Positions 1-64,000 of a stretch of DNA of 64,000 nt are shown here, piece after piece. The stretch's first letter is position 1; each line of letters opens with the position of its first letter. Made by a program: the position numbers and the translations under genes. The notes below the pieces were generated by a model. It ran no database searches. It was not told the origin of the DNA and saw only the letters and a program-made list of their open reading frames with translations. The DNA comes from Arenimonas donghaensis DSM 18148 = HO3-R19 (lineage in GTDB: Bacteria; Pseudomonadota; Gammaproteobacteria; Xanthomonadales; Xanthomonadaceae). Where the stretch lies: positions 124,001 through 188,000 of the forward strand of contig NZ_AVCJ01000012.1 of NCBI RefSeq assembly GCF_000743535.1. Direction: 5' to 3'.

Positions 1-642
1 GGCGCCGCGGTAGGCGTTGACGTTCTGGCCCAGCAGGTGGATTTCGCGCACGCCCTGGGCGGCGAGCTGGGCGCATTCGAGCAGCACGTCGTCGAAGGGG
101 CGGCTGACCTCCTCGCCGCGGGTGTAGGGCACCACGCAGAACGAGCAGTACTTCGAACAGCCCTCGATGATCGAGACGTAGGCCGACGGACCTTCCGCGC
201 GTGGCTCGGGCAGGCGGTCGAACTTCTCGATCTCGGGGAAGCTGATGTCCACCTGGGCGCGGCCCTCGGCGCGGCGGGCGTCGATCATCGCCGGCAGCCG
301 GTGCAGGGTCTGCGGGCCGAACACGAGGTCGACGTAGGGCGCGCGCTTGAGGATGGCGTCGCCTTCCTGGCTGGCGACGCAGCCGCCGACGCCGATCAGC
401 ACCGGCTTGTCGCGCTTGAGGTGCTTCCATCGGCCGAGCTGGGAGAAGACTTTCTCCTGGGCGCGTTCGCGGATTGAGCAGGTGTTGACCAGGATGACGT
501 CGGCCTCGGCCTCGTCGCTGGTCAGTTCCAGGCCGTGTTCGACGGCGAGCACGTCGGCCATGCGGGCCGAGTCGTACTCGTTCATCTGGCAACCGTGGGT
601 CTTGATGTAGAGCTTGCCTTTGGCAGGCGAAGTCCCGGGCAT
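1..642 (-). CDS. miaB: tRNA-2-methylthio-N6-dimethylallyladenosine synthase MiaB (5' part)
   Basis: Radical-SAM methylthiotransferase that adds a 2-methylthio group to isopentenyl-A37 of tRNAs reading UNN codons. The first 214 codons are present; the gene runs off the left edge. The N-terminal UPF0004 domain shows its three cluster cysteines in HGCQMN (Cys18), NTCSIRE and GVGGCVA. The radical-SAM motif CxxxCxxC appears as CSKYCSFC near residue 170. The ATG at 642 gives the normal MiaB N-terminus directly before [16 protein letters not shown]. The TRAM domain is outside the window. The gene is divergent from the lytic transglycosylase to its right. Confidence 0.95.
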
Positions 643-794
643 GGCGGCGGTTAATCCGTTCCGGAAAGGGGCGCCATTGTAGCGCCCGGTGGCTGTCCTG
701 GCCGGCCGGCAGGGTCCGTTGTTCATGCAGGACCGGTCATTTTCCCGGCCCGAAGCCTTGGCAATTGCCCCGGCAAGGAGTAAACCTCGCCGCC

Positions 795-1664
795 ATGGAC
801 CCTCGTTTGCCCCTGCTGGCCTGCCTGCTGCTGGCCGCCGCCTCGCCGGCGGCGGCCGGCACGCTCTACCGCTGCACCGGTGCCGACGGCGTGCCCAACT
901 ACACCGGCAAGAAGGTCGCCGGCTCGAGCTGCAAGGTGGTTTCCACCTACTCCGCGGCGGACGCGAGGCCAAAGGCGCCGCCGCCTGCGGCGGCGTCGGG
1001 CGGTGGCGGCTCCGGCGGCAAGCCGGCGCGGGCCGTGCGCTTCCAGACGGCCTCGGCCGGCCAGGCGCTGGCGCCGGCGGCGGCCGGGTCCGGGGCCAAG
1101 GTGACCCGCGGCGCCGTCTACAAGTACGAACGCGACGGCGTCACGCACTACACCAACGTCCCGCAGCCGGGCACCGGTGCCCAGATGTTGTTCAGCTACG
1201 TCGAGACCTGCTACGCCTGCGGCCTGCTGCCCGGCGTGGACTTCGGCAGCGTGCGGCTGAACATGGACGCCTATTCGGGCGAGGTGAAGGCCGCGGCCGA
1301 GGAGTTCGGGGTGGAGGAGGCCGTGGTGCGGGCCATCATCCACGCCGAATCCGCGTTCCGGCCCAATGCGGTCTCGCATGCCGGCGCCCAGGGACTGATG
1401 CAGCTGATCCCGGCCACGGCGGCCCGCTTCGGCGTCACCGACGTCTTCGAACCCAACCAGAACATCCGCGGTGGCGTGCAGTACCTGGCCTGGCTGCTCA
1501 AGCGCTACAACGGCGACCTGACCCTGGCCGCCGCCGGCTACAACGCCGGTGAAGGTGCCGTCGACCGCCACGGCGGCGTGCCCCCGTACGCGGAAACCCA
1601 GCGTTACGTCCAGCGCGTGGGCCAGCTGGCCGACCGCTACCGCGGCGCCCTCGCCGGGCGCTGA
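795..1664 (+). CDS. Secreted lytic transglycosylase (SLT family)
   Basis: A 289-residue exported murein lytic transglycosylase. The order is a signal peptide (about residues 1-21, ending SPAAAG), two DUF4124-like stretches ([17 protein letters not shown] and [16 protein letters not shown]), then an SLT catalytic domain from about residue 165. The domain shows the catalytic Glu in HAESAF, the GLMQLIP motif and the [10 protein letters not shown] motif. The ATG at 795 was chosen because it starts the signal peptide; an AAGGAG lies 14 bases upstream, rather far. A longer start (TTG at 765) would bury the signal peptide. It probably cleaves periplasmic peptidoglycan; its specific role is unknown. 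Confidence 0.9.
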
Positions 1665-1708
1665 CGCCCCCGGTCCGGCCCCGGCCGGGACCCTCGATGG
1701 CGCCGGCG

Positions 1709-1738
1709 TTGTCGCTCTCGCGCCCCGTCCGCTACAAT
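1709..1738 (+). promoter_or_regulatory. Putative sigma-70 promoter of petABC
   Basis: TTGTCG (1709-1714) and TACAAT (1733-1738) are separated by 18 bases, about 75 bases upstream of petA. Placement and spacing fit a housekeeping promoter; no transcript data are available. Confidence 0.5.
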
Positions 1739-1811
1739 TGCGCGTCTTTGCCGGCCCCGGGTGGGCTGGCTGCCGTTTTTCAGCCACTTAGCAAACGTTT
1801 CGGAGAGCCGG

Positions 1812-2417
1812 ATGGCTAACCAAGGGGTCAACACGGGGCGTCGCCGCTTCCTGACTGCAAGCACCGCCGTGGTCGGCGCGGTGGGCGTCGGGTTCGCCGC
1901 GGTGCCGTTCATCAGTTCCTGGAAGCCCAGTGCACGGGCCCAGACGGCCGGTGCCCCGGTCGAGGTCGACATCAGCAAGATCGAGCTCGAGCCCGGCATG
2001 CGCATGATCGTCCAGTGGCGCGGCAAGCCGGTCTGGATCTTCCGGCGCACGCCCGAGCAGCTCGCCGCGCTGCCGGCGCTCGACGACCGCCTGCGTGACC
2101 CGAACTCGGAAAACGCCGACCAGACCCCGGCCTTCGCCAAGAACGAAGCCCGGTCGATCAAGCCCGAGCTGGCCGTCATCGTCGGCATCTGCACCCACCT
2201 GGGCTGCTCGCCGACCTACGTGCCGGAACTGCAGCCGCAGGCGTTCGACAGCGAATGGCAGGGCGGCTTCTACTGCCCCTGCCACAACTCGCGCTTCGAC
2301 CTGGCCGGCCGCGTCTTCGAAGGCGTGCCCGCGCCGTCGAACCTCGAGGTCCCGCCTTACCACTTCATCGACGACAACCGCCTGATGGTCGGCGTCGCTC
2401 CCGAGGAGGCCGCCTGA
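1812..2417 (+). CDS. petA: Ubiquinol-cytochrome c reductase Rieske iron-sulfur subunit
   Basis: The 2Fe-2S subunit of the cytochrome bc1 complex, which takes an electron from ubiquinol and passes it to cytochrome c1. The 201-residue protein starts with a Tat-type anchor (RRRFLTAST followed by a hydrophobic segment to about residue 40). It ends in a Rieske domain with both cluster-binding boxes, CTHLGC and CPCHNS. The ATG at 1812 follows GGAGAGCCGG. Its stop codon overlaps the petB start (TGATG), so petA-petB-petC form one operon. Confidence 0.97.
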   Translation: MANQGVNTGRRRFLTASTAVVGAVGVGFAAVPFISSWKPSARAQTAGAPVEVDISKIELEPGMRMIVQWRGKPVWIFRRTPEQLAALPALDDRLRDPNSENADQTPAFAKNEARSIKPELAVIVGICTHLGCSPTYVPELQPQAFDSEWQGGFYCPCHNSRFDLAGRVFEGVPAPSNLEVPPYHFIDDNRLMVGVAPEEAA

Positions 2418-3664
2418 TGGCCAGCAAGTTCTCCCGTGGCGTCGATGGCGTGGTCGGCTGGTTCAACGACCGCACCCCGGGCCTGATTCCCTTCTACAAG
2501 AAGCACATGTCGGAGTACTACGCTCCGAAGAACTTCAACATCTGGTACTACTTCGGCTCGCTGGCCATGTTGGTGCTGGTCAACCAGATCGTCACCGGCA
2601 TCTTCCTGACGATGCACTACAAGCCGTCCGCCACCGAGGCTTTCGCCTCGGTCGAGTACATCATGCGCGACGTCGAATGGGGCTGGCTGATCCGCTACAT
2701 GCACTCCACCGGCGCGTCGCTGTTCTTCGTCGTGGTGTACCTGCACATGTTCCGCGGCCTGATCTACGGCTCCTACCAGAAGCCGCGCGAGCTGGTCTGG
2801 GTGCTGGGCGTGGTGATCTTCCTGGTGCTGATGGCCGAGGCCTTCATGGGCTACGTGCTGCCCTGGGGCCAGATGTCCTACTGGGGCGCGCAGGTCATCA
2901 TCAACCTGTTCGGCACCATCCCCTTCATTGGTCCCGAGCTGACCGAGTGGATCCGCGGTGACTACCTGGTCGCCGACGCCACGCTCAACCGCTTCTTCGC
3001 CCTGCACGTGATCGCGCTGCCGCTGGTGCTGCTGCTGCTGGTCGTGCTGCACCTGGGCGCGCTGCACGAAGTGGGCTCGAACAACCCCGAGGGCGTGGAC
3101 ATCAAGAAGGTGAAGGATCCGGCCACGGGCAAGCCCAGGGACGGCATCGCCTTCCATCCCTACTACACGGTCAAGGACCTGTTCGGCGCCGGTTTCTTCC
3201 TGATCCTGTTCGCCTTCATCGTGTTCTTCGCCCCGACCATGGGTGGCTGGTTCCTGGAGTGGGACAACTTCATCGAAGCCAATCCGCTGGTCACGCCGGC
3301 GCACATCAAGCCGGTGTGGTACTTCACCCCGTTCTACGCGATGCTGCGCGCCATCCCGCATCCGCTGTTCGGCGTGATCGTGATGGGCGGCGCCACCATG
3401 ATCCTGTTCGCGCTGCCGTGGCTGGACCGCTGCAAGGTCCGGTCCATCCGCTACCGCCCGATGCTGCACAAGGTGCTGATCACGCTGTTCTGCATCAGCT
3501 TCGTGGTGCTGGGCTGGCTGGGCGCGCAGTCGGGTTCCGACGTGCAGAAGCTGGTGGCCCAGATCCTGACCTTCTATTACTTCGCCTTCTTCATCCTGAT
3601 GCCTTTCTGGTCCGTGATGGGCCAGACCAAGGCCGTTCCCGAGCGGGTGCCTTCGCATGACTAA
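2417..3664 (+). CDS. petB: Cytochrome b of the bc1 complex
   Basis: A 415-residue integral membrane subunit carrying hemes bL and bH and both quinone sites. It has eight or more hydrophobic segments, and the cytochrome b N-terminal region (YYFGSLAML, LHMFRGLIYGS) and C-terminal region are both complete. The Qo-site motif that is PEWY in mitochondria reads PVWY here, near residue 299. The ATG overlaps the petA stop by one base, and the last eight bases overlap petC, so translation is probably coupled. Confidence 0.97.
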   Translation: MASKFSRGVDGVVGWFNDRTPGLIPFYKKHMSEYYAPKNFNIWYYFGSLAMLVLVNQIVTGIFLTMHYKPSATEAFASVEYIMRDVEWGWLIRYMHSTGASLFFVVVYLHMFRGLIYGSYQKPRELVWVLGVVIFLVLMAEAFMGYVLPWGQMSYWGAQVIINLFGTIPFIGPELTEWIRGDYLVADATLNRFFALHVIALPLVLLLLVVLHLGALHEVGSNNPEGVDIKKVKDPATGKPRDGIAFHPYYTVKDLFGAGFFLILFAFIVFFAPTMGGWFLEWDNFIEANPLVTPAHIKPVWYFTPFYAMLRAIPHPLFGVIVMGGATMILFALPWLDRCKVRSIRYRPMLHKVLITLFCISFVVLGWLGAQSGSDVQKLVAQILTFYYFAFFILMPFWSVMGQTKAVPERVPSHD

Positions 3665-4394
3665 GTTGCGCTACTTCGTCTTCCTGGCGGTGCTGCTTCC
3701 GGCCCTGGGCCTGGCGGCCGGTCCGGGTCCGGCGCTCGAGCACTCGGGCACCGACCTGAGCGACAAGGCCTCGCTGCAGCGCGGCGCCGGCCTGTACATG
3801 AACTACTGCGCGGGCTGCCATGCCCTGTCGATGCATCGTTATTCCCGCATCGCCAGCGACCTGGACCTGCCGCCGGAAGTGGTCGAGCAGTACCTGGTGC
3901 CGCCGCAGGCCGCCATCGGCGAGACCATCCGCACCGGCATCGACGCCGGGGATGGCACCACCTGGTTTGGCAAGGCGCCCCCGGACCTGAGCCTGGTCTC
4001 GCGCGCCCGGCTCGGTGGCGCGGATTGGGTGTATTCCTACCTCAAGGGTTTCTACATCGACGAAGCCCGCCCCCTGGGCTGGAACAACACCGTGTTCCCG
4101 GGTGCCTCGATGCCCAACGTGCTGTGGGAACTGCAGGGTATCCAGCGCCCGGTCTACGACCAGGGCGAAGACGGCGCCTCGCACCTGAGCAAGCTCGAGC
4201 TGGCCACGCCCGGCCGCCAGAGCCCGGAGGAGTTCGACCGCACCGCCCGGGACATCAGCGCTTTCCTGCAGTACGTGGCCGAACCGGCCGCGCTCAAGCG
4301 TGAATCCATCGGCGTCTGGGTCATCCTGTTCCTGGCCTTCTTCACCTTCATCGCCTACCTGCTGAAGCTGGAGTACTGGCGCGACGTTCACTGA
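3657..4394 (+). CDS. petC: Cytochrome c1 of the bc1 complex
   Basis: A 245-residue membrane-anchored c-type cytochrome that receives the electron from the Rieske protein. It has an N-terminal signal peptide (to about residue 20), one heme-binding motif (CAGCH) near residue 50 and a single C-terminal membrane anchor (WVILFLAFFTFIAYLL). The Met heme ligand is likely in PGASMPN. It is the last gene of the operon and is followed by an intrinsic terminator. Confidence 0.96.
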   Translation: MTKLRYFVFLAVLLPALGLAAGPGPALEHSGTDLSDKASLQRGAGLYMNYCAGCHALSMHRYSRIASDLDLPPEVVEQYLVPPQAAIGETIRTGIDAGDGTTWFGKAPPDLSLVSRARLGGADWVYSYLKGFYIDEARPLGWNNTVFPGASMPNVLWELQGIQRPVYDQGEDGASHLSKLELATPGRQSPEEFDRTARDISAFLQYVAEPAALKRESIGVWVILFLAFFTFIAYLLKLEYWRDVH

Positions 4395-4417
4395 TTCCCA
4401 TTAAAATCAGTAACTTG

Positions 4418-4446
4418 GGGCCGCCATTTGGCGGCCCTTCGTTTTT
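4418..4446 (+). terminator. Intrinsic terminator after petC
   Basis: GGGCCGCC (4418-4425), loop ATTT, GGCGGCCC (4430-4437), then TTCGTTTTT: a perfect 8-bp GC stem followed by a T-rich tail 24 bases after the petC stop. Confidence 0.9.
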
Positions 4447-4565
4447 CGGGCCGGCGTTCCGGCGTCCGGTGCGAGGCCGGCTTGCGGGAAAGACGGCATT
4501 TCGGGCAGGGTTAAGGCTTCCGATGACCGCCGGCAGGGGCTGGCGGCACCCTGGGGGATTCCTTG

Positions 4566-5201
4566 ATGGCTGCCAGTCCGCGCATTCGCAACGCCCTGAC
4601 GCTGTTCTCCGCCCGCGATTGCGTCGTTTGCCATCGTGTCCGGCTGGTTCTGGCGGCCAAGGGCGTCACCTACGACCTCATCCCGGTGGATCCGACCAAC
4701 CCGCCGGAGGACCTGGTCGACCTCAATCCCTACCACTCCGTACCGACCCTGGTTGATCGCGACCTGGTGCTCTATGCCGCTTCGGTGGTGTCCGAGTACC
4801 TGGACGAGCGCTACCCGCATCCGCCGCTGATGCCGGTGGACCCGCTTTCCCGCGCCCGCCTGCGCCTGGCGATGCTGCGGCTCGAGCACGACTGGGTCCC
4901 GCACGTGCAGGCCGTGCAGCACGGCACCAAGGCCCAGGCCGACGCCGGCCGCAAGCGCCTCAAGGAGCTGCTGATCGCGTCCTTGCCCTTGTTCAAGGCG
5001 TCCAAGTTCTTCCTGAACCCGGAGATGAGCCTGGCCGACTGCGCGATCGCCCCAATCGTCTGGCGCCTGCCTTCGCTTGGCGTGCAGTTGCCCAAGGAGG
5101 CCAAGGTCATCGAAGACTACGGCAACCGCATCTTCCGCAATCCGGCCTACCTGCGTAGCCTGACCCCTGAAGAAAAGGCGCTGCACGACATCCCGCAATG
5201 A
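4566..5201 (+). CDS. sspA: Stringent starvation protein A (GST-fold RNA polymerase partner)
   Basis: A 211-residue glutathione-transferase-like protein. It has a thioredoxin-like N-terminal half (LTLFSARDCVVCHRVRLVLAAKG, then NPYHSVPTLVD with the cis-Pro) and a helical C-terminal half. In E. coli the family binds RNA polymerase and affects starvation, acid and virulence genes rather than acting as a GST. The ATG at 4566 is used; a TTG lies one codon upstream. It overlaps sspB by 4 bases (ATGA). Its place after petABC matches the usual arrangement in this group. Confidence 0.93.
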   Translation: MAASPRIRNALTLFSARDCVVCHRVRLVLAAKGVTYDLIPVDPTNPPEDLVDLNPYHSVPTLVDRDLVLYAASVVSEYLDERYPHPPLMPVDPLSRARLRLAMLRLEHDWVPHVQAVQHGTKAQADAGRKRLKELLIASLPLFKASKFFLNPEMSLADCAIAPIVWRLPSLGVQLPKEAKVIEDYGNRIFRNPAYLRSLTPEEKALHDIPQ

Positions 5202-5626
5202 CCCAGACCCCCCGAATGGGATCCAATCGCCCCTACCTGCTGCGGGCGTTGAACGAATGGATCAACGACAACGGCATGACCCCCTACCTGCTGGTGGACG
5301 CCGCGCACGATGACGTGCAGGTGCCGGCGGCCTCGGTGAAGGAAGGCCGGGTCGTGCTCAACATCGCGCCGCGCGCGGTGGCGCGCCTGGCCATCGACAA
5401 CCAGGGCGTCAGCTTCAATGCGCGTTTTGGCGGCGTCAGCCAGTCGGTGTACGTGCCGGTGGGTGCGGTGCTGGCGATCTACGCCCAGGAAACCGGCCAG
5501 GGCATGATGCTTCCCGACGACGGCGCCGACGTCGAAGAGGGCGATGATGGTTCCCCGGAGCCGCCGTCGGGGCCCGACGGTGGTGGCGAGCCGCCCAAGC
5601 GCAGCCATCTGCGGGTGGTCAAGTAG
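5198..5626 (+). CDS. sspB: ClpXP protease specificity-enhancing factor SspB
   Basis: A 142-residue adaptor that tethers ssrA-tagged proteins to ClpX. The N-terminal substrate-binding domain (about residues 8-110) carries the typical opening PYLLRALNEWINDNGMTPYL. An acidic, flexible linker follows, then the C-terminal ClpX-binding tail ending HLRVVK. Translation is coupled to sspA by a 4-base overlap. Its 3' end overlaps the convergent DUF3301 gene by 8 bases. Confidence 0.95.
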   Translation: MTQTPRMGSNRPYLLRALNEWINDNGMTPYLLVDAAHDDVQVPAASVKEGRVVLNIAPRAVARLAIDNQGVSFNARFGGVSQSVYVPVGAVLAIYAQETGQGMMLPDDGADVEEGDDGSPEPPSGPDGGGEPPKRSHLRVVK

Positions 5627-5945
5627 CCTCGGTCTGAGGCGACGGCGGTGCCGGTCCGGCCAGGGCCACCAGGCGGCGCCCGTGCAAGACGATCCGGCCG
5701 GCGTGGCGATCCTGGCCGCCGGTGGAATATTCGAATCCGTAGTGTCGTTCCAGGCCAAGCCAGCCATCCGGCCCACGCCGCAGGCGCAGGGCCAGCAGGT
5801 GCACGCTCTGGTCGAGCCACTGCACGCCGGCGCGTGTACAGGCCCGCTGTCCTATGACAGTGGCGGTTTCCGCGGCCGCGCGCCCTGAATACCAGAACAC
5901 GACCAGGGCCATGGCGAAGATCGAAACGAGCAGGGTGCCTAACAT
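5619..5945 (-). CDS. DUF3301 family membrane-anchored protein
   Basis: A 108-residue protein of unknown function with one N-terminal membrane segment (LLVSIFAMALVVFWY). A soluble part follows with the family's features: GQRACTRAGVQWLDQSVHL, then RRGPDGWLGLERHYGFEYS. I matched it to DUF3301 from memory of gammaproteobacterial homologues. The start is uncertain: the ATG at 5945 gives the usual short N-terminus, and an in-frame ATG at 6008 adds 21 residues; neither has a clear ribosome binding site. It is convergent with sspB. Confidence 0.75.
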   Translation of the reverse strand: MLGTLLVSIFAMALVVFWYSGRAAAETATVIGQRACTRAGVQWLDQSVHLLALRLRRGPDGWLGLERHYGFEYSTGGQDRHAGRIVLHGRRLVALAGPAPPSPQTEAT

Positions 5946-6068
5946 GCCCAGAGTGTGGGGCCGGATCGGGCCCGTCACAAGTTGCCCCTCCCGGCTGCGT
6001 GAAGACATGGCTAAGATAAGCCCGGACCCCGGCCCGACCGGCGCACGGCGATTCGCAGGAGAGCGAAG

Positions 6069-6872
6069 ATGAAACTGGTGTTTCCCAACGGCGAACATCC
6101 GCAGGTGCTGCTCAGCCATGGCGTCAACCGCATCGGCACGGCAGGCGAGGGGGCGGTGGTGCTGCAGGTCGAAGGCGTGGCCGCGCACCACTGCGAAATC
6201 CACGTCACCGGCACCGGTGCCAACCTGCAGGTGCCGGCCGGCGGCGGCGAGGTCAGCGTCAATGGCAAGCCGGTGGCCGACATCATGGCGCTGCGCGCCG
6301 GCGACATGATCGGCATCGGTCCGGTCCAGGCGCGTTTCGCCGTCGTCGAGGCCGCGCGTTCGGCCTCGCCATCGGCGGCCGGTGCGTCGGCCGACCGCGA
6401 CGACGACAACGGCGTCACCCGGGTGCGCATGGCCTTGCCCAAGTACATGCTTCGCGGCGTGTCCGGCGCGGTGTTCGGCAAGGTGTTCCCGGTGCATGGC
6501 CCGGTGGTCATCGGTCGTGCGGCCGAAGCCGACATCTCGGTGGCCGCCGAGGAAATCTCGCGCCGCCACGCCCTCGTGAAGCCGACGGCCGATGGCCTGT
6601 CGGTCGAGGACCTGGGTTCGTCCAACGGCACCTACATCAACGGCAAGCGCGTGCAGCAGGGCTTCCTGAAGCCGGGCGACGAACTGCGCCTGGACGCGGT
6701 GCGGCTGATCCTGGTCGCACCCGGCATGGAAATGGCCCAGCAGGCCACCCGCGTGGTCTCGTCCGACGCCGGTGCGCCGGCGGCGTCCCCCGGCATGAGC
6801 AAGTGGGTGCCGATCATGCTGACCGCGGCGGCCCTGGCGGTGATTGCCGCGATGTTCCTCAACCGCGGCTAG
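6069..6872 (+). CDS. Double FHA-domain protein with C-terminal membrane anchor
   Basis: A 267-residue signalling scaffold. A first, degenerate FHA fold covers about residues 1-95 (NRIGTAGEG, HHCEIHV). A canonical FHA domain covers about 135-215 with the phospho-Thr-binding features VIGRAAEADI, SRRHA and SSNGTYING. A membrane segment at 243-262 ends in FLNRG. FHA domains bind phosphothreonine, so a partner Ser/Thr kinase is expected, but none is adjacent (one lies at 45.4 kb). The start has a good AGGAGAGCG site. Its exact role is unknown. Confidence 0.85.
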   Translation: MKLVFPNGEHPQVLLSHGVNRIGTAGEGAVVLQVEGVAAHHCEIHVTGTGANLQVPAGGGEVSVNGKPVADIMALRAGDMIGIGPVQARFAVVEAARSASPSAAGASADRDDDNGVTRVRMALPKYMLRGVSGAVFGKVFPVHGPVVIGRAAEADISVAAEEISRRHALVKPTADGLSVEDLGSSNGTYINGKRVQQGFLKPGDELRLDAVRLILVAPGMEMAQQATRVVSSDAGAPAASPGMSKWVPIMLTAAALAVIAAMFLNRG

Positions 6873-6881
6873 ACAGGATGC

Positions 6882-6936
6882 CCTGTGGGAGGGACTTCAG
6901 TCCCGATGGCTTCGGGACTGAAGTCCCTCCCACAGG
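6882..6936. repeat. REP-like palindrome, family 1, copy 1
   Basis: A perfect inverted repeat: CCTGTGGGAGGGACTTCAGT, then CCCGA-TGGC-TTCGGG, then the mirror arm. It sits between the convergent FHA gene and nadC, 4 bases from the nadC stop. The same core recurs at 16739, 34241, 36243 and 39380. Confidence 0.9.
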
Positions 6937-6939
6937 AAC

Positions 6940-7794
6940 TCAGCTGCTTGCCGGGCCCAGGCGCAGCGACAGGTCCAGCGCCTGGACGTGCTTGGTGAGC
7001 GCACCGATGGAAACGTAATCGACGCCGGTATCGGCGATCGCGCGCAGGCGTTCCAGCGTGACGCCGCCCGAGACCTCCAGGGGGATCCGGCCATCGGCGC
7101 GGCGCACGGCTTCACGCAGGTCGTCGTCGCTGAACTCGTCCACCAGGATGCGGTCGCAGCCGGCGGCCAGGGCCTGGTCGAGTTCGGCCAGGGATTCCAC
7201 TTCGACGATCAGCGGCAGCGCCGGGTGCAGGTTTCGCGCGGCCGCCACCGCGGCCGCGATGGAGCCGGCGGCGTGGATGTGGTTTTCCTTGAGCATCACG
7301 GCATCGAAGAGGCCCATGCGGTGGTTGAGCCCGCCGCCCGCGCGCACCGCGTACTTCTGCGCCTGGCGCAGGCCGGGCAGGGTCTTGCGGGTGTCGAGCA
7401 CGCGGGTTCGGCTGCCGGCCAGCGCGGCGACGCATTCGGCGGTGCGGCCGGCGGTCGCCGACAGCGTCTGCAGGAAGTTCAAGGCCGGTCGTTCGGCGCT
7501 GACCAGCGCCCGGGTCCGTCCACGCAGCGTCACCAATACGGTGCCGGCGTCGATGGCCTGGCCCTCCTGCACGTGCCAGTCGATCCGGATCGCCGGGTCC
7601 AGGGCCCGGAAACAGGCGTCGAACCAGGGACGGCCCGCGACCACGCCGGCTTGCTTGGCGACGACGTGCGCTTCGCTGTGGTCGTCGGGCAGCAGGTCGG
7701 CGGTGGCGTCGCCGGGCCCGATGTCTTCGGCCAGGGCGCGTGCGACGTCCCCGGCCACCACGTCCGGCGGCGGCGGGCTCAGGGGCGCGGCCAT
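6940..7794 (-). CDS. nadC: Nicotinate-nucleotide pyrophosphorylase (carboxylating)
   Basis: Quinolinate phosphoribosyltransferase: quinolinate + PRPP gives nicotinate mononucleotide, CO2 and PPi, in de novo NAD synthesis. The 284 residues contain the N-terminal domain (EDIGPGDATADLL) and an alpha/beta barrel. Family motifs are TRKTLPGLR, GGGLNHRMGLFDAVMLKENH, and EVSGGV near the C-terminus. It starts one base after the end of the Trm112-like gene, so the two are co-transcribed. Confidence 0.96.
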   Translation of the reverse strand: MAAPLSPPPPDVVAGDVARALAEDIGPGDATADLLPDDHSEAHVVAKQAGVVAGRPWFDACFRALDPAIRIDWHVQEGQAIDAGTVLVTLRGRTRALVSAERPALNFLQTLSATAGRTAECVAALAGSRTRVLDTRKTLPGLRQAQKYAVRAGGGLNHRMGLFDAVMLKENHIHAAGSIAAAVAAARNLHPALPLIVEVESLAELDQALAAGCDRILVDEFSDDDLREAVRRADGRIPLEVSGGVTLERLRAIADTGVDYVSIGALTKHVQALDLSLRLGPASS

Positions 7795-7795
7795 G

Positions 7796-8062
7796 TCAGC
7801 GCGGGAAGCCGTCGATGGTGTCGGTGGCCAGCGCCTCGTCGGCCAGCAGCACCGGGATGCCGTCGTCGATGCGATAGGCGGTGCGGCGGTCGCGGGTGAT
7901 CAGGCCGGCGTCCAGGGCCTCGGCCTGCGGACTGCCGTCGGCGCGGCTGACGCCCCCGGCGGCGATGGCCCGGTTGATCGCCTCGAGTTCGGCGCCGCCG
8001 AGCAGGGCCAGGGGCTGCTTGCTGGTCGGGCAGCACAGGATGTCGAGAAGTTTGCGGTCCAT
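7796..8062 (-). CDS. Trm112 family protein (YcaR-like)
   Basis: An 88-residue protein of the Trm112/UPF0434 family, small partners that stabilise or activate methyltransferases in eukaryotes and archaea; the bacterial role is unclear. It opens MDRKLLDILCCPTSK and ends YRIDDGIPVLLADEA, both typical. The usual zinc-knuckle CPxC reads CPTS here, so one ligand is missing. The ATG at 8062 was chosen because the family starts there. It is directly upstream of nadC and divergent from purE. Confidence 0.85.
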   Translation of the reverse strand: MDRKLLDILCCPTSKQPLALLGGAELEAINRAIAAGGVSRADGSPQAEALDAGLITRDRRTAYRIDDGIPVLLADEALATDTIDGFPR

Positions 8063-8124
8063 GGGGGCCGGTGTCCGGATGGTGGGCAAGGGTCTAGAAT
8101 AGCGTTTTGCCGAAGCAGGCCGCC

Positions 8125-8631
8125 ATGAACCAAGCCACGAAGAACCCACTGGTCGGCGTGATCATGGGCTCCCGGTCGGACTGGGAGACCATGCAGCATG
8201 CCGTCGCGCGCCTCGAGAAGCTGGGCGTGCCCCACGAAGTGCGCGTGGTTTCCGCGCACCGCACCCCCGACCTGCTGGCGGAATACGCCAAGGCCGCCGA
8301 GGGCCGCGGGCTGCGCGCGATCATCGCGGGCGCCGGCGGCGCGGCGCACCTGCCCGGCATGGTGGCGGCGATGACGCCGGTGCCGGTGCTGGGCGTGCCG
8401 GTGCAGAGCAAGGCGCTCAACGGGCTCGATTCCCTGCTGTCCATCGTGCAGATGCCCGCCGGCGTCCCGGTGGCGACCTTCGCCATCGGCGTGGCCGGCG
8501 CCGCCAATGCCGGCCTGTTCGCCGCCGCCCTGGTGGCCCAGCACGAACCGGGTGTCCGCGACGCCCTGGCCCGCTTCCGCGCCGAGCAGACCCAGGACGT
8601 GCTCGACCACTCGGACCCGCGGCAGCCGTGA
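8125..8631 (+). CDS. purE: N5-carboxyaminoimidazole ribonucleotide mutase PurE
   Basis: Converts N5-CAIR to CAIR in purine synthesis. The 168-residue class I PurE shows [12 protein letters not shown] at the N-terminus, the catalytic SAHRTP motif, and [11 protein letters not shown]. The ATG at 8125 is used. The gene overlaps purK by 4 bases (GTGA), the standard purE-purK coupling. A possible -10 TAGAAT lies at 8095-8100, without a convincing -35. Confidence 0.96.
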
Positions 8632-9770
8632 CCACCGTCGGCATCCTCGGCGGCGGGCAGCTGGCCCGCATGATGGCTTTGGCCGGCGCGCCGCTGGGCC
8701 TGCGCTTCCTGGTGCTCGACGCCACGCCCGACGCCTGCGCGGGCCAGTTCGCGCCGATGCTGGAAGCCGACTATCGCGACCAGGCCGGCCTGGCCGAGTT
8801 CGCCGGGCGCGTGGACGTGGCCACCTTCGACTTCGAGAACGTGCCGGCCGAAAGCGCCCGCTGGCTGGCCGAGCGCGTGCCGGTGTTCCCGAACCCGCGT
8901 GCGCTGGCGGTGGCCCAGGACCGGCTGGCGGAAAAAACCCTGTTCCGCGAACTGGGCATCCCGGTGCCCGAATTCGCCACCATCGACAGCCGCGAACAGC
9001 TCGACGCGGCGCTGGCGTCGGTGGGCACGCCCTGCATCCTCAAGACCCGCCGCCTCGGCTACGACGGCAAGGGCCAGTTCCGCATCAAGTCCCCGGCCGA
9101 TGCCGACGCCGCCTGGCAGGCGCTGGGACCGCAGGCCGCCAGCGTCGGGCTGATCCTCGAAGGTTTCGTGGCCTTCCAGCGCGAGCTGTCGGTGGTCGCC
9201 GTGCGTGGCCGTGACGGCGAGCTGCAGGCCTGGCCACTGACCGAAAACTGGCACGACCACGGCATCCTCTCGGCCAGCCTGGCACCGGCGCAGACCGACG
9301 CGGCCCTGCAGGCGCAGGCCCTGGACGCGGCCCGGCGGGTCGCCGAGGCGCTGGACTACGTCGGCGTGTTCGCGCTCGAGCTTTTCCTCAAGGACGGCGT
9401 GCTGGTCGCCAACGAGATGGCGCCGCGGGTGCACAACTCCGGCCACTGGACCATCGAAGGCGCCGAGACCTCGCAGTTCCAGAACCACCTGCGAGCGGTG
9501 CTCGGGCTGCCGCTGGGCAGCACCCGGGCGCTGGGCCACAGCGTGATGCTGAACTGGATCGGTGCCATGCCCGCCGCCGCGCCGGTGCTGGCCGAAGCGT
9601 GTGGCCACTGGCACGACTACGGCAAGTCGCCGCGCGAAGGCCGCAAGGTCGGGCATGCGACGCTGCGCGCGGACAGTGCGTCTGAATTGGCCGGGGCGCT
9701 CGAACGCGTCGGCAAGGCCTTGGGGCGCGAATCGCAAGTCGCGCCAGTCATCGCCCGCCTGCGCGATTAA
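8628..9770 (+). CDS. purK: N5-carboxyaminoimidazole ribonucleotide synthase PurK
   Basis: An ATP-grasp enzyme making N5-CAIR from AIR, bicarbonate and ATP; its product is the substrate of PurE. The 380 residues open [16 protein letters not shown] and include [21 protein letters not shown] and the metal-binding [14 protein letters not shown]. The start is GTG, overlapping the purE stop. It is followed after 4 bases by a REP-like palindrome of a second family. Confidence 0.96.
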
Positions 9771-9774
9771 TTCT

Positions 9775-9853
9775 TGTAGGAGCGCCTTCAGGCGCGAATC
9801 CGTTCTTCGCCGAAGGCAAAGCCAAAAGATTCGCGCCTGAAGGCGCTCCTACA
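9775..9853. repeat. REP-like palindrome, family 2
   Basis: A long inverted repeat: the arm TGTAGGAGCGCCTTCAGGCG plus CGAATC on the left is mirrored by GATTCG plus CGCCTGAAGGCGCTCCTACA on the right, with about 27 bases between. It differs in sequence from family 1. It lies between convergent purK and the ABC ATPase gene, and its right arm contains the stop codon of the latter. Confidence 0.88.
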
Positions 9854-10898
9854 GGGAGCCCGGCTCGCCGGGAAAGACCACGACATGGGCCAGGTCCGGG
9901 TGCACGCGAAGAAAGCTGCCCGGCTTGCGCTGCTGGTGGCTGGGCACCAGTGACATCAGGACGGTGCCGTCGCCCAGTCGCAGCGTATGCAGGGTTTCGG
10001 CGCCACGAAACGCGATGGCGGTGACTTCCGCTTCGATGCCGCCTTCGTCCACCGGGCGCAGGTCGTCGGGGCGGAGCAGGACGCGAACCTCGGTGCCGTC
10101 GGGCCAGGCCATCGGGCGCGCCACCGGCAGTTCGCCCAGCACGGTGGCCACGCGGTTGCCCGCCACCACCCGCGCCGGCAGGAAGCGTCCCTCGCCGACG
10201 AACGACGCCACGAACGGCGTCGCCGGCCGGTGGTAGAGCTCGAAGCCCGGCGCCCACTGCAGCAATCGGCCGGCCTGCATCACGCCCACGGTGTCGGCGA
10301 AGGCGAAGGCCTCCTCCTGGTCGTGGGTGACCAGCAGCGCGGCGATGCCGAGTCGGTGCAGCAGCTCGCGCAGGTCGTCGCGCAGGCGACCGCGCAGATC
10401 CGCGTCGAGGCTGGAGAAGGGTTCGTCGAGCAGCAGCAGGTCCGGCCGCGGTGCCAGCGAACGCGCCAGCGCGACGCGCTGCTGCTGGCCGCCGGAAAGT
10501 TCATGGGGGTAGCGGCCATCCAGGCCTTCCAGGCCGATCAGCGCCAGGGTCTCGCGGATGCGTTCGGCGCGCTCGCCGCGGCCCAGGCGGTGCAATCCGA
10601 AGCCGACGTTGCCGGCGACGGTGAGGTGCGGGAACAGGGCCAGGTCCTGGAACACGAAGCCCAGGCCGCGGGCCTCGGGGGCCAGCGGCAGGGCGTTGCT
10701 GCCGCGAAGCAGCAGGCGCCCCGCGTCCGGCGCGTGGAAGCCTGCGATGGCGCGCAGCAAGGTGGTCTTGCCGCAGCCGCTGGGTCCGAGCAGGCAGCCC
10801 AGTTCGCCGGCGGAGAGCGTCAGGTCGAGCTCCCGCACGGCCGGCTGCCCTGCGTAGCCGCAGGACAGCCCGTGGATCGACAGCAGGGCTGGGGCCAT
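9849..10898 (-). CDS. ABC transporter ATP-binding protein (iron(III)-type, FbpC-like)
   Basis: A 349-residue ATPase with Walker A GPSGCGKTT, Q-loop VFQD, signature LSGGQQQR, Walker B LLLLDEP and switch VTHD. A C-terminal TOBE-like region from about residue 250 includes LLRPDDLRP. Sequence and length resemble FbpC/PotA-type importers, ferric iron being the best guess. No permease or binding protein is nearby. It starts 6 bases after the sodB stop, so they share a transcript. Its TAG stop lies inside the neighbouring palindrome. Confidence 0.85.
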   Translation of the reverse strand: MAPALLSIHGLSCGYAGQPAVRELDLTLSAGELGCLLGPSGCGKTTLLRAIAGFHAPDAGRLLLRGSNALPLAPEARGLGFVFQDLALFPHLTVAGNVGFGLHRLGRGERAERIRETLALIGLEGLDGRYPHELSGGQQQRVALARSLAPRPDLLLLDEPFSSLDADLRGRLRDDLRELLHRLGIAALLVTHDQEEAFAFADTVGVMQAGRLLQWAPGFELYHRPATPFVASFVGEGRFLPARVVAGNRVATVLGELPVARPMAWPDGTEVRVLLRPDDLRPVDEGGIEAEVTAIAFRGAETLHTLRLGDGTVLMSLVPSHQQRKPGSFLRVHPDLAHVVVFPGEPGSL

Positions 10899-10904
10899 CC
10901 GGCC

Positions 10905-11483
10905 TCAGGCCATCTGGCTGGCGACGAAGTCCCAGTTCACCAGGTTCCAGAACGACTCGACGTACTTCGGTCGCGCGTTGCGGTAGTCGATGTAGTAGGC
11001 GTGCTCCCAGACGTCGCAGGTGAGCAGGGCCTTGTCGCTGCCGGTCAGCGGGGTGGCGGCGTTGGGCGTGCTGACCAGGGCCAGCGAACCGTCCGGGCGC
11101 TGCACCAGCCAGGCCCAGCCGGAGCCGAAGGTGGTGATGGCGGTCTGGCTGAACTGTTCCTTGAACTGCGCGAAGCTGCCGAAGGCCTTGTTGATCGCCT
11201 CGGCCAGGGCGCCCGACGGCTCGCCGCCGCCCTTGGGGCTCAGGCAGTTCCAGTAGAAGGTGTGGTTCCAGACCTGGGCGGCGTTGTTGAACATGCCACC
11301 CTGGGCCTTGCGGATGATGGACTCGAGGTCCATGGACTCGAATTCGGTGCCTTCGATCTGCTTGTTGAGGTTGGTCACGTAGGCCTGGTGGTGCTTGCCG
11401 TAGTGGAAATCGATGGTTTCGGCCGAGATATGCGGCTCGAGCGCGGCGCGATCGTAGGGCAGGGCGGGAAGTTCGATGGCCAT
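10905..11483 (-). CDS. sodB: Superoxide dismutase (Fe type)
   Basis: Converts superoxide to O2 and H2O2 in the cytoplasm. The 192 residues carry the Fe/Mn-SOD metal ligands in [20 protein letters not shown] and [11 protein letters not shown]. Features such as AAQVWNH and FGSGWAWLV favour the iron form. An AAAGGAGACAG lies just before the ATG at 11483. It heads an apparent two-gene operon with the ABC ATPase and is divergent from grxD. Confidence 0.95.
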
Positions 11484-11589
11484 GGGCTGTCTCCTTTCGG
11501 GTGGGGGAAGGCGCCGGTAGGGCACCCAGCCGTATAATTCTATCCCCATCGCGGCCCGCACCCGGGCCGTCAGCGAAACGGAGCTTCAC

Positions 11590-11913
11590 ATGAGCGTCAT
11601 GGATCGAATCAAGGCCGAGGTCGACGGCCACCCCATCGTGCTCTTCATGAAAGGCACGCCGCAGTTCCCGATGTGCGGCTTCTCCAGCAGCGCCGCCAAG
11701 GCGCTCAAGGCCGCCGGTGCGTCGTCCTTCCACAGCGTCAACGTGCTCGAGGATCCGGAGCTGCGGGCCAATCTCCCGCGCTATTCGGACTGGCCGACCT
11801 TTCCGCAGCTGTTCGTCAACGGCGAATTGATCGGCGGCTGCGACATCACCCGCGACCTGCTCGACAGCGGCGAGCTGGCGCGCATGGTCGCCGAGGCGCA
11901 GAAGACGGCATGA
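11590..11913 (+). CDS. grxD: Monothiol glutaredoxin GrxD
   Basis: A 107-residue CGFS-type glutaredoxin that carries or delivers 2Fe-2S clusters. The CGFS active site is at residues 29-32, and the glutathione-binding WPTFPQLFVNGELIGGCD follows. It is divergent from sodB and overlaps the following SDR gene by 4 bases (ATGA). Confidence 0.95.
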   Translation: MSVMDRIKAEVDGHPIVLFMKGTPQFPMCGFSSSAAKALKAAGASSFHSVNVLEDPELRANLPRYSDWPTFPQLFVNGELIGGCDITRDLLDSGELARMVAEAQKTA

Positions 11914-12665
11914 GCAGCCAGGCCGCCATGCCCGACGTCGCCGCCGACGCCCTGGCCGGGCGGGTCGTGCTGGTCACCGGCGCGCAGGGTGGCCTGGGCG
12001 CCGAGGCCGCCAAGGCCTGCGCGCGCGCCGGCGCCACGGTCGTGCTGCTGGGCCGGAAGCTGCCCAAGCTCAACCGGGTCTACGACGCAGTGAAGACCCT
12101 GGGCCCGGAACCGGCCCTGTATCCGGTGGACCTGGCGGGCGCCGACCCGGCCGACTACTCGCAGCTGGCGGAGAAGGTCGCCTCGGAGCTGGGCGGCCTG
12201 CACGGCCTGCTGCACTGCGCCGCGGAATTCACCGGCCTGGCGCCGCTGGAGGCGACCGAGCCGGAAGCCTTCGTGCGCTCCTTGCACGTCAATTTCACCG
12301 CCCCCTGGCTGCTGACCCAGGCCTGCCTGCCCTGGCTGCGCAAGTCCGGCGATTCGGCGGTGGTGTTCACCACCGACGACCCGGCGCGGGTGGGCAAGGC
12401 CTACTGGGGCGCCTATGGCCTGGCCAAGCAGGGCGTGGCGGCCCTGGTGCGCCAGCTCAGCGCCGAAACCGACCAGACCGCGGTGCGCGTGGCCGGGCTC
12501 GAACCCGGGCCGATGCGCACCGACCTGCGTGCGCGCGCCTACGCCGACGAGGCCCAGCTGCGGGTCCCCGCGCCGGCGGCCTACGCCCCGGCCTGCGTGC
12601 ACCTGCTGTCGCCGGCGGGCATCGACCACCGGGGCCGCATCTGGGCCCCGCGGGTGCCGGCATGA
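11910..12665 (+). CDS. Short-chain dehydrogenase, YciK-like
   Basis: A 251-residue Rossmann-fold oxidoreductase. It has the NAD(P) motif TGAQGGLG near residue 24, LHCAAEF in place of the usual NAG-type motif, and the catalytic YGLAK. The catalytic Ser position reads FTTDDPA, so the Ser-Tyr-Lys triad is not complete. From memory, Xanthomonas homologues of YciK share this change. The substrate is unknown. The gene is translationally coupled to grxD upstream and marC downstream by 4-base overlaps. Confidence 0.8.
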   Translation: MSSQAAMPDVAADALAGRVVLVTGAQGGLGAEAAKACARAGATVVLLGRKLPKLNRVYDAVKTLGPEPALYPVDLAGADPADYSQLAEKVASELGGLHGLLHCAAEFTGLAPLEATEPEAFVRSLHVNFTAPWLLTQACLPWLRKSGDSAVVFTTDDPARVGKAYWGAYGLAKQGVAALVRQLSAETDQTAVRVAGLEPGPMRTDLRARAYADEAQLRVPAPAAYAPACVHLLSPAGIDHRGRIWAPRVPA

Positions 12666-13261
12666 CCACCCTGTCGGCGGCCCTGCTGCTGTTCCTGATC
12701 CTGGACCCGCTGGGCAACATCCCCATCTTCCTGGGCCTGCTCAAGCCGCTGCCCGGCCAGCGCCGGCGGCGGGTGCTGGCGCGCGAACTGCTGATCGCCC
12801 TGGGCGTGCTGATGGCTTTCCTGTGGGGCGGCAAATACGTGCTGGACCTGATGCACCTGCGGCAGGAGTCGGTGTCCATCGCCGGCGGCATCGTGCTGTT
12901 CCTGATCGGCCTGAAGATGATCTTCCCCAGCGCCGAGGGCATGTTCGGCGAGGTGCCCGAGGGCGAGCCCTTCATCGTGCCCATGGCCATCCCCCTGGTG
13001 GCCGGCCCGTCGGGCATGGCGGCGGTGATGCTGCTGGCGGCCCAGGAACCGCACCGGATGGGCGACTGGAGCCTGGCCCTGGTGATGGCCTGGGGTGCCA
13101 CGGCGGTCCTGCTGTTCTCGGCCACCTCCCTCTACAAGGTACTGGGCATGCGGGTCCTGACCGCCGTGGAGCGGCTCATGGGCATGCTGCTGGTCGCCAT
13201 TTCGGTGCAGATGCTGCTCGACGGCGTGGCCACCTACCTGCGGGCGCCCGGGCTGGGCTGA
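12662..13261 (+). CDS. MarC family integral membrane protein
   Basis: A 199-residue protein of the MarC/UPF0056 family with about six hydrophobic segments. It opens ALLLFLILDPLGNIPIFLGLL, with the family's DPxGNxP motif, and contains the second typical repeat VPMAIPLVAGPSGMA. Its function is not established; early links of MarC to multiple antibiotic resistance were not upheld. It is the last gene of the grxD-SDR-marC unit. Confidence 0.88.
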   Translation: MTTLSAALLLFLILDPLGNIPIFLGLLKPLPGQRRRRVLARELLIALGVLMAFLWGGKYVLDLMHLRQESVSIAGGIVLFLIGLKMIFPSAEGMFGEVPEGEPFIVPMAIPLVAGPSGMAAVMLLAAQEPHRMGDWSLALVMAWGATAVLLFSATSLYKVLGMRVLTAVERLMGMLLVAISVQMLLDGVATYLRAPGLG

Positions 13262-13465
13262 CGGCCCCCGGGCCCGGCCCGTCGCGCTGTCACCTGAATG
13301 ACATGTAATCCCGTTAGCGTGTTAAACTCTTGTTATTGCCACGGGGCAGGGGAACCACCCGAACGCGGCAATCCTTCAAGGACTAGCCGGGCCTGGCCCA
13401 TCAGGCACCGCGGCGGGACGCCGCAGCCAATTTCAGCCACTTTACTTAAACCAGGGTTCATCACC

Positions 13466-16400
13466 ATGACCAATCGCAACCGGGTTCGGCTTTCGCAGCT
13501 CTCCCTCGGCCTTGCCATCGCCCTCGCGGCGGCGCCGGCCTTCGCGCAGAACACTTCCGCCGGCGTCAGCGGCCGCATCGTCGGTGCCGACGCCGCGCCC
13601 GTGACCGGCGCGCAGGTGACCATCGTGCACACGCCCTCGGGCACCGTCAGCAACGCCACCACCGGCGCCGACGGCCGCTATGCCGCGCGCGGCCTGCGCG
13701 TTGGCGGTCCGTACACGATCACCATCGTCAAGGACGGCGTGACCGAAGTCCGCGAAGGCATCTACCTGCAGCTGGCCGACGTCACCTCGGTTGACGCGAC
13801 CCTCGGCGAAGAAGCCGCGACCCTGGCCACGATCGAAGTCACCGGCGCCAACGTCGCGTCCGAAATCTTCTCGTCGGACAAGATGGGTGCCGGCAGCAAC
13901 GTCACCAACGCCCAGATCCAGGCCTTCCCGTCGATCGAGCGCAACCTGCAGGATTACGCCCGCCTCGACCCGCGCGTCACCCAGACCGACAAGTCCCGCA
14001 ACGAAATCTCGGTCGGCGGCCAGAACCCGCGCTACAACGCCATCCGCATCGACGGCATCAGCACCAACGACGCCTTCGGCCTCGAGTCCAACAGCCTGCC
14101 GACCCCGAAGCAGCCGTTCTCGATGGACGTCATCGACGAAATCGCGATCGACGTGGCCAACTACGACGTCACCATCTCCGGTGGCACCGGCGGCGTGATC
14201 AACGCCGTCACCAAGTCCGGCACCAACAACTTCAGCGGCTCGGTCTACGGCCTGTACCGCGACAACTCGATGGTCCGCGACAACGACGACGGCAGCGACT
14301 TCTCCGGCTTCGAGGACGAGACCACCTACGGCGTCACCTTCGGAGGCCCGCTGGTCAAGGACCGCCTGTTCTTCTTCTTCAACTACGAGAAGTACGAGCA
14401 GGGCGCGCCCGGCCCGAGCTTCGGCCCGGTCGGCTCCGGTGCCTCGAACATCGTCAACATCACCCAGGGCGACATCGACGCCATCCGCGGCATCGCCCAG
14501 GGTTACGGCTTCGACGCCGGCACCTACGGCGCCGGCGGCGCCGACACCACCGGTGAAGAGTACGGCCTGAAGATCGACTGGAACATCAACGACGCCCACC
14601 GCGCCGCCTTCCGTGTCGGTACGTCCGACCAGAGCGTCGCCAACTTCCCGGGCTTCGGCAGCACCCAGATCGCCCTGAGCACCTACGCCTACCAGCGCGA
14701 CTACAAGTTCGACACCTACACGGCGCAGCTGTTCAGCGACTGGACCTCGAACTTCTCGACCGAAGCCAAGGTGTCCTACCGCGACTACTCGGCCGTGCGT
14801 ACCCCGACCGTCGACCTGCCGGCCGTGGCCGTGCGCGTCGGCAACGCCACCGTGAACTTCGGCACCGAGGAAAACACCCACGCCAACATCCTCGAGACCG
14901 AGACGCTCAACGCCTACCTGGCGGGCAACCTGTTCGTCGGCGACCACACGCTGAAGTTCGGCGTCGACTACGAAGACAACGACATCTACAACCTGTTCGG
15001 TCGTCGCAGCAACGGCGTCTACACCTTCAACTCGATCGCCGACTTTCAGAACGGCCGTCCCAGCTTCTACCGCTACTACCACCCGGCCGGTGGCAACCGC
15101 GACAACACCGCGGCCATCTGGGGCATCGAGAACCTGGGCCTGTTCGTGCAGGACACCTGGGCGGTCAACTACAACCTGACCCTCAGCTTCGGCCTGCGCT
15201 ACGACGAGCCGATGGTTGACACCGACCCGACCTACAACGCCGCCGCCGAGGCCACCTTCGGCTTCGACAACAGCTCCACCATCGACGGCAACGGCCTGGT
15301 GCAGCCGCGCTTTGGCTTCAACTACACCTTCGACAGCGACCGTCCGACCCAGATCCGCGGCGGCTTCGGCCTGTTCCAGGGCGCGGCGGCCAACGTCTGG
15401 CTGTCCAACCCGTTCACCAACACCGGCTTCGGCTACATCGACTACAGCTTCTTCAGCGGCCTCAACACTCCCTGCAACACCTCGGATGGCCGCTGCTTCG
15501 TGGCCGATCCGAACGGCCAGCTGGTGCTGGTGCCGCCGGGCGCGAGCGAAGGCACGCAGTCGGTCGACTTCGTCGATCCGAACCTGGGCCAGCCGGCCGT
15601 GTGGAAGGCCAACCTGGCCTGGGACCACGAGCTGCCGTTCTGGGGCCTGACCGCGTCCGCCGAAGTGATCTTCTCCGAGGTTGAAGAGGCGATCTACTAC
15701 GAGCACCTGAACCTGGGTGCGCCGACCGCCGTGGGCCAGGATGGCCGCCTGATCTACTGGAACGCCAACGGCCTGAATCCGGCCCGCTGGAACCAGTTCG
15801 GTTCGGGTTCGGGCGTCAGCGCCCGCGCCAACCGCGACAGCAGCTTCACCGACGCGATCATCGCCCGCCCGACCTCCGAGGGTGAGTCCCAGCAGATCTC
15901 GTTCTCGCTGAGCAAGATGAACAACGGCGAGAGCCCGTGGTCCTGGATGGCGTCCTACACCTACACCAACGCCGAGGAGGTCAGCCCGCTGACCAGCTCC
16001 ACCTCCGGTTCGCAGTGGGGCAACAACAACACCTTCAACCCGAACGAAGAGGTCTCCGCGACGTCCTCGTACGAGATCAAGGATCGTTTCGTGGCCGCCG
16101 TGAGCTGGGAGAAGCGCTTCTTCGGTGACTACGCCACCCGCGTCTCGATGTTCTACGAAGGCCGCTCCGGCCGTCCGTTCAGCTACGTGTTCGACAACGA
16201 CGCCAATGGCGACGGCCGCTTCGGCAACGACCTGCTCTACATCCCGACCGGTCCGGGCGACGTGCGCTTCGGCAGCGCCGCGGAAGAGGCGGCGTTCTGG
16301 GCCTACGTCGAGAGCAACGAGTACCTGCGCGCCAACCGTGGCCGCGTCGCCGAGCGCAACGGCGCCCGCGCGCCGTGGGTGAACCAGTTCGACGTGCGCA

Positions 16401-16669
16401 TCAGCCAGGAACTGCCGGGCTTCTTCAAGGACCACAAGTCCGAGATCTGGCTCGACATCCTCAACGTCGGCAACATGATCGACAAGGACTGGGGCCAGAT
16501 CGAAGAAGTCGGCTTCCCGGGCAGCCGCGGCGTGGTGGAGTACGGTGGTATCGACCCGGTCACCGGTCAGTACGTCTACCGCTTCAACACCCCGGACACC
16601 ACCCGCATCTACGACGACCGCGCCATCTCGCGCTGGTCGCTGCAGATCGGCTTCCGCTACAAGTTCTGA
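13466..16669 (+). CDS. TonB-dependent receptor, Oar-like
   Basis: A 1067-residue outer-membrane receptor. A signal peptide covers about residues 1-27 (ending AAPAFAQ). A carboxypeptidase-regulatory-like beta domain follows (SGRIVGADAAPVTGAQVTI). Next come a plug domain (about 115-235, with FPSIERNLQDYARLDPRV and NPRYNAIRIDGI) and a long beta-barrel ending in FRYKF with a terminal Phe. The architecture matches the Oar family common in Xanthomonadales, which probably imports peptides or other large substrates. No TonB partner is near. The 204-base upstream gap holds no gene; ATTGCC and GGCAAT at 13335 and 13367 could pair in the leader. Confidence 0.92.
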   Translation: MTNRNRVRLSQLSLGLAIALAAAPAFAQNTSAGVSGRIVGADAAPVTGAQVTIVHTPSGTVSNATTGADGRYAARGLRVGGPYTITIVKDGVTEVREGIYLQLADVTSVDATLGEEAATLATIEVTGANVASEIFSSDKMGAGSNVTNAQIQAFPSIERNLQDYARLDPRVTQTDKSRNEISVGGQNPRYNAIRIDGISTNDAFGLESNSLPTPKQPFSMDVIDEIAIDVANYDVTISGGTGGVINAVTKSGTNNFSGSVYGLYRDNSMVRDNDDGSDFSGFEDETTYGVTFGGPLVKDRLFFFFNYEKYEQGAPGPSFGPVGSGASNIVNITQGDIDAIRGIAQGYGFDAGTYGAGGADTTGEEYGLKIDWNINDAHRAAFRVGTSDQSVANFPGFGSTQIALSTYAYQRDYKFDTYTAQLFSDWTSNFSTEAKVSYRDYSAVRTPTVDLPAVAVRVGNATVNFGTEENTHANILETETLNAYLAGNLFVGDHTLKFGVDYEDNDIYNLFGRRSNGVYTFNSIADFQNGRPSFYRYYHPAGGNRDNTAAIWGIENLGLFVQDTWAVNYNLTLSFGLRYDEPMVDTDPTYNAAAEATFGFDNSSTIDGNGLVQPRFGFNYTFDSDRPTQIRGGFGLFQGAAANVWLSNPFTNTGFGYIDYSFFSGLNTPCNTSDGRCFVADPNGQLVLVPPGASEGTQSVDFVDPNLGQPAVWKANLAWDHELPFWGLTASAEVIFSEVEEAIYYEHLNLGAPTAVGQDGRLIYWNANGLNPARWNQFGSGSGVSARANRDSSFTDAIIARPTSEGESQQISFSLSKMNNGESPWSWMASYTYTNAEEVSPLTSSTSGSQWGNNNTFNPNEEVSATSSYEIKDRFVAAVSWEKRFFGDYATRVSMFYEGRSGRPFSYVFDNDANGDGRFGNDLLYIPTGPGDVRFGSAAEEAAFWAYVESNEYLRANRGRVAERNGARAPWVNQFDVRISQELPGFFKDHKSEIWLDILNVGNMIDKDWGQIEEVGFPGSRGVVEYGGIDPVTGQYVYRFNTPDTTRIYDDRAISRWSLQIGFRYKF

Positions 16670-16692
16670 TCGCGGCACACCGAGTCACGGCG

Positions 16693-16727
16693 ACGGCCGG
16701 CGGGAAACCGCCGGCCGTTTGCTTTTG
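16693..16727 (+). terminator. Intrinsic terminator of the TonB-dependent receptor gene
   Basis: ACGGCCGGCGG (16693-16703), loop GAAA, CCGCCGGCCGT (16708-16718), then TTGCTTTTG: a perfect 11-bp stem with a tetraloop. Confidence 0.92.
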
Positions 16728-16738
16728 TGGGCCGCGGC

Positions 16739-16794
16739 CTTGTGGGAGGGACTTCAGTCCCGATGGCTTTCGGGACTGAAGTCCCTCCCACAAG
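16739..16794. repeat. REP-like palindrome, family 1, copy 2
   Basis: CTTGTGGGAGGGACTTCAGT and its mirror flank a CCCGATGGCTTTCGGG core. It lies between the receptor terminator and ppnN, in co-directional genes. Confidence 0.9.
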
Positions 16795-16855
16795 TTGATC
16801 TGCCCGGTGCTAGAGTCCGGGGTTCGAAAACGAAAAGACCAAGAGAAACAGCGCC

Positions 16856-18238
16856 ATGAGCGACACCCTGACCCCCGCCGCCACCGTCAACGCCCGGATC
16901 TCGCCGCGCGGTGGCCTGGACATCCTTTCCCGCGATGAAGTCGCCCGCCTCGCCGACGCCTCCGTCGGCGGCCAGCGCGATCTGCTGCGCCGCTGCGCGC
17001 TGGCCGTGCTGACCAGCGGCAGCGACTCCGACGATCCGCGCGCCGCCGCGCAGCGCTTCGCCGATTTCGACATCGAGGTGCACCAGCAGGACCGCGGCAT
17101 CAAGATCGAGCTGCGCAATGCCCCGGCCGAAGCCTTCGTCGATGGCGAGATCATCCGGGGCATCGCCGAGAACCTGTTCGCGGTCGTGCGCGACATCGTC
17201 TACAACGCCAACGAGGTGGCCGAAGGCGGCCGCATCGACCTCGAGTCCGGTCCGGGCATGACCGAGGCGGTCTTCGAGATCCTGCGCAATGCGCGGGTGA
17301 TGAAGTCCTACATGGAACCGAGCCTGGTCGTCTGCTGGGGCGGCCACTCGATCGGCCGCGACGAGTACCTTTACACCAAGCGGGTCGGCTACGAGCTGGG
17401 CCTGCGCGGCCTGGACATCTGCACCGGCTGCGGTCCGGGCGCGATGAAGGGGCCGATGAAGGGCGCGACCATCGCCCACGCCAAGCAGCGCCACTGGAAG
17501 CCGCGCTACATCGGTATCACCGAGCCGGGCATCATCGCCGCCGAATCACCAAACCCGATCGTCAACCACCTGGTGATCATGCCGGACATCGAGAAGCGCC
17601 TCGAAGCCTTCGTCCGGCTGGGCCATGGCATCATCGTCTTCCCCGGCGGCGTCGGCACCGCCGAGGAAATCTTCTACATGCTCGGGCTGCTGCTGCACCC
17701 GGACAACCAGTCGCTGCCGTTCCCGCTGATCCTCACCGGCCCGCGCGAGTCGGCGGCCTACTTCGAGCAGATCGACCAGTTCCTGAAGCTGGCCCTGGGC
17801 GAGGAAGCCCGCAAGCGCTACCAGATCATCATCGACGACCCGGTCGCGGTGGCCATGGCCATGCGCCAGGGCCTGCGCAAGGTGCGCGAGCACCGTCTGG
17901 ACGAGAAGGACGCGTTTTTCTTCAACTGGTCGCTGCACATCCCGTTCGAGTTCCAGCAGCCGTTCGCGCCGACCCATCGGGCCATGGCCGGCCTGAACCT
18001 GCATCGCGAGCAGCCCCTGCATCTGCTGGCGGCCGACCTGCGGCGCGCCTTCTCCGGCATCGTCGCCGGCAACGTCAAGGAAGAAGGCCTGCGCGAGGTC
18101 GAAAAACACGGCCCGTTCCGGATTTCCGGCGACAAGGACATCATGGCCGCGCTCGATTCGTTGCTGCGCGCCTTCGTCGAACAGCGACGCATGAAGATCG
18201 CCGGCGACTACGTGCCCTGCTACCAGGTCATCGACTGA
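16856..18238 (+). CDS. ppnN: Nucleotide 5'-monophosphate nucleosidase PpnN (LOG family)
   Basis: A 460-residue homologue of E. coli PpnN (YgdH), which cleaves purine and pyrimidine monophosphates to base and ribose-5-phosphate and is controlled by (p)ppGpp. The central Rossmann-like LOG domain shows the active-site type motif FPGGVGTAEE; CTGCGPGAMKGPMKG and the ITEPGIIAAESPN loop are also present. The N- and C-terminal regions (to DYVPCYQVID) complete the family length. The ATG at 16856 is used. Its 3' end overlaps the convergent histidine kinase gene by 11 bases. Confidence 0.93.
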   Translation: MSDTLTPAATVNARISPRGGLDILSRDEVARLADASVGGQRDLLRRCALAVLTSGSDSDDPRAAAQRFADFDIEVHQQDRGIKIELRNAPAEAFVDGEIIRGIAENLFAVVRDIVYNANEVAEGGRIDLESGPGMTEAVFEILRNARVMKSYMEPSLVVCWGGHSIGRDEYLYTKRVGYELGLRGLDICTGCGPGAMKGPMKGATIAHAKQRHWKPRYIGITEPGIIAAESPNPIVNHLVIMPDIEKRLEAFVRLGHGIIVFPGGVGTAEEIFYMLGLLLHPDNQSLPFPLILTGPRESAAYFEQIDQFLKLALGEEARKRYQIIIDDPVAVAMAMRQGLRKVREHRLDEKDAFFFNWSLHIPFEFQQPFAPTHRAMAGLNLHREQPLHLLAADLRRAFSGIVAGNVKEEGLREVEKHGPFRISGDKDIMAALDSLLRAFVEQRRMKIAGDYVPCYQVID

Positions 18239-19292
18239 CCGGCAGGGTGATCGTCGCCACGTAGCGGCCATCGAGCACCCGCGTCTCCAGTCGTCCCCGG
18301 CCTTCGCTCAGGGCCTGGATGCGCTCGCGCGCCGACGCCAGGCCTACCTGGTGGCCTGCCGCGGGCCGTCGACCGGCGGGGGGCAGGTCATTGCTGATGA
18401 CCACCCGCACCTCGTCCACCTCCTGCACGACGGCGATGTCGAGCCGGCCACCGGCGGGGCAGGGTTCGATGCCGTGGCGGATGGCGTTCTCGACCAGGGG
18501 CTGGACCGAGAGCGCCGGCACGACCACGTCCGGCAGTGGCGCCGGCAGGGTCCAGTTCACCCGGAGACGGTCACCGAATCGCAGGCGTTCGATCTCCAGG
18601 TAGCGGCGGGCCAGGTCGAGTTCGTCGGCCAGTGGCAGCTCCGTCGGACCCGACAGGGCCGCCCGGAACAGGTCGGCCAGGTCGAGCAGCAGCTGCTCGG
18701 CCTCGCCGGGCCGGGCGTGCACCAGCGCCGCGCCGGTATTGAGGGTATTGAAAAGAAAATGTGGCCTGATGCGCGCCTGCAGGGCCTCGAGCTCGGCCTG
18801 CTTGGCGCGCACGGCCGCCAGCCGCCCCTTCCAGTGATTGTGGAAGGCCGCCAGGCCGAGCAGGCCGACGGCGATGGTGATGCCGGAGACGTTCAGCGCC
18901 AGGTTGCCCCAGTCCACGCGTCCGACCGACCCGCCCGGGTCCAGGTAGGAGCGCACGGCGAAGGTGATCAGCCAGCCCATGGCCAGGGCGATGACCAGGG
19001 CCAGCGCGGCCACCGACGAGGGGCCCAGGCGGTTGAGGGGGCGGCGGGCCAGGTACAGCACCGCGAGCGTCAGCAGGCTGGTCCACTGGATCCATAACGA
19101 GGCCAGGCCAAAATAGACCATGCGGTCACCGATGACCTTGGGGGCAAGGGCAAGCGCGGCGGCCAGGCCTTCACCGCCAAGGATGACCCACATGATGGCG
19201 GTGGCCTGCCAAAGCATGTCCAGGGGGCGGGTGGCAGGTTGGGGCAAGGGGTCGGCCATCGGTTCCGGGGCGCGGGGGAACGCCTCAATCAT
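18228..19292 (-). CDS. LytS/AlgZ-type membrane sensor histidine kinase
   Basis: A 354-residue kinase with about five N-terminal membrane segments (residues 25-190). A His_kinase domain follows with the phospho-acceptor box RPHFLFNTLNTGAAL, and an ATPase domain with QPLVENAIRHGIEP and VGLASARERIQ. It resembles AlgZ/FimS, whose partner is the LytTR regulator AlgR. No response regulator is next to it here: downstream is convergent ppnN. The start is uncertain: the ATG at 19292 is used, and an ATG at 19259 is possible. It is divergent from the pilus operon. Confidence 0.85.
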   Translation of the reverse strand: MIEAFPRAPEPMADPLPQPATRPLDMLWQATAIMWVILGGEGLAAALALAPKVIGDRMVYFGLASLWIQWTSLLTLAVLYLARRPLNRLGPSSVAALALVIALAMGWLITFAVRSYLDPGGSVGRVDWGNLALNVSGITIAVGLLGLAAFHNHWKGRLAAVRAKQAELEALQARIRPHFLFNTLNTGAALVHARPGEAEQLLLDLADLFRAALSGPTELPLADELDLARRYLEIERLRFGDRLRVNWTLPAPLPDVVVPALSVQPLVENAIRHGIEPCPAGGRLDIAVVQEVDEVRVVISNDLPPAGRRPAAGHQVGLASARERIQALSEGRGRLETRVLDGRYVATITLPVSR

Positions 19293-19421
19293 GCCCGTAA
19301 ACGCCGCCAGAGGGGGCTTGCTGCCGCCCGCACGGGCAGGCGGCCCGTTCGTCGGGGGCCATTGGCCACCGGGGCCGGCTTGGGGATAAGTTGCCCACGT
19401 CAGCCTGTAAAGGATGGGGAA

Positions 19422-19970
19422 ATGGGCCGCAACACACATGCGACGGGTGGATTCACCCTGGTTGAACTGATGGTCGTGCTGGCCGTGCTGGCCGTGCTGC
19501 TGGGGGTTGCCGTGCCCAGCTTCCAGAACATCACCAACCGCAATCGTTTGACGGCCGTCACCAATGAAATGGTGGGTGCCCTGCAGCTCACCCGGGTCGA
19601 AGCCGTGCGCCGGAACGGCCGGGTCGTCTTTTGCCCGACCACGAACGGTACCGCCTGCGGCGGCGACGACTGGACGCGCAGCATCGTGCTCGCGCCCGGC
19701 GGCGAAGTGGTCCGCGAGCTGAACTTCGAAGGGGCCGGCCTGGTGGTCCTCGCCAGCCCCGCCGTGGACACCGGCGACCAGATCTCCTTCGGTGCCAGCG
19801 GCTTCGCGCGGGCGGGCACCACGGTGACCAATCGCGCCGGTGGGCTGCGCGTCTGCAGCACGCTGGTCAGCGGCAACGAAAACGCACGCGATGTCATGGT
19901 CAACGTCAGCCGCGTCAGCGTGGTGACCCGCGGTAGTGCGGGCTGCGCCGTCGCGCCCGGGAATCTATAA
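19422..19970 (+). CDS. fimT: Type IV minor pseudopilin FimT/GspH
   Basis: A 182-residue minor pilin, first gene of the pilus cluster. The prepilin peptidase site is GG|FTLVELMVVLAVL, followed by a hydrophobic helix. The globular part has two conserved Cys pairs (FCPTTNGTACGG; the C-terminal VCS and GCA). The ATG at 19422 follows AGGATGGGGAA. FimT-type minor pilins help initiate pilus assembly and in some species bind DNA during uptake. Confidence 0.9.
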   Translation: MGRNTHATGGFTLVELMVVLAVLAVLLGVAVPSFQNITNRNRLTAVTNEMVGALQLTRVEAVRRNGRVVFCPTTNGTACGGDDWTRSIVLAPGGEVVRELNFEGAGLVVLASPAVDTGDQISFGASGFARAGTTVTNRAGGLRVCSTLVSGNENARDVMVNVSRVSVVTRGSAGCAVAPGNL

Positions 19971-19980
19971 GGCAGCCAGC

Positions 19981-20442
19981 ATGCGAACCAAGCAGACATT
20001 CCCCCGGACCCAGCAAGGCGCGAGCCTTCTCGAAGTCCTGATCGCCATCCTGATCCTTGCGATCGGCCTGCTCGGCATCGCCGCCCTGCAGGCGGTCACG
20101 CTGCGCAACATGCAGGGTTCGGGCGACCGCTCGGTGGCGGTCATCCAGGCCTATGCCATGTTCGACATCATGCGCGCCAATCGTGACGACGCGCTCGACG
20201 GTGACTACGACACCGCCGGTTTCATCTGCGAGGCGCCGGCGGCCGGCACTCGCGTCAACAACGAGAAGGCGCTCTGGATCAACCAGATGCAGGCGGCGAT
20301 GGGCCCAACGGCCTGTGGCGAGGTCGACTGCCTCGGCGGTGAATGCACCGTCAGCGTGCGTTGGGACGAAAGGCGGCTTGGCGGCAATGAAGGCAACGCG
20401 GAAGCGGAAGAGCACACCCTGAGCATGGAGTCCACGCTGTGA
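19981..20442 (+). CDS. pilV: Type IV pilus modification protein PilV
   Basis: A 153-residue minor pilin. The processing site QQGASLLEVLIAILILAIGL departs from the usual G|F with G|A, as often seen in PilV. The sequence then reads GIAALQAVTLRNMQ, a typical PilV start. The ATG at 19981 is 10 bases after fimT. It overlaps pilW by 4 bases (GTGA). Confidence 0.9.
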   Translation: MRTKQTFPRTQQGASLLEVLIAILILAIGLLGIAALQAVTLRNMQGSGDRSVAVIQAYAMFDIMRANRDDALDGDYDTAGFICEAPAAGTRVNNEKALWINQMQAAMGPTACGEVDCLGGECTVSVRWDERRLGGNEGNAEAEEHTLSMESTL

Positions 20443-21566
20443 ACCAGAACGCCTCTCTGCGCGGCGTCGCCCGCCCACGAACCGGTACCGCCGGCTTCTC
20501 GCTCATCGAGCTGATGGTCGCGATGCTGCTCGGCTTCCTCGTGGTGGCGGCGGCCGGTGGTGTCTTCCTGTCGAACAAACGCGTGTATGCCTCCAGCGAA
20601 ACCATCGGTCGCATCCAGGAAAACACCCGCGTGGCCTTCGAGCTGATGTCCCGCGACGTGCGCGAGGCCGGCGGCAATCCCTGTGGTTCGGCCAGCGTCC
20701 CGGTCAACATCCTGGAAGGTACGAACGACATCTTCTGGGACCGCTTCAACGAGGGGCTGACCGGTTACGACGGCGGCGACGCGCTGCCGATGACCGCCAC
20801 CGGTACCGGCGTCGCCCAGCGGGTGGCCGGCACCGACGCGATCGAGGTGCACTCCGCGCTCGACGGCGGCGTCCGGGTCATCGAACACGACGGCCCCAGC
20901 GCCAACCTCCAGGTGACGTCGATCACCGGTTTCGTCGACGGGGACATCCTGCTGGTCTGCAACATCTCCCAGAGCTTCATCTTCCAGGTGACCGGCTTCA
21001 GCGCGGCCGGTGGCGGCCTTTCGATCCAGCACAATGCCGGCGGCGGCACCTCGCTCAACTGCAGCCAGACCTTCCAGGTCTTCGACGGCGATGCCGACAC
21101 CGACTGCAGCCCGGGCGCCAGCAGCGCCGTCGACTACTGCTTCACCGAGGTGGCCGCAGGCAATCCGCAGTGTGACTTCGGCAGCTTGTCGCCGGCCTAC
21201 GTGGTGCGGCCCGGCAGCATCCAGTGGTACGTGGGCAACAATGCCCGCGGCGGCACGTCCCTTTACCGGTCGGTGGTGGTCAACCGCTCCGGGACGGCCA
21301 CGCCCAACGTCGAGCTCGCCCGGGACGAAATCGTCGAGGGCGTCCAGGGCCTGGCCCTCACGTATCTCGAGCAGGGTGAAAGCGCTTATACCAACGCGGC
21401 CGGCGTCGGTGACTGGGGTCGTGTCCTGGCCGCACGCATCGAGCTCGTGATGACGGGCGCGGACGGCGCCCTGGGCGGCGGCGAGATCGAAGGCACCGAC
21501 GGTGCCGTGCTGTCCCGCACCGTTGCCCACGTCGTATCGCTTCGCAACCGGGAGGGCACGCTGTGA
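20439..21566 (+). CDS. pilW: Type IV pilus minor pilin PilW
   Basis: A 375-residue minor pilin with the cleavage site TAG|FSLIELMVAMLLGFLVVAA and a large extracellular domain containing several Cys. PilW, PilV, PilX, FimT and PilE are thought to form the priming tip complex with PilY1. The GTG start overlaps the pilV stop. It ends in a 4-base overlap with pilX. Confidence 0.9.
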   Translation: MNQNASLRGVARPRTGTAGFSLIELMVAMLLGFLVVAAAGGVFLSNKRVYASSETIGRIQENTRVAFELMSRDVREAGGNPCGSASVPVNILEGTNDIFWDRFNEGLTGYDGGDALPMTATGTGVAQRVAGTDAIEVHSALDGGVRVIEHDGPSANLQVTSITGFVDGDILLVCNISQSFIFQVTGFSAAGGGLSIQHNAGGGTSLNCSQTFQVFDGDADTDCSPGASSAVDYCFTEVAAGNPQCDFGSLSPAYVVRPGSIQWYVGNNARGGTSLYRSVVVNRSGTATPNVELARDEIVEGVQGLALTYLEQGESAYTNAAGVGDWGRVLAARIELVMTGADGALGGGEIEGTDGAVLSRTVAHVVSLRNREGTL

Positions 21567-22135
21567 GCCTGCGCAACTTCCATGCTCCGAACCGCCAGCG
21601 CGGCGTCACCCTGGTGATCGTGTTGCTGCTGCTTATCGTCGTCACCCTGCTGGGCCTGGCCGCGATGCGTGGCAGCATCCTGCAGGAGCGCATGGCCGGT
21701 AACGTCGCCGCGCGCGGCATCGCCTTCCAGGCGGCGGAATCCGCCCTCCGCGTCGGCGAAGAGTACCTGCGCGTCGCCGATCCGGCCGTGCCCGCCAACG
21801 GTTGCAGCGGCGGCGTCTGCGCCATGCCCGTGGATGGCGGTGCCCCGGCTTACGAGGCCGCCAACTTCTGGTCGACGGCTGCCAATTACCGTTCCGTGGC
21901 CCTTGACGACGATACCAACCTCTCGATGCTGCGTTATTCCATCGAGTCGCTGGGCGAAGGCACCGCGAGCGCGGCCAGCAGCGGGCCCGCCGAATGCCTG
22001 GGCGCCGAGGGCGACCAGTCCGGCTGCGTCGGATCCGATGGCGCCGCCAACGTACGCAACTACCGAATCACTGCAATCGCGCAAACCGACAACGGGGCGC
22101 AAGTCGTGCTCCAGTCGACCTTCCAGATGCCCTGA
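21563..22135 (+). CDS. pilX: Type IV pilus minor pilin PilX
   Basis: A 190-residue minor pilin starting at GTG. The N-terminus has RQRGVTLVIVLLLLIVVTLLG, with G|V at the cleavage site and no Glu at mature position 5, as usual in PilX. QERMAGNVAARGIAFQAAESAL follows, the family hallmark. It lies between pilW (4-base overlap) and pilY1 (13-base gap). Confidence 0.9.
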   Translation: MSLRNFHAPNRQRGVTLVIVLLLLIVVTLLGLAAMRGSILQERMAGNVAARGIAFQAAESALRVGEEYLRVADPAVPANGCSGGVCAMPVDGGAPAYEAANFWSTAANYRSVALDDDTNLSMLRYSIESLGEGTASAASSGPAECLGAEGDQSGCVGSDGAANVRNYRITAIAQTDNGAQVVLQSTFQMP

Positions 22136-22148
22136 GGCAGGTGAAGCC

Positions 22149-25100
22149 ATGAAGCGTTCAATCCCCCAATCCCGCTCGCAGCGCCCGCTGGTCGCCGCGC
22201 TTGCCTTCGTCGCCACCTGGCTGGCCCTGCCGGTCTCGTCGGTCATGGCCCAGAGCTTCCCCGAATACCCGCTGCAGACCGGCGCGGGCAACGTCGAGCC
22301 GAACATCATGTTCGTGCTGGATGACTCCGGCTCGATGGCCTTCGACTACATGTACAACCCGGCCCTGGGCGACATCGAAGCCTGCGTGGACGTCCGGAGC
22401 AATGGCACCTGCAGGACCACCCTGGACATCACCGACCAGGCCTATGTCGGCAATACGCTTTATTACAACCCGGCGCAGGTCTATCGCACCTGGATGCAGG
22501 CGAACGGCACCCGGATGACCGGCGGCACCACCCTGGGTTCGGTCTATGGTTCGCGGAACTTCGCGGGCAGCGGTTATGGCGGGGAAAGCGACACGCTTGA
22601 CCTGCTCAATCCGTCGAGCTGTGAAACCTACGACAACAACGGCAGCAACAATACGATCTGCGGCAGCAACGCCCAGACCTTCTACGTTCCCAAGAACCCG
22701 GCCAGCACCAGCGCCGCCTACCTTGAGAACGCGCTCAACTACTACCGCTACCAGATCCGCAATTTCGAGGGCTCGGTCCGGCTCATCCGCAGCGAGCTGA
22801 TGCCGGGCGGTGGTTACGGCGACTTCCCGGCGACCACGACCGTGGATCAGAACCAGGTTTATCTCTACAACAACCTGTCGCTCGGCCGTAACCAATCCTT
22901 CAATGGCGACTGGTTCTACATCGACCAGACCGTCGACGAACTGATCGCGACCACGGTCGGCAACAACGGCAACGCCAATCTCCGTGTCTATCGCTGGAAC
23001 GGCAGTGGTTGGAGCCAAGTGTGCCAGTCGGCCGCCAACAACAACAGCAACGAGACCTGCACCATCACTGATGCACAGGGTTATTACTACCTGCAGGTCT
23101 ATACGCCCAACAACGGCAGTGCGCCCTTCACCGGGCTGACGGTCCGGGCCATCACCCGCGACACCGAGACGGTCACCCGCGATTCGGGCTGCGACGTGAC
23201 CACCGAGACCTACGGTTGGGGTGGCTGCACCTTCGCCGTGCCCGTGGCTGGCCGGAGCGAAAGCCAGGAATACGCGAATTTCGCGACCTGGTATTCCTAC
23301 CACCGCACCCGCATGAAGGTGGCCAAGGCCGGTGCGGCCGACGCCTTCCACCAGCTGGGCAACAACGTCCGCACCGGTTTCCGATCGCTGCACCAGAACA
23401 ACGGCAACAGCAACTACGACATCCCCGTCAACGACGGCAACAACGGCGTTTTCGAGGGCAGCGCCCGCACGACCTGGTTCTCGAAGCTGATGAATGCCCG
23501 TGGCCAGAGCGGAACCCCGCTGCGCACTGCGCTGGAAGGCACGGGTAGCTACTTCAGTTCCAGTTCGTCTTCCGGCCCCTATGGCCCCGGTAGCGTGGCC
23601 AACCAGCTGGCCTGCCGCCAGAACTTCGCCATCCTGACCACGGACGGCTACTGGAACGGCAGTTACAGCGGTGGCGCCGGCGACCAGGACGGCACCAATG
23701 GGCCGTCCATCACCAATCCGGCCGACGGCACCAACGCAGTCCGTTACACGGTCTCGCACCCGTTCAGGGACGGCGTCGGCGCGAACTACAGCAATACGCT
23801 GGCCGACGTCGCCATGCGTTACTGGAAGCAGGACCTGCGCAGCGACCTCGACAACATCGTGCCCACCGCCACCAACAACCCGGCGTTCTGGCAGCACATG
23901 GTCACCTTCGGTGTCTCGATCGGCCTGCGCGGTACGGTGGACCAGACCACGGTCGCCGACGTCCTGGCGGCCGGGCGCCCGCGCATCAATGGTGTGTCGG
24001 TGAACTGGCCGGATCCGACCGATGCCGAAAACGCCGAGCGCATCGACGACCTGCTGCATGCCTCGGTCAACGGGCGCGGCGAGTTCATCGCCGCCAGCAA
24101 CGCCGAGGACTTCGGCACGGCGCTCAACAGCGTGCTGGGCCAGATCCAGTCCCGCCTGGCGTCCGGCTCCAACGTGGCCACCAACAGCACGTCCTACCAG
24201 ACCAACTCGCGCATCTACCAGGCGACCTACCGGTCGGTGCAGTGGACGGGCGAACTGGCCTCGATCCCGATTTCCGCCAGCGGTATCGGCAGCACCCCCA
24301 GCTGGCTGGTCACCTCCCGCATCGCGGCCACCTATGCCGACGGCAGCCCCGCCAACGACTACCACAACCGCACCGTGCTGACCTGGAACGGCAGCCAGGG
24401 CGCGAACTTCCCGACGTCGGCCCAGACCACCGCGCTGGCCCGCACCACGGGTTCGGCCCAGGTAACGGGCGCGAATAATGCCGCCTACATCAAGGGCAAT
24501 GCCTCGCAGGAGCGGGCCAACGGCGGCGTGCTGCGCAACCGCCTTACGCGTCTGGGCGACATCATCAACTCTTCGCCCTTCTACGTGGCCGACACGGAGA
24601 CCATCTACGTCGGCGCCAACGACGGCATGCTGCACGGCATCGACGCGCTCACCGGCGACGTGAAGTTCTCGTACGTCCCGGCCGGCCTCAACTTCGCCCG
24701 TCTCAAGGACATCAGCGACCCGGCCTATGCCCATGCCTACTTCGTGGATGGCCAGGTGACGGTGAGCTCCTCGCGCGTGACGCCGGGTGAAAACCTGCTG
24801 GTCGGCGCCCTGGGCCGCGGCGGCAAGGGCGTATTCGCCCTGGACGTCAGCAACCCGTCGTCCATGTCCGGTGGCAACAACGGCGACGTGCTTTGGGACA
24901 AGACCGCCGCCGTCGACGCCGACATGGGCTATGTGCTGGGCACGCCGGTCATCGTCAAGGCCAACAACGGCCAGGTGGTCGCGCTGGTGCCCAATGGCAT
25001 CGAAAGCACCAACGGCGACGCGGTCCTGTACGTGATCGAAGTCGAGAGTGGCGCCGTCCGCGCCAAGATCAGCACCGGCAACACCGTCGGCAATGGCCTG

Positions 25101-25994
25101 AGCACCCCGCGTACGGCCGACCTGGATGCGGACGGTGACGTCGATTACGTGTATGCCGGCGACATGCTCGGCAACCTGTGGAAATTCGACCTCACCAGCG
25201 CCAATCCCGCCGACTGGGGCGTGGCTTACGGCGGTGAACCGCTGTTCGTCGCCCGTACCGCGAGCGGTGGCGTCCAGGCCATCACCGGCACCCCGGCGCT
25301 GGCGCGCGAAACGGCCGCCAACCGGATCTGGGTGAGCTTCGGCACGGGCCGGTTCATCTACGAGTCCGATGTCAGCAATACGGAAATCCAGACCTGGTAT
25401 GGCGTCATCGACGACGAGGAATCCGACCTGCGCCGGGCCGACCTCACCGAGCGCGAGATCGCGGCGGTGGGTACCGATGGCCAGGGACGCGACATCCGCG
25501 CCTTCGAGCGCTACTCGGACCTGCCCGACGACTCCATGGGTTGGTTCGTGGATCTCGACCGGCCGCTCACGGGTGAGCGCATCATCGGTTCGGCCCGGGT
25601 CAATGGCCGCGCCGTGATCGTTTCGAGCATGGCGCCCACGGTGTCCTCGGGCTGCGAAAACGAGGGCGCGGGCTTCCTGAACGCGATCGACATGTTCACC
25701 GGCACCAGCCCGGAGAACTCGTCGGGCGGTGGTCCGGCCTCGTTCTTCGACCTCGACGGCGACGGCACGGGCACCAGCGACGGTGACTTCCTCACCGACG
25801 AGGACGGCAATCGCATCGGCGCAGGCTCGGTGGATACCGGCGTCGGCGCGCACTACGATTCGCGCAACGTCGATGGCGACTACGTGATCTGCGGTTCCAA
25901 CGGTACCTGCGAGCTGGTCGACGGCGGCGAACAGGAAGGCGGCGCAGGCGACACCAAGCGTCTGTCCTGGCGTGAACTTTTCGAAGAGGATTGA
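22149..25994 (+). CDS. pilY1: Type IV pilus tip adhesin/assembly factor PilY1
   Basis: A 1281-residue exported protein. A signal peptide (to about residue 35, VSSVMAQ) is followed by a von Willebrand A region with the MIDAS-type DDSGSM near residue 60. Asn/Ser-rich middle parts lead to the conserved PilY1 C-terminal beta-propeller from about residue 795 (RLGDIINSSPFYVA, YVGANDGMLHGID). A calcium-loop type stretch DLDADGDVDYVYAGD follows near residue 993. In other species it controls pilus retraction, adhesion and surface sensing. The upstream end of the operon supplies the minor pilins it works with. Confidence 0.94.
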   Translation: MKRSIPQSRSQRPLVAALAFVATWLALPVSSVMAQSFPEYPLQTGAGNVEPNIMFVLDDSGSMAFDYMYNPALGDIEACVDVRSNGTCRTTLDITDQAYVGNTLYYNPAQVYRTWMQANGTRMTGGTTLGSVYGSRNFAGSGYGGESDTLDLLNPSSCETYDNNGSNNTICGSNAQTFYVPKNPASTSAAYLENALNYYRYQIRNFEGSVRLIRSELMPGGGYGDFPATTTVDQNQVYLYNNLSLGRNQSFNGDWFYIDQTVDELIATTVGNNGNANLRVYRWNGSGWSQVCQSAANNNSNETCTITDAQGYYYLQVYTPNNGSAPFTGLTVRAITRDTETVTRDSGCDVTTETYGWGGCTFAVPVAGRSESQEYANFATWYSYHRTRMKVAKAGAADAFHQLGNNVRTGFRSLHQNNGNSNYDIPVNDGNNGVFEGSARTTWFSKLMNARGQSGTPLRTALEGTGSYFSSSSSSGPYGPGSVANQLACRQNFAILTTDGYWNGSYSGGAGDQDGTNGPSITNPADGTNAVRYTVSHPFRDGVGANYSNTLADVAMRYWKQDLRSDLDNIVPTATNNPAFWQHMVTFGVSIGLRGTVDQTTVADVLAAGRPRINGVSVNWPDPTDAENAERIDDLLHASVNGRGEFIAASNAEDFGTALNSVLGQIQSRLASGSNVATNSTSYQTNSRIYQATYRSVQWTGELASIPISASGIGSTPSWLVTSRIAATYADGSPANDYHNRTVLTWNGSQGANFPTSAQTTALARTTGSAQVTGANNAAYIKGNASQERANGGVLRNRLTRLGDIINSSPFYVADTETIYVGANDGMLHGIDALTGDVKFSYVPAGLNFARLKDISDPAYAHAYFVDGQVTVSSSRVTPGENLLVGALGRGGKGVFALDVSNPSSMSGGNNGDVLWDKTAAVDADMGYVLGTPVIVKANNGQVVALVPNGIESTNGDAVLYVIEVESGAVRAKISTGNTVGNGLSTPRTADLDADGDVDYVYAGDMLGNLWKFDLTSANPADWGVAYGGEPLFVARTASGGVQAITGTPALARETAANRIWVSFGTGRFIYESDVSNTEIQTWYGVIDDEESDLRRADLTEREIAAVGTDGQGRDIRAFERYSDLPDDSMGWFVDLDRPLTGERIIGSARVNGRAVIVSSMAPTVSSGCENEGAGFLNAIDMFTGTSPENSSGGGPASFFDLDGDGTGTSDGDFLTDEDGNRIGAGSVDTGVGAHYDSRNVDGDYVICGSNGTCELVDGGEQEGGAGDTKRLSWRELFEED

Positions 25995-25997
25995 CCG

Positions 25998-26417
25998 ATG
26001 ACCATGTTCAGCCGGAACACGAAGGGATTCACGCTGATCGAGTTGATGATCGTCGTGGCGGTGATTGCGATCCTGTCGGCGATTGCCTATCCCTCGTACG
26101 TGAATTACGTACTGGACTCCAGGCGCGCCACCGCCACGGCCTGCCTGGTCGAGCATGGCCAGTTCATGGAGCGCTATTACACGACCAACCTCGATTACGA
26201 GATTGATCCGGCGGCCATGCCGGCCTTCGGCTGCGAAACGGAGTTGGCGGACTTCTATGCCTTCAGTTTCGTGGCCGATCCGACGGCCACCGCCTATACG
26301 GTGCAGGCGGTCCCGCAAGGCTCCCAGCAGCGGGACACCGAATGCGGCACGCTGACGCTCAACCAGATCGGCAACCGCACAGAAAGCGGCTCGGGTGACC
26401 TGGACGACTGCTGGTAA
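25998..26417 (+). CDS. pilE: Type IV pilin PilE (minor pilin)
   Basis: A 139-residue pilin with the cleavage site KG|FTLIELMIVVAVIAILSAIA, including Glu5. Four Cys in the globular part (TACLVEHGQ, FGCET, TECGT, DDCW) suggest a PilE/ComP-type minor subunit with a C-terminal disulfide loop. Start at ATG 25998 or the ATG two codons on. It is the last gene of the cluster, with a strong terminator 27 bases downstream. Confidence 0.92.
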   Translation: MTMFSRNTKGFTLIELMIVVAVIAILSAIAYPSYVNYVLDSRRATATACLVEHGQFMERYYTTNLDYEIDPAAMPAFGCETELADFYAFSFVADPTATAYTVQAVPQGSQQRDTECGTLTLNQIGNRTESGSGDLDDCW

Positions 26418-26443
26418 GCCCTGGCCCACGGCACCGGGAAAAG

Positions 26444-26473
26444 AAAAAGGCTCGCAGCGATGCGAGCCTTTTT
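26444..26473. terminator. Bidirectional terminator between pilE and tRNA-Asn
   Basis: AAAAAGGCTCGCA (26444-26456), loop GCGA, TGCGAGCCTTTTT (26461-26473): a perfect 13-bp stem with a T run on one strand and an A run on the other. It can end both the pilus operon and the convergent tRNA transcript. Confidence 0.93.
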
Positions 26474-26483
26474 CATTGAACCT

Positions 26484-26561
26484 TGGCGCCCGAAGTTGGA
26501 CTCGAACCAACGACCCCCTGATTAACAGTCAAGTGCTCTAACCGGCTGAGCTATTCGGGCG
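26484..26561 (-). tRNA. tRNA-Asn (GTT)
   Basis: Cloverleaf on the minus strand: acceptor CGCCCGA pairs with TCGGGCG, and CCA is encoded. The D arm is AGCTCAGCCGGTTAGAGC, the anticodon arm CTTGACTGTTAATCAG with GTT, and the T arm GTTGGTTCGAGTCCAAC. Confidence 0.97.
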
Positions 26562-26570
26562 GGGACGGGC

Positions 26571-26598
26571 ATTTTAAACGACCCACCCCCCGGGTCAA
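26571..26598 (-). promoter_or_regulatory. Promoter of tRNA-Asn
   Basis: On the minus strand TTGACC (26598-26593) and TAAAAT (26576-26571) are 16 bases apart, with the -10 ending 9 bases before the tRNA 5' end. Confidence 0.65.
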
Positions 26599-26609
26599 GC
26601 CCCGCGGGT

Positions 26610-27152
26610 TCAGGGAAGGAAGGGGCAGGGCGGTGGATCGACGCGTGAAACCCTTGCGTGGCGCACCCTGCCGGCGATATTCACCACCACGCTGCCCAGG
26701 TGCACGGCCCGCTTTCGGCTGCACAGGCGCAGGCTGGCGTTGTTGCCTCCCGACATCCCCGTGGGTTGGTAGCGGACCCTGTGGCGGCCCGGCGTGGCAC
26801 GGATGGCCACCGGACCCGGTGCCAGGGCCTCTGTCCACAGCACGTCTTCATCCTTGGCCGGCTGCGGTGAGCGCGTGGCGTCGACGTAGACCAGCCAGCC
26901 GGCGTCCCAGACCAGGTCGCCGCGACAGCTCCGGCCATCGGCGCTGGGGCAGAGGGTGACCGGCCGCCCCAGTGCGACGGCTGCCATGCGTGCCTGGGCA
27001 AGGCCGGCGGTCAGGGCATGGAAGGCCTGCAGCGTCGCCATGCGTTCGCGCAGCAGCGACAGGGACGGCGCCGCCACGGCCAGCAACAAGGCAAGCAGGA
27101 GCAGCACCAGAACCAGTTCCACCAGGGTGAATCCTCGCCGTTGGGCCCGCAT
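26610..27152 (-). CDS. Second FimT/GspH-type pseudopilin
   Basis: A 180-residue minor pseudopilin with the cleavage site RRG|FTLVELVLVLLLLALLLAV. The globular part holds the CPSADGRSCRGD Cys pair and a C-terminal LCS/PCP pair, like the FimT in the main cluster but clearly divergent. It stands alone on the minus strand between tRNA-Asn and uvrB. It could supplement the pilus or serve a secretion or competence machine; the sequence does not decide. Confidence 0.85.
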   Translation of the reverse strand: MRAQRRGFTLVELVLVLLLLALLLAVAAPSLSLLRERMATLQAFHALTAGLAQARMAAVALGRPVTLCPSADGRSCRGDLVWDAGWLVYVDATRSPQPAKDEDVLWTEALAPGPVAIRATPGRHRVRYQPTGMSGGNNASLRLCSRKRAVHLGSVVVNIAGRVRHARVSRVDPPPCPFLP

Positions 27153-27300
27153 GGCCGACCTCCGGGAAACCGGCCACCAGTTTCCAAAAGCAGGCGTGGC
27201 CAGCCGTCCCCGGAAGCCTGAACCGCGGGTCGGCCAACGCGCCGGCCTGGCGTAGGCGGGCCGCTATACTGCTTGTTTGACCCCGCGAGGACGTGCCCCC

Positions 27301-29310
<2,010 letters not shown>

Positions 29311-29385
29311 GCCCGCCTTGCATTACTTCTGGCAGGGGGGTAGAACGGGGCCATGGACGGGTGGGGACCCGTCCGGAGCGAGCCA

Positions 29386-29643
29386 ATGTCGACTTTGGGG
29401 ATACGCGGCCTGTTGGCCGGGGGATTCGTGCTTTCGCTGGGCCTGCTGACCGGGGCCAGCCACGGTGCCACGCAGTGGTCCGGGGCTTCGGTGGCGGACG
29501 TGGCGCCCGATAGCCCCGGCCTGCTCGACCGCGCCCAGGCCAAGGCCTGCGAATGGAGCCACGGCCTGTCCGGCCGCAGCGACCGCCGCGGCAGCGAACA
29601 GCGCCGGACCGACTGCGCCCGCCGCCACGGACTGGCCGACTGA
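29386..29643 (+). CDS. Small exported hypothetical protein
   Basis: An 85-residue protein not recognised. It has an N-terminal signal peptide (LLAGGFVLSLGLLTGASHGA), then a short Arg-rich hydrophilic part with two Cys (KACEW and RTDCARR) that could form a disulfide. A GGAG lies 8 bases before the ATG. It is flanked by uvrB and tRNA-Val, and the promoter of the latter starts just after its stop. It could be a small periplasmic or secreted peptide. Confidence 0.55.
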   Translation: MSTLGIRGLLAGGFVLSLGLLTGASHGATQWSGASVADVAPDSPGLLDRAQAKACEWSHGLSGRSDRRGSEQRRTDCARRHGLAD

Positions 29644-29650
29644 CCCGCCA

Positions 29651-29679
29651 TTGCCGGGCCCCGGGGCGCTTGTTATACT
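29651..29679 (+). promoter_or_regulatory. Promoter of tRNA-Val
   Basis: TTGCCG (29651-29656), 17 bases, TATACT (29674-29679); the tRNA 5' end is 14 bases further. Confidence 0.75.
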
Positions 29680-29692
29680 TCGCGGCCCTTGC

Positions 29693-29767
29693 GGGCGGTT
29701 AGCTCAGCGGTAGAGCACTACCTTGACATGGTAGGGGTCACAGGTTCGAAACCTGTACCGCCCACCA
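29693..29767 (+). tRNA. tRNA-Val (GAC)
   Basis: Acceptor GGGCGGT pairs with ACCGCCC, and ACCA is encoded. The D arm is AGCTCAGCGGTAGAGC, the anticodon arm CTACCTTGACATGGTAG with GAC, and the T arm CACAGGTTCGAAACCTGT. Confidence 0.97.
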
Positions 29768-29797
29768 TCCTTCCGAGGATGGATCGCAAGGCACCAG

Positions 29798-29826
29798 AAG
29801 CCGCCTCCGGGCGGCTTTCGTGTTTC
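29798..29826 (+). terminator. Terminator of tRNA-Val
   Basis: AAGCCGCC (29798-29805), loop TCCG, GGCGGCTT (29810-29817), then TCGTGTTT. It also lies just beyond the stop of the convergent sulfotransferase gene. Confidence 0.8.
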
Positions 29827-29848
29827 TGGCGTTCCCGGCCGCGGTGCC

Positions 29849-30583
29849 TCAGGCCTGCAGGCGCTGCGCATGCAGCTTCTGGTAGGCCGGCCGGCAGGCA
29901 TCGGCCACCGCCCGCGCGTCGGCGTCGAGCACCGGCGCGGGTCGCGCCGAGGGCGGCTCGAAGCCCGTGGACTTCCACACCGTGCCGTACCAGTGCGGGG
30001 CCCAGACGCCATCGCTGTCGCGCCGGCCTGCCGGCCAGCCCAGCATGCGCTCGGTGAACGCCAGCCCGAGCAGCCCGCACAGGGTGCGCAGGTAAGCCTC
30101 CGGCGCCGCGAGGAAGTCCCCCGAGTCGATCACCACGGGTGCCGCGCCGGTGGCTTCGGACAGTTCGTCGAAGAGCGCCGCCTGCTGCAGCAGGCCGATG
30201 TCGGCCGGCGCCACCGTCGCGCGCGAACGCAGGTAGGACGACACCACCTCATCGGGGTCCCGGATCAGCAGCACGTTGTGCAGGCCGTGGATCCAGTCGT
30301 GGTCCATGCCCGGCAGGAGGTGGTGCGCCATGTGTTTCTGGTACCAGACCGGCTTGTCGCCGGGCACCGGTCCGAGCAGGGCGTCGGCCACGCGCCGCCA
30401 GTCGGTGTCGCCGCTGGCGATGACGTCGTCGCGACCGGGATGGTCGAGGCCGGTCGTGGCCAGGTAGGCGGCGTAGAGCGGTTCGTCGCTGACCGCGCAG
30501 TCGGGCCGGTTTTCCCAGGCCCGCATCATCGCCGTGGAGATGTTGCGCGGCCCGGACCACATGCCGATGCGCAGTGGCTTCAT
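29849..30583 (-). CDS. Sulfotransferase-like protein
   Basis: A 244-residue P-loop protein of the sulfotransferase superfamily. The N-terminal PAPS-type loop is GMWSGPRNISTAMMRAW, followed by SDEPLYAAYL; the second nucleotide-contact region is LLIRDPDEVVSSYLRS. Close relatives found beside class IV aminotransferases are often mislabelled as branched-chain aminotransferases, and their substrate is unknown. The ATG at 30583 overlaps the stop of the aminotransferase gene by 4 bases, so the two proteins are made together and probably act in one pathway. Confidence 0.8.
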   Translation of the reverse strand: MKPLRIGMWSGPRNISTAMMRAWENRPDCAVSDEPLYAAYLATTGLDHPGRDDVIASGDTDWRRVADALLGPVPGDKPVWYQKHMAHHLLPGMDHDWIHGLHNVLLIRDPDEVVSSYLRSRATVAPADIGLLQQAALFDELSEATGAAPVVIDSGDFLAAPEAYLRTLCGLLGLAFTERMLGWPAGRRDSDGVWAPHWYGTVWKSTGFEPPSARPAPVLDADARAVADACRPAYQKLHAQRLQA

Positions 30584-31515
30584 GCCAGCCTCTCCCCGGC
30601 GCGCACGGCGACGTCGCGCTCGACCAGGCCGCGGTACAGGGCCTGCAGCCTGGCCACCATCGGTCCTGGCCGGCCGTCGCCGATACGGCGGCCGTCCACT
30701 TCGCGCACCGCCACCAGGCCGGCGAAGGTGCCGGTGCAGAAGGCTTCCTCGGCGGAATAGACGTCGGTGAGGGTGAAGTTCTTCTCCCGCGCCGGGATGC
30801 CTTCTTCGGCGCAGGCGCGCAGGACGTTGGCGCGGGTGACGCCATGCAGGCAGTAGTCGCCGGTGGAGGTCCAGACCTCGCCACGGCGGACGATGAAAAA
30901 ATGGGTGGAATTGCAGGTGGCGACGAAGCCGTGCGGGTCCAGCATGAGGGCTTCGTCGGCGCCGGCCTGGGTGGCCTGGATGCAGGCCGTGATGCAGTTG
31001 AGCTTGCTGTGGCTGTTCCAGCGCGGGTCCTGGACGTCCGGGTAGCCGCGGCGCACGTGCACGGTGAACAGCGTCAGGCCGCGGGCCAGCAGCTCGGGTT
31101 TGGCCTGCTTGTGCTCGGGGATGATGACGATGGTGGCCGGGCCGGCCGAGGCGCGCGGGTCCTGGTAGGGGGTTCGCTTGGGGCCGCGGGTCACCATCAG
31201 GCGCAGGTGCACCCCGTCGTGCATGTCGTTGGCGGCCAGGGTCTCGCCGATGGCGGCCGCCAGGCCCTTGCGGTCCAGGCCGATGTCCAGCGCGATGGCG
31301 CGGGCGCCTTCGAACAGGCGGTCCAGGTGCTCGTCCAGGAACACCGGCTGGCCGCCGACCACCCGCAGGCCCTCCCAGACGCCGTCGCCGAGCACGAAGC
31401 CGCTGTCGAACACCGACACGGTGGCTTCGGCGCGGGGCAGCAGGCGGCCGTTGATCCAGATCAGGATGTCGGCGTTGCGGGGGTCGTCGTGGAACTCGTG
31501 GACGCTCTGGGCCAT
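30580..31515 (-). CDS. Class IV (BCAT/DAAT-fold) aminotransferase
   Basis: A 311-residue PLP enzyme. The N-terminal FDSGFVLGDGVWEGLRV, the catalytic Lys in NSHSKLNCITA, and CNSTHFFIV and GVTRANVLRAC are typical of fold IV enzymes (branched-chain or D-amino-acid transaminases, ADC lyase). The substrate cannot be read from the sequence. The ATG at 31515 gives the usual N-terminus. It is first gene of a two-gene unit with the sulfotransferase and is divergent from thrS. Confidence 0.85.
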   Translation of the reverse strand: MAQSVHEFHDDPRNADILIWINGRLLPRAEATVSVFDSGFVLGDGVWEGLRVVGGQPVFLDEHLDRLFEGARAIALDIGLDRKGLAAAIGETLAANDMHDGVHLRLMVTRGPKRTPYQDPRASAGPATIVIIPEHKQAKPELLARGLTLFTVHVRRGYPDVQDPRWNSHSKLNCITACIQATQAGADEALMLDPHGFVATCNSTHFFIVRRGEVWTSTGDYCLHGVTRANVLRACAEEGIPAREKNFTLTDVYSAEEAFCTGTFAGLVAVREVDGRRIGDGRPGPMVARLQALYRGLVERDVAVRAGERLA

Positions 31516-31568
31516 GCGCGGTCTCCCGATTGACAGGGACGAGTCTAGCCCGCCGGGCGCCGGTTTCA

Positions 31569-31597
31569 TTGACTTGGCGGCCCCCGGGCCCTACCTT
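31569..31597 (+). promoter_or_regulatory. Putative promoter of the thrS leader
   Basis: TTGACT (31569-31574), 17 bases, TACCTT (31592-31597). A start near 31604 would give a leader of about 150 bases before thrS. Confidence 0.5.
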
Positions 31598-31654
31598 TGG
31601 CGGGGTAAACGGCTGAAAAAGGTGGCCCCGGGAAACCGGCGTCGAGCGTGCGAC

Positions 31655-31678
31655 ATGAGCACTACCCCGATTCCGTAG
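31655..31678 (+). CDS. Possible thrS leader peptide
   Basis: A seven-codon reading frame, MSTTPIP followed by TAG, with two adjacent Thr codons (ACT ACC). It lies 8 bases before a pair of mutually exclusive hairpins and 80 bases before thrS. The ribosome binding site is weak (GAG 8 bases upstream). Two Thr codons are few for a classical leader peptide, so this is a candidate only. Confidence 0.3.
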
Positions 31679-31685
31679 ACACCCT

Positions 31686-31728
31686 GCCAGGCTTCGCATC
31701 CGCGAGGACGCCTGGCGTCCTTTTTTTT
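31686..31728 (+). promoter_or_regulatory. Attenuator-like hairpins before thrS
   Basis: A terminator hairpin GGACGCC (31706-31712) / GGCGTCC (31714-31720) is followed by eight T. Because a 1-base loop is impossible, GGACG/CGTCC with loop CCTGG is the realistic form. An upstream GCCAGGC (31686-31692) is the exact complement of GCCTGGC (31710-31716), which lies across the terminator stem, so the two pairings compete. Both end near the same T run. This is the layout of a transcription attenuator in the threonyl-tRNA synthetase leader. Confidence 0.6.
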
Positions 31729-31757
31729 GCCCCGAAGAAACCCGGAAACCCCGCACC

Positions 31758-33665
31758 ATGATCAACATCACCCTTCCCGACGGCAGCCAGCGCCAGTTCG
31801 ACCAGCCCGTTTCGGTCATGGAAGTCGCGCAGTCGATTGGTCCCGGCCTGGCCAAGGCCACGGTCGCCGGCAAGGTCGACGGCCGCCTGGTGGACGCCAG
31901 CGACCGCATCGACCACGACGCGACGCTGCAGATCATCACCCCCAAGGACCCCGACGGCGTCGAGATCATCCGCCACTCCTGCGCCCACCTGGTCGGCCAT
32001 GCGGTGAAGCAGCTTTTCCCCGAGGCCAAGATGGTCATCGGCCCGGTCATCGACGAGGGTTTCTACTACGACATCTTCACCGAAAAGCCGTTCACCCCGG
32101 ACGACCTGGCCGCGATAGAAAAGCGCATGGCCGAGCTGATCGCGAAAGACTACGACGTCGTCAAGAAGATGACGCCCCGGGACGAGGTGATCAGCGTGTT
32201 CCGCGGCCGCGGCGAGGACTACAAGCTGCGGCTGATCGAGGACATGGCCGGCGAAACGGCGATGGGCCTGTACTGGCACGAAGAATACGTGGACATGTGC
32301 CGCGGCCCGCACGTGCCCAACACGCGGTTCCTGAAGGCGTTCAAGCTCACCAGGGTGTCGGGTGCCTATTGGCGCGGCGATTCGAAGAACGAACAGCTGC
32401 AGCGCATCTACGGCACCGCCTGGGCCGACAAGAAGCAGCTCGAGGCCTACATCCAGCGGGTGGAGGAAGCCGAGAAGCGCGACCATCGCAAGCTCGCCAA
32501 GCAGCTCGACCTGTTCCACATCCAGGAAGAAGCCCCGGGCCTGGTCTTCTGGCATCCCAAGGGCTGGCAGCTGTGGCAGGTGGTGGAGCAGTACATGCGC
32601 CGCGTCTACCGCAGCTCGGGCTACGACGAAGTGCGCTGCCCGCAAATCCTTGACGTCTCCCTGTGGAAGCAGTCCGGCCACTGGGACAACTACAAGGAAA
32701 ACATGTTCTTCACCGAGTCGGAGAAGCGCACGTACGCCCTGAAGCCGATGAACTGCCCGGGCCACGTCCAGGTCTTCAACCAGGGCCTGCACAGCTATCG
32801 CGACCTGCCGATCCGCTACGGCGAGTTCGGTGCCTGCCACCGCAACGAACCCTCGGGTGCGCTGCACGGCATCCTGCGGGTGCGCGGCTTCACCCAGGAC
32901 GACGGCCACGTCTTTTGCACCGAGGACCAGGTCGAGGCCGAGGTCACCGCCTTCCACCGGCAGGCGCTGCGGGTCTACGCCGACTTCGGGTTCGAGGACG
33001 TGCAGGTCAAGATCGCCCTGCGCCCCGACAACCGCCTGGGCGACGACGCCACCTGGGACAAGGCCGAGGCCGCCCTGCGGGCCGCCCTGGGCGCCTGTGG
33101 GGTCGAATGGGAGGAGCTGCCGGGCGAGGGCGCCTTCTACGGCCCCAAGATCGAATACCACCTGCGCGACGCCATCGGCCGGACCTGGCAGCTGGGCACG
33201 ATGCAGGTCGATTTCATGATGCCGGCCCGCCTGGGCGCCGAATACGTGGACGAGGCCAGCCAGCGCCGGCATCCGGTGATGCTGCACCGCGCCATCGTCG
33301 GCTCCATGGAGCGATTCATCGGCATCCTGGTCGAAAACCACGCCGGCATCTTCCCGGCCTGGCTGTCGCCGGTGCAGGCGGTGGTGCTCAACATCACTGA
33401 CGCCCAGGCGGATTGGGCCGAATCGGTGCGGAAAACCCTTGTGAATCAAGGCTTCAGGGTCCAGGCCGATTTGCGGAACGAGAAGATCGGCTATAAAATC
33501 CGGGAGCACACGCTTCAGAAGATCCCCTACCTGCTGGTGGTTGGAGACCGCGAGAAGGAAAATGGGATGATCGCGGTGCGTACGCGTTCGGGGGAAGACC
33601 TGGGGACCATGAAGGTCGAAGACTTCCTTGCACGCCTGAATGAAGAGAGTGGCCCGGTGGCCTGA
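31758..33665 (+). CDS. thrS: Threonyl-tRNA synthetase
   Basis: Charges tRNA-Thr. The 635 residues contain the TGS domain (1-62), the editing domain with the [11 protein letters not shown] (HxxxH) site near residue 75, and the class II catalytic core. Core motifs are [31 protein letters not shown], and the motif 3 region [17 protein letters not shown]. The C-terminal anticodon-binding domain ends the protein. The ATG at 31758 follows the attenuator by 29 bases. infC starts 38 bases downstream. Confidence 0.97.
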
Positions 33666-33702
33666 AGGCAACCGGTACTGGAACCCAATAGGAATCAAGC
33701 GA

Positions 33703-34230
33703 ATCAACAGCTCATCCAACGACAAGCGTAACCGCAAGAACCAAGAGATCCGTGTCCCGCGCGTCCGCGTCATCGGCCTGGACGGCGAAATGGTCGGCGT
33801 TCTATCGCGCGACGAGGCGCTTGCGCTCGCCGAAGAATCCGGCGTGGACCTCGTGGAAATCCAGCCCACCGCTGATCCGCCGGTGTGCCGCATCATGGAT
33901 TTCGGCAAGTACAACTTCGACCTCCAGAAGAAGGCGAACGCGGCCAAGAAGAAGCAGAAGATCGTCGAGATCAAGGAACTCAAGTTCCGGCCCACCACCG
34001 ACGATGGCGACTACAACATCAAGCTGCGCAACCTCCGCCGGTTCCTGGAGGAAGGCGACAAGGTGAAGGTCAACATCCGCTTCAAGGGCCGCGAAATGGC
34101 CCACCAGGAGCTCGGCCTGGTCATGGCCAAGCGCATCGAGGCCGACCTGGGCGAGGATGTGGTGGTCGAACAGCGCCCCCGCCTCGAGGGCCGCCAGATG
34201 ATCATGATGGTCGCGCCCAAGAAGAAGTAA
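33703..34230 (+). CDS. infC: Translation initiation factor IF-3, ATC start
   Basis: A 175-residue factor that prevents premature subunit joining and checks initiator tRNA and start codon. The N-terminal domain ([21 protein letters not shown]), the linker and the C-terminal domain ([31 protein letters not shown]) are complete. No ATG/GTG/TTG fits the family N-terminus: the best start is ATC at 33703, nine bases after AGGA. Non-AUG starts (ATT in E. coli) are the known basis of IF-3 autoregulation. Confidence 0.9.
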
Positions 34231-34240
34231 GGCCGCCTTC

Positions 34241-34304
34241 TGTGGGAGGGACTTCAGTCCCGAAGCTTTGCCGACAAGGCTTCGGGGCTGAAGCCCCTCC
34301 CACA
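34241..34304. repeat. REP-like palindrome, family 1, copy 3 (diverged)
   Basis: The left arm TGTGGGAGGGACTTCAGTCC is intact. The centre is longer (CGAAGCTTTGCCGACAAGGCTTCG) and the right arm has changed to GGGGCTGAAGCCCCTCCCACA. It lies 10 bases after the infC stop. Confidence 0.85.
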
Positions 34305-34307
34305 AAG

Positions 34308-34336
34308 TTCACAAGTCACGGATTTTCATGCATAAT
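34308..34336 (+). promoter_or_regulatory. Putative internal promoter for rpmI-rplT-pheST
   Basis: TTCACA (34308-34313), 17 bases, CATAAT (34331-34336) with an extended TG before the -10. It starts right after the palindrome behind infC, and would give a leader of about 180 bases before rpmI. Confidence 0.55.
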
Positions 34337-34411
34337 TCGCGGCTCGCCGGGTTTCCGGCGGACCCCCGGTGCGGCATCCGGGCCCGGTTCATCGGGCGAA
34401 GCTGTCATGGA

Positions 34412-34463
34412 CCTGCCCTTGTTTCCTTTTGGAATCAAGGGCTTATAAGCCGGCACGGGCAGG
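34412..34463 (+). promoter_or_regulatory. Folded leader of rpmI-rplT (candidate L20 autoregulatory site)
   Basis: CCTGCCC (34412-34418) pairs with GGGCAGG (34457-34463). Inside are a hairpin TTGTTTCC/GGAATCAA with loop TTTT (34419-34438; one mismatch) and a second small hairpin GGCTTATAAGCC. Together they form a three-way junction about 60 bases before rpmI. In E. coli L20 represses this operon by binding its leader; that the same holds here is inference. Confidence 0.5.
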
Positions 34464-34525
34464 ACGGAAAGTGTGGCGCAAGCCACCGCCCAGGTCAGTA
34501 AACAAATATCCCAAAGGGACTTCCC

Positions 34526-34729
34526 ATGGCCAAGACCAAGATCAAGACCAATCGGGCGGCCGCCAAGCGCTTCCGGAAGACTGCTTCCGGCAAGTTCAAG
34601 GCTGGCCACGCCAACCGTAGCCACATCCTCACCAAGAAGAGCACCAAGCGTAAGCGCAACCTCCGCCAGACGAACCACGTCCGGGCCGAGGACGCCGGTC
34701 GTCTGATGCGCCAGCTGCCCTATCTCTGA
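34526..34729 (+). CDS. rpmI: 50S ribosomal protein L35
   Basis: A 67-residue basic ribosomal protein with the family sequence [19 protein letters not shown] and [15 protein letters not shown]. The ATG follows AAAGGGACTTCCC. It is 13 bases from rplT, as in nearly all bacteria. Confidence 0.97.
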
Positions 34730-34742
34730 GGAGGACTGAACC

Positions 34743-36231
<1,489 letters not shown>

Positions 36232-36242
36232 CCACCGCCTCT

Positions 36243-36296
36243 CTGTGGGAGGGACTTCAGTCCCGATAGCTTTCGGGACTGAAGTCCCTCCCACAG
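36243..36296. repeat. REP-like palindrome, family 1, copy 4
   Basis: CTGTGGGAGGGACTTCAGTC and its mirror flank a CCCGATAGCTTTCGGG core. It sits between pheS and pheT, inside an operon, so it will be transcribed as a hairpin in the polycistronic mRNA. Confidence 0.9.
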
Positions 36297-36319
36297 CAGC
36301 CATGATGGATACCTGACAA

Positions 36320-38695
36320 ATGAAATTCCCGGAAAGCTGGCTCAGGGAACATGTTGCGACCACCGCCACCCGCGACGAGCTCTCGGCGCGCCTGACCGCC
36401 ATCGGCCTCGAGGTCGAAGACCTGCAGGTCCTGGGCGAAGGCCTGGACGGCGTGGTCGTGGCCGAGATCCTGTCCTGCGAAAAACACCCCGAAGCCGACC
36501 GCCTGCAGGTCTGCCAGGTCGCCACCGGCACCGGCAACGTGCAGATCGTCTGCGGCGCACCCAATGCCCGCGCCGGCCTGAAAGCGCCGCTGATCCAGGT
36601 AGGCGCCACCTTGCCGGGTGGCATGAAGATCAAGGCCGCCAAGCTGCGCGGCGTCGAGTCCAACGGCATGCTGTGCTCCGGCAAGGAGCTCGGCATCGAC
36701 GCGGACGCCGACGGCCTGCTGGAACTGCCGGCCGATGCATTGGTCGGCCAGCCGCTGGCCGCCTTGCTCGGCCTGCCCGATGCCAGCTTCGAGCTCAAGC
36801 TCACGCCCAACCGCGCCGACTGCTTCAGCGTGCGCGGCATCGCCTTCGACGTCGCCGCCGCCATGGGCGCGCAGGTCACGCCGATGCAGATCGACGAGGT
36901 CGAGGTCACCAGCCAGGCGGCCATCGCCGTGCAGCTGCAGGCCGGCGCCGACTGCCCGCGCTTCTGCGGCCGGGTGGTGGAAGGCCTGGATCCGGCAGCG
37001 CGTACGCCGCTGTGGATGGCCGAACGGCTCAAGCGCGCCGGCCTCAGGCCCATCAGCGTGTTGGTCGATATCACCAATTACGTGATGCTCGAACTCGGCC
37101 AGCCGCTGCACGCCTTCGATGCCGACAAGCTCACGGGCCCGGTCATCGTGCGCCACGCCGAGGCCGGCGAAAAGCTCAAGCTGCTCGACGAGCGCGAAGT
37201 CACGCTCGACCCGGGTTTCCTGCTCGTCACCGACGCCGGCCGCCCGGTGGCCCTGGGTGGCGTGATGGGGGGCTGGGACACCCGCGTCACCGACACCACC
37301 ACCCGCGTATTCTTCGAAGCCGCGCACTGGGTGCCCAGCGCCATCATCGGCCGGGCGCGCAAGCTGGGCTTGCATACCGACGCCGGACATCGTTTCGAGC
37401 GCGGCGTCGACCCGCAGCTGCCGCGCTACGCCGTCGAACGCGCCACCGCGCTGGCGCTGCAGATCATGGGCGGCCAGGCCGGCCCGGTCACCGAAACCAC
37501 GTTGCCCGACCATCTTTCCGCGCCGGCCGCCGTGGCCCTGCGTCGCGATCGCCTCCAGCGCGTCCTCGGGATCCGTGTTGCCGACGACGAGGTCGAACGC
37601 ATCCTGCGCGCCCTGGGCATGCAGGTCGCGAACACGGCCGACGGCTGGTCGGTCACCCCGCCCACCCGTCGCTTCGACATCGCCATCGAGGAAGACCTGG
37701 TCGAGGAAGTGGCCCGCATCCACGGCTACGAAAACATCCCGACCAGCACGCCCACCGGCGAAGTGCGCCTGGTCGCCCCCAGTGAAACCCGGGTCGCCGA
37801 CGGCGTGCTGCGTCGCCAGCTGACCGGCCGCGACTTCCTGGAAGCGATCAACTACGCCTTCGTCGACGCCGGCCTGCTTGAGACCTGGCAGCTGCAGGAC
37901 CGCGCCGTCGTCCTGGCCAACCCGCTCTCGTCCGACCTGGGCGTGATGCGCACCGCGCTGCTGCCCGGCCTGGTCGCGGCCCTGGGCCGCAACCAGTCGC
38001 GCCAGCAGGCGCGGGTACGCCTGTTCGAACTGGGCAAGGTCTTCCACCAGGCGGCCGATGGCGGCGCGCCGGTCGAAACGCCGCGCCTGGCGGCCATCGC
38101 CTGCGGACCGCAGGCGGCCGAGCAGTGGGCCCAGGACGATCGCGAGGTCGATTTCTTCGACCTCAAGGCCGAGGTCGAGGCCCTGCTGGCCCTGGCCGGC
38201 GCCGAAGGTGAATTCCGCCCGGACGACAGTCCCTGGGGCCATCCGGGCCGCAGTGCCTCGGTCTGGCGCGACGGCCGGCGCATCGGCTGGCTGGGCCACC
38301 TGCACCCGGCCCTGGCCAGGACCCTGGACCTGGATGGCGAGGTGGTCGGCTTCGAGCTCGACCTGGCGCCCCTGGCAGCCCGGCCGGTGCCTCGGGCCGG
38401 GGAGGTTTCACGGTTCCCGTCCGTCCGCCGGGACATCGCGCTCGTCGTCCCGGAAACCACCCCCTTCGCGGCCCTGCGGGCCAGCCTGGAAGCCGCGCTG
38501 GGCGGGCTCCTGCAGGACGTGGTGCTGTTCGACCGCTATGTCGGGCCGGGCCTAGACCCGGGTTCAAAGAGTCTGGCTATGGGCTTGATTCTGCAGGACG
38601 TTTCACGCACCCTAACTGACCGCGACGCCGACCAGGCCGTGGCCACCGCCCTCGAGGCGCTGGGCAGGGACTGCGGCGCGCGGTTGCGGTCATGA
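36320..38695 (+). CDS. pheT: Phenylalanyl-tRNA synthetase beta subunit
   Basis: A 791-residue subunit with the tRNA-binding OB domain (about 40-150, [15 protein letters not shown]), B3/B4 editing domain, B5 DNA-binding-like domain (residues 400-475), a catalytic-like domain, and the C-terminal ferredoxin-fold anticodon-binding domain ([12 protein letters not shown]). Editing of Tyr-tRNA-Phe resides in B3/B4. The gene is 88 bases from pheS with the palindrome between. ihfA follows after 34 bases. Confidence 0.97.
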
Positions 38696-38729
38696 TGTTC
38701 GTCGGCAACGGCGGGTTACAGGGGATGTT

Positions 38730-39029
38730 ATGGCACTGACCAAGGCCGAAATGGCCGAGCGTCTGTTCGAGGAAGTTGGCTTGAACAAGCGCGAGGCCAA
38801 GGAATTCGTGGACTCCTTCTTCGATGCGTTGCGGGAGGCGCTGGAGCGTGGGCAGCAGGTCAAGCTGTCGGGCTTTGGCAACTTCGACCTGCGCCAGAAG
38901 AACCAGCGTCCGGGCCGGAACCCCAAGACCGGCGAGGAGATTCCCATCTCCGCGCGAACCGTCGTGACCTTCCGTCCAGGCCAGAAGCTGAAGGAGCGCG
39001 TGGAAGCCTATGCTGGATCCAGGCAGTAA
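38730..39029 (+). CDS. ihfA: Integration host factor alpha subunit
   Basis: A 99-residue DNA-bending protein that pairs with IhfB. It shows the HU/IHF fold: [15 protein letters not shown], then [12 protein letters not shown], and the DNA-intercalating arm [14 protein letters not shown] with its Pro. The position after pheT is conserved in gammaproteobacteria. Its last 20 bases overlap the following MerR-like gene. Confidence 0.97.
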
Positions 39030-39366
39030 CCGGGAACTCCCGCCGATCCCGGCGAAGCGCTACTTCACCATCGGTGAGGTCAGCGAGCTGTGCGACGTCA
39101 AGCCGCACGTGCTGCGCTATTGGGAAACCGAATTCACCAGCCTCAAGCCGGTCAAGCGCCGGGGCAACCGCCGCTATTACCAGCGCCACGACGTGCTGAT
39201 GATCCGCCAGATCCGCGGACTGCTGTACGAAGAGGGCTACACCATCTCCGGCGCCCGCCAGCGCCTGGAGGGTGAAACCGGGCGCATGGAGAACTCCATG
39301 ACCGCCCAGGTGGTCAAGCAGGTCCGGATGGAGCTCGAGGAAGTCCTCAACCTCCTGAGGCGCTGA
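39010..39366 (+). CDS. MerR family transcriptional regulator
   Basis: A 118-residue regulator with the winged-helix opening [21 protein letters not shown]. The wing region [17 protein letters not shown] and a C-terminal coiled coil ([17 protein letters not shown]) follow; no effector domain is present. Relatives downstream of ihfA are widespread, but the target is unknown. It begins inside the last 20 bases of ihfA, so it is translated from the same message. Confidence 0.9.
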
Positions 39367-39379
39367 GCGTCTTGCCCGT

Positions 39380-39432
39380 TGTGGGAGGGACTTCAGTCCC
39401 GAAAAGCCTTCGGGACTAAAGTCCCTCCCACA
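39380..39432. repeat. REP-like palindrome, family 1, copy 5
   Basis: TGTGGGAGGGACTTCAGTCC and its mirror (one mismatch, ACTAAAG) flank CGAAAAGCCTTCG. It lies 14 bases after the MerR-like gene and just before the tRNA-Pro promoter. Confidence 0.9.
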
Positions 39433-39447
39433 GTTCACTTCATCGCG

Positions 39448-39453
39448 TATAAT
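39448..39453 (+). promoter_or_regulatory. -10 box of tRNA-Pro
   Basis: A consensus TATAAT, 33 bases before the tRNA. No convincing -35 is seen at 16-18 bases; the spot falls in the palindrome arm. Confidence 0.5.
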
Positions 39454-39485
39454 CGCCAGCCCGGCTCCGGCCGGGGAACACGAAT

Positions 39486-39562
39486 CGGGGCGTAGCGCAG
39501 CCTGGTAGCGCACTAGCATGGGGTGCTAGGGGTCGTGAGTTCGAATCTCACCGTCCCGACCA
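39486..39562 (+). tRNA. tRNA-Pro (GGG)
   Basis: Acceptor CGGGGCG pairs with CGTCCCG (one G-T), and ACCA is encoded. The D arm is GCGCAGCCTGGTAGCGC, the anticodon arm CTAGCATGGGGTGCTAG with GGG, and the T arm GTGAGTTCGAATCTCAC. Confidence 0.97.
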
Positions 39563-39600
39563 ATTCGTGAAGCCGGCCCGTACCCCAGGGCCAGCGTCGA

Positions 39601-39631
39601 GAAGCCCGCCACCCGGCGGGCTTCGTGTTTT
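39601..39631 (+). terminator. Terminator of tRNA-Pro
   Basis: GAAGCCCGCC (39601-39610), loop ACCC, GGCGGGCTTC (39615-39624), then GTGTTTT. It abuts the 3' end of the convergent AsmA-like gene. Confidence 0.92.
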
Positions 39632-41544
39632 CAGCCCTTGGCGTCCGGCCCGCAGGCGGACTCGCCGCCGGGCCCGGTTTCGACCAGGGCAAGCAGGGCC
39701 GCCGGCGGGGCCATCGCGTACAGCGCCGCCGCCGCCGCGCCACGAAGCAGCAGCGGGCCACCCTGCGGACGCACGCTCGGATCCGCCAGCGTGCCGCCGA
39801 CCTTCAGCGGGGAGCGCAGGGTGAAGGGGCTGAAGTCCTTGGGCCGGGGTCGCAACACCAGGTCGAGCTGCTCGTCGCCCAGATGGACCTGGCCCTCGCC
39901 CAGCACCAGGGTGTCGGAGGTGTCGAATCCCAGCGCCCGGGCGGTCATGACCCCGTCTTCGACTGCGAAGTCGGCGTAGCCGCAGTGCACCGGCACCTCC
40001 TGGTCCTCGCCGAGCTTGAACTTGAGCATCTCGGCGAAGTCCAGCCCGACCAGTTCCATCATGTAGTTGCTGATCCGGCCACGGCCCATCGCCAGGCCGG
40101 CTTCACCGTCGGCGGTGGCGAGCACGCCGGACACCGACTCGCCGCGGCCGCGAAGCTGCACGCGCCCGCCCAGCAGGCCCTGGCTTTTCGCGGCCTCCGC
40201 CTCGGGCAACATGCGCGGCAGCTGCAGGCCGCGCGCCTGCAGGTCGATGTCGGCCGTCATCGGGTCCTGCCGGGCGTCGAGGTGGATCGTGCCCAGCAGA
40301 TGGCCGCCGGCGAAGCCGAAATCCAGCGGATCCAGGCGCAGGTCGCCGTTCTCAAGCTCGAGCCGCGCGTCCATGGATTCGAAGGGCAGCGGCGGTGCAC
40401 TGAGCGCTTCGGCGACCAGGCTCACCCGCGCATCCATCGAGCGCAACTTGGTGGTGTCGTACGGACTGGTGGGGAACACCCTGCCATCGTCCGGGTCCGC
40501 GGCCTGGGGCTTGCCGCCGATGAAACCCGCCAGGTCGTCGAGGTCGAGCCGCCGGGACTTCAGGTCCGCGACCAGCAGGGTGCGCTCGCGGCCGGTGTCC
40601 ACGCTGACCTCGCCGGCCAGGTCGGATTCGCCGACGATGCCCTGCACGCCGCGGTAGTGCCAGGTGCTGCCGGTGCGGCCGAGCCGGCCCGCCAGGTCGT
40701 AGGCCGCCGTTTCCGGGATGGCCAGGCCAAGCAGCGGATAGAGGTCGGCCATGTTGTCGCCGGCTATCGAAAAGTCGACCTCGAAGTCCTGCAGCTGCAG
40801 TACCGAACGCAGGCCGCCGTCCACCCGGGCACGGGTGGCGCCGGCCTTGGCGGACAGGTTGATCCAGTAACGCTGGTCCGGGTCCCTGTCGACCAGGTGC
40901 AGCGGTGACCCGATGCGGCCTTCGATCACGAACGCATGCCCGCGGTAGCTGCCGCCGCCGTCCACCAGCAGCGGCGCCAGGCGGCCGGTCGCGGTGGGCT
41001 GGCCGCTGCGGATGTCCACCGACAGGTCGGTCCGGCGCTTCTCCTGCGCTTCCAGCAGGTGAAGCTGGCCTTCCCGCACCTGGAGGGCTTCGATCTCGGG
41101 GAAGCGCCGGGGTAGCGGGTCGTTGACCGGTTCGTCGCTGAAGCGCCAGTTGGCGCGCAGGTCGGCGTCGCGTTCGAGGTTGAGCACGGGCTGGTCCAGC
41201 TGCACCGCAGTCACCACCACATCGCCCAGCAGCAGGCGCCAAGGCACCCATTCGATCCGGACGCGGCGGGCTTCGAAGAGGTTTTCGTGGGCCGCCCAGT
41301 CGGCGTTGCCGAGCCTGACGTCGCGGCCTTCGACGCGATGGCGGACCAGCCCGGGTGACAGCGACAGGCCACCGGCGATGCTGAAGTCGCGGCCGGTGCG
41401 GGCGCTGACCTGGTGTTCGATCAGGGCCTTGGCGACCGGATTGGCGGCGACGATCACCAGCAGCAAGGCCAGCAGCACCAGCAGCAGGCCGCGGGCGTGG
41501 CGTCCGCGGGTCGCGTCGGAGTGTTGGCCAGGGCGATCAGTCAT
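39631..41544 (-). CDS. AsmA family protein
   Basis: A 637-residue inner-membrane-anchored periplasmic protein. An N-terminal membrane segment (LLLVLLALLLVIVAANP) is followed by the typical AsmA opening ALIEHQVSARTGRDFSIAGGLSL. Long beta-strand repeats lead to a conserved C-terminal part (ADGEAGLAMGRGRISNYMMELVGLDFAEML). AsmA-like proteins are now thought to bridge the periplasm and move phospholipids to the outer membrane. Whether this member does so is inference. It is convergent with tRNA-Pro. Confidence 0.85.
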   Translation of the reverse strand: MTDRPGQHSDATRGRHARGLLLVLLALLLVIVAANPVAKALIEHQVSARTGRDFSIAGGLSLSPGLVRHRVEGRDVRLGNADWAAHENLFEARRVRIEWVPWRLLLGDVVVTAVQLDQPVLNLERDADLRANWRFSDEPVNDPLPRRFPEIEALQVREGQLHLLEAQEKRRTDLSVDIRSGQPTATGRLAPLLVDGGGSYRGHAFVIEGRIGSPLHLVDRDPDQRYWINLSAKAGATRARVDGGLRSVLQLQDFEVDFSIAGDNMADLYPLLGLAIPETAAYDLAGRLGRTGSTWHYRGVQGIVGESDLAGEVSVDTGRERTLLVADLKSRRLDLDDLAGFIGGKPQAADPDDGRVFPTSPYDTTKLRSMDARVSLVAEALSAPPLPFESMDARLELENGDLRLDPLDFGFAGGHLLGTIHLDARQDPMTADIDLQARGLQLPRMLPEAEAAKSQGLLGGRVQLRGRGESVSGVLATADGEAGLAMGRGRISNYMMELVGLDFAEMLKFKLGEDQEVPVHCGYADFAVEDGVMTARALGFDTSDTLVLGEGQVHLGDEQLDLVLRPRPKDFSPFTLRSPLKVGGTLADPSVRPQGGPLLLRGAAAAALYAMAPPAALLALVETGPGGESACGPDAKG

Positions 41545-41625
41545 GCGCCCAGCTTAGGCGCACCAAGCCGACCGGAACCCGAACGGCCTCGGCGCCGTTC
41601 AGGTTCCCGCAGGGCAGCCTCGCCC

Positions 41626-43416
41626 TCAGCTGTCGAAGTGCGCCTCGTCCAGGCCCAGCAGGTTGCCGGCGCCGCTGCGCATCGCCGCGGCATGGGCCTG
41701 GGTGCGCGGCAGGATACGGGCGAAGTAGAAGCGTGCCGTTTCGCGCTTGGCGGCCTTGAAGCCCTCGCCGTGGCTGCCGGCTTCGGCCGCCACCACGGCA
41801 CGTGCCCACCAGTAGGCCAGCGCGACGTAGCCGGAGTAGTACAGGTAGTCCACCGACGCCGCGCCGACCTCGTCGGCATCGGCCATGGCCTTCTTGCCCA
41901 CTTCCATGGTCAGCTCGCCCCACTGTTTGGCGATTTCGGCCAGCGGCAGGACGAACTCGGTGAGCGATTCGTCCTTGGCGTGTTCGGTGCAGAACGCCTG
42001 GATCATCTTCATGAACATCTGCAGGCCGGCGCCCTGCAGCTGCATGGTCTTGCGGCCCAGCAGGTCCAGGGCCTGGATGCCGGTGGTGCCTTCGTAGATG
42101 GTGGTGATGCGGGCGTCACGGGCCAGTTGCTCCATGCCCCATTCGCGCACGTAGCCGTGGCCGCCGAAGACCTGCAGTGCATGGTTGGTGCACTCGATGC
42201 CCCACTCGGTGAGCATGCCCTTGACGATCGGGGTCAGGAAGCCGAGCAGGGTGTCGGCCTGCTTGCGCTCATCGGCGTCCCTGGAACGCTCGATGACGTC
42301 CACCAGGGTGGCCGCGTGCAGCGCCAGCATGCGGCTGCCTTCGCCCAGCGCCTTGCCGGTAAGCAGCATGCGGCGGATGTCCGGATGCACGATCAGCGGG
42401 TCGGCCGGCTTGTCCGGGTTCTTGGCACCCGACAGCGAACGGCCCTGCAGGCGATCGCGGGCATAGGCCAGGGCGTTCTGGTAGCTGCGGTCGATCAGGC
42501 CCAGGCCCTGCAGGCCGACGGCCAGGCGCGCGGTGTTCATCATGGTGAACATCGCATTGAGGCCCTTGTTCGGCTGGCCGATCAAATAGCCCTGGGCGCC
42601 GTCGAAGTTCATCACGCAGGTGGACGAACCGTGGATGCCCATCTTGTGCTCGATCGACCCGCAGCGCACCGCGTTGCGTTCGCCGGTGCTGCCGTCGCGC
42701 GCGGTGCGCAGCTTGGGCACGATGAACAGCGAGATGCCCTTGGTGCCCGCCGGTGCGTCCGGCAGGCGCGCCAGCACCAGGTGCACGATGTTGTCGGTGA
42801 AGTCGTGCTCGCCGCCGGTGATGAAGATCTTGGTGCCCGAGACGGCGTAGCTGCCATCGTCCTGCGGTTCGGCCTTGGTCTTGAGCAGGCCCAGGTCGGA
42901 GCCGCAGTGCGGTTCGGTCAGGCACATGGTGCCGGTCCACTCACCGGAGATGATGCGCTTGAGGAAAACCTCCTGCTGCCAGTCCTCGCCGTGGTGCTTG
43001 AGCGCCTCGGTGGCGCCGTGCGAAAGCAGCGGATAATTGCCCCAGCTCAGGCAGGCGGCGTCGATCATTTCCTTGAGCGCGGCGCCGAAGCTTTCCGGCA
43101 GGTCCTGGCCGCCGAATTTCTCCGGGGCGGTCAGCGCACTCCAGCCGCCATCGACGAACTGCGCATAGGCTTCCTTGTAGCCCGGCGGGGTGGTCACCGC
43201 GCCCGTGGCCTTGTCGAACCGGCAGCCGTGTTCGTCGCCAACGGCGTTGAGCGGCGCCAGCACGGTTTCGTTGAAGCGCGCGGCTTCGTCCATGACGGCG
43301 TCGAGCAGGTCGCGGCTGGCGTGTTCGATGCCAAGCTTCTCGTAGAGCTTGTCGGCGCCGATGACGTCGTAGAGCGCGAACTTCATGTCGCGCACGGGGG
43401 CTTTGTAGCGGTTCAT
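41626..43416 (-). CDS. Acyl-CoA dehydrogenase (DmdC/large type)
   Basis: A 596-residue FAD enzyme with an N-terminal extension and a C-terminal extra domain, as in the DmdC-like subfamily. Landmarks are MCLTEPHCGSDLG, ITGGEHD, NTARLAVGLQGLG, and FGGHGYVREWGMEQLARDAR followed by IYEGTTGIQALDL. The Glu in IYEGTTG is in the usual catalytic-base region. It could act in fatty acid oxidation or on methylthio-propanoyl-CoA; the sequence does not decide. It lies 18 bases after the lipoprotein gene on the same strand. Confidence 0.9.
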   Translation of the reverse strand: MNRYKAPVRDMKFALYDVIGADKLYEKLGIEHASRDLLDAVMDEAARFNETVLAPLNAVGDEHGCRFDKATGAVTTPPGYKEAYAQFVDGGWSALTAPEKFGGQDLPESFGAALKEMIDAACLSWGNYPLLSHGATEALKHHGEDWQQEVFLKRIISGEWTGTMCLTEPHCGSDLGLLKTKAEPQDDGSYAVSGTKIFITGGEHDFTDNIVHLVLARLPDAPAGTKGISLFIVPKLRTARDGSTGERNAVRCGSIEHKMGIHGSSTCVMNFDGAQGYLIGQPNKGLNAMFTMMNTARLAVGLQGLGLIDRSYQNALAYARDRLQGRSLSGAKNPDKPADPLIVHPDIRRMLLTGKALGEGSRMLALHAATLVDVIERSRDADERKQADTLLGFLTPIVKGMLTEWGIECTNHALQVFGGHGYVREWGMEQLARDARITTIYEGTTGIQALDLLGRKTMQLQGAGLQMFMKMIQAFCTEHAKDESLTEFVLPLAEIAKQWGELTMEVGKKAMADADEVGAASVDYLYYSGYVALAYWWARAVVAAEAGSHGEGFKAAKRETARFYFARILPRTQAHAAAMRSGAGNLLGLDEAHFDS

Positions 43417-43433
43417 TCGCGGGTTCCTCGGTG

Positions 43434-43901
43434 TCAGCGCAGGACGCCGTCGAGCCCGGGGACCGGGTCGAGGCGGCTGGGGTATTCGATGGGGTCGTCG
43501 GTGCGCGGGTCGCTGCTGGCCAGGCGGCCCGACAGCAGGTAGGCGACCGAACTGCGATTGGCCAGGGCCTTCTTCACCGCGTCGCTGGCGGCCGCGCCCG
43601 GGGTGAACACCTGCTCGATCAGTTCGGCCGAACCGGGACCGACGGTGACGGCCGGGTCGAAGTCGAAACGGGCGGCGTCGTGGCCACCGACGGTGAAGCT
43701 GGCCTGCAGGCGCGAAAAACGCATGGGCACGGTGCTGAAGTTGCGGATGCGCAGGCTCAGCCGCCAGCTGCCGTCGTCCTGGACCCGCAATTCCTGCACG
43801 CTGGCCTGGGGCGGATATACCCGCTTGGGCGGGCCGCCGGCGCAGGCGGCCAGCAGGGCGACCAGCACCAGCAGGAGGACGGCAAGGCTCGGTTTGCGCA
43901 T
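43434..43901 (-). CDS. LEA14-like lipoprotein
   Basis: A 155-residue lipoprotein with the lipobox LLAAC and lipidated Cys near residue 20. A single LEA type 2-like beta domain follows (LSLRIRNFSTVPMRFSRLQASFTVGG). Such domains occur in stress-related plant proteins and in many bacterial lipoproteins of unknown role. It is upstream of the acyl-CoA dehydrogenase on the same strand. Confidence 0.78.
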   Translation of the reverse strand: MRKPSLAVLLLVLVALLAACAGGPPKRVYPPQASVQELRVQDDGSWRLSLRIRNFSTVPMRFSRLQASFTVGGHDAARFDFDPAVTVGPGSAELIEQVFTPGAAASDAVKKALANRSSVAYLLSGRLASSDPRTDDPIEYPSRLDPVPGLDGVLR

Positions 43902-43965
43902 GGCAGGCAGGCTCCGTGAGGCGAAGCCCCGAGCATACCAGTCCGTACGTTCGCGGCGCGTGGGT

Positions 43966-44625
43966 TCAGGTCATCAGGCCGCGTCGTACCGCGTAGCGGA
44001 TGACGTCGGCGGTGTTCCTGGCCTCGAGCTTGGAAAGCACGCGCGCACGGTGGTTTTCCGCGGTCTTGGTGCTGATGTCGAGGCGCCGGGCGATTTCCTT
44101 GGTGCTCATGCCCTCGATGACCAAGTGGAAAACCTCGCGTTCGCGCGGCGTGAGGCTGCCGTAGGGATCGTCCATCGACTGCTTCGGGCGGTGCAGTTGC
44201 TCGGCCAGGATGCGGGAGGCTTCGGCGCTGAAATGGCCGCGACCCTCGCCGACGTTGCGCACCGCGGTCACCAGTTCGGCGCTCGGGCTGTCCTTGAGCA
44301 TGAAGCCGGTGGCGCCGGCGCGCACGGCATGGAGAAGGTACTCCTGGTCTTCGTGCATGGTGAGCACGAGCACGCGCGTGCGTGGTGACTCCGCCTGCAG
44401 CCGGCGCACGACCTCCAGGCCGCCGAGGTGGGGCATCGATATGTCGATGATGGCGACGTCGGGGTCGTGTTCCGCGGCCAGGCCCAAAGCCTCCAGGCCA
44501 TTCGACGCCTGCGCCACCACCTGGCAGGCGCCCGCGGTTTCAAGCACGGAAACAAGGCTCTCCCTGACCAGGGTGTGGTCATCGGCGATCAGGACCCGCA
44601 GGGCGCGGCCTGGATGCGTGCTCAT
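43966..44625 (-). CDS. NarL/LuxR-type response regulator
   Basis: A 219-residue regulator. The receiver domain (about 9-125) has the acidic pocket ADDH, the phospho-acceptor Asp in IIDISMP, LTMHED and the Lys in MLKDSP. The C-terminal helix-turn-helix is LTPREREVFHLVIEGMSTKEIARRL followed by STKTAENHRARVLSKL. Its start overlaps the stop of the histidine kinase by 4 bases, marking them as a cognate pair. Confidence 0.93.
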   Translation of the reverse strand: MSTHPGRALRVLIADDHTLVRESLVSVLETAGACQVVAQASNGLEALGLAAEHDPDVAIIDISMPHLGGLEVVRRLQAESPRTRVLVLTMHEDQEYLLHAVRAGATGFMLKDSPSAELVTAVRNVGEGRGHFSAEASRILAEQLHRPKQSMDDPYGSLTPREREVFHLVIEGMSTKEIARRLDISTKTAENHRARVLSKLEARNTADVIRYAVRRGLMT

Positions 44626-45389
44626 GGAGGCAGTATGCCACTCTCCCCGGGGATCGGGACCGCGGCGGCAAGCCGGGTGCCGTCATCGCCGGACTCCAGG
44701 TGCAGGTGGCCGCCGTAAAGCGCGACGCGGTCCTTCATGCCGCCCAGCCCGGTGCTTTCCCCGCGCCGGGATTTTTCCATCGCGGCCACGACGTCGAAGC
44801 CGGGGCCGTCGTCCCACACGGTGAGCCGCAACATGCCTGCGTGCACCCGGACCGAAACGATCGCCTGGCTGGCGCCGGCATGGCGCGTGACGTTGGCCAG
44901 GGCTTCCTGGGCCAGCCGGAAGACCAGGGTCTGCAGGTCGGGTTCCAGTGCGGGCAGGCCATCGGCGCGGATCTCGATGGCCAGGCCACCGGACGTGCCC
45001 AGGGTGCGTGCCAGCCAGTCCAGCGCCGCCTCCAGGCCCAGGTCGTCCAGGACCTGCGGACGCAGCAGGCGTGAAAGTTCGCGGGTATCGGCCAGGCCTT
45101 GCGAACACAGCGCCAGGCTGGCGTCGATGTCGGGCTGCAGATCGGGGCGCGAGTCGCCCAGCTGGCTCGCCAGCAAGGCCAGGCGGTGTTTGAGCGCGGT
45201 AAGGTTCTGGCCCAGTCCGTCGTGCAGTTCCCGGGCAAGGCGGCGGCGCTCTTCTTCCTCGACGCGGAAAACCGCGCGGCCCAGGCGCTGGAACTCGCGC
45301 TCGTTGGCTTCCAGGCGCTGGACCAGTGCCCGGTAATCCCCCCGCAGGTTGGCAAGCGTGGCGGACAGGTCCTCAGTCTTGCCGGTCAT
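44622..45389 (-). CDS. Soluble HisKA_3-type histidine kinase
   Basis: A 255-residue kinase without membrane segments. An N-terminal coiled coil (residues 5-45) leads to the H-box EEERRRLARELHDGLGQNL. An ATPase domain follows with LVFRLAQEALANVTRHAG, WDDGPGF and GLGGMKDRV. Since it has no sensor domain, its input probably comes from another protein. The upstream Ser/Thr kinase-TPR gene overlaps it by 17 bases. Confidence 0.9.
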   Translation of the reverse strand: MTGKTEDLSATLANLRGDYRALVQRLEANEREFQRLGRAVFRVEEEERRRLARELHDGLGQNLTALKHRLALLASQLGDSRPDLQPDIDASLALCSQGLADTRELSRLLRPQVLDDLGLEAALDWLARTLGTSGGLAIEIRADGLPALEPDLQTLVFRLAQEALANVTRHAGASQAIVSVRVHAGMLRLTVWDDGPGFDVVAAMEKSRRGESTGLGGMKDRVALYGGHLHLESGDDGTRLAAAVPIPGESGILPP

Positions 45390-48300
45390 CTTGCGTCTTC
45401 TCCTGGACAGGCAGGGAGAGGGCCTGCGATCGCAGGGAATCGAGCGCCCGCGTCGCGCGTTCGGCGGCCTCGGCCGAGCCTTCGGTGTCGCCTGCCTCGG
45501 CCAGGGCGCGTGCGCCCAGGGCATGCAGGCGGTGCGCGCGCAGGTAGCCCTGGCGACGAAGCAGGAGATCGGACGCCAGCCGGTAGGAAGCGGCGGCGCC
45601 GGCGGGGTCGGCGTTTGCCAGGCGTGCCTGCATGCGTTTTTCCAGCCAGAGCAGGCGCAATGAAAGATTGCCCAGCGCGGCGACGTCCGCTTCGATGGTC
45701 GCTTCGTCGCGGGCCCCTTCCAGGCCCAGCACGTCGGCCTCAAGTCGAAGGACCCGCACGCCTGACTCGTCGGAAAGCGCGCGCGCGCGCACCAGGGCCG
45801 AAGTGGCGCCGCGCTCGTTGCCGGCGTCCTGCTGCAGGCGGGCATCGAGCAGGGCGGCGATGGCGCGTTGCTCAAGCGAACTCTCCAGCAGGGCCGGCCG
45901 GATCTGGTCCAGCAGGGCCATGGCCTGCGCGTCGAGGCCGGCGGCCGCCAGCAGGCGCGCCTGCAGCAGGTCGGCGTCGACCAGCCCGCGCTGGTCGCCA
46001 CGCTCGGCGAAAAGCCGTCGCGCCTCGTCCAGATGCGTGGCCGAGGCCGACAGTTGCCCTTGCAGCAGCGCCAGTTCGGCAAGGTTGCGCAGGCTCACCG
46101 CGGCTTCCTCGGGCATGTGGCGGGACCGCGCTTCGTCCAGCGACCGGGCGAGCCGGCGGTCCGCCTCCGTCCAGTCGCCCCTGGCCAGGTCGAGCAGGCC
46201 GAGGTTCTGGTCGGCGCGCACGATGCCGTTGTGGTCGTCGAGCGCCAGGAACGCGTCCCTGGCCTGCTGCCAGAACACCCGCGCGTTGTCGTAGTCGCCG
46301 AGCTGGTAGTGGGCGAAGCCGATGTTGTTGAGGCTCTCGGCCGTGCCCTGTGGATCGTTGACGGCTTCCCGCCCACGCAGCGCGCGCTTGTAGGCAGCCA
46401 GTGCCTGGCCGTAGTTCCCGCGTTCTTCGGCCAGCAGCCCGAGCTCGTTGTCGACGGCAGCGGCGCCGCCGCGGTCGCCCAACTGTTCGAAAAGGCGTCC
46501 GGCTTCGGCGAGGTTGTCCTGGGCGGCGTCGAAATGGCCGCGGACCATGGCGATCTGGGCAAGGTTGCGCAGGCTGCTCGCCAGTCCGCGGCGGTCGCCC
46601 AGTTGACGGCGCAAGTCGGCGGCCTTGCGGTATTGCTCCTCGGCGTCCTCGATCTGGCCCAGCCTTGCGTAGCCCACGCCCATGGCATTGGTTGTCTCGG
46701 CCTCGCCGAAGGTGCTGCGCCCGCGCTTGTACAGCACCAGGGCGCGCACCAGATGCTCCTCGACGGCGGCGCGATGATCGCCCTGCAGGATGGCGGCCTT
46801 GCCCAGCAGGAACCACGCCCGCGGGTCCTGGGGGTCGCGGTCGAGCAGTTGCTGCAATACCTCGATGGCGCTGTCGAACCCACCGGCGTCGATCTCCAGT
46901 TCGGCCAGCGCCAGCCTGGCGTCGAGATCATCGGGACGGGCCTGCACCAGGGCGCTTTGCCGGGCCAGCACGTCGTCGAAGCGGCCTTCGTAGATGTCGA
47001 GGATGGCCTGCAGTTTCGGTTTGACCGGCGATGGCAGGCTGGCGCCGGTGCGTGCCGCTTGCTCGGCCAGCTCGTGTTGCCCGGCGGCACGGGCGCTTTG
47101 CGCCAGTCCCAGCCAGCCCGGCGCGAATGCCGGCGCCCCGTCCACCAGCGCCTGGAACGCGGCCGCCGACTCTTCCCAGCGGCCGGCGTCGCGCAGCGCC
47201 AGGGCAGCGCCATAGGCGCGCAGGTGTGCGTCGTCGTCGGGCAGCAGGCCGGATGGCAACTCGCCCAATCCGAACCGTCGGGCGAGCGCGGTCGCCGTCC
47301 CGGCCAGGCTCGTGCCCTGCGGCGCCTGGAATCGAAGCGGCGTCGCGTCGCCGGCCTGCACGTAGCTCGCTTGCAGGCCCGTGCCGGCGTCCTGGCCCAG
47401 GCGCAGGATGCGGGTGGCCGGCAGCACGGCAAGCAGCGATGCATCGTCGGCGCGGCGCCCGCCGAGGCCGGCCTGGGCCAGCGCGAGCTGGCTGCGCTCG
47501 GCCTCGACCATCGGCGGGGCGGGCGGTCCTGAGAGGCCCAGGCGAAGTGCCTCGGCGATCGCGGTCAGCGCGGCGACGTCGTCGGACGCGGCGTCGGCGA
47601 CCAGCACCAGTCGATCCGGGACATGCTGCTCCGGGGGCGGCCGCTCCGGCGCCGGCCCGGCCTGCCACCAGGTGAAGACGGCGACGGCGGCGGCGACGAC
47701 GACGACGAGCAGGAGCGTGGTAGCGCGCTTGCCGGGGCGCAGGTCGCGGGCGACGTGGCGTGCGTCGATCGCGGCGACGACGGCCTCGGCATCCTGGAAG
47801 CGGCGCGCGGGGTGCGGCTGGAGCAGCCGGTCGACCAGCCTCACCACCCAGGCGGGGAGGTCGTCGCGCAGGGTGTCCAGGCGAGGCGGTGGCTGCAGCA
47901 TGCGCTGGGTCAGCGACTCCGCGGGCGTGCCGTCGGAAAAAGGCGGCTTGCCGGCCAGCATTTCGTAGAGGATCAGGCCCAGTGAGTACAGGTCGCTGCG
48001 CGCGTCCACCGGGGCTGCCCGCGCCTGTTCCGGGGACAGGTAGTCCGGCGTGCCGACAATGGCGCCCGGCTGCGTCAGGCCGCTGGTGCCCAGGGAGCGC
48101 GCCACGCCGAAGTCGCTGATCAGCGCCTTGCCCTGGGCATCGAGCAGGACGTTGGACGGCTTGAGGTCCCGGTGCACGATGCCGCTGGCGTGCGCGGCGG
48201 CCAGGCCGGACGCGACCTGGCGCGCGATGGCAAGCGCCGACTCCGTCGGCAGGCGTCCTTCGCGGTCCAGCCGGCGGTCGAGCGATTCGCCGTCCACCAG

Positions 48301-48630
48301 GTCCATGCTGATGAACCAGCGGTCTTCATGCCGGGCAATGTCGTGGATGCGCACGACGTGCGGACTGGACACCTGGCGGGCAAGCAGCAGCTCCTGCCGG
48401 AATCGTTCGAACGACTCCGGCCGCGAGGCCAGCTCCGGACGCAGCAACTTGATCGCGACCGGGACGCCCAGGTCCTGGTCCCGGGCAAGGTAGACCACGC
48501 CCATGCCACCGATGCCCAGCATGCGGGATATCTCGAAGCGACCCGCCAGGACCATCCCGGGCACCAGCTCCGCGCCGGCCATCTGGCCGGTCATGGTCGC
48601 GGGGTAGTGCCTGGGGCCGGTACCGGTCAT
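45373..48630 (-). CDS. Membrane Ser/Thr protein kinase with TPR repeats
   Basis: A 1085-residue Hanks-type kinase. The kinase domain (about 30-300) shows the G-loop GIGGMGVVYLA, Lys61 in VAIKLL, HRDLKPSN at 153-160 and DFG at 173-175. A membrane segment follows near 320-345 (LLLVVVVAAAVAVFTWW). The outer part carries an N-terminal adenylate-cyclase-like or AAA-like sensor stretch and a long series of TPR repeats (from about 560: FRQQLGDRRGLASSLRNLAQI-type units). It may phosphorylate targets of the FHA protein upstream or the kinase downstream. It starts 7 bases after the FHA-GAF gene. Confidence 0.9.
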   Translation of the reverse strand: MTGTGPRHYPATMTGQMAGAELVPGMVLAGRFEISRMLGIGGMGVVYLARDQDLGVPVAIKLLRPELASRPESFERFRQELLLARQVSSPHVVRIHDIARHEDRWFISMDLVDGESLDRRLDREGRLPTESALAIARQVASGLAAAHASGIVHRDLKPSNVLLDAQGKALISDFGVARSLGTSGLTQPGAIVGTPDYLSPEQARAAPVDARSDLYSLGLILYEMLAGKPPFSDGTPAESLTQRMLQPPPRLDTLRDDLPAWVVRLVDRLLQPHPARRFQDAEAVVAAIDARHVARDLRPGKRATTLLLVVVVAAAVAVFTWWQAGPAPERPPPEQHVPDRLVLVADAASDDVAALTAIAEALRLGLSGPPAPPMVEAERSQLALAQAGLGGRRADDASLLAVLPATRILRLGQDAGTGLQASYVQAGDATPLRFQAPQGTSLAGTATALARRFGLGELPSGLLPDDDAHLRAYGAALALRDAGRWEESAAAFQALVDGAPAFAPGWLGLAQSARAAGQHELAEQAARTGASLPSPVKPKLQAILDIYEGRFDDVLARQSALVQARPDDLDARLALAELEIDAGGFDSAIEVLQQLLDRDPQDPRAWFLLGKAAILQGDHRAAVEEHLVRALVLYKRGRSTFGEAETTNAMGVGYARLGQIEDAEEQYRKAADLRRQLGDRRGLASSLRNLAQIAMVRGHFDAAQDNLAEAGRLFEQLGDRGGAAAVDNELGLLAEERGNYGQALAAYKRALRGREAVNDPQGTAESLNNIGFAHYQLGDYDNARVFWQQARDAFLALDDHNGIVRADQNLGLLDLARGDWTEADRRLARSLDEARSRHMPEEAAVSLRNLAELALLQGQLSASATHLDEARRLFAERGDQRGLVDADLLQARLLAAAGLDAQAMALLDQIRPALLESSLEQRAIAALLDARLQQDAGNERGATSALVRARALSDESGVRVLRLEADVLGLEGARDEATIEADVAALGNLSLRLLWLEKRMQARLANADPAGAAASYRLASDLLLRRQGYLRAHRLHALGARALAEAGDTEGSAEAAERATRALDSLRSQALSLPVQEKTQDDRQD

Positions 48631-48637
48631 TCCCGGC

Positions 48638-49510
48638 TCACGCGGCGGCGCCTTCGGCGCCCGGCCAACGCGCCTGGCGGGCGACTTCGGCCAGGGCGAG
48701 TTCGCTTCGCCGCGCCGCGAGCCACAGGGCCGCGCGTTCGCTGAAGGCCGAGAGCAGGTCCAGTTCCAGGGTGGTGATCGCATGGCCGGGCTTGCGGCTG
48801 TCGGCGTAGGCCAGGCCCAGCACCTCGTCCTGTGCCACCAGGGGCAGGCAGACCAGGCTGCGCAGGCCGCCGGCAATTACCGAGGCCCGCCCGGCAAGCG
48901 CGCTGTCGAGCCCGGCATCGTTGACCACCACCGCGCGCCGCTCGCGAAGCGCGCGATCGACGGCGCCCCGGCTGCCGTCGAAGGACGGCGCGGCCACGGT
49001 GGAGGCGTCCAACCCCTGCCAGGCGCCGACGACCGGCCCTTCGGGCTGGTTGATCAGCAGGAAGCCACGCTCGCAGTCGGCCAGGTCCACGACGGCTGCC
49101 AGCGTGGCCTTGAGCAGGTCGGAGGGCGCGCCGGACTGTTCGATCGCGCGCTGGTGCAGGACCGATGCGGTCTGGCGCTCGATGCGACGTGCGCCCGCCC
49201 GGGCCAGGGACTGTTCGTCGACGTCCAGCAGTTCGCAGGTGACATCGCCGAACCGCAGCCAGGCATTCCGGGGCAGGCGGCGCCCGCCGGCGGGGGTGCC
49301 GTCGATGAAACTGCCGTTCTTGCTGTCCAGGTCCACCAGGCGCCAGCCGCCGTCCTCGGGCTCGAGGCGGGCATGGCTGCGGGACACCGAGGGGTGGTCG
49401 ATGAGCCACTCACTGGGCGGCGCGCGCCCCACCTGCAGGCCATGGCCTTCCGCCAGCAGCGTTTCGACCGCGGCTCCTTCGGGCAGATAGGCTGTCAGGC
49501 GGGCAGGCAT
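48638..49510 (-). CDS. FHA-GAF signalling protein
   Basis: A 290-residue cytoplasmic protein. The N-terminal FHA domain (about 15-95) has VGRAPPSEW, SRSHARL and SKNGSFIDG. A GAF domain (about 125-280) includes ERGFLLINQ, VVVNDAG, LRSLVCLPLV and VLGLAYAD. FHA binds phosphothreonine, and the next gene is a Ser/Thr kinase, so it is a likely substrate or recruiter for that kinase. It is the first gene of the four-gene signalling operon. Confidence 0.88.
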   Translation of the reverse strand: MPARLTAYLPEGAAVETLLAEGHGLQVGRAPPSEWLIDHPSVSRSHARLEPEDGGWRLVDLDSKNGSFIDGTPAGGRRLPRNAWLRFGDVTCELLDVDEQSLARAGARRIERQTASVLHQRAIEQSGAPSDLLKATLAAVVDLADCERGFLLINQPEGPVVGAWQGLDASTVAAPSFDGSRGAVDRALRERRAVVVNDAGLDSALAGRASVIAGGLRSLVCLPLVAQDEVLGLAYADSRKPGHAITTLELDLLSAFSERAALWLAARRSELALAEVARQARWPGAEGAAA

Positions 49511-49580
49511 GGCCCATCTTAGCCCCAGCCGGCAGGGCCTCGAAATGGCCGGTGCAGCGGCGCCAGGCTCGCGCCGTTGC

Positions 49581-50405
49581 TCAGGGACCGTAGTCGCGCA
49601 GGTAGCCGATGCTGAAAGCCAGGGTGTCCAGGCCCGAGAGCAGTTCGCCGGCGATGTTTGCGACGTCGCGGGTAGCGCGCCAGTCGTCCGGGATGTGGGT
49701 GCCGGCGCGTGCGGAGACGCGCGAGCGCATGGCGTCGAGCAATGCATTGGCGGCGGCGAAATCCTCCACGGCCACGGCGTCCTCGATGCCGTCGATCATC
49801 GCCACCAGCGGCGCCTGCTCGCTGGCGGCCAGCAAAGCGGCCTGGTCACGCAGGAACTGGATTTTCTGGGCCACGACGGCGTCGGTCGGACGCAGGTCGA
49901 GCGCCACGACGAACTGAGAGAAACCGCCGGTGGTGCCGCGGGTGCGCACGCTGCCGGGCTCGACCGCACTGGTGATGTCCCGGAAAGCCCCGCCCAGGGG
50001 CGCCTTGAACAGGCGCAGGCGGGAGCCGGCCGTGTAGGGCAGGGCGTGGGTGTGCACCTCGACGTGGACCCGACGCTCGAAGGCCAGACCGCCCAGGGTC
50101 GGCGGCTCGACGGTGATCATCAGGGGCAGGTCGGTGGGCACCGACACCAGGCCGCTCGGAAGCCGGGCCAGCAGGGCGGGGGCGCTGACCGTCACCAGTT
50201 GGGCATTGAGCCCCAGCGAAGCCGCCGACAGCCCGGTCGAGTCGTCGAAATCCAGCTGCAGGTCGGCCAGCGGGGAAAGCGCCGGGCCGATGCGGACGTC
50301 GGCGGTGTCGCCGGAAATGGATACGTCCAGCGGCAGCAGCTGCGCCTGCGCGGCCGGGGCGGCCAGCAGCAGGGCGAGGGCGAGGCGGTGGATCAGCGTG
50401 GTCAT
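49581..50405 (-). CDS. Exported hypothetical protein
   Basis: A 274-residue protein not recognised with certainty. It has a signal peptide (LALALLLAAPAAQAQ) and a beta-rich N-terminal half (LLPLDVSISGDTADVRIG). A conserved-looking stretch GTTGGFSQFVVALDLRP precedes a helical C-terminal half (residues 185-270). It contains no Cys. The ATG at 50405 was chosen because it starts the signal peptide. It is divergent from the subtilase gene, with a 268-base gap that shows no clear promoter. Confidence 0.65.
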   Translation of the reverse strand: MTTLIHRLALALLLAAPAAQAQLLPLDVSISGDTADVRIGPALSPLADLQLDFDDSTGLSAASLGLNAQLVTVSAPALLARLPSGLVSVPTDLPLMITVEPPTLGGLAFERRVHVEVHTHALPYTAGSRLRLFKAPLGGAFRDITSAVEPGSVRTRGTTGGFSQFVVALDLRPTDAVVAQKIQFLRDQAALLAASEQAPLVAMIDGIEDAVAVEDFAAANALLDAMRSRVSARAGTHIPDDWRATRDVANIAGELLSGLDTLAFSIGYLRDYGP

Positions 50406-50673
50406 GCGGATGTCCCCCTGTGGGATGCGGTGCGCTTGAAAGTGGCGCGTCCGCTGCGCCGCATGCCGTCCTGGGTGGTCCGGTGGCAATCGTGGCCCCG
50501 GCTCCATGAATCCTTGTGAAACCGAGACTAGAGCCTAAACGCCCTCCTGTCTCTAGGTGATTTCCCCCAGGCCGGCTGGGGGGTCTTCCCGATTTCCGGG
50601 CGTCGCCGGGCGGTGGAGGCTGTTCCCACCTTGCCGCGTCCGGCTTGGACGCACCCTTTCCCGGAGAACCGCC

Positions 50674-53175
50674 ATGACTTCCCGTTCGTCCCGCAAGATC
50701 CGCGTGTCCGCCCTCGCCATCGGCCTGCTCGCCAGCGGCGTGGCCCTGGCCGACGCCCACCTGGACCCGCAGCTGGTGAACAAGCTCGCCAGCGCGCTGC
50801 CCACCGACGAGCTGCAGGTCGTCGTCACCTACCAGCAGTCCGGCCCGGTGACCGCGGCACAGGTCCAGGCCCTGAAGGCCCTGGGCATCGAGAAGGGCGT
50901 GACCATGCACACGCTGCCGATCGCCGGCGCCCTGGCCACCCCGGCTGAAATCGAGGCGCTGCGCCAGCGCGACGACGTCGTGTCGATCTACCACAACGCG
51001 CCGCTGCGCTTCTTCAACAAGGAACAGCGCGAGATCTCCGGTGCCGCCCGTGTCGTGCAGAACCCCAACGACTTCGGCAAGGCCATTCCCTACAGCGGCC
51101 GCGGCGTCACCGTGATGGTGAACGATTCGGGCATCGACGCCACCCACGAAGACATCAAGCTCGGCGAGAACGTCGTCGAAAACGTGCTCGCGCCGCAGAA
51201 CATCCTGGCCGAGCTCGCCGCCATCGCCGCGCCGGGCATCGTGCCGATGACCTACCTGGAAGGCCAGCCCAACACCGACCTTGGCTCCGGCCACGGAACC
51301 CATTGCGCCGGCACCATCGGCGGCACCGGTGAGCGCTCGAATGGCCTGTACCGCGGCGTCGCGCCCGGTGCGGACATGATCGGCTACGGCTCGGGCGGCG
51401 TGCTGCTGATCCTCGACGCCGTCGGTGGCCTCGACTACGCGGCCACGCACCAGTTCACCTTCGATGCACCGGTTCGCGTGACCAGCAACTCCTGGGGCAG
51501 CTCGGGCAAGTTCGATCCGCTCAACCCGGTCAATGTCTCGACCTATGAACTCTACAAGCGCGGCATCGTCAGCGTGTTCGCCGCCGGCAACGACGGCCCC
51601 GGCGAGGACACCCACAATCCCTACGCGCAGGCGCCCTGGGTGGTGTCGGTCGGCGCCGGCGAAAAGGACGGCGTGCTGACCTCCTTCTCCTCGCGCGGCA
51701 AGCGCGGCGAATCCGGCACGTTCACCATGCCCGACGGCAAGCAGTGGACCTACTTCAACGAGCCGACGGTGGTCGCCACCGGCGTGGACATCGTGTCCAC
51801 CCGCGCGCTGACCGGCGCGCTGCCGCCGCTGGCCGCCGAGCAGGACGCCGCCAACCTCACGCCCGCGCACCTGCCGTTCTATACGCACATGAGTGGCACG
51901 TCGATGGCGACCCCGCACGTGTCGGGCGTGATCGCGCTGATGCTTGAAGCCAACCCCGACCTGACGCCGGCGCAGATCAAGGCGATCCTGGAAGAAACCG
52001 CCACCAACATGACCGGGCGACTGCCCTGGGAGGCCGGTGCCGGCCACCTGAACGCGTATGCCGCGGTCGCCATGGCGCAGGGCCTGCGCGACGATTACGG
52101 TCGCACCGTCAACCTGCTGCGCGAATTCAACGCCAATGCGCTGCTGGCCCCGGGCGGTGATCCGCTGCCGTTCGAGATCTTCTTCTCGCCGGTGGGCGAG
52201 GTCGAAAGCCAGTCCTTCGAAGTCGGCGCCGACGTCGCCTGGGTCGCGGCCCGTGCGCAGGTCGATGCCAACACCATCGCGGTGGTGCTGACCGACCCGG
52301 ACGGCAATCGCTACGGTTCCTCGATCACCCTGCCGGTGCTGGGCGACACGGCCGTGACCGGCGCGCCGGGCAAGCCGGGCACCTGGACGGTGACGGTGCG
52401 CGGCATCGGTTCGGTGTCTGGCGTCGCGCTGGATCCGGCGTCCGTCACCAACGGCTACGCCGCGCCGGGCAACATCGCCGGTGAGATCAGCTTCCTCAAG
52501 AGCGCCGGCTTCACCGGCATGGACGATGTCGGCAACCATCCGGCCCGCCAGGCGATCGAATTCGCAGTGGCCAACCGCCTGGTGGATGGTTATTCGGACC
52601 GCAAGTTCCGTCCCGACCAGGTCCTGCGTCGCAGTGAGCTGGCCCAGTACCTGGGCATGGGCGCGAGCATCCGCCAGTCCCTGCCGCTCGATGGCAGCAG
52701 GAGCTTCAGCGACCTGTCGGTGTCCTCGCCGGCTTATGCCTACGCCGAGGCCGCCGTCGCCAAGGGCGCGTCGCTGCGTGACCTGACCTGGAACCAGGAC
52801 GGCGTGATGCGCCTGGTCAACGGCGGCTTCAAGCCCAGCAGCAGCGTCAACCGGACCGACCTGGCCTATGCGCTGGTCCAGGCCCAGGGCCTGCAGGCCG
52901 AAGCCCGTGCCTTCGACGGCGAACTGACCGCCTTCTTCAACGGCCAGCGGGTGCCGGTCCGGGACGCCAGCCAGGTGCCCGCTGACCTGCGTGGCTACGC
53001 CCAGCTGGCGCTCGACACCGGCGTGCTCAATGCCCGCTTTGGCATCGAGCAGGGTCCCTTCGACCTGCAGCCCAAGGTGGTGGCCTACTTCGATCCGGGC
53101 CAGTCGGTCACCCGTGCCGCCTATGCGGTCGCGGCCGGCCGGTTCATGACGCAGTTCCAGACTGCCGAAGACTGA
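50674..53175 (+). CDS. Secreted subtilisin-like (S8) protease with SLH-like C-terminal region
   Basis: An 833-residue exported serine protease. It has a signal peptide (to about residue 27, GVALADA), an inhibitor_I9-like propeptide (about 28-115), and a catalytic domain. The triad is Asp151 (NDSGIDATHED), His207 (GHGTHCAGT) and Ser410 (SGTSMATPHVSG). A beta domain is followed from about residue 617 by S-layer-homology-like repeats (AIEFAVANRLVDGYSDRKF; ELAQYLGMG). SLH modules are unusual on a Gram-negative protease. An intrinsic terminator follows. Confidence 0.92.
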   Translation: MTSRSSRKIRVSALAIGLLASGVALADAHLDPQLVNKLASALPTDELQVVVTYQQSGPVTAAQVQALKALGIEKGVTMHTLPIAGALATPAEIEALRQRDDVVSIYHNAPLRFFNKEQREISGAARVVQNPNDFGKAIPYSGRGVTVMVNDSGIDATHEDIKLGENVVENVLAPQNILAELAAIAAPGIVPMTYLEGQPNTDLGSGHGTHCAGTIGGTGERSNGLYRGVAPGADMIGYGSGGVLLILDAVGGLDYAATHQFTFDAPVRVTSNSWGSSGKFDPLNPVNVSTYELYKRGIVSVFAAGNDGPGEDTHNPYAQAPWVVSVGAGEKDGVLTSFSSRGKRGESGTFTMPDGKQWTYFNEPTVVATGVDIVSTRALTGALPPLAAEQDAANLTPAHLPFYTHMSGTSMATPHVSGVIALMLEANPDLTPAQIKAILEETATNMTGRLPWEAGAGHLNAYAAVAMAQGLRDDYGRTVNLLREFNANALLAPGGDPLPFEIFFSPVGEVESQSFEVGADVAWVAARAQVDANTIAVVLTDPDGNRYGSSITLPVLGDTAVTGAPGKPGTWTVTVRGIGSVSGVALDPASVTNGYAAPGNIAGEISFLKSAGFTGMDDVGNHPARQAIEFAVANRLVDGYSDRKFRPDQVLRRSELAQYLGMGASIRQSLPLDGSRSFSDLSVSSPAYAYAEAAVAKGASLRDLTWNQDGVMRLVNGGFKPSSSVNRTDLAYALVQAQGLQAEARAFDGELTAFFNGQRVPVRDASQVPADLRGYAQLALDTGVLNARFGIEQGPFDLQPKVVAYFDPGQSVTRAAYAVAAGRFMTQFQTAED

Positions 53176-53205
53176 TTCTCCCCCTGGATCTTCGGCTTTC
53201 TGATT

Positions 53206-53239
53206 CGGGCGGTCCGGTTTCCGGGCCGCCCGTTTTCTT
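53206..53239 (+). terminator. Intrinsic terminator after the subtilase gene
   Basis: CGGGCGG (53206-53212) pairs with CCGCCCG (53226-53232). An inner CCGG-TTT-CCGG extends the stem, and TTTT follows. Confidence 0.85.
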
Positions 53240-53292
53240 GCGCGGTGGCCCGCACCTGGCGAGCCGGCGCCGCCACCTTGCTCCCCGTCCGG

Positions 53293-53646
53293 TCAGGACT
53301 GGCGGGCGCTGGAGGCGTTCATTTCAGCGATCAGCCTGGCCTGGAACGCGTCGAAGTCCAGGCCCTGGTCGGCGGCTTCCTGGTGGGCCGCGGCGCGCAG
53401 GGTCGCCGAAAACACCAGCGTGACCTCGCGTCCTTCGTCGCGGGCGATGGCCGCCGCGCGCTTGAGGATGGCCAGCACATGCGCGGCGCTGGTCGATTCA
53501 CCCACCATCCTGCCGCCCAGGCCCAGCACCCACTGGCCGTCCTTGAAAACGATGCCGCCCAGCAGCTTGCCGGCCTTGTCGCGCAGGTGGGCGTGCGGTT
53601 CGCCGAGTTTTTCGGCGGCGATGGGCGGGGTGGGTCGTTTCGGCAT
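53293..53646 (-). CDS. Hypothetical protein
   Basis: A 117-residue soluble protein not recognised. It is basic at the N-terminus (MPKRPTPPIAAEKLGEP), with a strand-rich centre (GGIVFKDGQWVLGLGGRMVGE) and a helical C-terminus (AAAHQEAADQGLDFDAFQARL). It has no Cys, no signal peptide and no membrane segment. The ATG at 53646 is used. It lies between the subtilase terminator and a divergent secreted zincin gene. Confidence 0.6.
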   Translation of the reverse strand: MPKRPTPPIAAEKLGEPHAHLRDKAGKLLGGIVFKDGQWVLGLGGRMVGESTSAAHVLAILKRAAAIARDEGREVTLVFSATLRAAAHQEAADQGLDFDAFQARLIAEMNASSARQS

Positions 53647-53806
53647 GGCCTGGTTCCGGTGCGGGGGTCGCGGGCCGAGCGGCCCGGGTCGCGGGTGCAC
53701 AGGGTAGCCGAGTCCTTGCCCGGAGGGGGTGGGCGCCCCGGTTGTCCTGCGCCGCCCGGGGAAGGCGTTTTTCCGGGTATCGCCGAGCCATGCAGGGAGC
53801 CTTCGA

Positions 53807-55504
53807 ATGATCCGTCGCCTGGGCACCCTGGCCGTGTTGTGCCTGTCCTGCATCCTCGGTGCGCCGGAAGTGGCCGCGCAGACCGTGCACCGGTGTGATC
53901 GCATGCCCGCGCTTTCCTCGGTGGGTTACGGCGTCGGCACGGCGTCCGGCGAGTGTTACCTGTGGCCGGGCAGCAGCCGGGAAATCAGGCTCTATTACCC
54001 GCGGGAATGGGGGACGCCGCTGGCCGGCGACAACAACGACCGGCTGGCTGAGATTTTCGCCACGGTGCGGGATTCGCTGGCCACCTACACCCGTTCGGGC
54101 CTGATGACGCCGCCGGTGACCGACCGCATCAGCATTGCCTACACCACCAACATCGTGCCCCCGAGGCCGGACGACGAAGAGGGCCTCATCACCGCAGCGG
54201 TCACGAACTCCAATAACCGAAGGGATGGTAGTTGCGCCATCCTGCTCGTACACGACGGACTTCCGGGCGGGACCGCGATGCAGTTCACGGTGGCCCACGA
54301 GGTCTTCCACTGCGTGCAGATCAACAGCTATGGCCAGGCCTACGAGGACGGCGGGTACTGGTGGCAGGAGGGGTCGGCCGAGTTCGCGGCCAACCTGGTG
54401 TACCCGACATACGATGACGAGCACTTCAGCGCCCTGCAATACGTCCAGGACCACGCCGTGTTCGACCAGGGCCTGGGCTATCCGGCGACGATCTTCTTCC
54501 AGTCCCTGTCCAACAAGGTGGGGACGCGGATGCTGGCCAAGATCCTGCGAAGGATGCCCGACACGCGGGACGCCGGCGTGCAGTACACCCTGCTGGCCGG
54601 CATCACCGGCTTCGACCAGCACTTCCACGAATTCACGCGGGAGTTCGTCGATCGCAACGTCACCGACACCAGCGGCGGCACGATGGCGCAGCCCAACCCA
54701 CGTTACCGGCCCCGGCTGCGCGTCGAGGGCGACAGGGACCTGGAACTGGAAGTGACCGCTTATGAAGTCGGCGCCGCGGAAATCACCCTGGCGGCAGGCA
54801 AGAAGTATTCGATCGCCAACACCGCGTCCGAGGAGCTTCCCTGGGTGAGCTACAAGGAAGAGGGGGCCGACTGGCAGCGGTTTCCGCCAACCACCGGCTT
54901 CGAAGTAAAACGTAGTTGCGATGGACCGGTGACGGTCAGGTTCGCGATGAGCGCGGTGAGCGACCAACCCGACTTCTTCACCATGCCGGTGCATGTGCGC
55001 GCGGAGGATTGCGACGAACCACCGCCCGATTGTGTTGCACGCAACCGGCTGCCGCGCTGCGTCATTGGCGAATGGAACGTCGGGCTGGACGACCTCGGCG
55101 GGGAGCGCGGGTCCTACGACCAGTTCAAGTACCACGTCATCGTTCACCCCGATGGCAAGTACGAGGAAACCCTGGAGCAGTCCAACTCCGCCACCGGCCC
55201 GCGCTTCAACGGGCCTGGCCCGGGCAGCGTGACCATGCAAAGCGCGGTGTCGGCAAGCTCGAAGGGTTGGGTCTGCCGCGTCGGCGACAAGGGCCTGCGC
55301 TTCATCGGCACGCAGACCATCACCCACAGCCAGAAGATGAACTCGCCCAGCGGCGACAAGACGAACTCGCGCAGCTACCCGGCCAGTGCGGTGACCACCG
55401 ACACCGGATTCGCCTGCGGCACGGGCAGTACGACGCGCCCGCCCTTCGCGCATCCCGCCAACATCAATATCCTCCAGGAACGGGCACGCAGGCTCGGTCT
55501 GTGA
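53807..55504 (+). CDS. Exported zincin-like protein (HExxH)
   Basis: A 565-residue exported protein. A signal peptide (to about residue 25, GAPEVAAQ) is followed by a metalloprotease-like domain with HEVFHCVQ (His164, Glu165, His168). About 20 residues later comes WWQEGSAEFAANL, whose Glu would be the third zinc ligand of a gluzincin. The C-terminal half (from about 310) is beta-rich with several Cys and no recognised domain. The product may be a secreted metallopeptidase; I do not know the family. It is the last core gene before the tRNA-Phe att site. Confidence 0.75.
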   Translation: MIRRLGTLAVLCLSCILGAPEVAAQTVHRCDRMPALSSVGYGVGTASGECYLWPGSSREIRLYYPREWGTPLAGDNNDRLAEIFATVRDSLATYTRSGLMTPPVTDRISIAYTTNIVPPRPDDEEGLITAAVTNSNNRRDGSCAILLVHDGLPGGTAMQFTVAHEVFHCVQINSYGQAYEDGGYWWQEGSAEFAANLVYPTYDDEHFSALQYVQDHAVFDQGLGYPATIFFQSLSNKVGTRMLAKILRRMPDTRDAGVQYTLLAGITGFDQHFHEFTREFVDRNVTDTSGGTMAQPNPRYRPRLRVEGDRDLELEVTAYEVGAAEITLAAGKKYSIANTASEELPWVSYKEEGADWQRFPPTTGFEVKRSCDGPVTVRFAMSAVSDQPDFFTMPVHVRAEDCDEPPPDCVARNRLPRCVIGEWNVGLDDLGGERGSYDQFKYHVIVHPDGKYEETLEQSNSATGPRFNGPGPGSVTMQSAVSASSKGWVCRVGDKGLRFIGTQTITHSQKMNSPSGDKTNSRSYPASAVTTDTGFACGTGSTTRPPFAHPANINILQERARRLGL

Positions 55505-55532
55505 GTAGGGCGGGGCAGGTGATCGCGCGGCC

Positions 55533-55562
55533 AAAAAAAAGGCCTGCGATTTCTTGCAAGCC
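55533..55562 (-). terminator. Minus-strand terminator behind tRNA-Phe att site A
   Basis: Read on the minus strand, GGCTTGC (55562-55556) pairs with GCAGGCC (55547-55541), one G-T, then eight T (55540-55533). It lies 12 bases beyond the tRNA 3' end copy, where a tRNA-Phe terminator would be expected. Confidence 0.75.
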
Positions 55563-55573
55563 CTTGATTCTTG

Positions 55574-55618
55574 TGGTGGCCGGGGAGGGAATCGAAACCC
55601 CGACACGGGGATTTTCAA
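55574..55618 (-). repeat. attachment site A: 3' end of tRNA-Phe
   Basis: A 45-bp copy of the 3' part of a tRNA-Phe(GAA) gene in minus orientation: TTGAAAATCCCCGTG (anticodon arm), then the T arm and CGGCCACCA. It differs at one T-arm base from the copy at 59256. The 5' half of a tRNA is absent, so this is a fragment left by integration. Confidence 0.85.
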
Positions 55619-55741
55619 GCCGGCTGGAAGTCTAATATAAACAGCCACGTACGGCGCTTGCCTGCCACAGAAGTGGCAATTGAGCGAATATCCAGTAGGC
55701 CACAATCTGGCGGGGCTTCAAGCGAATCATGGAGGATCTGG

Positions 55742-57127
55742 ATGACTAGCGCGTCTCCCAATTTTGGGATGTTGGATCGGGGGCATGTTCTGGCAGCCAT
55801 CCAAGCGGTTGATCAAGGTCAGCCGAATAACTTTGCCGAGTCGACGAAGTTCGATCTCATATACCTTGGCCGGCGGTATCCCCCCAAACGAATTGCCGGT
55901 ATGGCGTTGCAGCTGATGACAGGTCAGCCATACGGCCCCAAAGCCTTCAAAGGTGGGGTCGACACAGCGTGCTTTGGTGCCCTTCGGCGCTGCGGTTTCA
56001 CGCTAATCGAAAAGCTTAGAGAGCCGAGTGGCCGCTCGCTCCGCGACACCATCGGCGAAGTGCTTGAACTTCAGAAATCGTACCAATCGACAAACACGCC
56101 CCAGATGCAGAGGCGCGGAGCGTTGATTCGGAACGAGATTCCTAATCAACTGCGTGAAGTCATTTCAGTTTTTGAACCAACGTTCTCAAGAGCCGGGTAT
56201 GCATGTGAAATTGAAGGTTCAGATGGGGTTGGCCGAAAGAATGAATCACCCTGGGTACGAATCTATGATCCGGAGTTGTCGCCGTCAGCCACTCAAGGCT
56301 GGTACATCGTTCTTCATTTTTCTCGGCTCGGTGATTTCACTTATTTGACGATAGGGTGCGGGGCAACTGTCTTTGATCGAGGAAGTCTCGTTGATGTTCC
56401 TTCAACGGAACTGGCAAACAGGGTAGCTTGGGCTCGGGGTTTTGCCACTGAAAATGGGCTCTCAGTCGCGGACTTTGGCAGCGAACCTAAGCTGCATGGC
56501 AACCATCTTTCCGGGAAATTTGAACAGGCAATAGCGTTCGCAAAAGCCTACTCAACGGAGCATTGGGATGAGTCGGCGTTCTTGTCTGATCTAACGCGCA
56601 TTTCTACGCTGCTGGTCCGAATCTACGATGCCGAGCGCTTCGGAAAGGATCCGGTGGCGGGGACCGTCGAGGATCAGCTGGTGGCGCAGCTGGATGGTGT
56701 CCTCAATCCGGGCAGACGAAAAGGTCAGGGGCGCGGGCTCTCAAAAGCAGAGCAGACCGCTGTCGAGCATTACGCTATGGCGGTCGCCAGGCGGTCTCTT
56801 CAAGATGCTGGGTTTGACAGCATCAAGGACACCTCGGAGAAGTTTGCATACGACTACTCAGCAAAGCGAGATGGCAAGTCATGGTTTGTCGAAGTAAAGG
56901 GAACGACCTCAACAGGTTCAGATGTGATCCTTCTGACGGCCAATGAATTGAAGCTGCATAGGGAAAACATGGGCAGCACCGCCCTCATAATCGTCAGCGG
57001 CATTATCCTGGATCGGATAATTTCGCCTCCATCCGCTGCGGGTGGCGAAATCGAGATTTTCGCCCCGTGGGATCCCGAGGAATGGGAGTACGCGGCCACG
57101 GCGTTTCGGGCTACTCGAAAAAAATAG
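55742..57127 (+). CDS. Putative type IV restriction enzyme (ScoMcrA-head / MrcB-N / DUF3883)
   Basis: A 461-residue protein with three recognisable parts. Residues 5-85 resemble the ScoMcrA-type N-terminal head (FDLIYLGRRYPPKRIAGMA, RRCGFTLIE). Residues about 110-290 resemble the MrcB-like DUF3578 domain (WYIVLHFSRLGDFTYLTIGCG), linked to modified-DNA recognition. Residues about 345-445 are a DUF3883/NOV_C domain with a PD-(D/E)xK-like core: Asp371, Glu384, Lys386 in WFVEVKGTT. It has no NTPase motif, so it may cut modified DNA alone. An ideal GGAGG lies 6 bases before the ATG. Codon use is AT-richer than the core. Confidence 0.75.
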   Translation: MTSASPNFGMLDRGHVLAAIQAVDQGQPNNFAESTKFDLIYLGRRYPPKRIAGMALQLMTGQPYGPKAFKGGVDTACFGALRRCGFTLIEKLREPSGRSLRDTIGEVLELQKSYQSTNTPQMQRRGALIRNEIPNQLREVISVFEPTFSRAGYACEIEGSDGVGRKNESPWVRIYDPELSPSATQGWYIVLHFSRLGDFTYLTIGCGATVFDRGSLVDVPSTELANRVAWARGFATENGLSVADFGSEPKLHGNHLSGKFEQAIAFAKAYSTEHWDESAFLSDLTRISTLLVRIYDAERFGKDPVAGTVEDQLVAQLDGVLNPGRRKGQGRGLSKAEQTAVEHYAMAVARRSLQDAGFDSIKDTSEKFAYDYSAKRDGKSWFVEVKGTTSTGSDVILLTANELKLHRENMGSTALIIVSGIILDRIISPPSAAGGEIEIFAPWDPEEWEYAATAFRATRKK

Positions 57128-57274
57128 GGGGTCGAGGCTCTATAGCCAGGCAACATCTCTAGGCCGAATTTGGCGGCGGGGGCATTGAGATTGTCGGTAG
57201 GGGAGTCTGTGTTCGGACGCACCTTTCGTCGGATGTCTTCTTGGTTTGGTTGGAGTCAGTTGGGGGTGGGTCAG

Positions 57275-58009
57275 ATGGATCTTATTTCAGCGTTCAAGAG
57301 TGAATTGTTCCGCCCGTTGGCTACCTTGGTAGCGCCAGGCCTCTTTGCTATCGCCCCAGCGCTAATGCTTATCGCGCAGCAGCACGAAGAAGTTGGTGCA
57401 TTCTTAGACTCGAATCCCTTTGGATTCGCGGGGTTGCTGCTTGCTGTCGCTACAGCAGCCGGCATGATTTTGGAGAGTGTAGGCGCCCGAATCGAGGCAG
57501 GGATTGACCAGTGTCTCGCGGAACGATGCTATCCGCGCTTTTGGGATATTTGGGGAAGTTACCTTCAATTGAAGACTGATTCCGAAGTTATTGGGCAGCG
57601 ATACGCACGAACGGTGATTACTCGACTCAAGTTCTCACTCTCGTTTGCGCCGTCGCTGATCCTGTTCGCAGTAACACTTCTTCTCGTCAACACGAAGTTA
57701 AAGGTGCTTACATTGGGCTCAGCCGTTTGCGTAGCAACGATTTGTTTTGCTCTGGCCGGGTTCTTGCTTCTAGAGGCTGTCAAAATGTGCGACACCCTGA
57801 ACTACACGCGATGCAGAGTTCTTGCGGCGCATGACGTTGAATGCACAAATCCTGAGCATGATTTGCCGGCTGCGAAGGCATTTGTCTGCTACGTCTTATT
57901 TCATCTTCTTGGTTTCCGATCCAAGCGAATTACTGGGCTGCTGAAATCGCACAAGCTTCTAGGTCCTCTGCCTGACCCGAAATTGGCGAAAGCAGAGAAC
58001 GAAGAATGA
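57275..58009 (+). CDS. Multi-pass membrane hypothetical protein in mobile segment
   Basis: A 244-residue protein not recognised. It has about four membrane segments (LVAPGLFAIAPALMLIA; GFAGLLLAVATAAGMIL; LSFAPSLILFAVTLLLV; LGSAVCVATICFALAGFLLL) and a hydrophilic Cys-containing tail. The start is uncertain: the ATG at 57275 follows a G-rich run, and in-frame starts exist upstream. It lies 147 bases after the restriction-like gene on the same strand and is AT-rich like it. It could be an effector or accessory of that defence gene, or an unrelated passenger. Confidence 0.6.
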   Translation: MDLISAFKSELFRPLATLVAPGLFAIAPALMLIAQQHEEVGAFLDSNPFGFAGLLLAVATAAGMILESVGARIEAGIDQCLAERCYPRFWDIWGSYLQLKTDSEVIGQRYARTVITRLKFSLSFAPSLILFAVTLLLVNTKLKVLTLGSAVCVATICFALAGFLLLEAVKMCDTLNYTRCRVLAAHDVECTNPEHDLPAAKAFVCYVLFHLLGFRSKRITGLLKSHKLLGPLPDPKLAKAENEE

Positions 58010-58198
58010 GTCAGGATAAGTTTTTCGCCCTAAACGTCTCGTTTGATTGCCCCGACCCAGCTTGCCACGCGCTATCGGCCGACATGGAAATTCGGATGGC
58101 TTCCGGGGCATCGCCTGCGTGGCCGGCCAATATTGCTTTGTCTAGGCAATTCCCGCTGTGCCGCTGCGGTTCCGCCGGCCGGTCTAGAATTAGTGGGG

Positions 58199-58411
58199 TC
58201 AGATTGTCACGACAACGCGGTCGCCGAGAGCTTCTTCCAGCTCCTCAAGCGGGAGCGGATCCGGCGGAAGATCTGCCTGATCCGGGCCGATGCCCGGAGC
58301 GATCTGTTCGACTAGATTGAGATGCTCTACAACCCCCGCCGCCGCCACGGCTCCAAGGGAGGCTTGTCTCCGGTAGAGTTTGAAAGGCGGTCTGGACATT
58401 CAGGCCGGTAG
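58199..58411 (+). pseudogene. IS3-family transposase C-terminal remnant
   Basis: Translation gives DCHDNAVAESFFQLLKRERI, a stop codon (TAG at 58313), then IEMLYNPRRRHGSKGGLSPV and EFERRSGHSGR. This is the end of an IS3-type DDE transposase (the rve domain, including the catalytic Glu region), with the rest missing and a nonsense codon where the family usually has Tyr (FDYIEM). TGGGGTCAGA immediately precedes it (58194-58203). The gap from 58010 to 58477 contains nothing else I can support. Confidence 0.85.
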
Positions 58412-58477
58412 GTGTCTATGAAACCCGGAGCGATTCAATGAGGGCGAAGGCACCCAAAGTGTTTAGTCGGGCAGGCC

Positions 58478-59095
58478 TTAGTCGGGCAGGCCTTTAGGGA
58501 GCGGCTCAATTTCGGACCTCGGTATTCCGGCTGGGAAATGCTCCCTCATCGCCAAGCGCGCCTCACGGGCGTGCCGCATAAGCTGAGCCAGAGTAGCCGC
58601 AACAGCGTTGCCTGCACTTACCGTGCCCTCATCCAGCAATTTGGGTGGCGGGGAATTACGAGCGCCGATTAGCAACCCAAGGGTGTGAAGTAGGCTTGAG
58701 CCTGCGGCCGGTGGGAATAGTGAGAATTCTGATGCGAATCGCTCCATCAAGTCGAAGCCCTTTGTGGGGATATTGGTGAGGGCCAATCGGATGTGATCCG
58801 GCACGCCTGTAGCAAGGGCCTTGTTTATGGCGTCCCAAGCAAAATGAGTTTGACCAAAAATCATGTACAGCTCGCGGTCTAATGCGAGCGCAAGGATTCC
58901 TCGCTGAGCGGTCTCTCGCTCGATCTCTACTTGCCTCTCTGAGTCTCTCAATTCCCGCGCCAGATTCTCGGCTCTGGCCGAAGACTGAAGAGCGACGATT
59001 ACCGCCCAAAACGTAACGCCTGCCGCCAACATGCCAACCCCTACGTTGGCCCAGTCGCTCGCGGTTCCCCACTCGATAGCTTGCGGACAGAACAT
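58478..59095 (-). CDS. Membrane-anchored hypothetical protein
   Basis: A 205-residue protein not recognised. An N-terminal membrane segment (ANVGVGMLAAGVTFWAVIVAL) is followed by a coiled coil (ARELRDSERQVEIERETAQRG) and a helical cytoplasmic part. The ATG at 59095 was chosen because AGGAG lies 8 bases upstream; an ATG at 59113 is also in frame. Its last codons plus stop are duplicated in tandem (15 bp twice). It is the last gene of the segment between the two tRNA-Phe copies. Confidence 0.6.
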   Translation of the reverse strand: MFCPQAIEWGTASDWANVGVGMLAAGVTFWAVIVALQSSARAENLARELRDSERQVEIERETAQRGILALALDRELYMIFGQTHFAWDAINKALATGVPDHIRLALTNIPTKGFDLMERFASEFSLFPPAAGSSLLHTLGLLIGARNSPPPKLLDEGTVSAGNAVAATLAQLMRHAREARLAMREHFPAGIPRSEIEPLPKGLPD

Positions 59096-59202
59096 TTCTC
59101 GCTCTCCTGGCATCCCCGCCTCATAAGACAGGAACGGGCCATCCGGCCGCAAGTCATGTCAAACGCATGCCAAGGACTCTGGGGGGAGTTGGGCGAGACC
59201 CT

Positions 59203-59251
59203 AAAACGAATCGCCCCGCAGGGCTGAGAGCCAAGCGGGGCGCGGGATTCG
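59203..59251 (-). terminator. Minus-strand terminator behind att site B
   Basis: On the minus strand CGAATC and GCCCCGC (59251-59235, GCGG bulge) pair with GCGGGGC and GATTCG (59219-59207), then TTTT (59206-59203). It lies 5 bases beyond the tRNA 3' end copy and could end a tRNA-Phe transcript. Confidence 0.75.
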
Positions 59252-59255
59252 TGGA

Positions 59256-59300
59256 TGGTGGCCGGGGAGGGAATCGAACCCCCGACACGGGGATTTTCAA
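59256..59300 (-). repeat. attachment site B: 3' end of tRNA-Phe
   Basis: A second 45-bp copy of the 3' part of tRNA-Phe(GAA), minus orientation, with the correct T-arm (TCGGGGGTTCGATTCCCTCC). Four further tRNA-like bases (TCCC) follow before the match ends. The integrase gene begins 145 bases to the right. Confidence 0.85.
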
Positions 59301-59402
59301 TCCCTTTTCTAAACGACCCGAGCCCGCCCCGCCCCTGGTAAATGCTCGTGATTACCACTAGAGGGCTAATTTATAGCGAATTGCACCGTCCCGGGGTATC
59401 CC

Positions 59403-59443
59403 CTACAGTCCCCGGTTATGTAGGGACTGAGTAGGGACTGTAG
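59403..59443. promoter_or_regulatory. Inverted and direct repeats at the integrase start
   Basis: CTACAGTCCC (59403-59412) is the exact complement of GGGACTGTAG (59434-59443). GTAGGGACTG also occurs twice in direct order (59420 and 59431). The last repeat ends one base before the integrase ATG, so the repeats could be an operator or integrase/excisionase arm sites. Confidence 0.55.
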
Positions 59444-59444
59444 A

Positions 59445-60797
59445 ATGGGCATTACCGTTCGGGGGCTGGAATCGCTGAAGCCGGGGGAGTGGCTCACTGA
59501 GTCCGGGAACCGCAATGTTGGCGCCCTGCGCGCCAAGGGTGGCCCCAACGGCGCGCGCTTCTACTTCCGCTATCGGGACTCCGCTGGCCGGTATGACGAT
59601 CTCCCGCTCGGTGCGTTTGACGCCAGGGGCCGCGATGGCCTGACCCTGACCGAGGCGAAGACCCGGGCCGGCGAGTTGAGCCGGCGCTACCTGGGCGGCG
59701 AGACCGACCTACGCCTGGCGCTGGAAACCGAACGCCGCGAGACCGAGCTGGCGCTCGAGGCCAAGGCTCGCGCCCACGAGGCAGCCAAGGCCAAACGGGC
59801 CGCCACGCTGGGAGCCCTTCTGACGGCATACGTCGCCCAGCTCGAGCGAGACGGAAAGGCCAGCGCCAAGGCGGTGGCGCGCGCTGTGACGCGCCATGTG
59901 GCCGAACCGTGGCCGAGCCTATGGGAGAAGGCGGCCGAGGAAGTGACCATTGAGGACCTTGTGGCGGTGCTGGCCCGCGTCGTGGACGGCGGGAAGCTGA
60001 CCGAGGCCCGCAAGCTCCGGGCCTACCTGTCGGCGGCGTATCAGGCCGCGATCCGGGCCCGACAGGATGCGCGAGGGTTGGAGGCGCTGCGAAAGCTGCG
60101 AATCACGCGGAACCCTGCCCGGGACCTCGCCACCGTCGACGGAGGCAGCAAGGCCCGCGACCGCGCGCTGAGCGTGGCCGAGCTGCAGGCCTACTGGCGC
60201 CGTATCCGAGCGCTCCCCTGCCGCCCGGCAGGGGCTCTTCTGCGGTTCCATCTCCTGACGGGCGCACAGCGAGTCGAGCAGCTTTCACGGCTGACCAAGG
60301 ACGACTTAGATCGGGACGCGGACGCGGTCTGCCTGCGGGATGCGAAGGGCCGGCGCAAGGTGCCGCGGCTACATCTGGTGCCCTTGCTGCCCGAAGCCTG
60401 GGACGCACTGCAGGCCATGGCCCCGGGCCGGGTGGGGCCGTTCCTTTTCTCCGTGACAGCCGGCGAGACCGGCGCGGCCTATTCCAGCGTCCTCCTGCGC
60501 CTGCGCGAGGTGGTGGCCGCCATGGAGAAGGCCGGCGAGCTGGAGCGCGGCCCGTTCACCGTGGGCGACCTGCGCCGCACGGTGGAGACCCGGTTGGCTG
60601 CGGTCGGTGTCTCGACCGAGACGCGCGCGCAGCTCCAATCCCACGGTCTCGGCGGTGTCCAGGCACGGCACTACGATCGACACGACTACCTGGAGGACAA
60701 GCGGGCGGCCCTCGTGACGCTGCTTGGCCTCTGTGAGGCAACTCCGGCCACGGTGACTCCGATTACAGGCCGCAAGATACCCGCTAGGCGCCGGTGA
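59445..60797 (+). CDS. Tyrosine recombinase (integrase)
   Basis: A 450-residue phage-type integrase. An N-terminal arm-binding-like domain (RFYFRYRDSAGRYDDLPLG) is followed by a SAM-like core-binding domain and a catalytic domain. The first catalytic Arg is Arg276 (TGAQRVEQLSRL), then DLRRTVETRLA near residue 375, SHGLGG, and the nucleophile Tyr in ARHYDRHDY. It sits next to tRNA-Phe site B, facing into the second element, as expected for an integrase that uses this tRNA. Confidence 0.93.
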   Translation: MGITVRGLESLKPGEWLTESGNRNVGALRAKGGPNGARFYFRYRDSAGRYDDLPLGAFDARGRDGLTLTEAKTRAGELSRRYLGGETDLRLALETERRETELALEAKARAHEAAKAKRAATLGALLTAYVAQLERDGKASAKAVARAVTRHVAEPWPSLWEKAAEEVTIEDLVAVLARVVDGGKLTEARKLRAYLSAAYQAAIRARQDARGLEALRKLRITRNPARDLATVDGGSKARDRALSVAELQAYWRRIRALPCRPAGALLRFHLLTGAQRVEQLSRLTKDDLDRDADAVCLRDAKGRRKVPRLHLVPLLPEAWDALQAMAPGRVGPFLFSVTAGETGAAYSSVLLRLREVVAAMEKAGELERGPFTVGDLRRTVETRLAAVGVSTETRAQLQSHGLGGVQARHYDRHDYLEDKRAALVTLLGLCEATPATVTPITGRKIPARRR

Positions 60798-60965
60798 TGG
60801 CGGCCGACCGAAGCGGCTAAGTAGCTGCGCCTAGGCTGATCCCCGAACGCCGGGAACCTTCCCCGGCTGGCGCGGCCCTTCAGGAAGGGCGAAGAGGCGT
60901 GCGGACGTGAACGTAGCTCTTATCAGCCGAGAGTTCCCCCATCGATTAGATGGATTGAGCTTGCC

Positions 60966-61568
60966 ATGAACGGGAAAAACGAGAGTAAGAAGCGATTGAC
61001 GATCGAGGGGTTGGTGCGCTGGAAAGAGGCGCAGAAATTCGATGCGCCTGCCCCCTTTTCTGGTGACACAACGAATATGCCCAGCAGGCTTTATGCGGAG
61101 GAGGCGCTGGCAGGCGATTCGAGCTTCGCAGATCAAGTCTTATCAACGTACTACTGGAAGATGATCTGTGATCATGATCTGACACCGTCTGACAGAGCTG
61201 TATTGGCGTTCATGCTTCTTCGGATCCTGGATGCCCCTCCTGCAATGGCGGCGGTCGCCGGGGTGAATAAGAAGGGCGGTGCCCCGCGGCGCGGCATCGT
61301 CGGGGCACAGGTTGCGTTTGATGTTCTGACCGCTTCGGCCGCGGAAACAAGCATTGAGAATGCGATTGCTCGTGTGGCGGAGGAGCGAAACCTCTCTGAA
61401 AGCCGGGTCAAGCAGCATTGGATTGAGTGGCAAGACCGCATCAGAGAGTCATATATCTCCTTTGCGAGAGAGCAGTTTGCAGATCGCCCTCATCTATTGA
61501 ATTCCTTGGAGGGTAGATACGCGAAAAGGAAAAAGGGCAGGAAACCCCCGCGTTCCCAATCCGATTAG
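60966..61568 (+). CDS. Hypothetical protein of the integrative element
   Basis: A 200-residue soluble protein not recognised. It has a basic C-terminus (AKRKKGRKPPR) and a central helix-rich part (LSESRVKQHWIEWQDRIRESY). It contains a single Cys (MICDHD) and no signal or membrane segment. It lies between the integrase and the AlpA-like gene, and its GC content is lower than theirs. It could be a DNA-binding or regulatory protein of the element. Confidence 0.6.
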   Translation: MNGKNESKKRLTIEGLVRWKEAQKFDAPAPFSGDTTNMPSRLYAEEALAGDSSFADQVLSTYYWKMICDHDLTPSDRAVLAFMLLRILDAPPAMAAVAGVNKKGGAPRRGIVGAQVAFDVLTASAAETSIENAIARVAEERNLSESRVKQHWIEWQDRIRESYISFAREQFADRPHLLNSLEGRYAKRKKGRKPPRSQSD

Positions 61569-61665
61569 AAAGTCGCGCTTTTTCTAGCCTGACTTAGTTC
61601 AATCGTGGAAACAGCATCACTCGCACGAGCCCGGGCTGTCCCCGGGTAAAGCGAGAGGTGTCAGA

Positions 61666-61896
61666 ATGACCCGCAGTGCAGGGGCAGCCCTACTGGGCAG
61701 TCGAGTTCTTGAGCGTCTTCCGAGCGTGAGGTCCCGCACGGGGCTCAGTCGCTCGGAGATCTACCGCAGGATCCAGGTTGGAATGTTCCCGGCGCCGGTG
61801 AAGCTGGGCGAGCGGGCCAGCGCGTGGGACTCCGGAGAGATCGACAACTGGATCGCCGGACGGCTGGCGGAGCGCGATGCGAGGGCCGGCACATGA
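61666..61896 (+). CDS. AlpA-like regulator/excisionase
   Basis: A 76-residue protein of the AlpA/Xis-like helix-turn-helix type: LPSVRSRTGLSRSEIYRRIQ, then GMFPAPVKLGERASAWDSGEIDNWIAGRLA. AlpA regulators activate or excise P4-like elements near their integrase. It overlaps the CHC2 gene by 4 bases (ATGA), so it opens the replication operon. Confidence 0.88.
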   Translation: MTRSAGAALLGSRVLERLPSVRSRTGLSRSEIYRRIQVGMFPAPVKLGERASAWDSGEIDNWIAGRLAERDARAGT

Positions 61897-62309
61897 CGGC
61901 CCCCAAAAAGGCGAGAAGCCGCGGGGACGGCCGCAGCTTCTCGGGTGCAAATGGGGCAAGGGGTACGCTCCACGCAGAGTCCGAGGCTACCAACTCCAGC
62001 GGCAAGCGCAAGGGCTGGCAGGACGTGCGGCTCCCGCGGAACTGGCGGGAGCGTCTGCCGTTGCCGGTGGCGTATTACCCGACCCGACTTGAGCTGCTGA
62101 CGCGCGCTAATCCGTCGGGTTGGGCGCAGGCACGCTGTCCGTTCCACGAGGACGGCACGGCCAGCCTCTCCGTGCAGATGAACGACCAGCGCGGCGGCTG
62201 GCGCTGCTTTGCCGGATGCGGGGCGGGAGACCTGGTCGCTTTTCACATGCGCGCCACGGGCAAAGGCTTCCGCGATGCGGTGCTCGACCTTGTAAGGGGT
62301 GGAGCATGA
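61893..62309 (+). CDS. CHC2 zinc-finger primase-like protein
   Basis: A 138-residue protein with a CHC2-type zinc ribbon: CPFHEDGTASLSV and WRCFAGCGAGDLVAF, as in DnaG-type primases. The N-terminal 60 residues are basic and probably unstructured. It lacks the catalytic primase domain; the next gene supplies a Toprim domain, so together they could form a split primase. Coupled to both neighbours by 4-base overlaps. Confidence 0.85.
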   Translation: MTAPKKARSRGDGRSFSGANGARGTLHAESEATNSSGKRKGWQDVRLPRNWRERLPLPVAYYPTRLELLTRANPSGWAQARCPFHEDGTASLSVQMNDQRGGWRCFAGCGAGDLVAFHMRATGKGFRDAVLDLVRGGA

Positions 62310-64000
62310 GCGCGGTTTCCCAGGCGTGCCTCCAAGCCGCGGTGCGTCGACTGGCGGCTGCGCGAATAAGCGAAGGCTTCGCCCCGCGGGCGCTCCACGA
62401 ATACCAGCTTAAGGACGGTTCGACTTGGTGCTGGCGGATTCGCTGCGAGCATCCCGACGGCCGGAAATGGATCCGGCCCATGTGTGCAAACGGGCAGCGG
62501 TTCGCGATCGGTGAGCCCGAAGCGCCCAAGCAGGGGAAGCCGCTGTATCGGCTGCCTGAGCTTGTGAGGGCGCCCAAGGAAGCGCCGGTCTGGATCGTGG
62601 AAGGCGAGAAGTGCGCCGACGCTTTGGCGGCTCTGGGCTTGGTGGCCACGACCAGCGGCGCGTGCTCAAGCGCCGCGGCGGCCGATTGGAGCCCCCTCAA
62701 GGGGCGTAAGGTGATCCTCTGGCCGGACCATGACGATCCGGGCGCGCGCTATGCCGAAGACGTCGTGAGCGCCCTGCGCGGCAGAGTGGCGGGCTGTGAG
62801 CTGGTGGAGGTTGCCGCGCTCGGCCTGCCCAAGCACGGCGACTGCGTTAACTGGCTGGCGGCGAATGAGGGGGCTACGGCCAGGGATCTGCAGGCGCTGC
62901 CCCGTTTCGAGCCCGAACCCGAGACCGAACTTGAGCCCAGCGCGCCCGAGCCGCTCCGCCGGCCGGTGCCTCCCGCGGAACCGTACCCGTTGGCGGAGCT
63001 TGGTGAGCTGCTCGCACCGGCTGCCGCGGCTATCCGGCGAGTAATACAGGCGCCGGACGCCATCATTGGCGGCTCGCTACTGGCGGCGGCGTCCCTGGCA
63101 ACGCAGGCGCAGGCAGATGTTCACCTTGACGGCCGCACCTATCCGCTCTCGCTATGGCTCCTGAGCGTGGCCGAGTCGGGTGAGCGCAAGTCTGCGGTCG
63201 ACGCTGAGGCGATGCAGGCGGCTCGCGAGTATGAGAAGGAGCTCGCCAAGGCCTACGCCGAGGCGGCAGATTCCCACACCCGCGATCTGGCGGAGTGGGA
63301 GGCGCGGAGGGACGGGGCAAAGGCTGAGGCGAGGAAGAAGTCGGGCCAGGGCTTGGCGGAGAAGCTCAACATCATTGGTCCCAAGCCGGAGCCGCCCCTA
63401 TTGCCCCGGGTGACCGCGGCCGACTTCACGGCAGAGGGGCTGTTCAAGCTGCTGAGCGTCGGGCGGCCGACCATCGGCGTCTTCACTGACGAGGCGGCCT
63501 TGGTCTTCGGTGGCCACGGCATGGCCAAGGAAACGGTCATGCGGACCGCCGGCACGCTGTGCAAGCTCTGGGATCGCGGCGAACTGGACAGGGTTAGAAG
63601 CGGGGACGGAGCATCCAAGCTCTACGGCCGGCGCTTTGCCCTACACCTGCTGGCTCAGCCGGTCATCGCGGAGCGCGCGCTCTCGGATGACGTGCTGGCC
63701 GGGCAGGGATTCTTGGCTCGCTGCTTGCTGGGCTGGCCCGAGGGGACGGCCGGCACGCGTCTGTATCGCTCAGAGAACCTCCGGGATGACGTGGCCCTCC
63801 AGCGCCTCCTTGACCGGCTGCTCTACCTTCATCGGCTCCCGCTGCCCTTGGATCCTGGTGAAAAGCAGGAACTGTCCCCGCGCGCGCTCAGCCTCTCCAG
63901 GGAAGCGATGGAGCTCTGGTGCCGGCTTCACGACACTGTGGAGGGCCACTGCGGGCCCGGTGGACGCTTTGCGCAGGTGAAACCTTGGGCCAGCAAGACC
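62306..64000 (+). CDS. Toprim/DUF3987 replication protein (partial)
   Basis: At least 565 residues; the gene continues past the window. A Toprim-like domain lies at about 95-165 (VWIVEGEKCADALAALG, VILWPDHDDPGARYAEDV). A Pro/Glu-rich linker follows, then a DUF3987 helicase-like domain with AESGERKSAVD near 295 and EAALVFGGHG later. Such proteins replicate satellites and integrative elements. It follows CHC2 with a 4-base overlap. Confidence 0.88.
   Translation, partial: MSAVSQACLQAAVRRLAAARISEGFAPRALHEYQLKDGSTWCWRIRCEHPDGRKWIRPMCANGQRFAIGEPEAPKQGKPLYRLPELVRAPKEAPVWIVEGEKCADALAALGLVATTSGACSSAAAADWSPLKGRKVILWPDHDDPGARYAEDVVSALRGRVAGCELVEVAALGLPKHGDCVNWLAANEGATARDLQALPRFEPEPETELEPSAPEPLRRPVPPAEPYPLAELGELLAPAAAAIRRVIQAPDAIIGGSLLAAASLATQAQADVHLDGRTYPLSLWLLSVAESGERKSAVDAEAMQAAREYEKELAKAYAEAADSHTRDLAEWEARRDGAKAEARKKSGQGLAEKLNIIGPKPEPPLLPRVTAADFTAEGLFKLLSVGRPTIGVFTDEAALVFGGHGMAKETVMRTAGTLCKLWDRGELDRVRSGDGASKLYGRRFALHLLAQPVIAERALSDDVLAGQGFLARCLLGWPEGTAGTRLYRSENLRDDVALQRLLDRLLYLHRLPLPLDPGEKQELSPRALSLSREAMELWCRLHDTVEGHCGPGGRFAQVKPWASKT

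Follow-up and report, generated by a model that had tools for sequence, protein, structure and literature searches.

The gene at 55742..57127 (+ strand) of the window, a 64,000-nucleotide stretch of the Arenimonas donghaensis genome, encodes a 461-residue protein that joins a ScoMcrA-type head, an MrcB_N (DUF3578) modified-base reader and a NOV_C (DUF3883) nuclease module in one chain. This three-module architecture, proposed in an earlier sequence-only reading of the window, is confirmed by Pfam matches and a profile match to the ScoMcrA structure. Homology and structure prediction indicate that the protein is probably a Type IV (modification-dependent) DNA endonuclease made of one chain and lacking a motor. 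The observations that bear directly on this assignment are the homology of the modules, their predicted folds, the catalytic residues, the lack of a detectable NTPase, a reader-nuclease pair that recurs without a constant neighbor, and a mobile island around the gene. McrBC, the textbook base reader, acts through a GTP-driven motor. If the recurring fusion of an McrB reader to a nuclease is what it appears to be, the motor would be dispensable, and the family would offer small one-protein reagents for reading modified bases.

Three modules in one reading frame

The frame begins with an ATG, preceded by a Shine-Dalgarno-like GGAGG (55731..55735, +), and ends with a stop at 57127. Base composition by itself would give 461 codons without a stop with a probability of ~1.3e-9, and the opposite strand of 55742-57127, translated in a single frame, contains many stops. 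In a Pfam scan of the protein, MrcB_N and NOV_C exceed their cut-offs and no further family is found at E <= 1, NTPase families included. The three modules fill the chain in the structure model. The scan and the model together rule out a hidden NTPase, in line with the earlier statement that the protein lacks an NTPase motor. PADLOC models match weakly and at the C-terminal end only (best TmtA, E 6.4e-5), and PD-T4-1 is unmatched at E <= 1; an NCBIfam scan returns nothing meaningful (best E 0.055, far under cut-off). Across the host genome (2.98 Mb, 51 contigs), this gene is the single match to MrcB_N and the single match to NOV_C at E <= 0.001.

The whole-protein model has a mean pLDDT of 81.5 and a pTM of 0.53. 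The three modules are mostly above pLDDT 70, and residues 307-330 and 452-455 fall under 50. Foldseek places ScoMcrA (5zmm) first (E 0.0099); 20 McrB-N chains follow at ranks 2-18, 20, 22 and 24, and the resolvase Hjc comes in at rank 19 (E 0.14). From rank 23 (PebA) on, unrelated folds are mixed in, and TM-scores are low for the whole chain. All Foldseek E-values exceed 0.001, the best being 0.0099 for the whole chain and 0.010 for the isolated NOV_C domain. Since no match reaches 0.001, as may be expected of loosely joined modules, the ranking is suggestive, not conclusive. Searches of the PDB that used sequence information only reached McrB-N at no better than E 1.3 and, when the query was the single 461-residue protein, gave just nanobodies (E 0.36 and above).

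The head (residues 11-92; 55772..56017, +) has no Pfam match. A seven-sequence head profile that includes the window protein finds residues 3-94 of ScoMcrA (PDB 5zmm) at E 1.6e-8, with the next match at E 1.1. The top Foldseek match is also 5zmm, in a row of 155 columns for which the aligned part of 5zmm is not stated. After removal of the window row, the head profile still gives the window protein 77.8 bits; the best of 200 shuffles reaches 2.7. The corresponding values for an MrcB_N-NOV_C profile are 296.8 and 3.0 bits; both profiles are partly dependent on the window protein, their members having been found by similarity and aligned together. These shuffle controls rule out a chance frame or a chance motif.

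Phosphorothioate DNA, which the sequence-only reading had included among the candidate targets, is not retained. In ScoMcrA, sulfur is bound by a separate domain (SBD), and the head is without known function (PMC6224610). Only the head is shared with ScoMcrA by sequence, and the segments left unassigned between the modules, 93-110 and 287-334 (longest 48 residues), appear too short for an SBD. The protein has no Pfam match to an SBD, the presence of an SBD model in the libraries being unconfirmed. Phosphorothioate reading through the head is ruled out, because the head is not the sulfur-binding part of ScoMcrA.

The MrcB_N reader (residues 111-286; 56072..56599, +) scores 60.1 bits (E 2.9e-16) with its Pfam family, for which the cut-off is 25. 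An hhalign comparison between a McrB-type group of five, including E. coli McrB, and ten reader domains of the window protein's family gave a probability of 99.0 and an E-value of 5.6e-18. The McrB positions G40, G42, P48, W49, G62 and Y64 are invariant in 13 aligned sequences and all kept in the window protein; the G40 position differs in L003 and L034, both outside this alignment. Tyr188 (56303..56305, +) aligns with Y64 of E. coli McrB, which contacts the flipped base, and the characterized MrcB_N domain reads modified C (PMC3874153).

Where E. coli McrB has L68, the window protein has His192 (56315..56317, +), a pairing on which two separate alignments agree. Leucine is found here in 23/23 other distinct MrcB_N domains (16 by pattern and seven, L007, L010, L017, L018, L023, L069 and L077, read from the alignment), a small sample that includes near kin (L029/L031, L032/L037). 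The substitution is an observation beyond the sequence-only reading. By their titles, some PDB entries are E. coli McrB-N mutated at L68; a search of the open literature found no paper on these structures. A histidine in the pocket suggests that the base read is not simply 5mC. Specificity thereby becomes testable through a single residue.

The nuclease module (residues 335-451, Pfam match 341-418; 56744..57094, +) reaches 34.7 bits (E 1.9e-8) with NOV_C (PF13020), above the cut-off of 22.1. Asp371 (56852..56854, +), a predicted metal ligand, directly precedes strand 372-376, and the (D/E)xK motif Glu384-Val-Lys386 (56891..56899, +) is in strand 379-387. The triad D371/E384/K386, singled out in the sequence-only reading, is conserved without exception across 17 aligned NOV_C domains. 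It is placed in a predicted alpha-beta-beta-beta-alpha-beta core (helix 335-355, strands 360-363, 372-376 and 379-387, helix 400-408, strand 413-424). With D371 before one core strand and E384/K386 in the next, the model has the canonical PD-(D/E)xK layout.

A predicted fold lacking a PD-(D/E)xK core had been named beforehand as a refutation; the NOV_C model has such a core. The isolated domain was modeled from 17 sequences with a pLDDT of 83.4 and a pTM of 0.78. Its Foldseek matches, all at E-values above 0.001, are led by Hjc resolvases (E 0.010; 2wcz_B, TM 0.49/0.57, rmsd 3.6), followed by RPA0323 (UPF0102 by name), the splicing endonuclease 3ajv, SPARDA chains and HincII, with the unrelated DinG at rank 9. 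A viral library gave only weak matches (E 0.073 and above), several of them named as resolvase, VRR-NUC or NOV_C. DUF3883 has been called a novel REase domain (PMC3710099).

Relatives and exchange of modules

A scan of genome contigs with the single window protein gave no match, and scans of viral contigs with an alignment (A1), with the head alone and with the protein L011 gave no useful match. A second scan of genome contigs with a four-sequence alignment found 13 loci, 12 of which encode MrcB_N-NOV_C proteins and one (L038) NOV_C only. With L035 and L004, and likewise L036 and L012, counted once as the same contigs (by length and sequence), there are 13 further distinct MrcB_N-NOV_C proteins (L003, L026-L037), from Actinomycetota and Pseudomonadota. 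They are 31-37% identical to the window protein across ~360 residues and have leucine at the H192 position. The head is confined to the window protein within this set, since the head profile finds none in six-frame translations of the relatives' loci (best 5.9 bits). In sampled genomes, the MrcB_N-NOV_C pair occurs in 3/299 of the order, 2/398 of the phylum and 1/369 of the class, the window's genome being counted in each; these are lower bounds, because the samples overlap and the first look was loose.

The same modules are found in other arrangements. L008 (824 residues) is a head-MrcB_N-McrB GTPase protein, in which the MrcB_N match of 23.5 bits is just under the Pfam cut-off of 25 and the NCBIfam McrB model matches at 372-814 with E 1e-157, yet under the cut-off of that model. 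L011 (343 residues) combines MrcB_N with HNH, where Pfam HNH is under cut-off and the PADLOC model mREase_IV matches at 259-327 (E 2.9e-7). L016 and L020 are head-HNH proteins, the HNH match of L020 being just under cut-off. L005, L013 and L015 join DUF3427 to NOV_C; DUF3427 is the proposed reader of SauUSI (PMC3874153) and is predicted to bind modified DNA (PMC7159879).

Two Vibrio phages encode head-DUF3427-NOV_C proteins of 449 and 458 residues (L021 and L022) between a repressor and an integrase. The NOV_C region of L021 matches the PADLOC model PD-T4-1 at E 1.1e-22. Credit for PD-T4-1 reportedly goes to Vassallo et al. 2022. The name does not occur as a whole word in the main text of PMC9519451, and it is tabulated as a phage-defense PD(D/E)XK nuclease in PMC10952713. 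By tblastn, head-only matches were found in four records of the plasmid collection (three Escherichia, one Klebsiella; three annotated as HNH endonuclease) and in four Vibrio phages; the three remaining plasmid-collection records match the NOV_C region or MrcB_N only. That genomes, phages and plasmids combine these modules in several ways supports the view that Type IV readers and nucleases are freely exchanged.

The mobile island and the surroundings of the gene

The gene is carried by a 3.7-kb segment (segment A, 55574-59256) flanked by a 48-nt direct repeat, which corresponds to the 3' part of tRNA-Phe in minus-strand orientation. The att-like partial copy at 55574..55621 is identical in 46/48 nt to the second copy at 59256..59303, and this second copy agrees with the intact tRNA-Phe gene at all 48 positions. 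The intact gene lies beyond the window (L066:10255-10330, equivalent to window position 73255-73330). The repeats at 55574 and 59256 and the intact tRNA-Phe at 73255 thus delimit two att-bounded segments in tandem. GC content is 0.54 in the gene and 0.55 in segment A, compared with 0.68 in positions 1-55000 of the window; this foreign composition between att repeats is a point in favor of the Type IV reading.

The sequence-only reading had the gene alone in a mobile segment. The mobile setting holds, but the gene is not alone, as two ORFs share the same 3.7 kb: a hydrophobic one at 57275..58009 (+, 244 residues from ATG) and one at 58478..59152 (-, 224 residues), both without a Pfam family. 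A two-gene system with the former is ruled out by the lack of any plasmid match at E <= 1e-5 and by partial matches in only 2/199 other genomes of the order. No integrase is present among the ORFs scanned in segment A. The region near 58180-58410 looks like a transposase remnant.

Segment B (59256-73255, 14 kb) adjoins segment A and is a satellite-like element. It contains a tyrosine integrase (59445..60797, +; Phage_int_M and Phage_integrase matches under the Pfam cut-offs), AlpA (61666-61896) and a CHC2 zinc-finger ORF (61824-62309), the last two above the Pfam cut-offs. Beyond the window, it goes on to a DUF3987 protein and an N6-methylase that carries an HsdR N-terminal domain, together with a specificity subunit; the methylase/specificity pair is ~11-12 kb from the three-module gene. 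The tRNA-Phe region is matched in 27/27 genus genomes searched, the window's included, many matches being to the tRNA part only. The gene mutY lies beside it in 12 loci, one of them the window's own and one (L085) with only the last 31 residues at a contig end. Further partial tRNA-Phe copies are found nearby on the same contig in G1036, G262 and G1043. Insertions appear to have recurred at the tRNA-Phe locus.

In a tree of 14 proteins, the window protein has the longest end branch (3.36 against a median of 0.59), its placement being unsure. As the most divergent of the 14, with a departure at H192 from a constant pocket residue, it could be a decayed or shifting copy, a former enzyme of this type that is losing its function in the window's lineage. 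The replacement of the L68 equivalent by histidine is found in the window protein only, and segment A combines an apparent transposase remnant with the lack of its own integrase among the ORFs scanned. Against decay, the frame is open over its full length and has a good ribosome site, D371/E384/K386 and the six constant reader residues are intact, and the three modules are mostly modeled with pLDDT >70. We regard decay as unlikely.

It is also doubtful that the protein is a nuclease that needs a separate partner, such as the McrB/McrC of the same genome or the HsdM/HsdS-like pair of the neighboring element. The host does encode a McrB-like GTPase (840 residues) and McrC (429 residues) on contig C5, the sole McrC match in the genome; segment B has the N6-methylase and specificity subunit, and in L008 the head and MrcB_N are fused to an McrB GTPase. 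However, the window protein has its own nuclease domain, the host McrB has no MrcB_N match, and there are no McrB, McrC or methylase genes among the ORFs scanned in the 55574-59303 segment.

The neighbors of the relatives bear on the same question. When 12 loci (L026-L037) were compared, ORFs common to more than one of them were restricted to Lentzea (L028, L029, L031) and a Brevundimonas pair (L032/L037), bar a few matches of 27-34% identity; a dedicated partner gene was rejected on this evidence. A short-chain dehydrogenase (Pfam in L028) adjoins the gene in the three Lentzea and has a weak relative 4.4 kb off in Jiangella (29-34% identity), a point in favor of a partner. At 9/12 loci, 59 neighbor ORFs were listed mechanically and 52 of these scanned with Pfam, one of them twice. 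Their families are a mixture of housekeeping and some defense genes, the latter comprising Thoeris ThsA (L026), ThsB (1/33 ORFs), HEPN (L028) and GmrSD_N (1/33); NYN-LOTUS (L036) and Imm11 (L035) are further neighbors. Among the families listed for the 52 ORFs at 9 loci (25 of 42 families in one scan), there is no McrB, McrC or named DNA methylase and no constant partner family. Each family of the 25 was seen in one member, and an S-adenosyl methyltransferase, Methyltransf_19, in 1/33 ORFs. Because the neighbors vary and include no McrB, McrC or named DNA methylase among the families listed, the gene looks solitary, in places within defense neighborhoods.

Proposed mechanism and comparison with known systems

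A reader, a linker and a nuclease, with no motor found, in an apparently solitary gene on a mobile island, amount to the anatomy of EVE-HNH- and SRA-HNH-like endonucleases. As a single-chain Type IV endonuclease, the protein would use its MrcB_N module to flip a modified base out of the helix into the pocket, like McrB-N. The NOV_C module (PD-(D/E)xK; D371, E384, K386, Mg2+) would then cut near the bound site, probably as a dimer or once two chains meet, so that one bound site would be insufficient. The small head may serve as a flexible accessory for contacts with DNA or a partner. We infer the DNA substrate, base flipping, dimerization, NTP independence and a role in phage defense; modified phage DNA is predicted to be destroyed, probably without the GTP-driven motor of McrBC. 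A more tentative extension, which we consider possible, is that the window protein and its relatives make up an unnamed, widespread family of one-protein restriction enzymes with an McrB reader and a resolvase-like nuclease, and that His192 remodels the pocket of the window protein so that it reads something else than 5mC, such as a polar or bulkier substituent of phage DNA.

Type II-like restriction of unmodified DNA, in which MrcB_N would read plain sequence and a methylase encoded elsewhere would protect the host, is improbable. An archaeal survey counts DUF3883 provisionally among Type IIR groups (PMC10609329), and LlaJI, a relative of McrBC, reads an unmodified site, but it does so with a B3 domain (PMC12707154), while the characterized MrcB_N domain is a reader of modified C (PMC3874153). 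Segment A contains no methylase, the nearest one seen being ~11.8 kb off in the other att-bounded element, and no family named as DNA methylase is among those listed for the relatives' neighbors. It is very improbable that the protein is a regulator that binds DNA or RNA, or a nuclease directed at RNA: RNA is the predicted target of some McrBC-derived systems (PMC11090510) and some of the PD-(D/E)xK matches are RNA enzymes (splicing endonuclease 3ajv), but the McrB-N fold, with its conserved residues, is that of a domain which flips bases out of DNA, and the best match, Hjc, acts on DNA.

The interpretation of the sequence-only reading as a whole is partly supported. Its statement that this combination has no defined mechanism agrees with our searches of the open-licence PMC literature, in which none of the 14 papers with DUF3578 or DUF3883 contains both, the MrcB_N-NOV_C combination is not described and none of the headless relatives (L003, L026-L037) was found named. 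These relatives share the reader and the nuclease with the window protein, and differ from it in having no head and a leucine at the H192 position.

Of the features of Type IV systems, the protein has a modified-base reader joined to a nuclease (by homology and predicted fold), and no paired methyltransferase is among the ORFs scanned in 55574-59303. It shares the MrcB_N/DUF3578 reader with McrBC, including G40, G42, P48, W49, G62 and Y64 of McrB. In contrast to McrBC, it has no AAA+ GTPase (none at E <= 1) and no McrC alongside, its nuclease is in the same chain and from another PD-(D/E)xK family, and L68 is replaced by His192. With no GTPase and no McrC, it is not a member of McrBC. ScoMcrA, a Type IV enzyme of SBD-SRA-HNH organization, has the N-terminal head in common with it, whereas the window protein has no SRA or HNH match (Pfam, E <= 1) and takes its reader and nuclease from other families. 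With no SRA or HNH match and apparently too little room for an SBD, it falls outside ScoMcrA as well.

PD-T4-1 has a C-terminal NOV_C-type nuclease as well; the link to it runs through the Vibrio-phage protein, there being no direct match. The head-DUF3427-NOV_C proteins of the Vibrio phages share the head and NOV_C, and differ in their DUF3427 reader. EVE-HNH, SRA-HNH and CMoRE are, like the window protein, fusions of one modified-base reader to one nuclease (PMC7897488, PMC6212794, PMC12923530), while their readers are EVE, SRA and the C-terminal sensing domain of CMoRE, and their nucleases HNH and GIY-YIG. The window protein would follow this plan with an McrB-type reader and a resolvase-like PD-(D/E)xK nuclease.

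A probable tRNA-Phe insertion site

The 3.7-kb segment carrying the head-MrcB_N-NOV_C gene is arranged in tandem with a 14-kb satellite-like element, which lies in tRNA-Phe and extends from window position 59256 to L066:10330 of the same genome (window-equivalent 73330). The gene content of this element includes an integrase, AlpA, CHC2 and DUF3987, as well as a specificity subunit and an N6-methylase bearing an HsdR N-terminal domain. Extra partial copies of the tRNA end are found close to tRNA-Phe in several genomes of the genus (G1036, G262 and G1043). The tRNA-Phe adjoining mutY, on contig C12 in the host genome (G000), looks like a recurrent insertion site within the genus.

When 199 other genomes from the order were searched, only two gave partial matches to a hydrophobic ORF without a Pfam family (window 57275-58009). 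Short frames at 58180-58410 have a motif suggestive of the end of an IS3-type transposase. A subtilase (Peptidase_S8) with an SLH domain (50557-53175) is located on the chromosomal side of the island.

The reader pocket

Codon 56315-56317 of the window encodes His192, while all 23 other distinct MrcB_N domains compared have Leu at this position (L68 of E. coli McrB). By homology with E. coli McrB, the position is in the predicted base pocket.

Related proteins and known systems

Headless MrcB_N-NOV_C relatives are found near defence genes: Thoeris ThsA (L026:6076-6930), HEPN (L028:5971-6588) and NYN-LOTUS (L036:5964-7280). GmrSD_N and ThsB are likewise present among the scanned neighbour ORFs.

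Two Vibrio phages encode head-DUF3427-NOV_C proteins (L021:3938-5287 and L022:3929-5305), flanked in both by a repressor and an integrase. In L021, a match to the anti-phage protein PD-T4-1 falls in the NOV_C region.

The host itself encodes a McrB-McrC pair (L068:3249-7064, minus strand), in whose McrB no MrcB_N match was found. The head is present on McrB proteins too, since an 824-aa McrB-like protein (L008:643-3117) carries a ScoMcrA-type head ahead of MrcB_N and the AAA+ GTPase. A 343-aa chain combining MrcB_N with an HNH-like nuclease (L011:1102-2133, minus strand) is another predicted McrB-reader enzyme without a motor.
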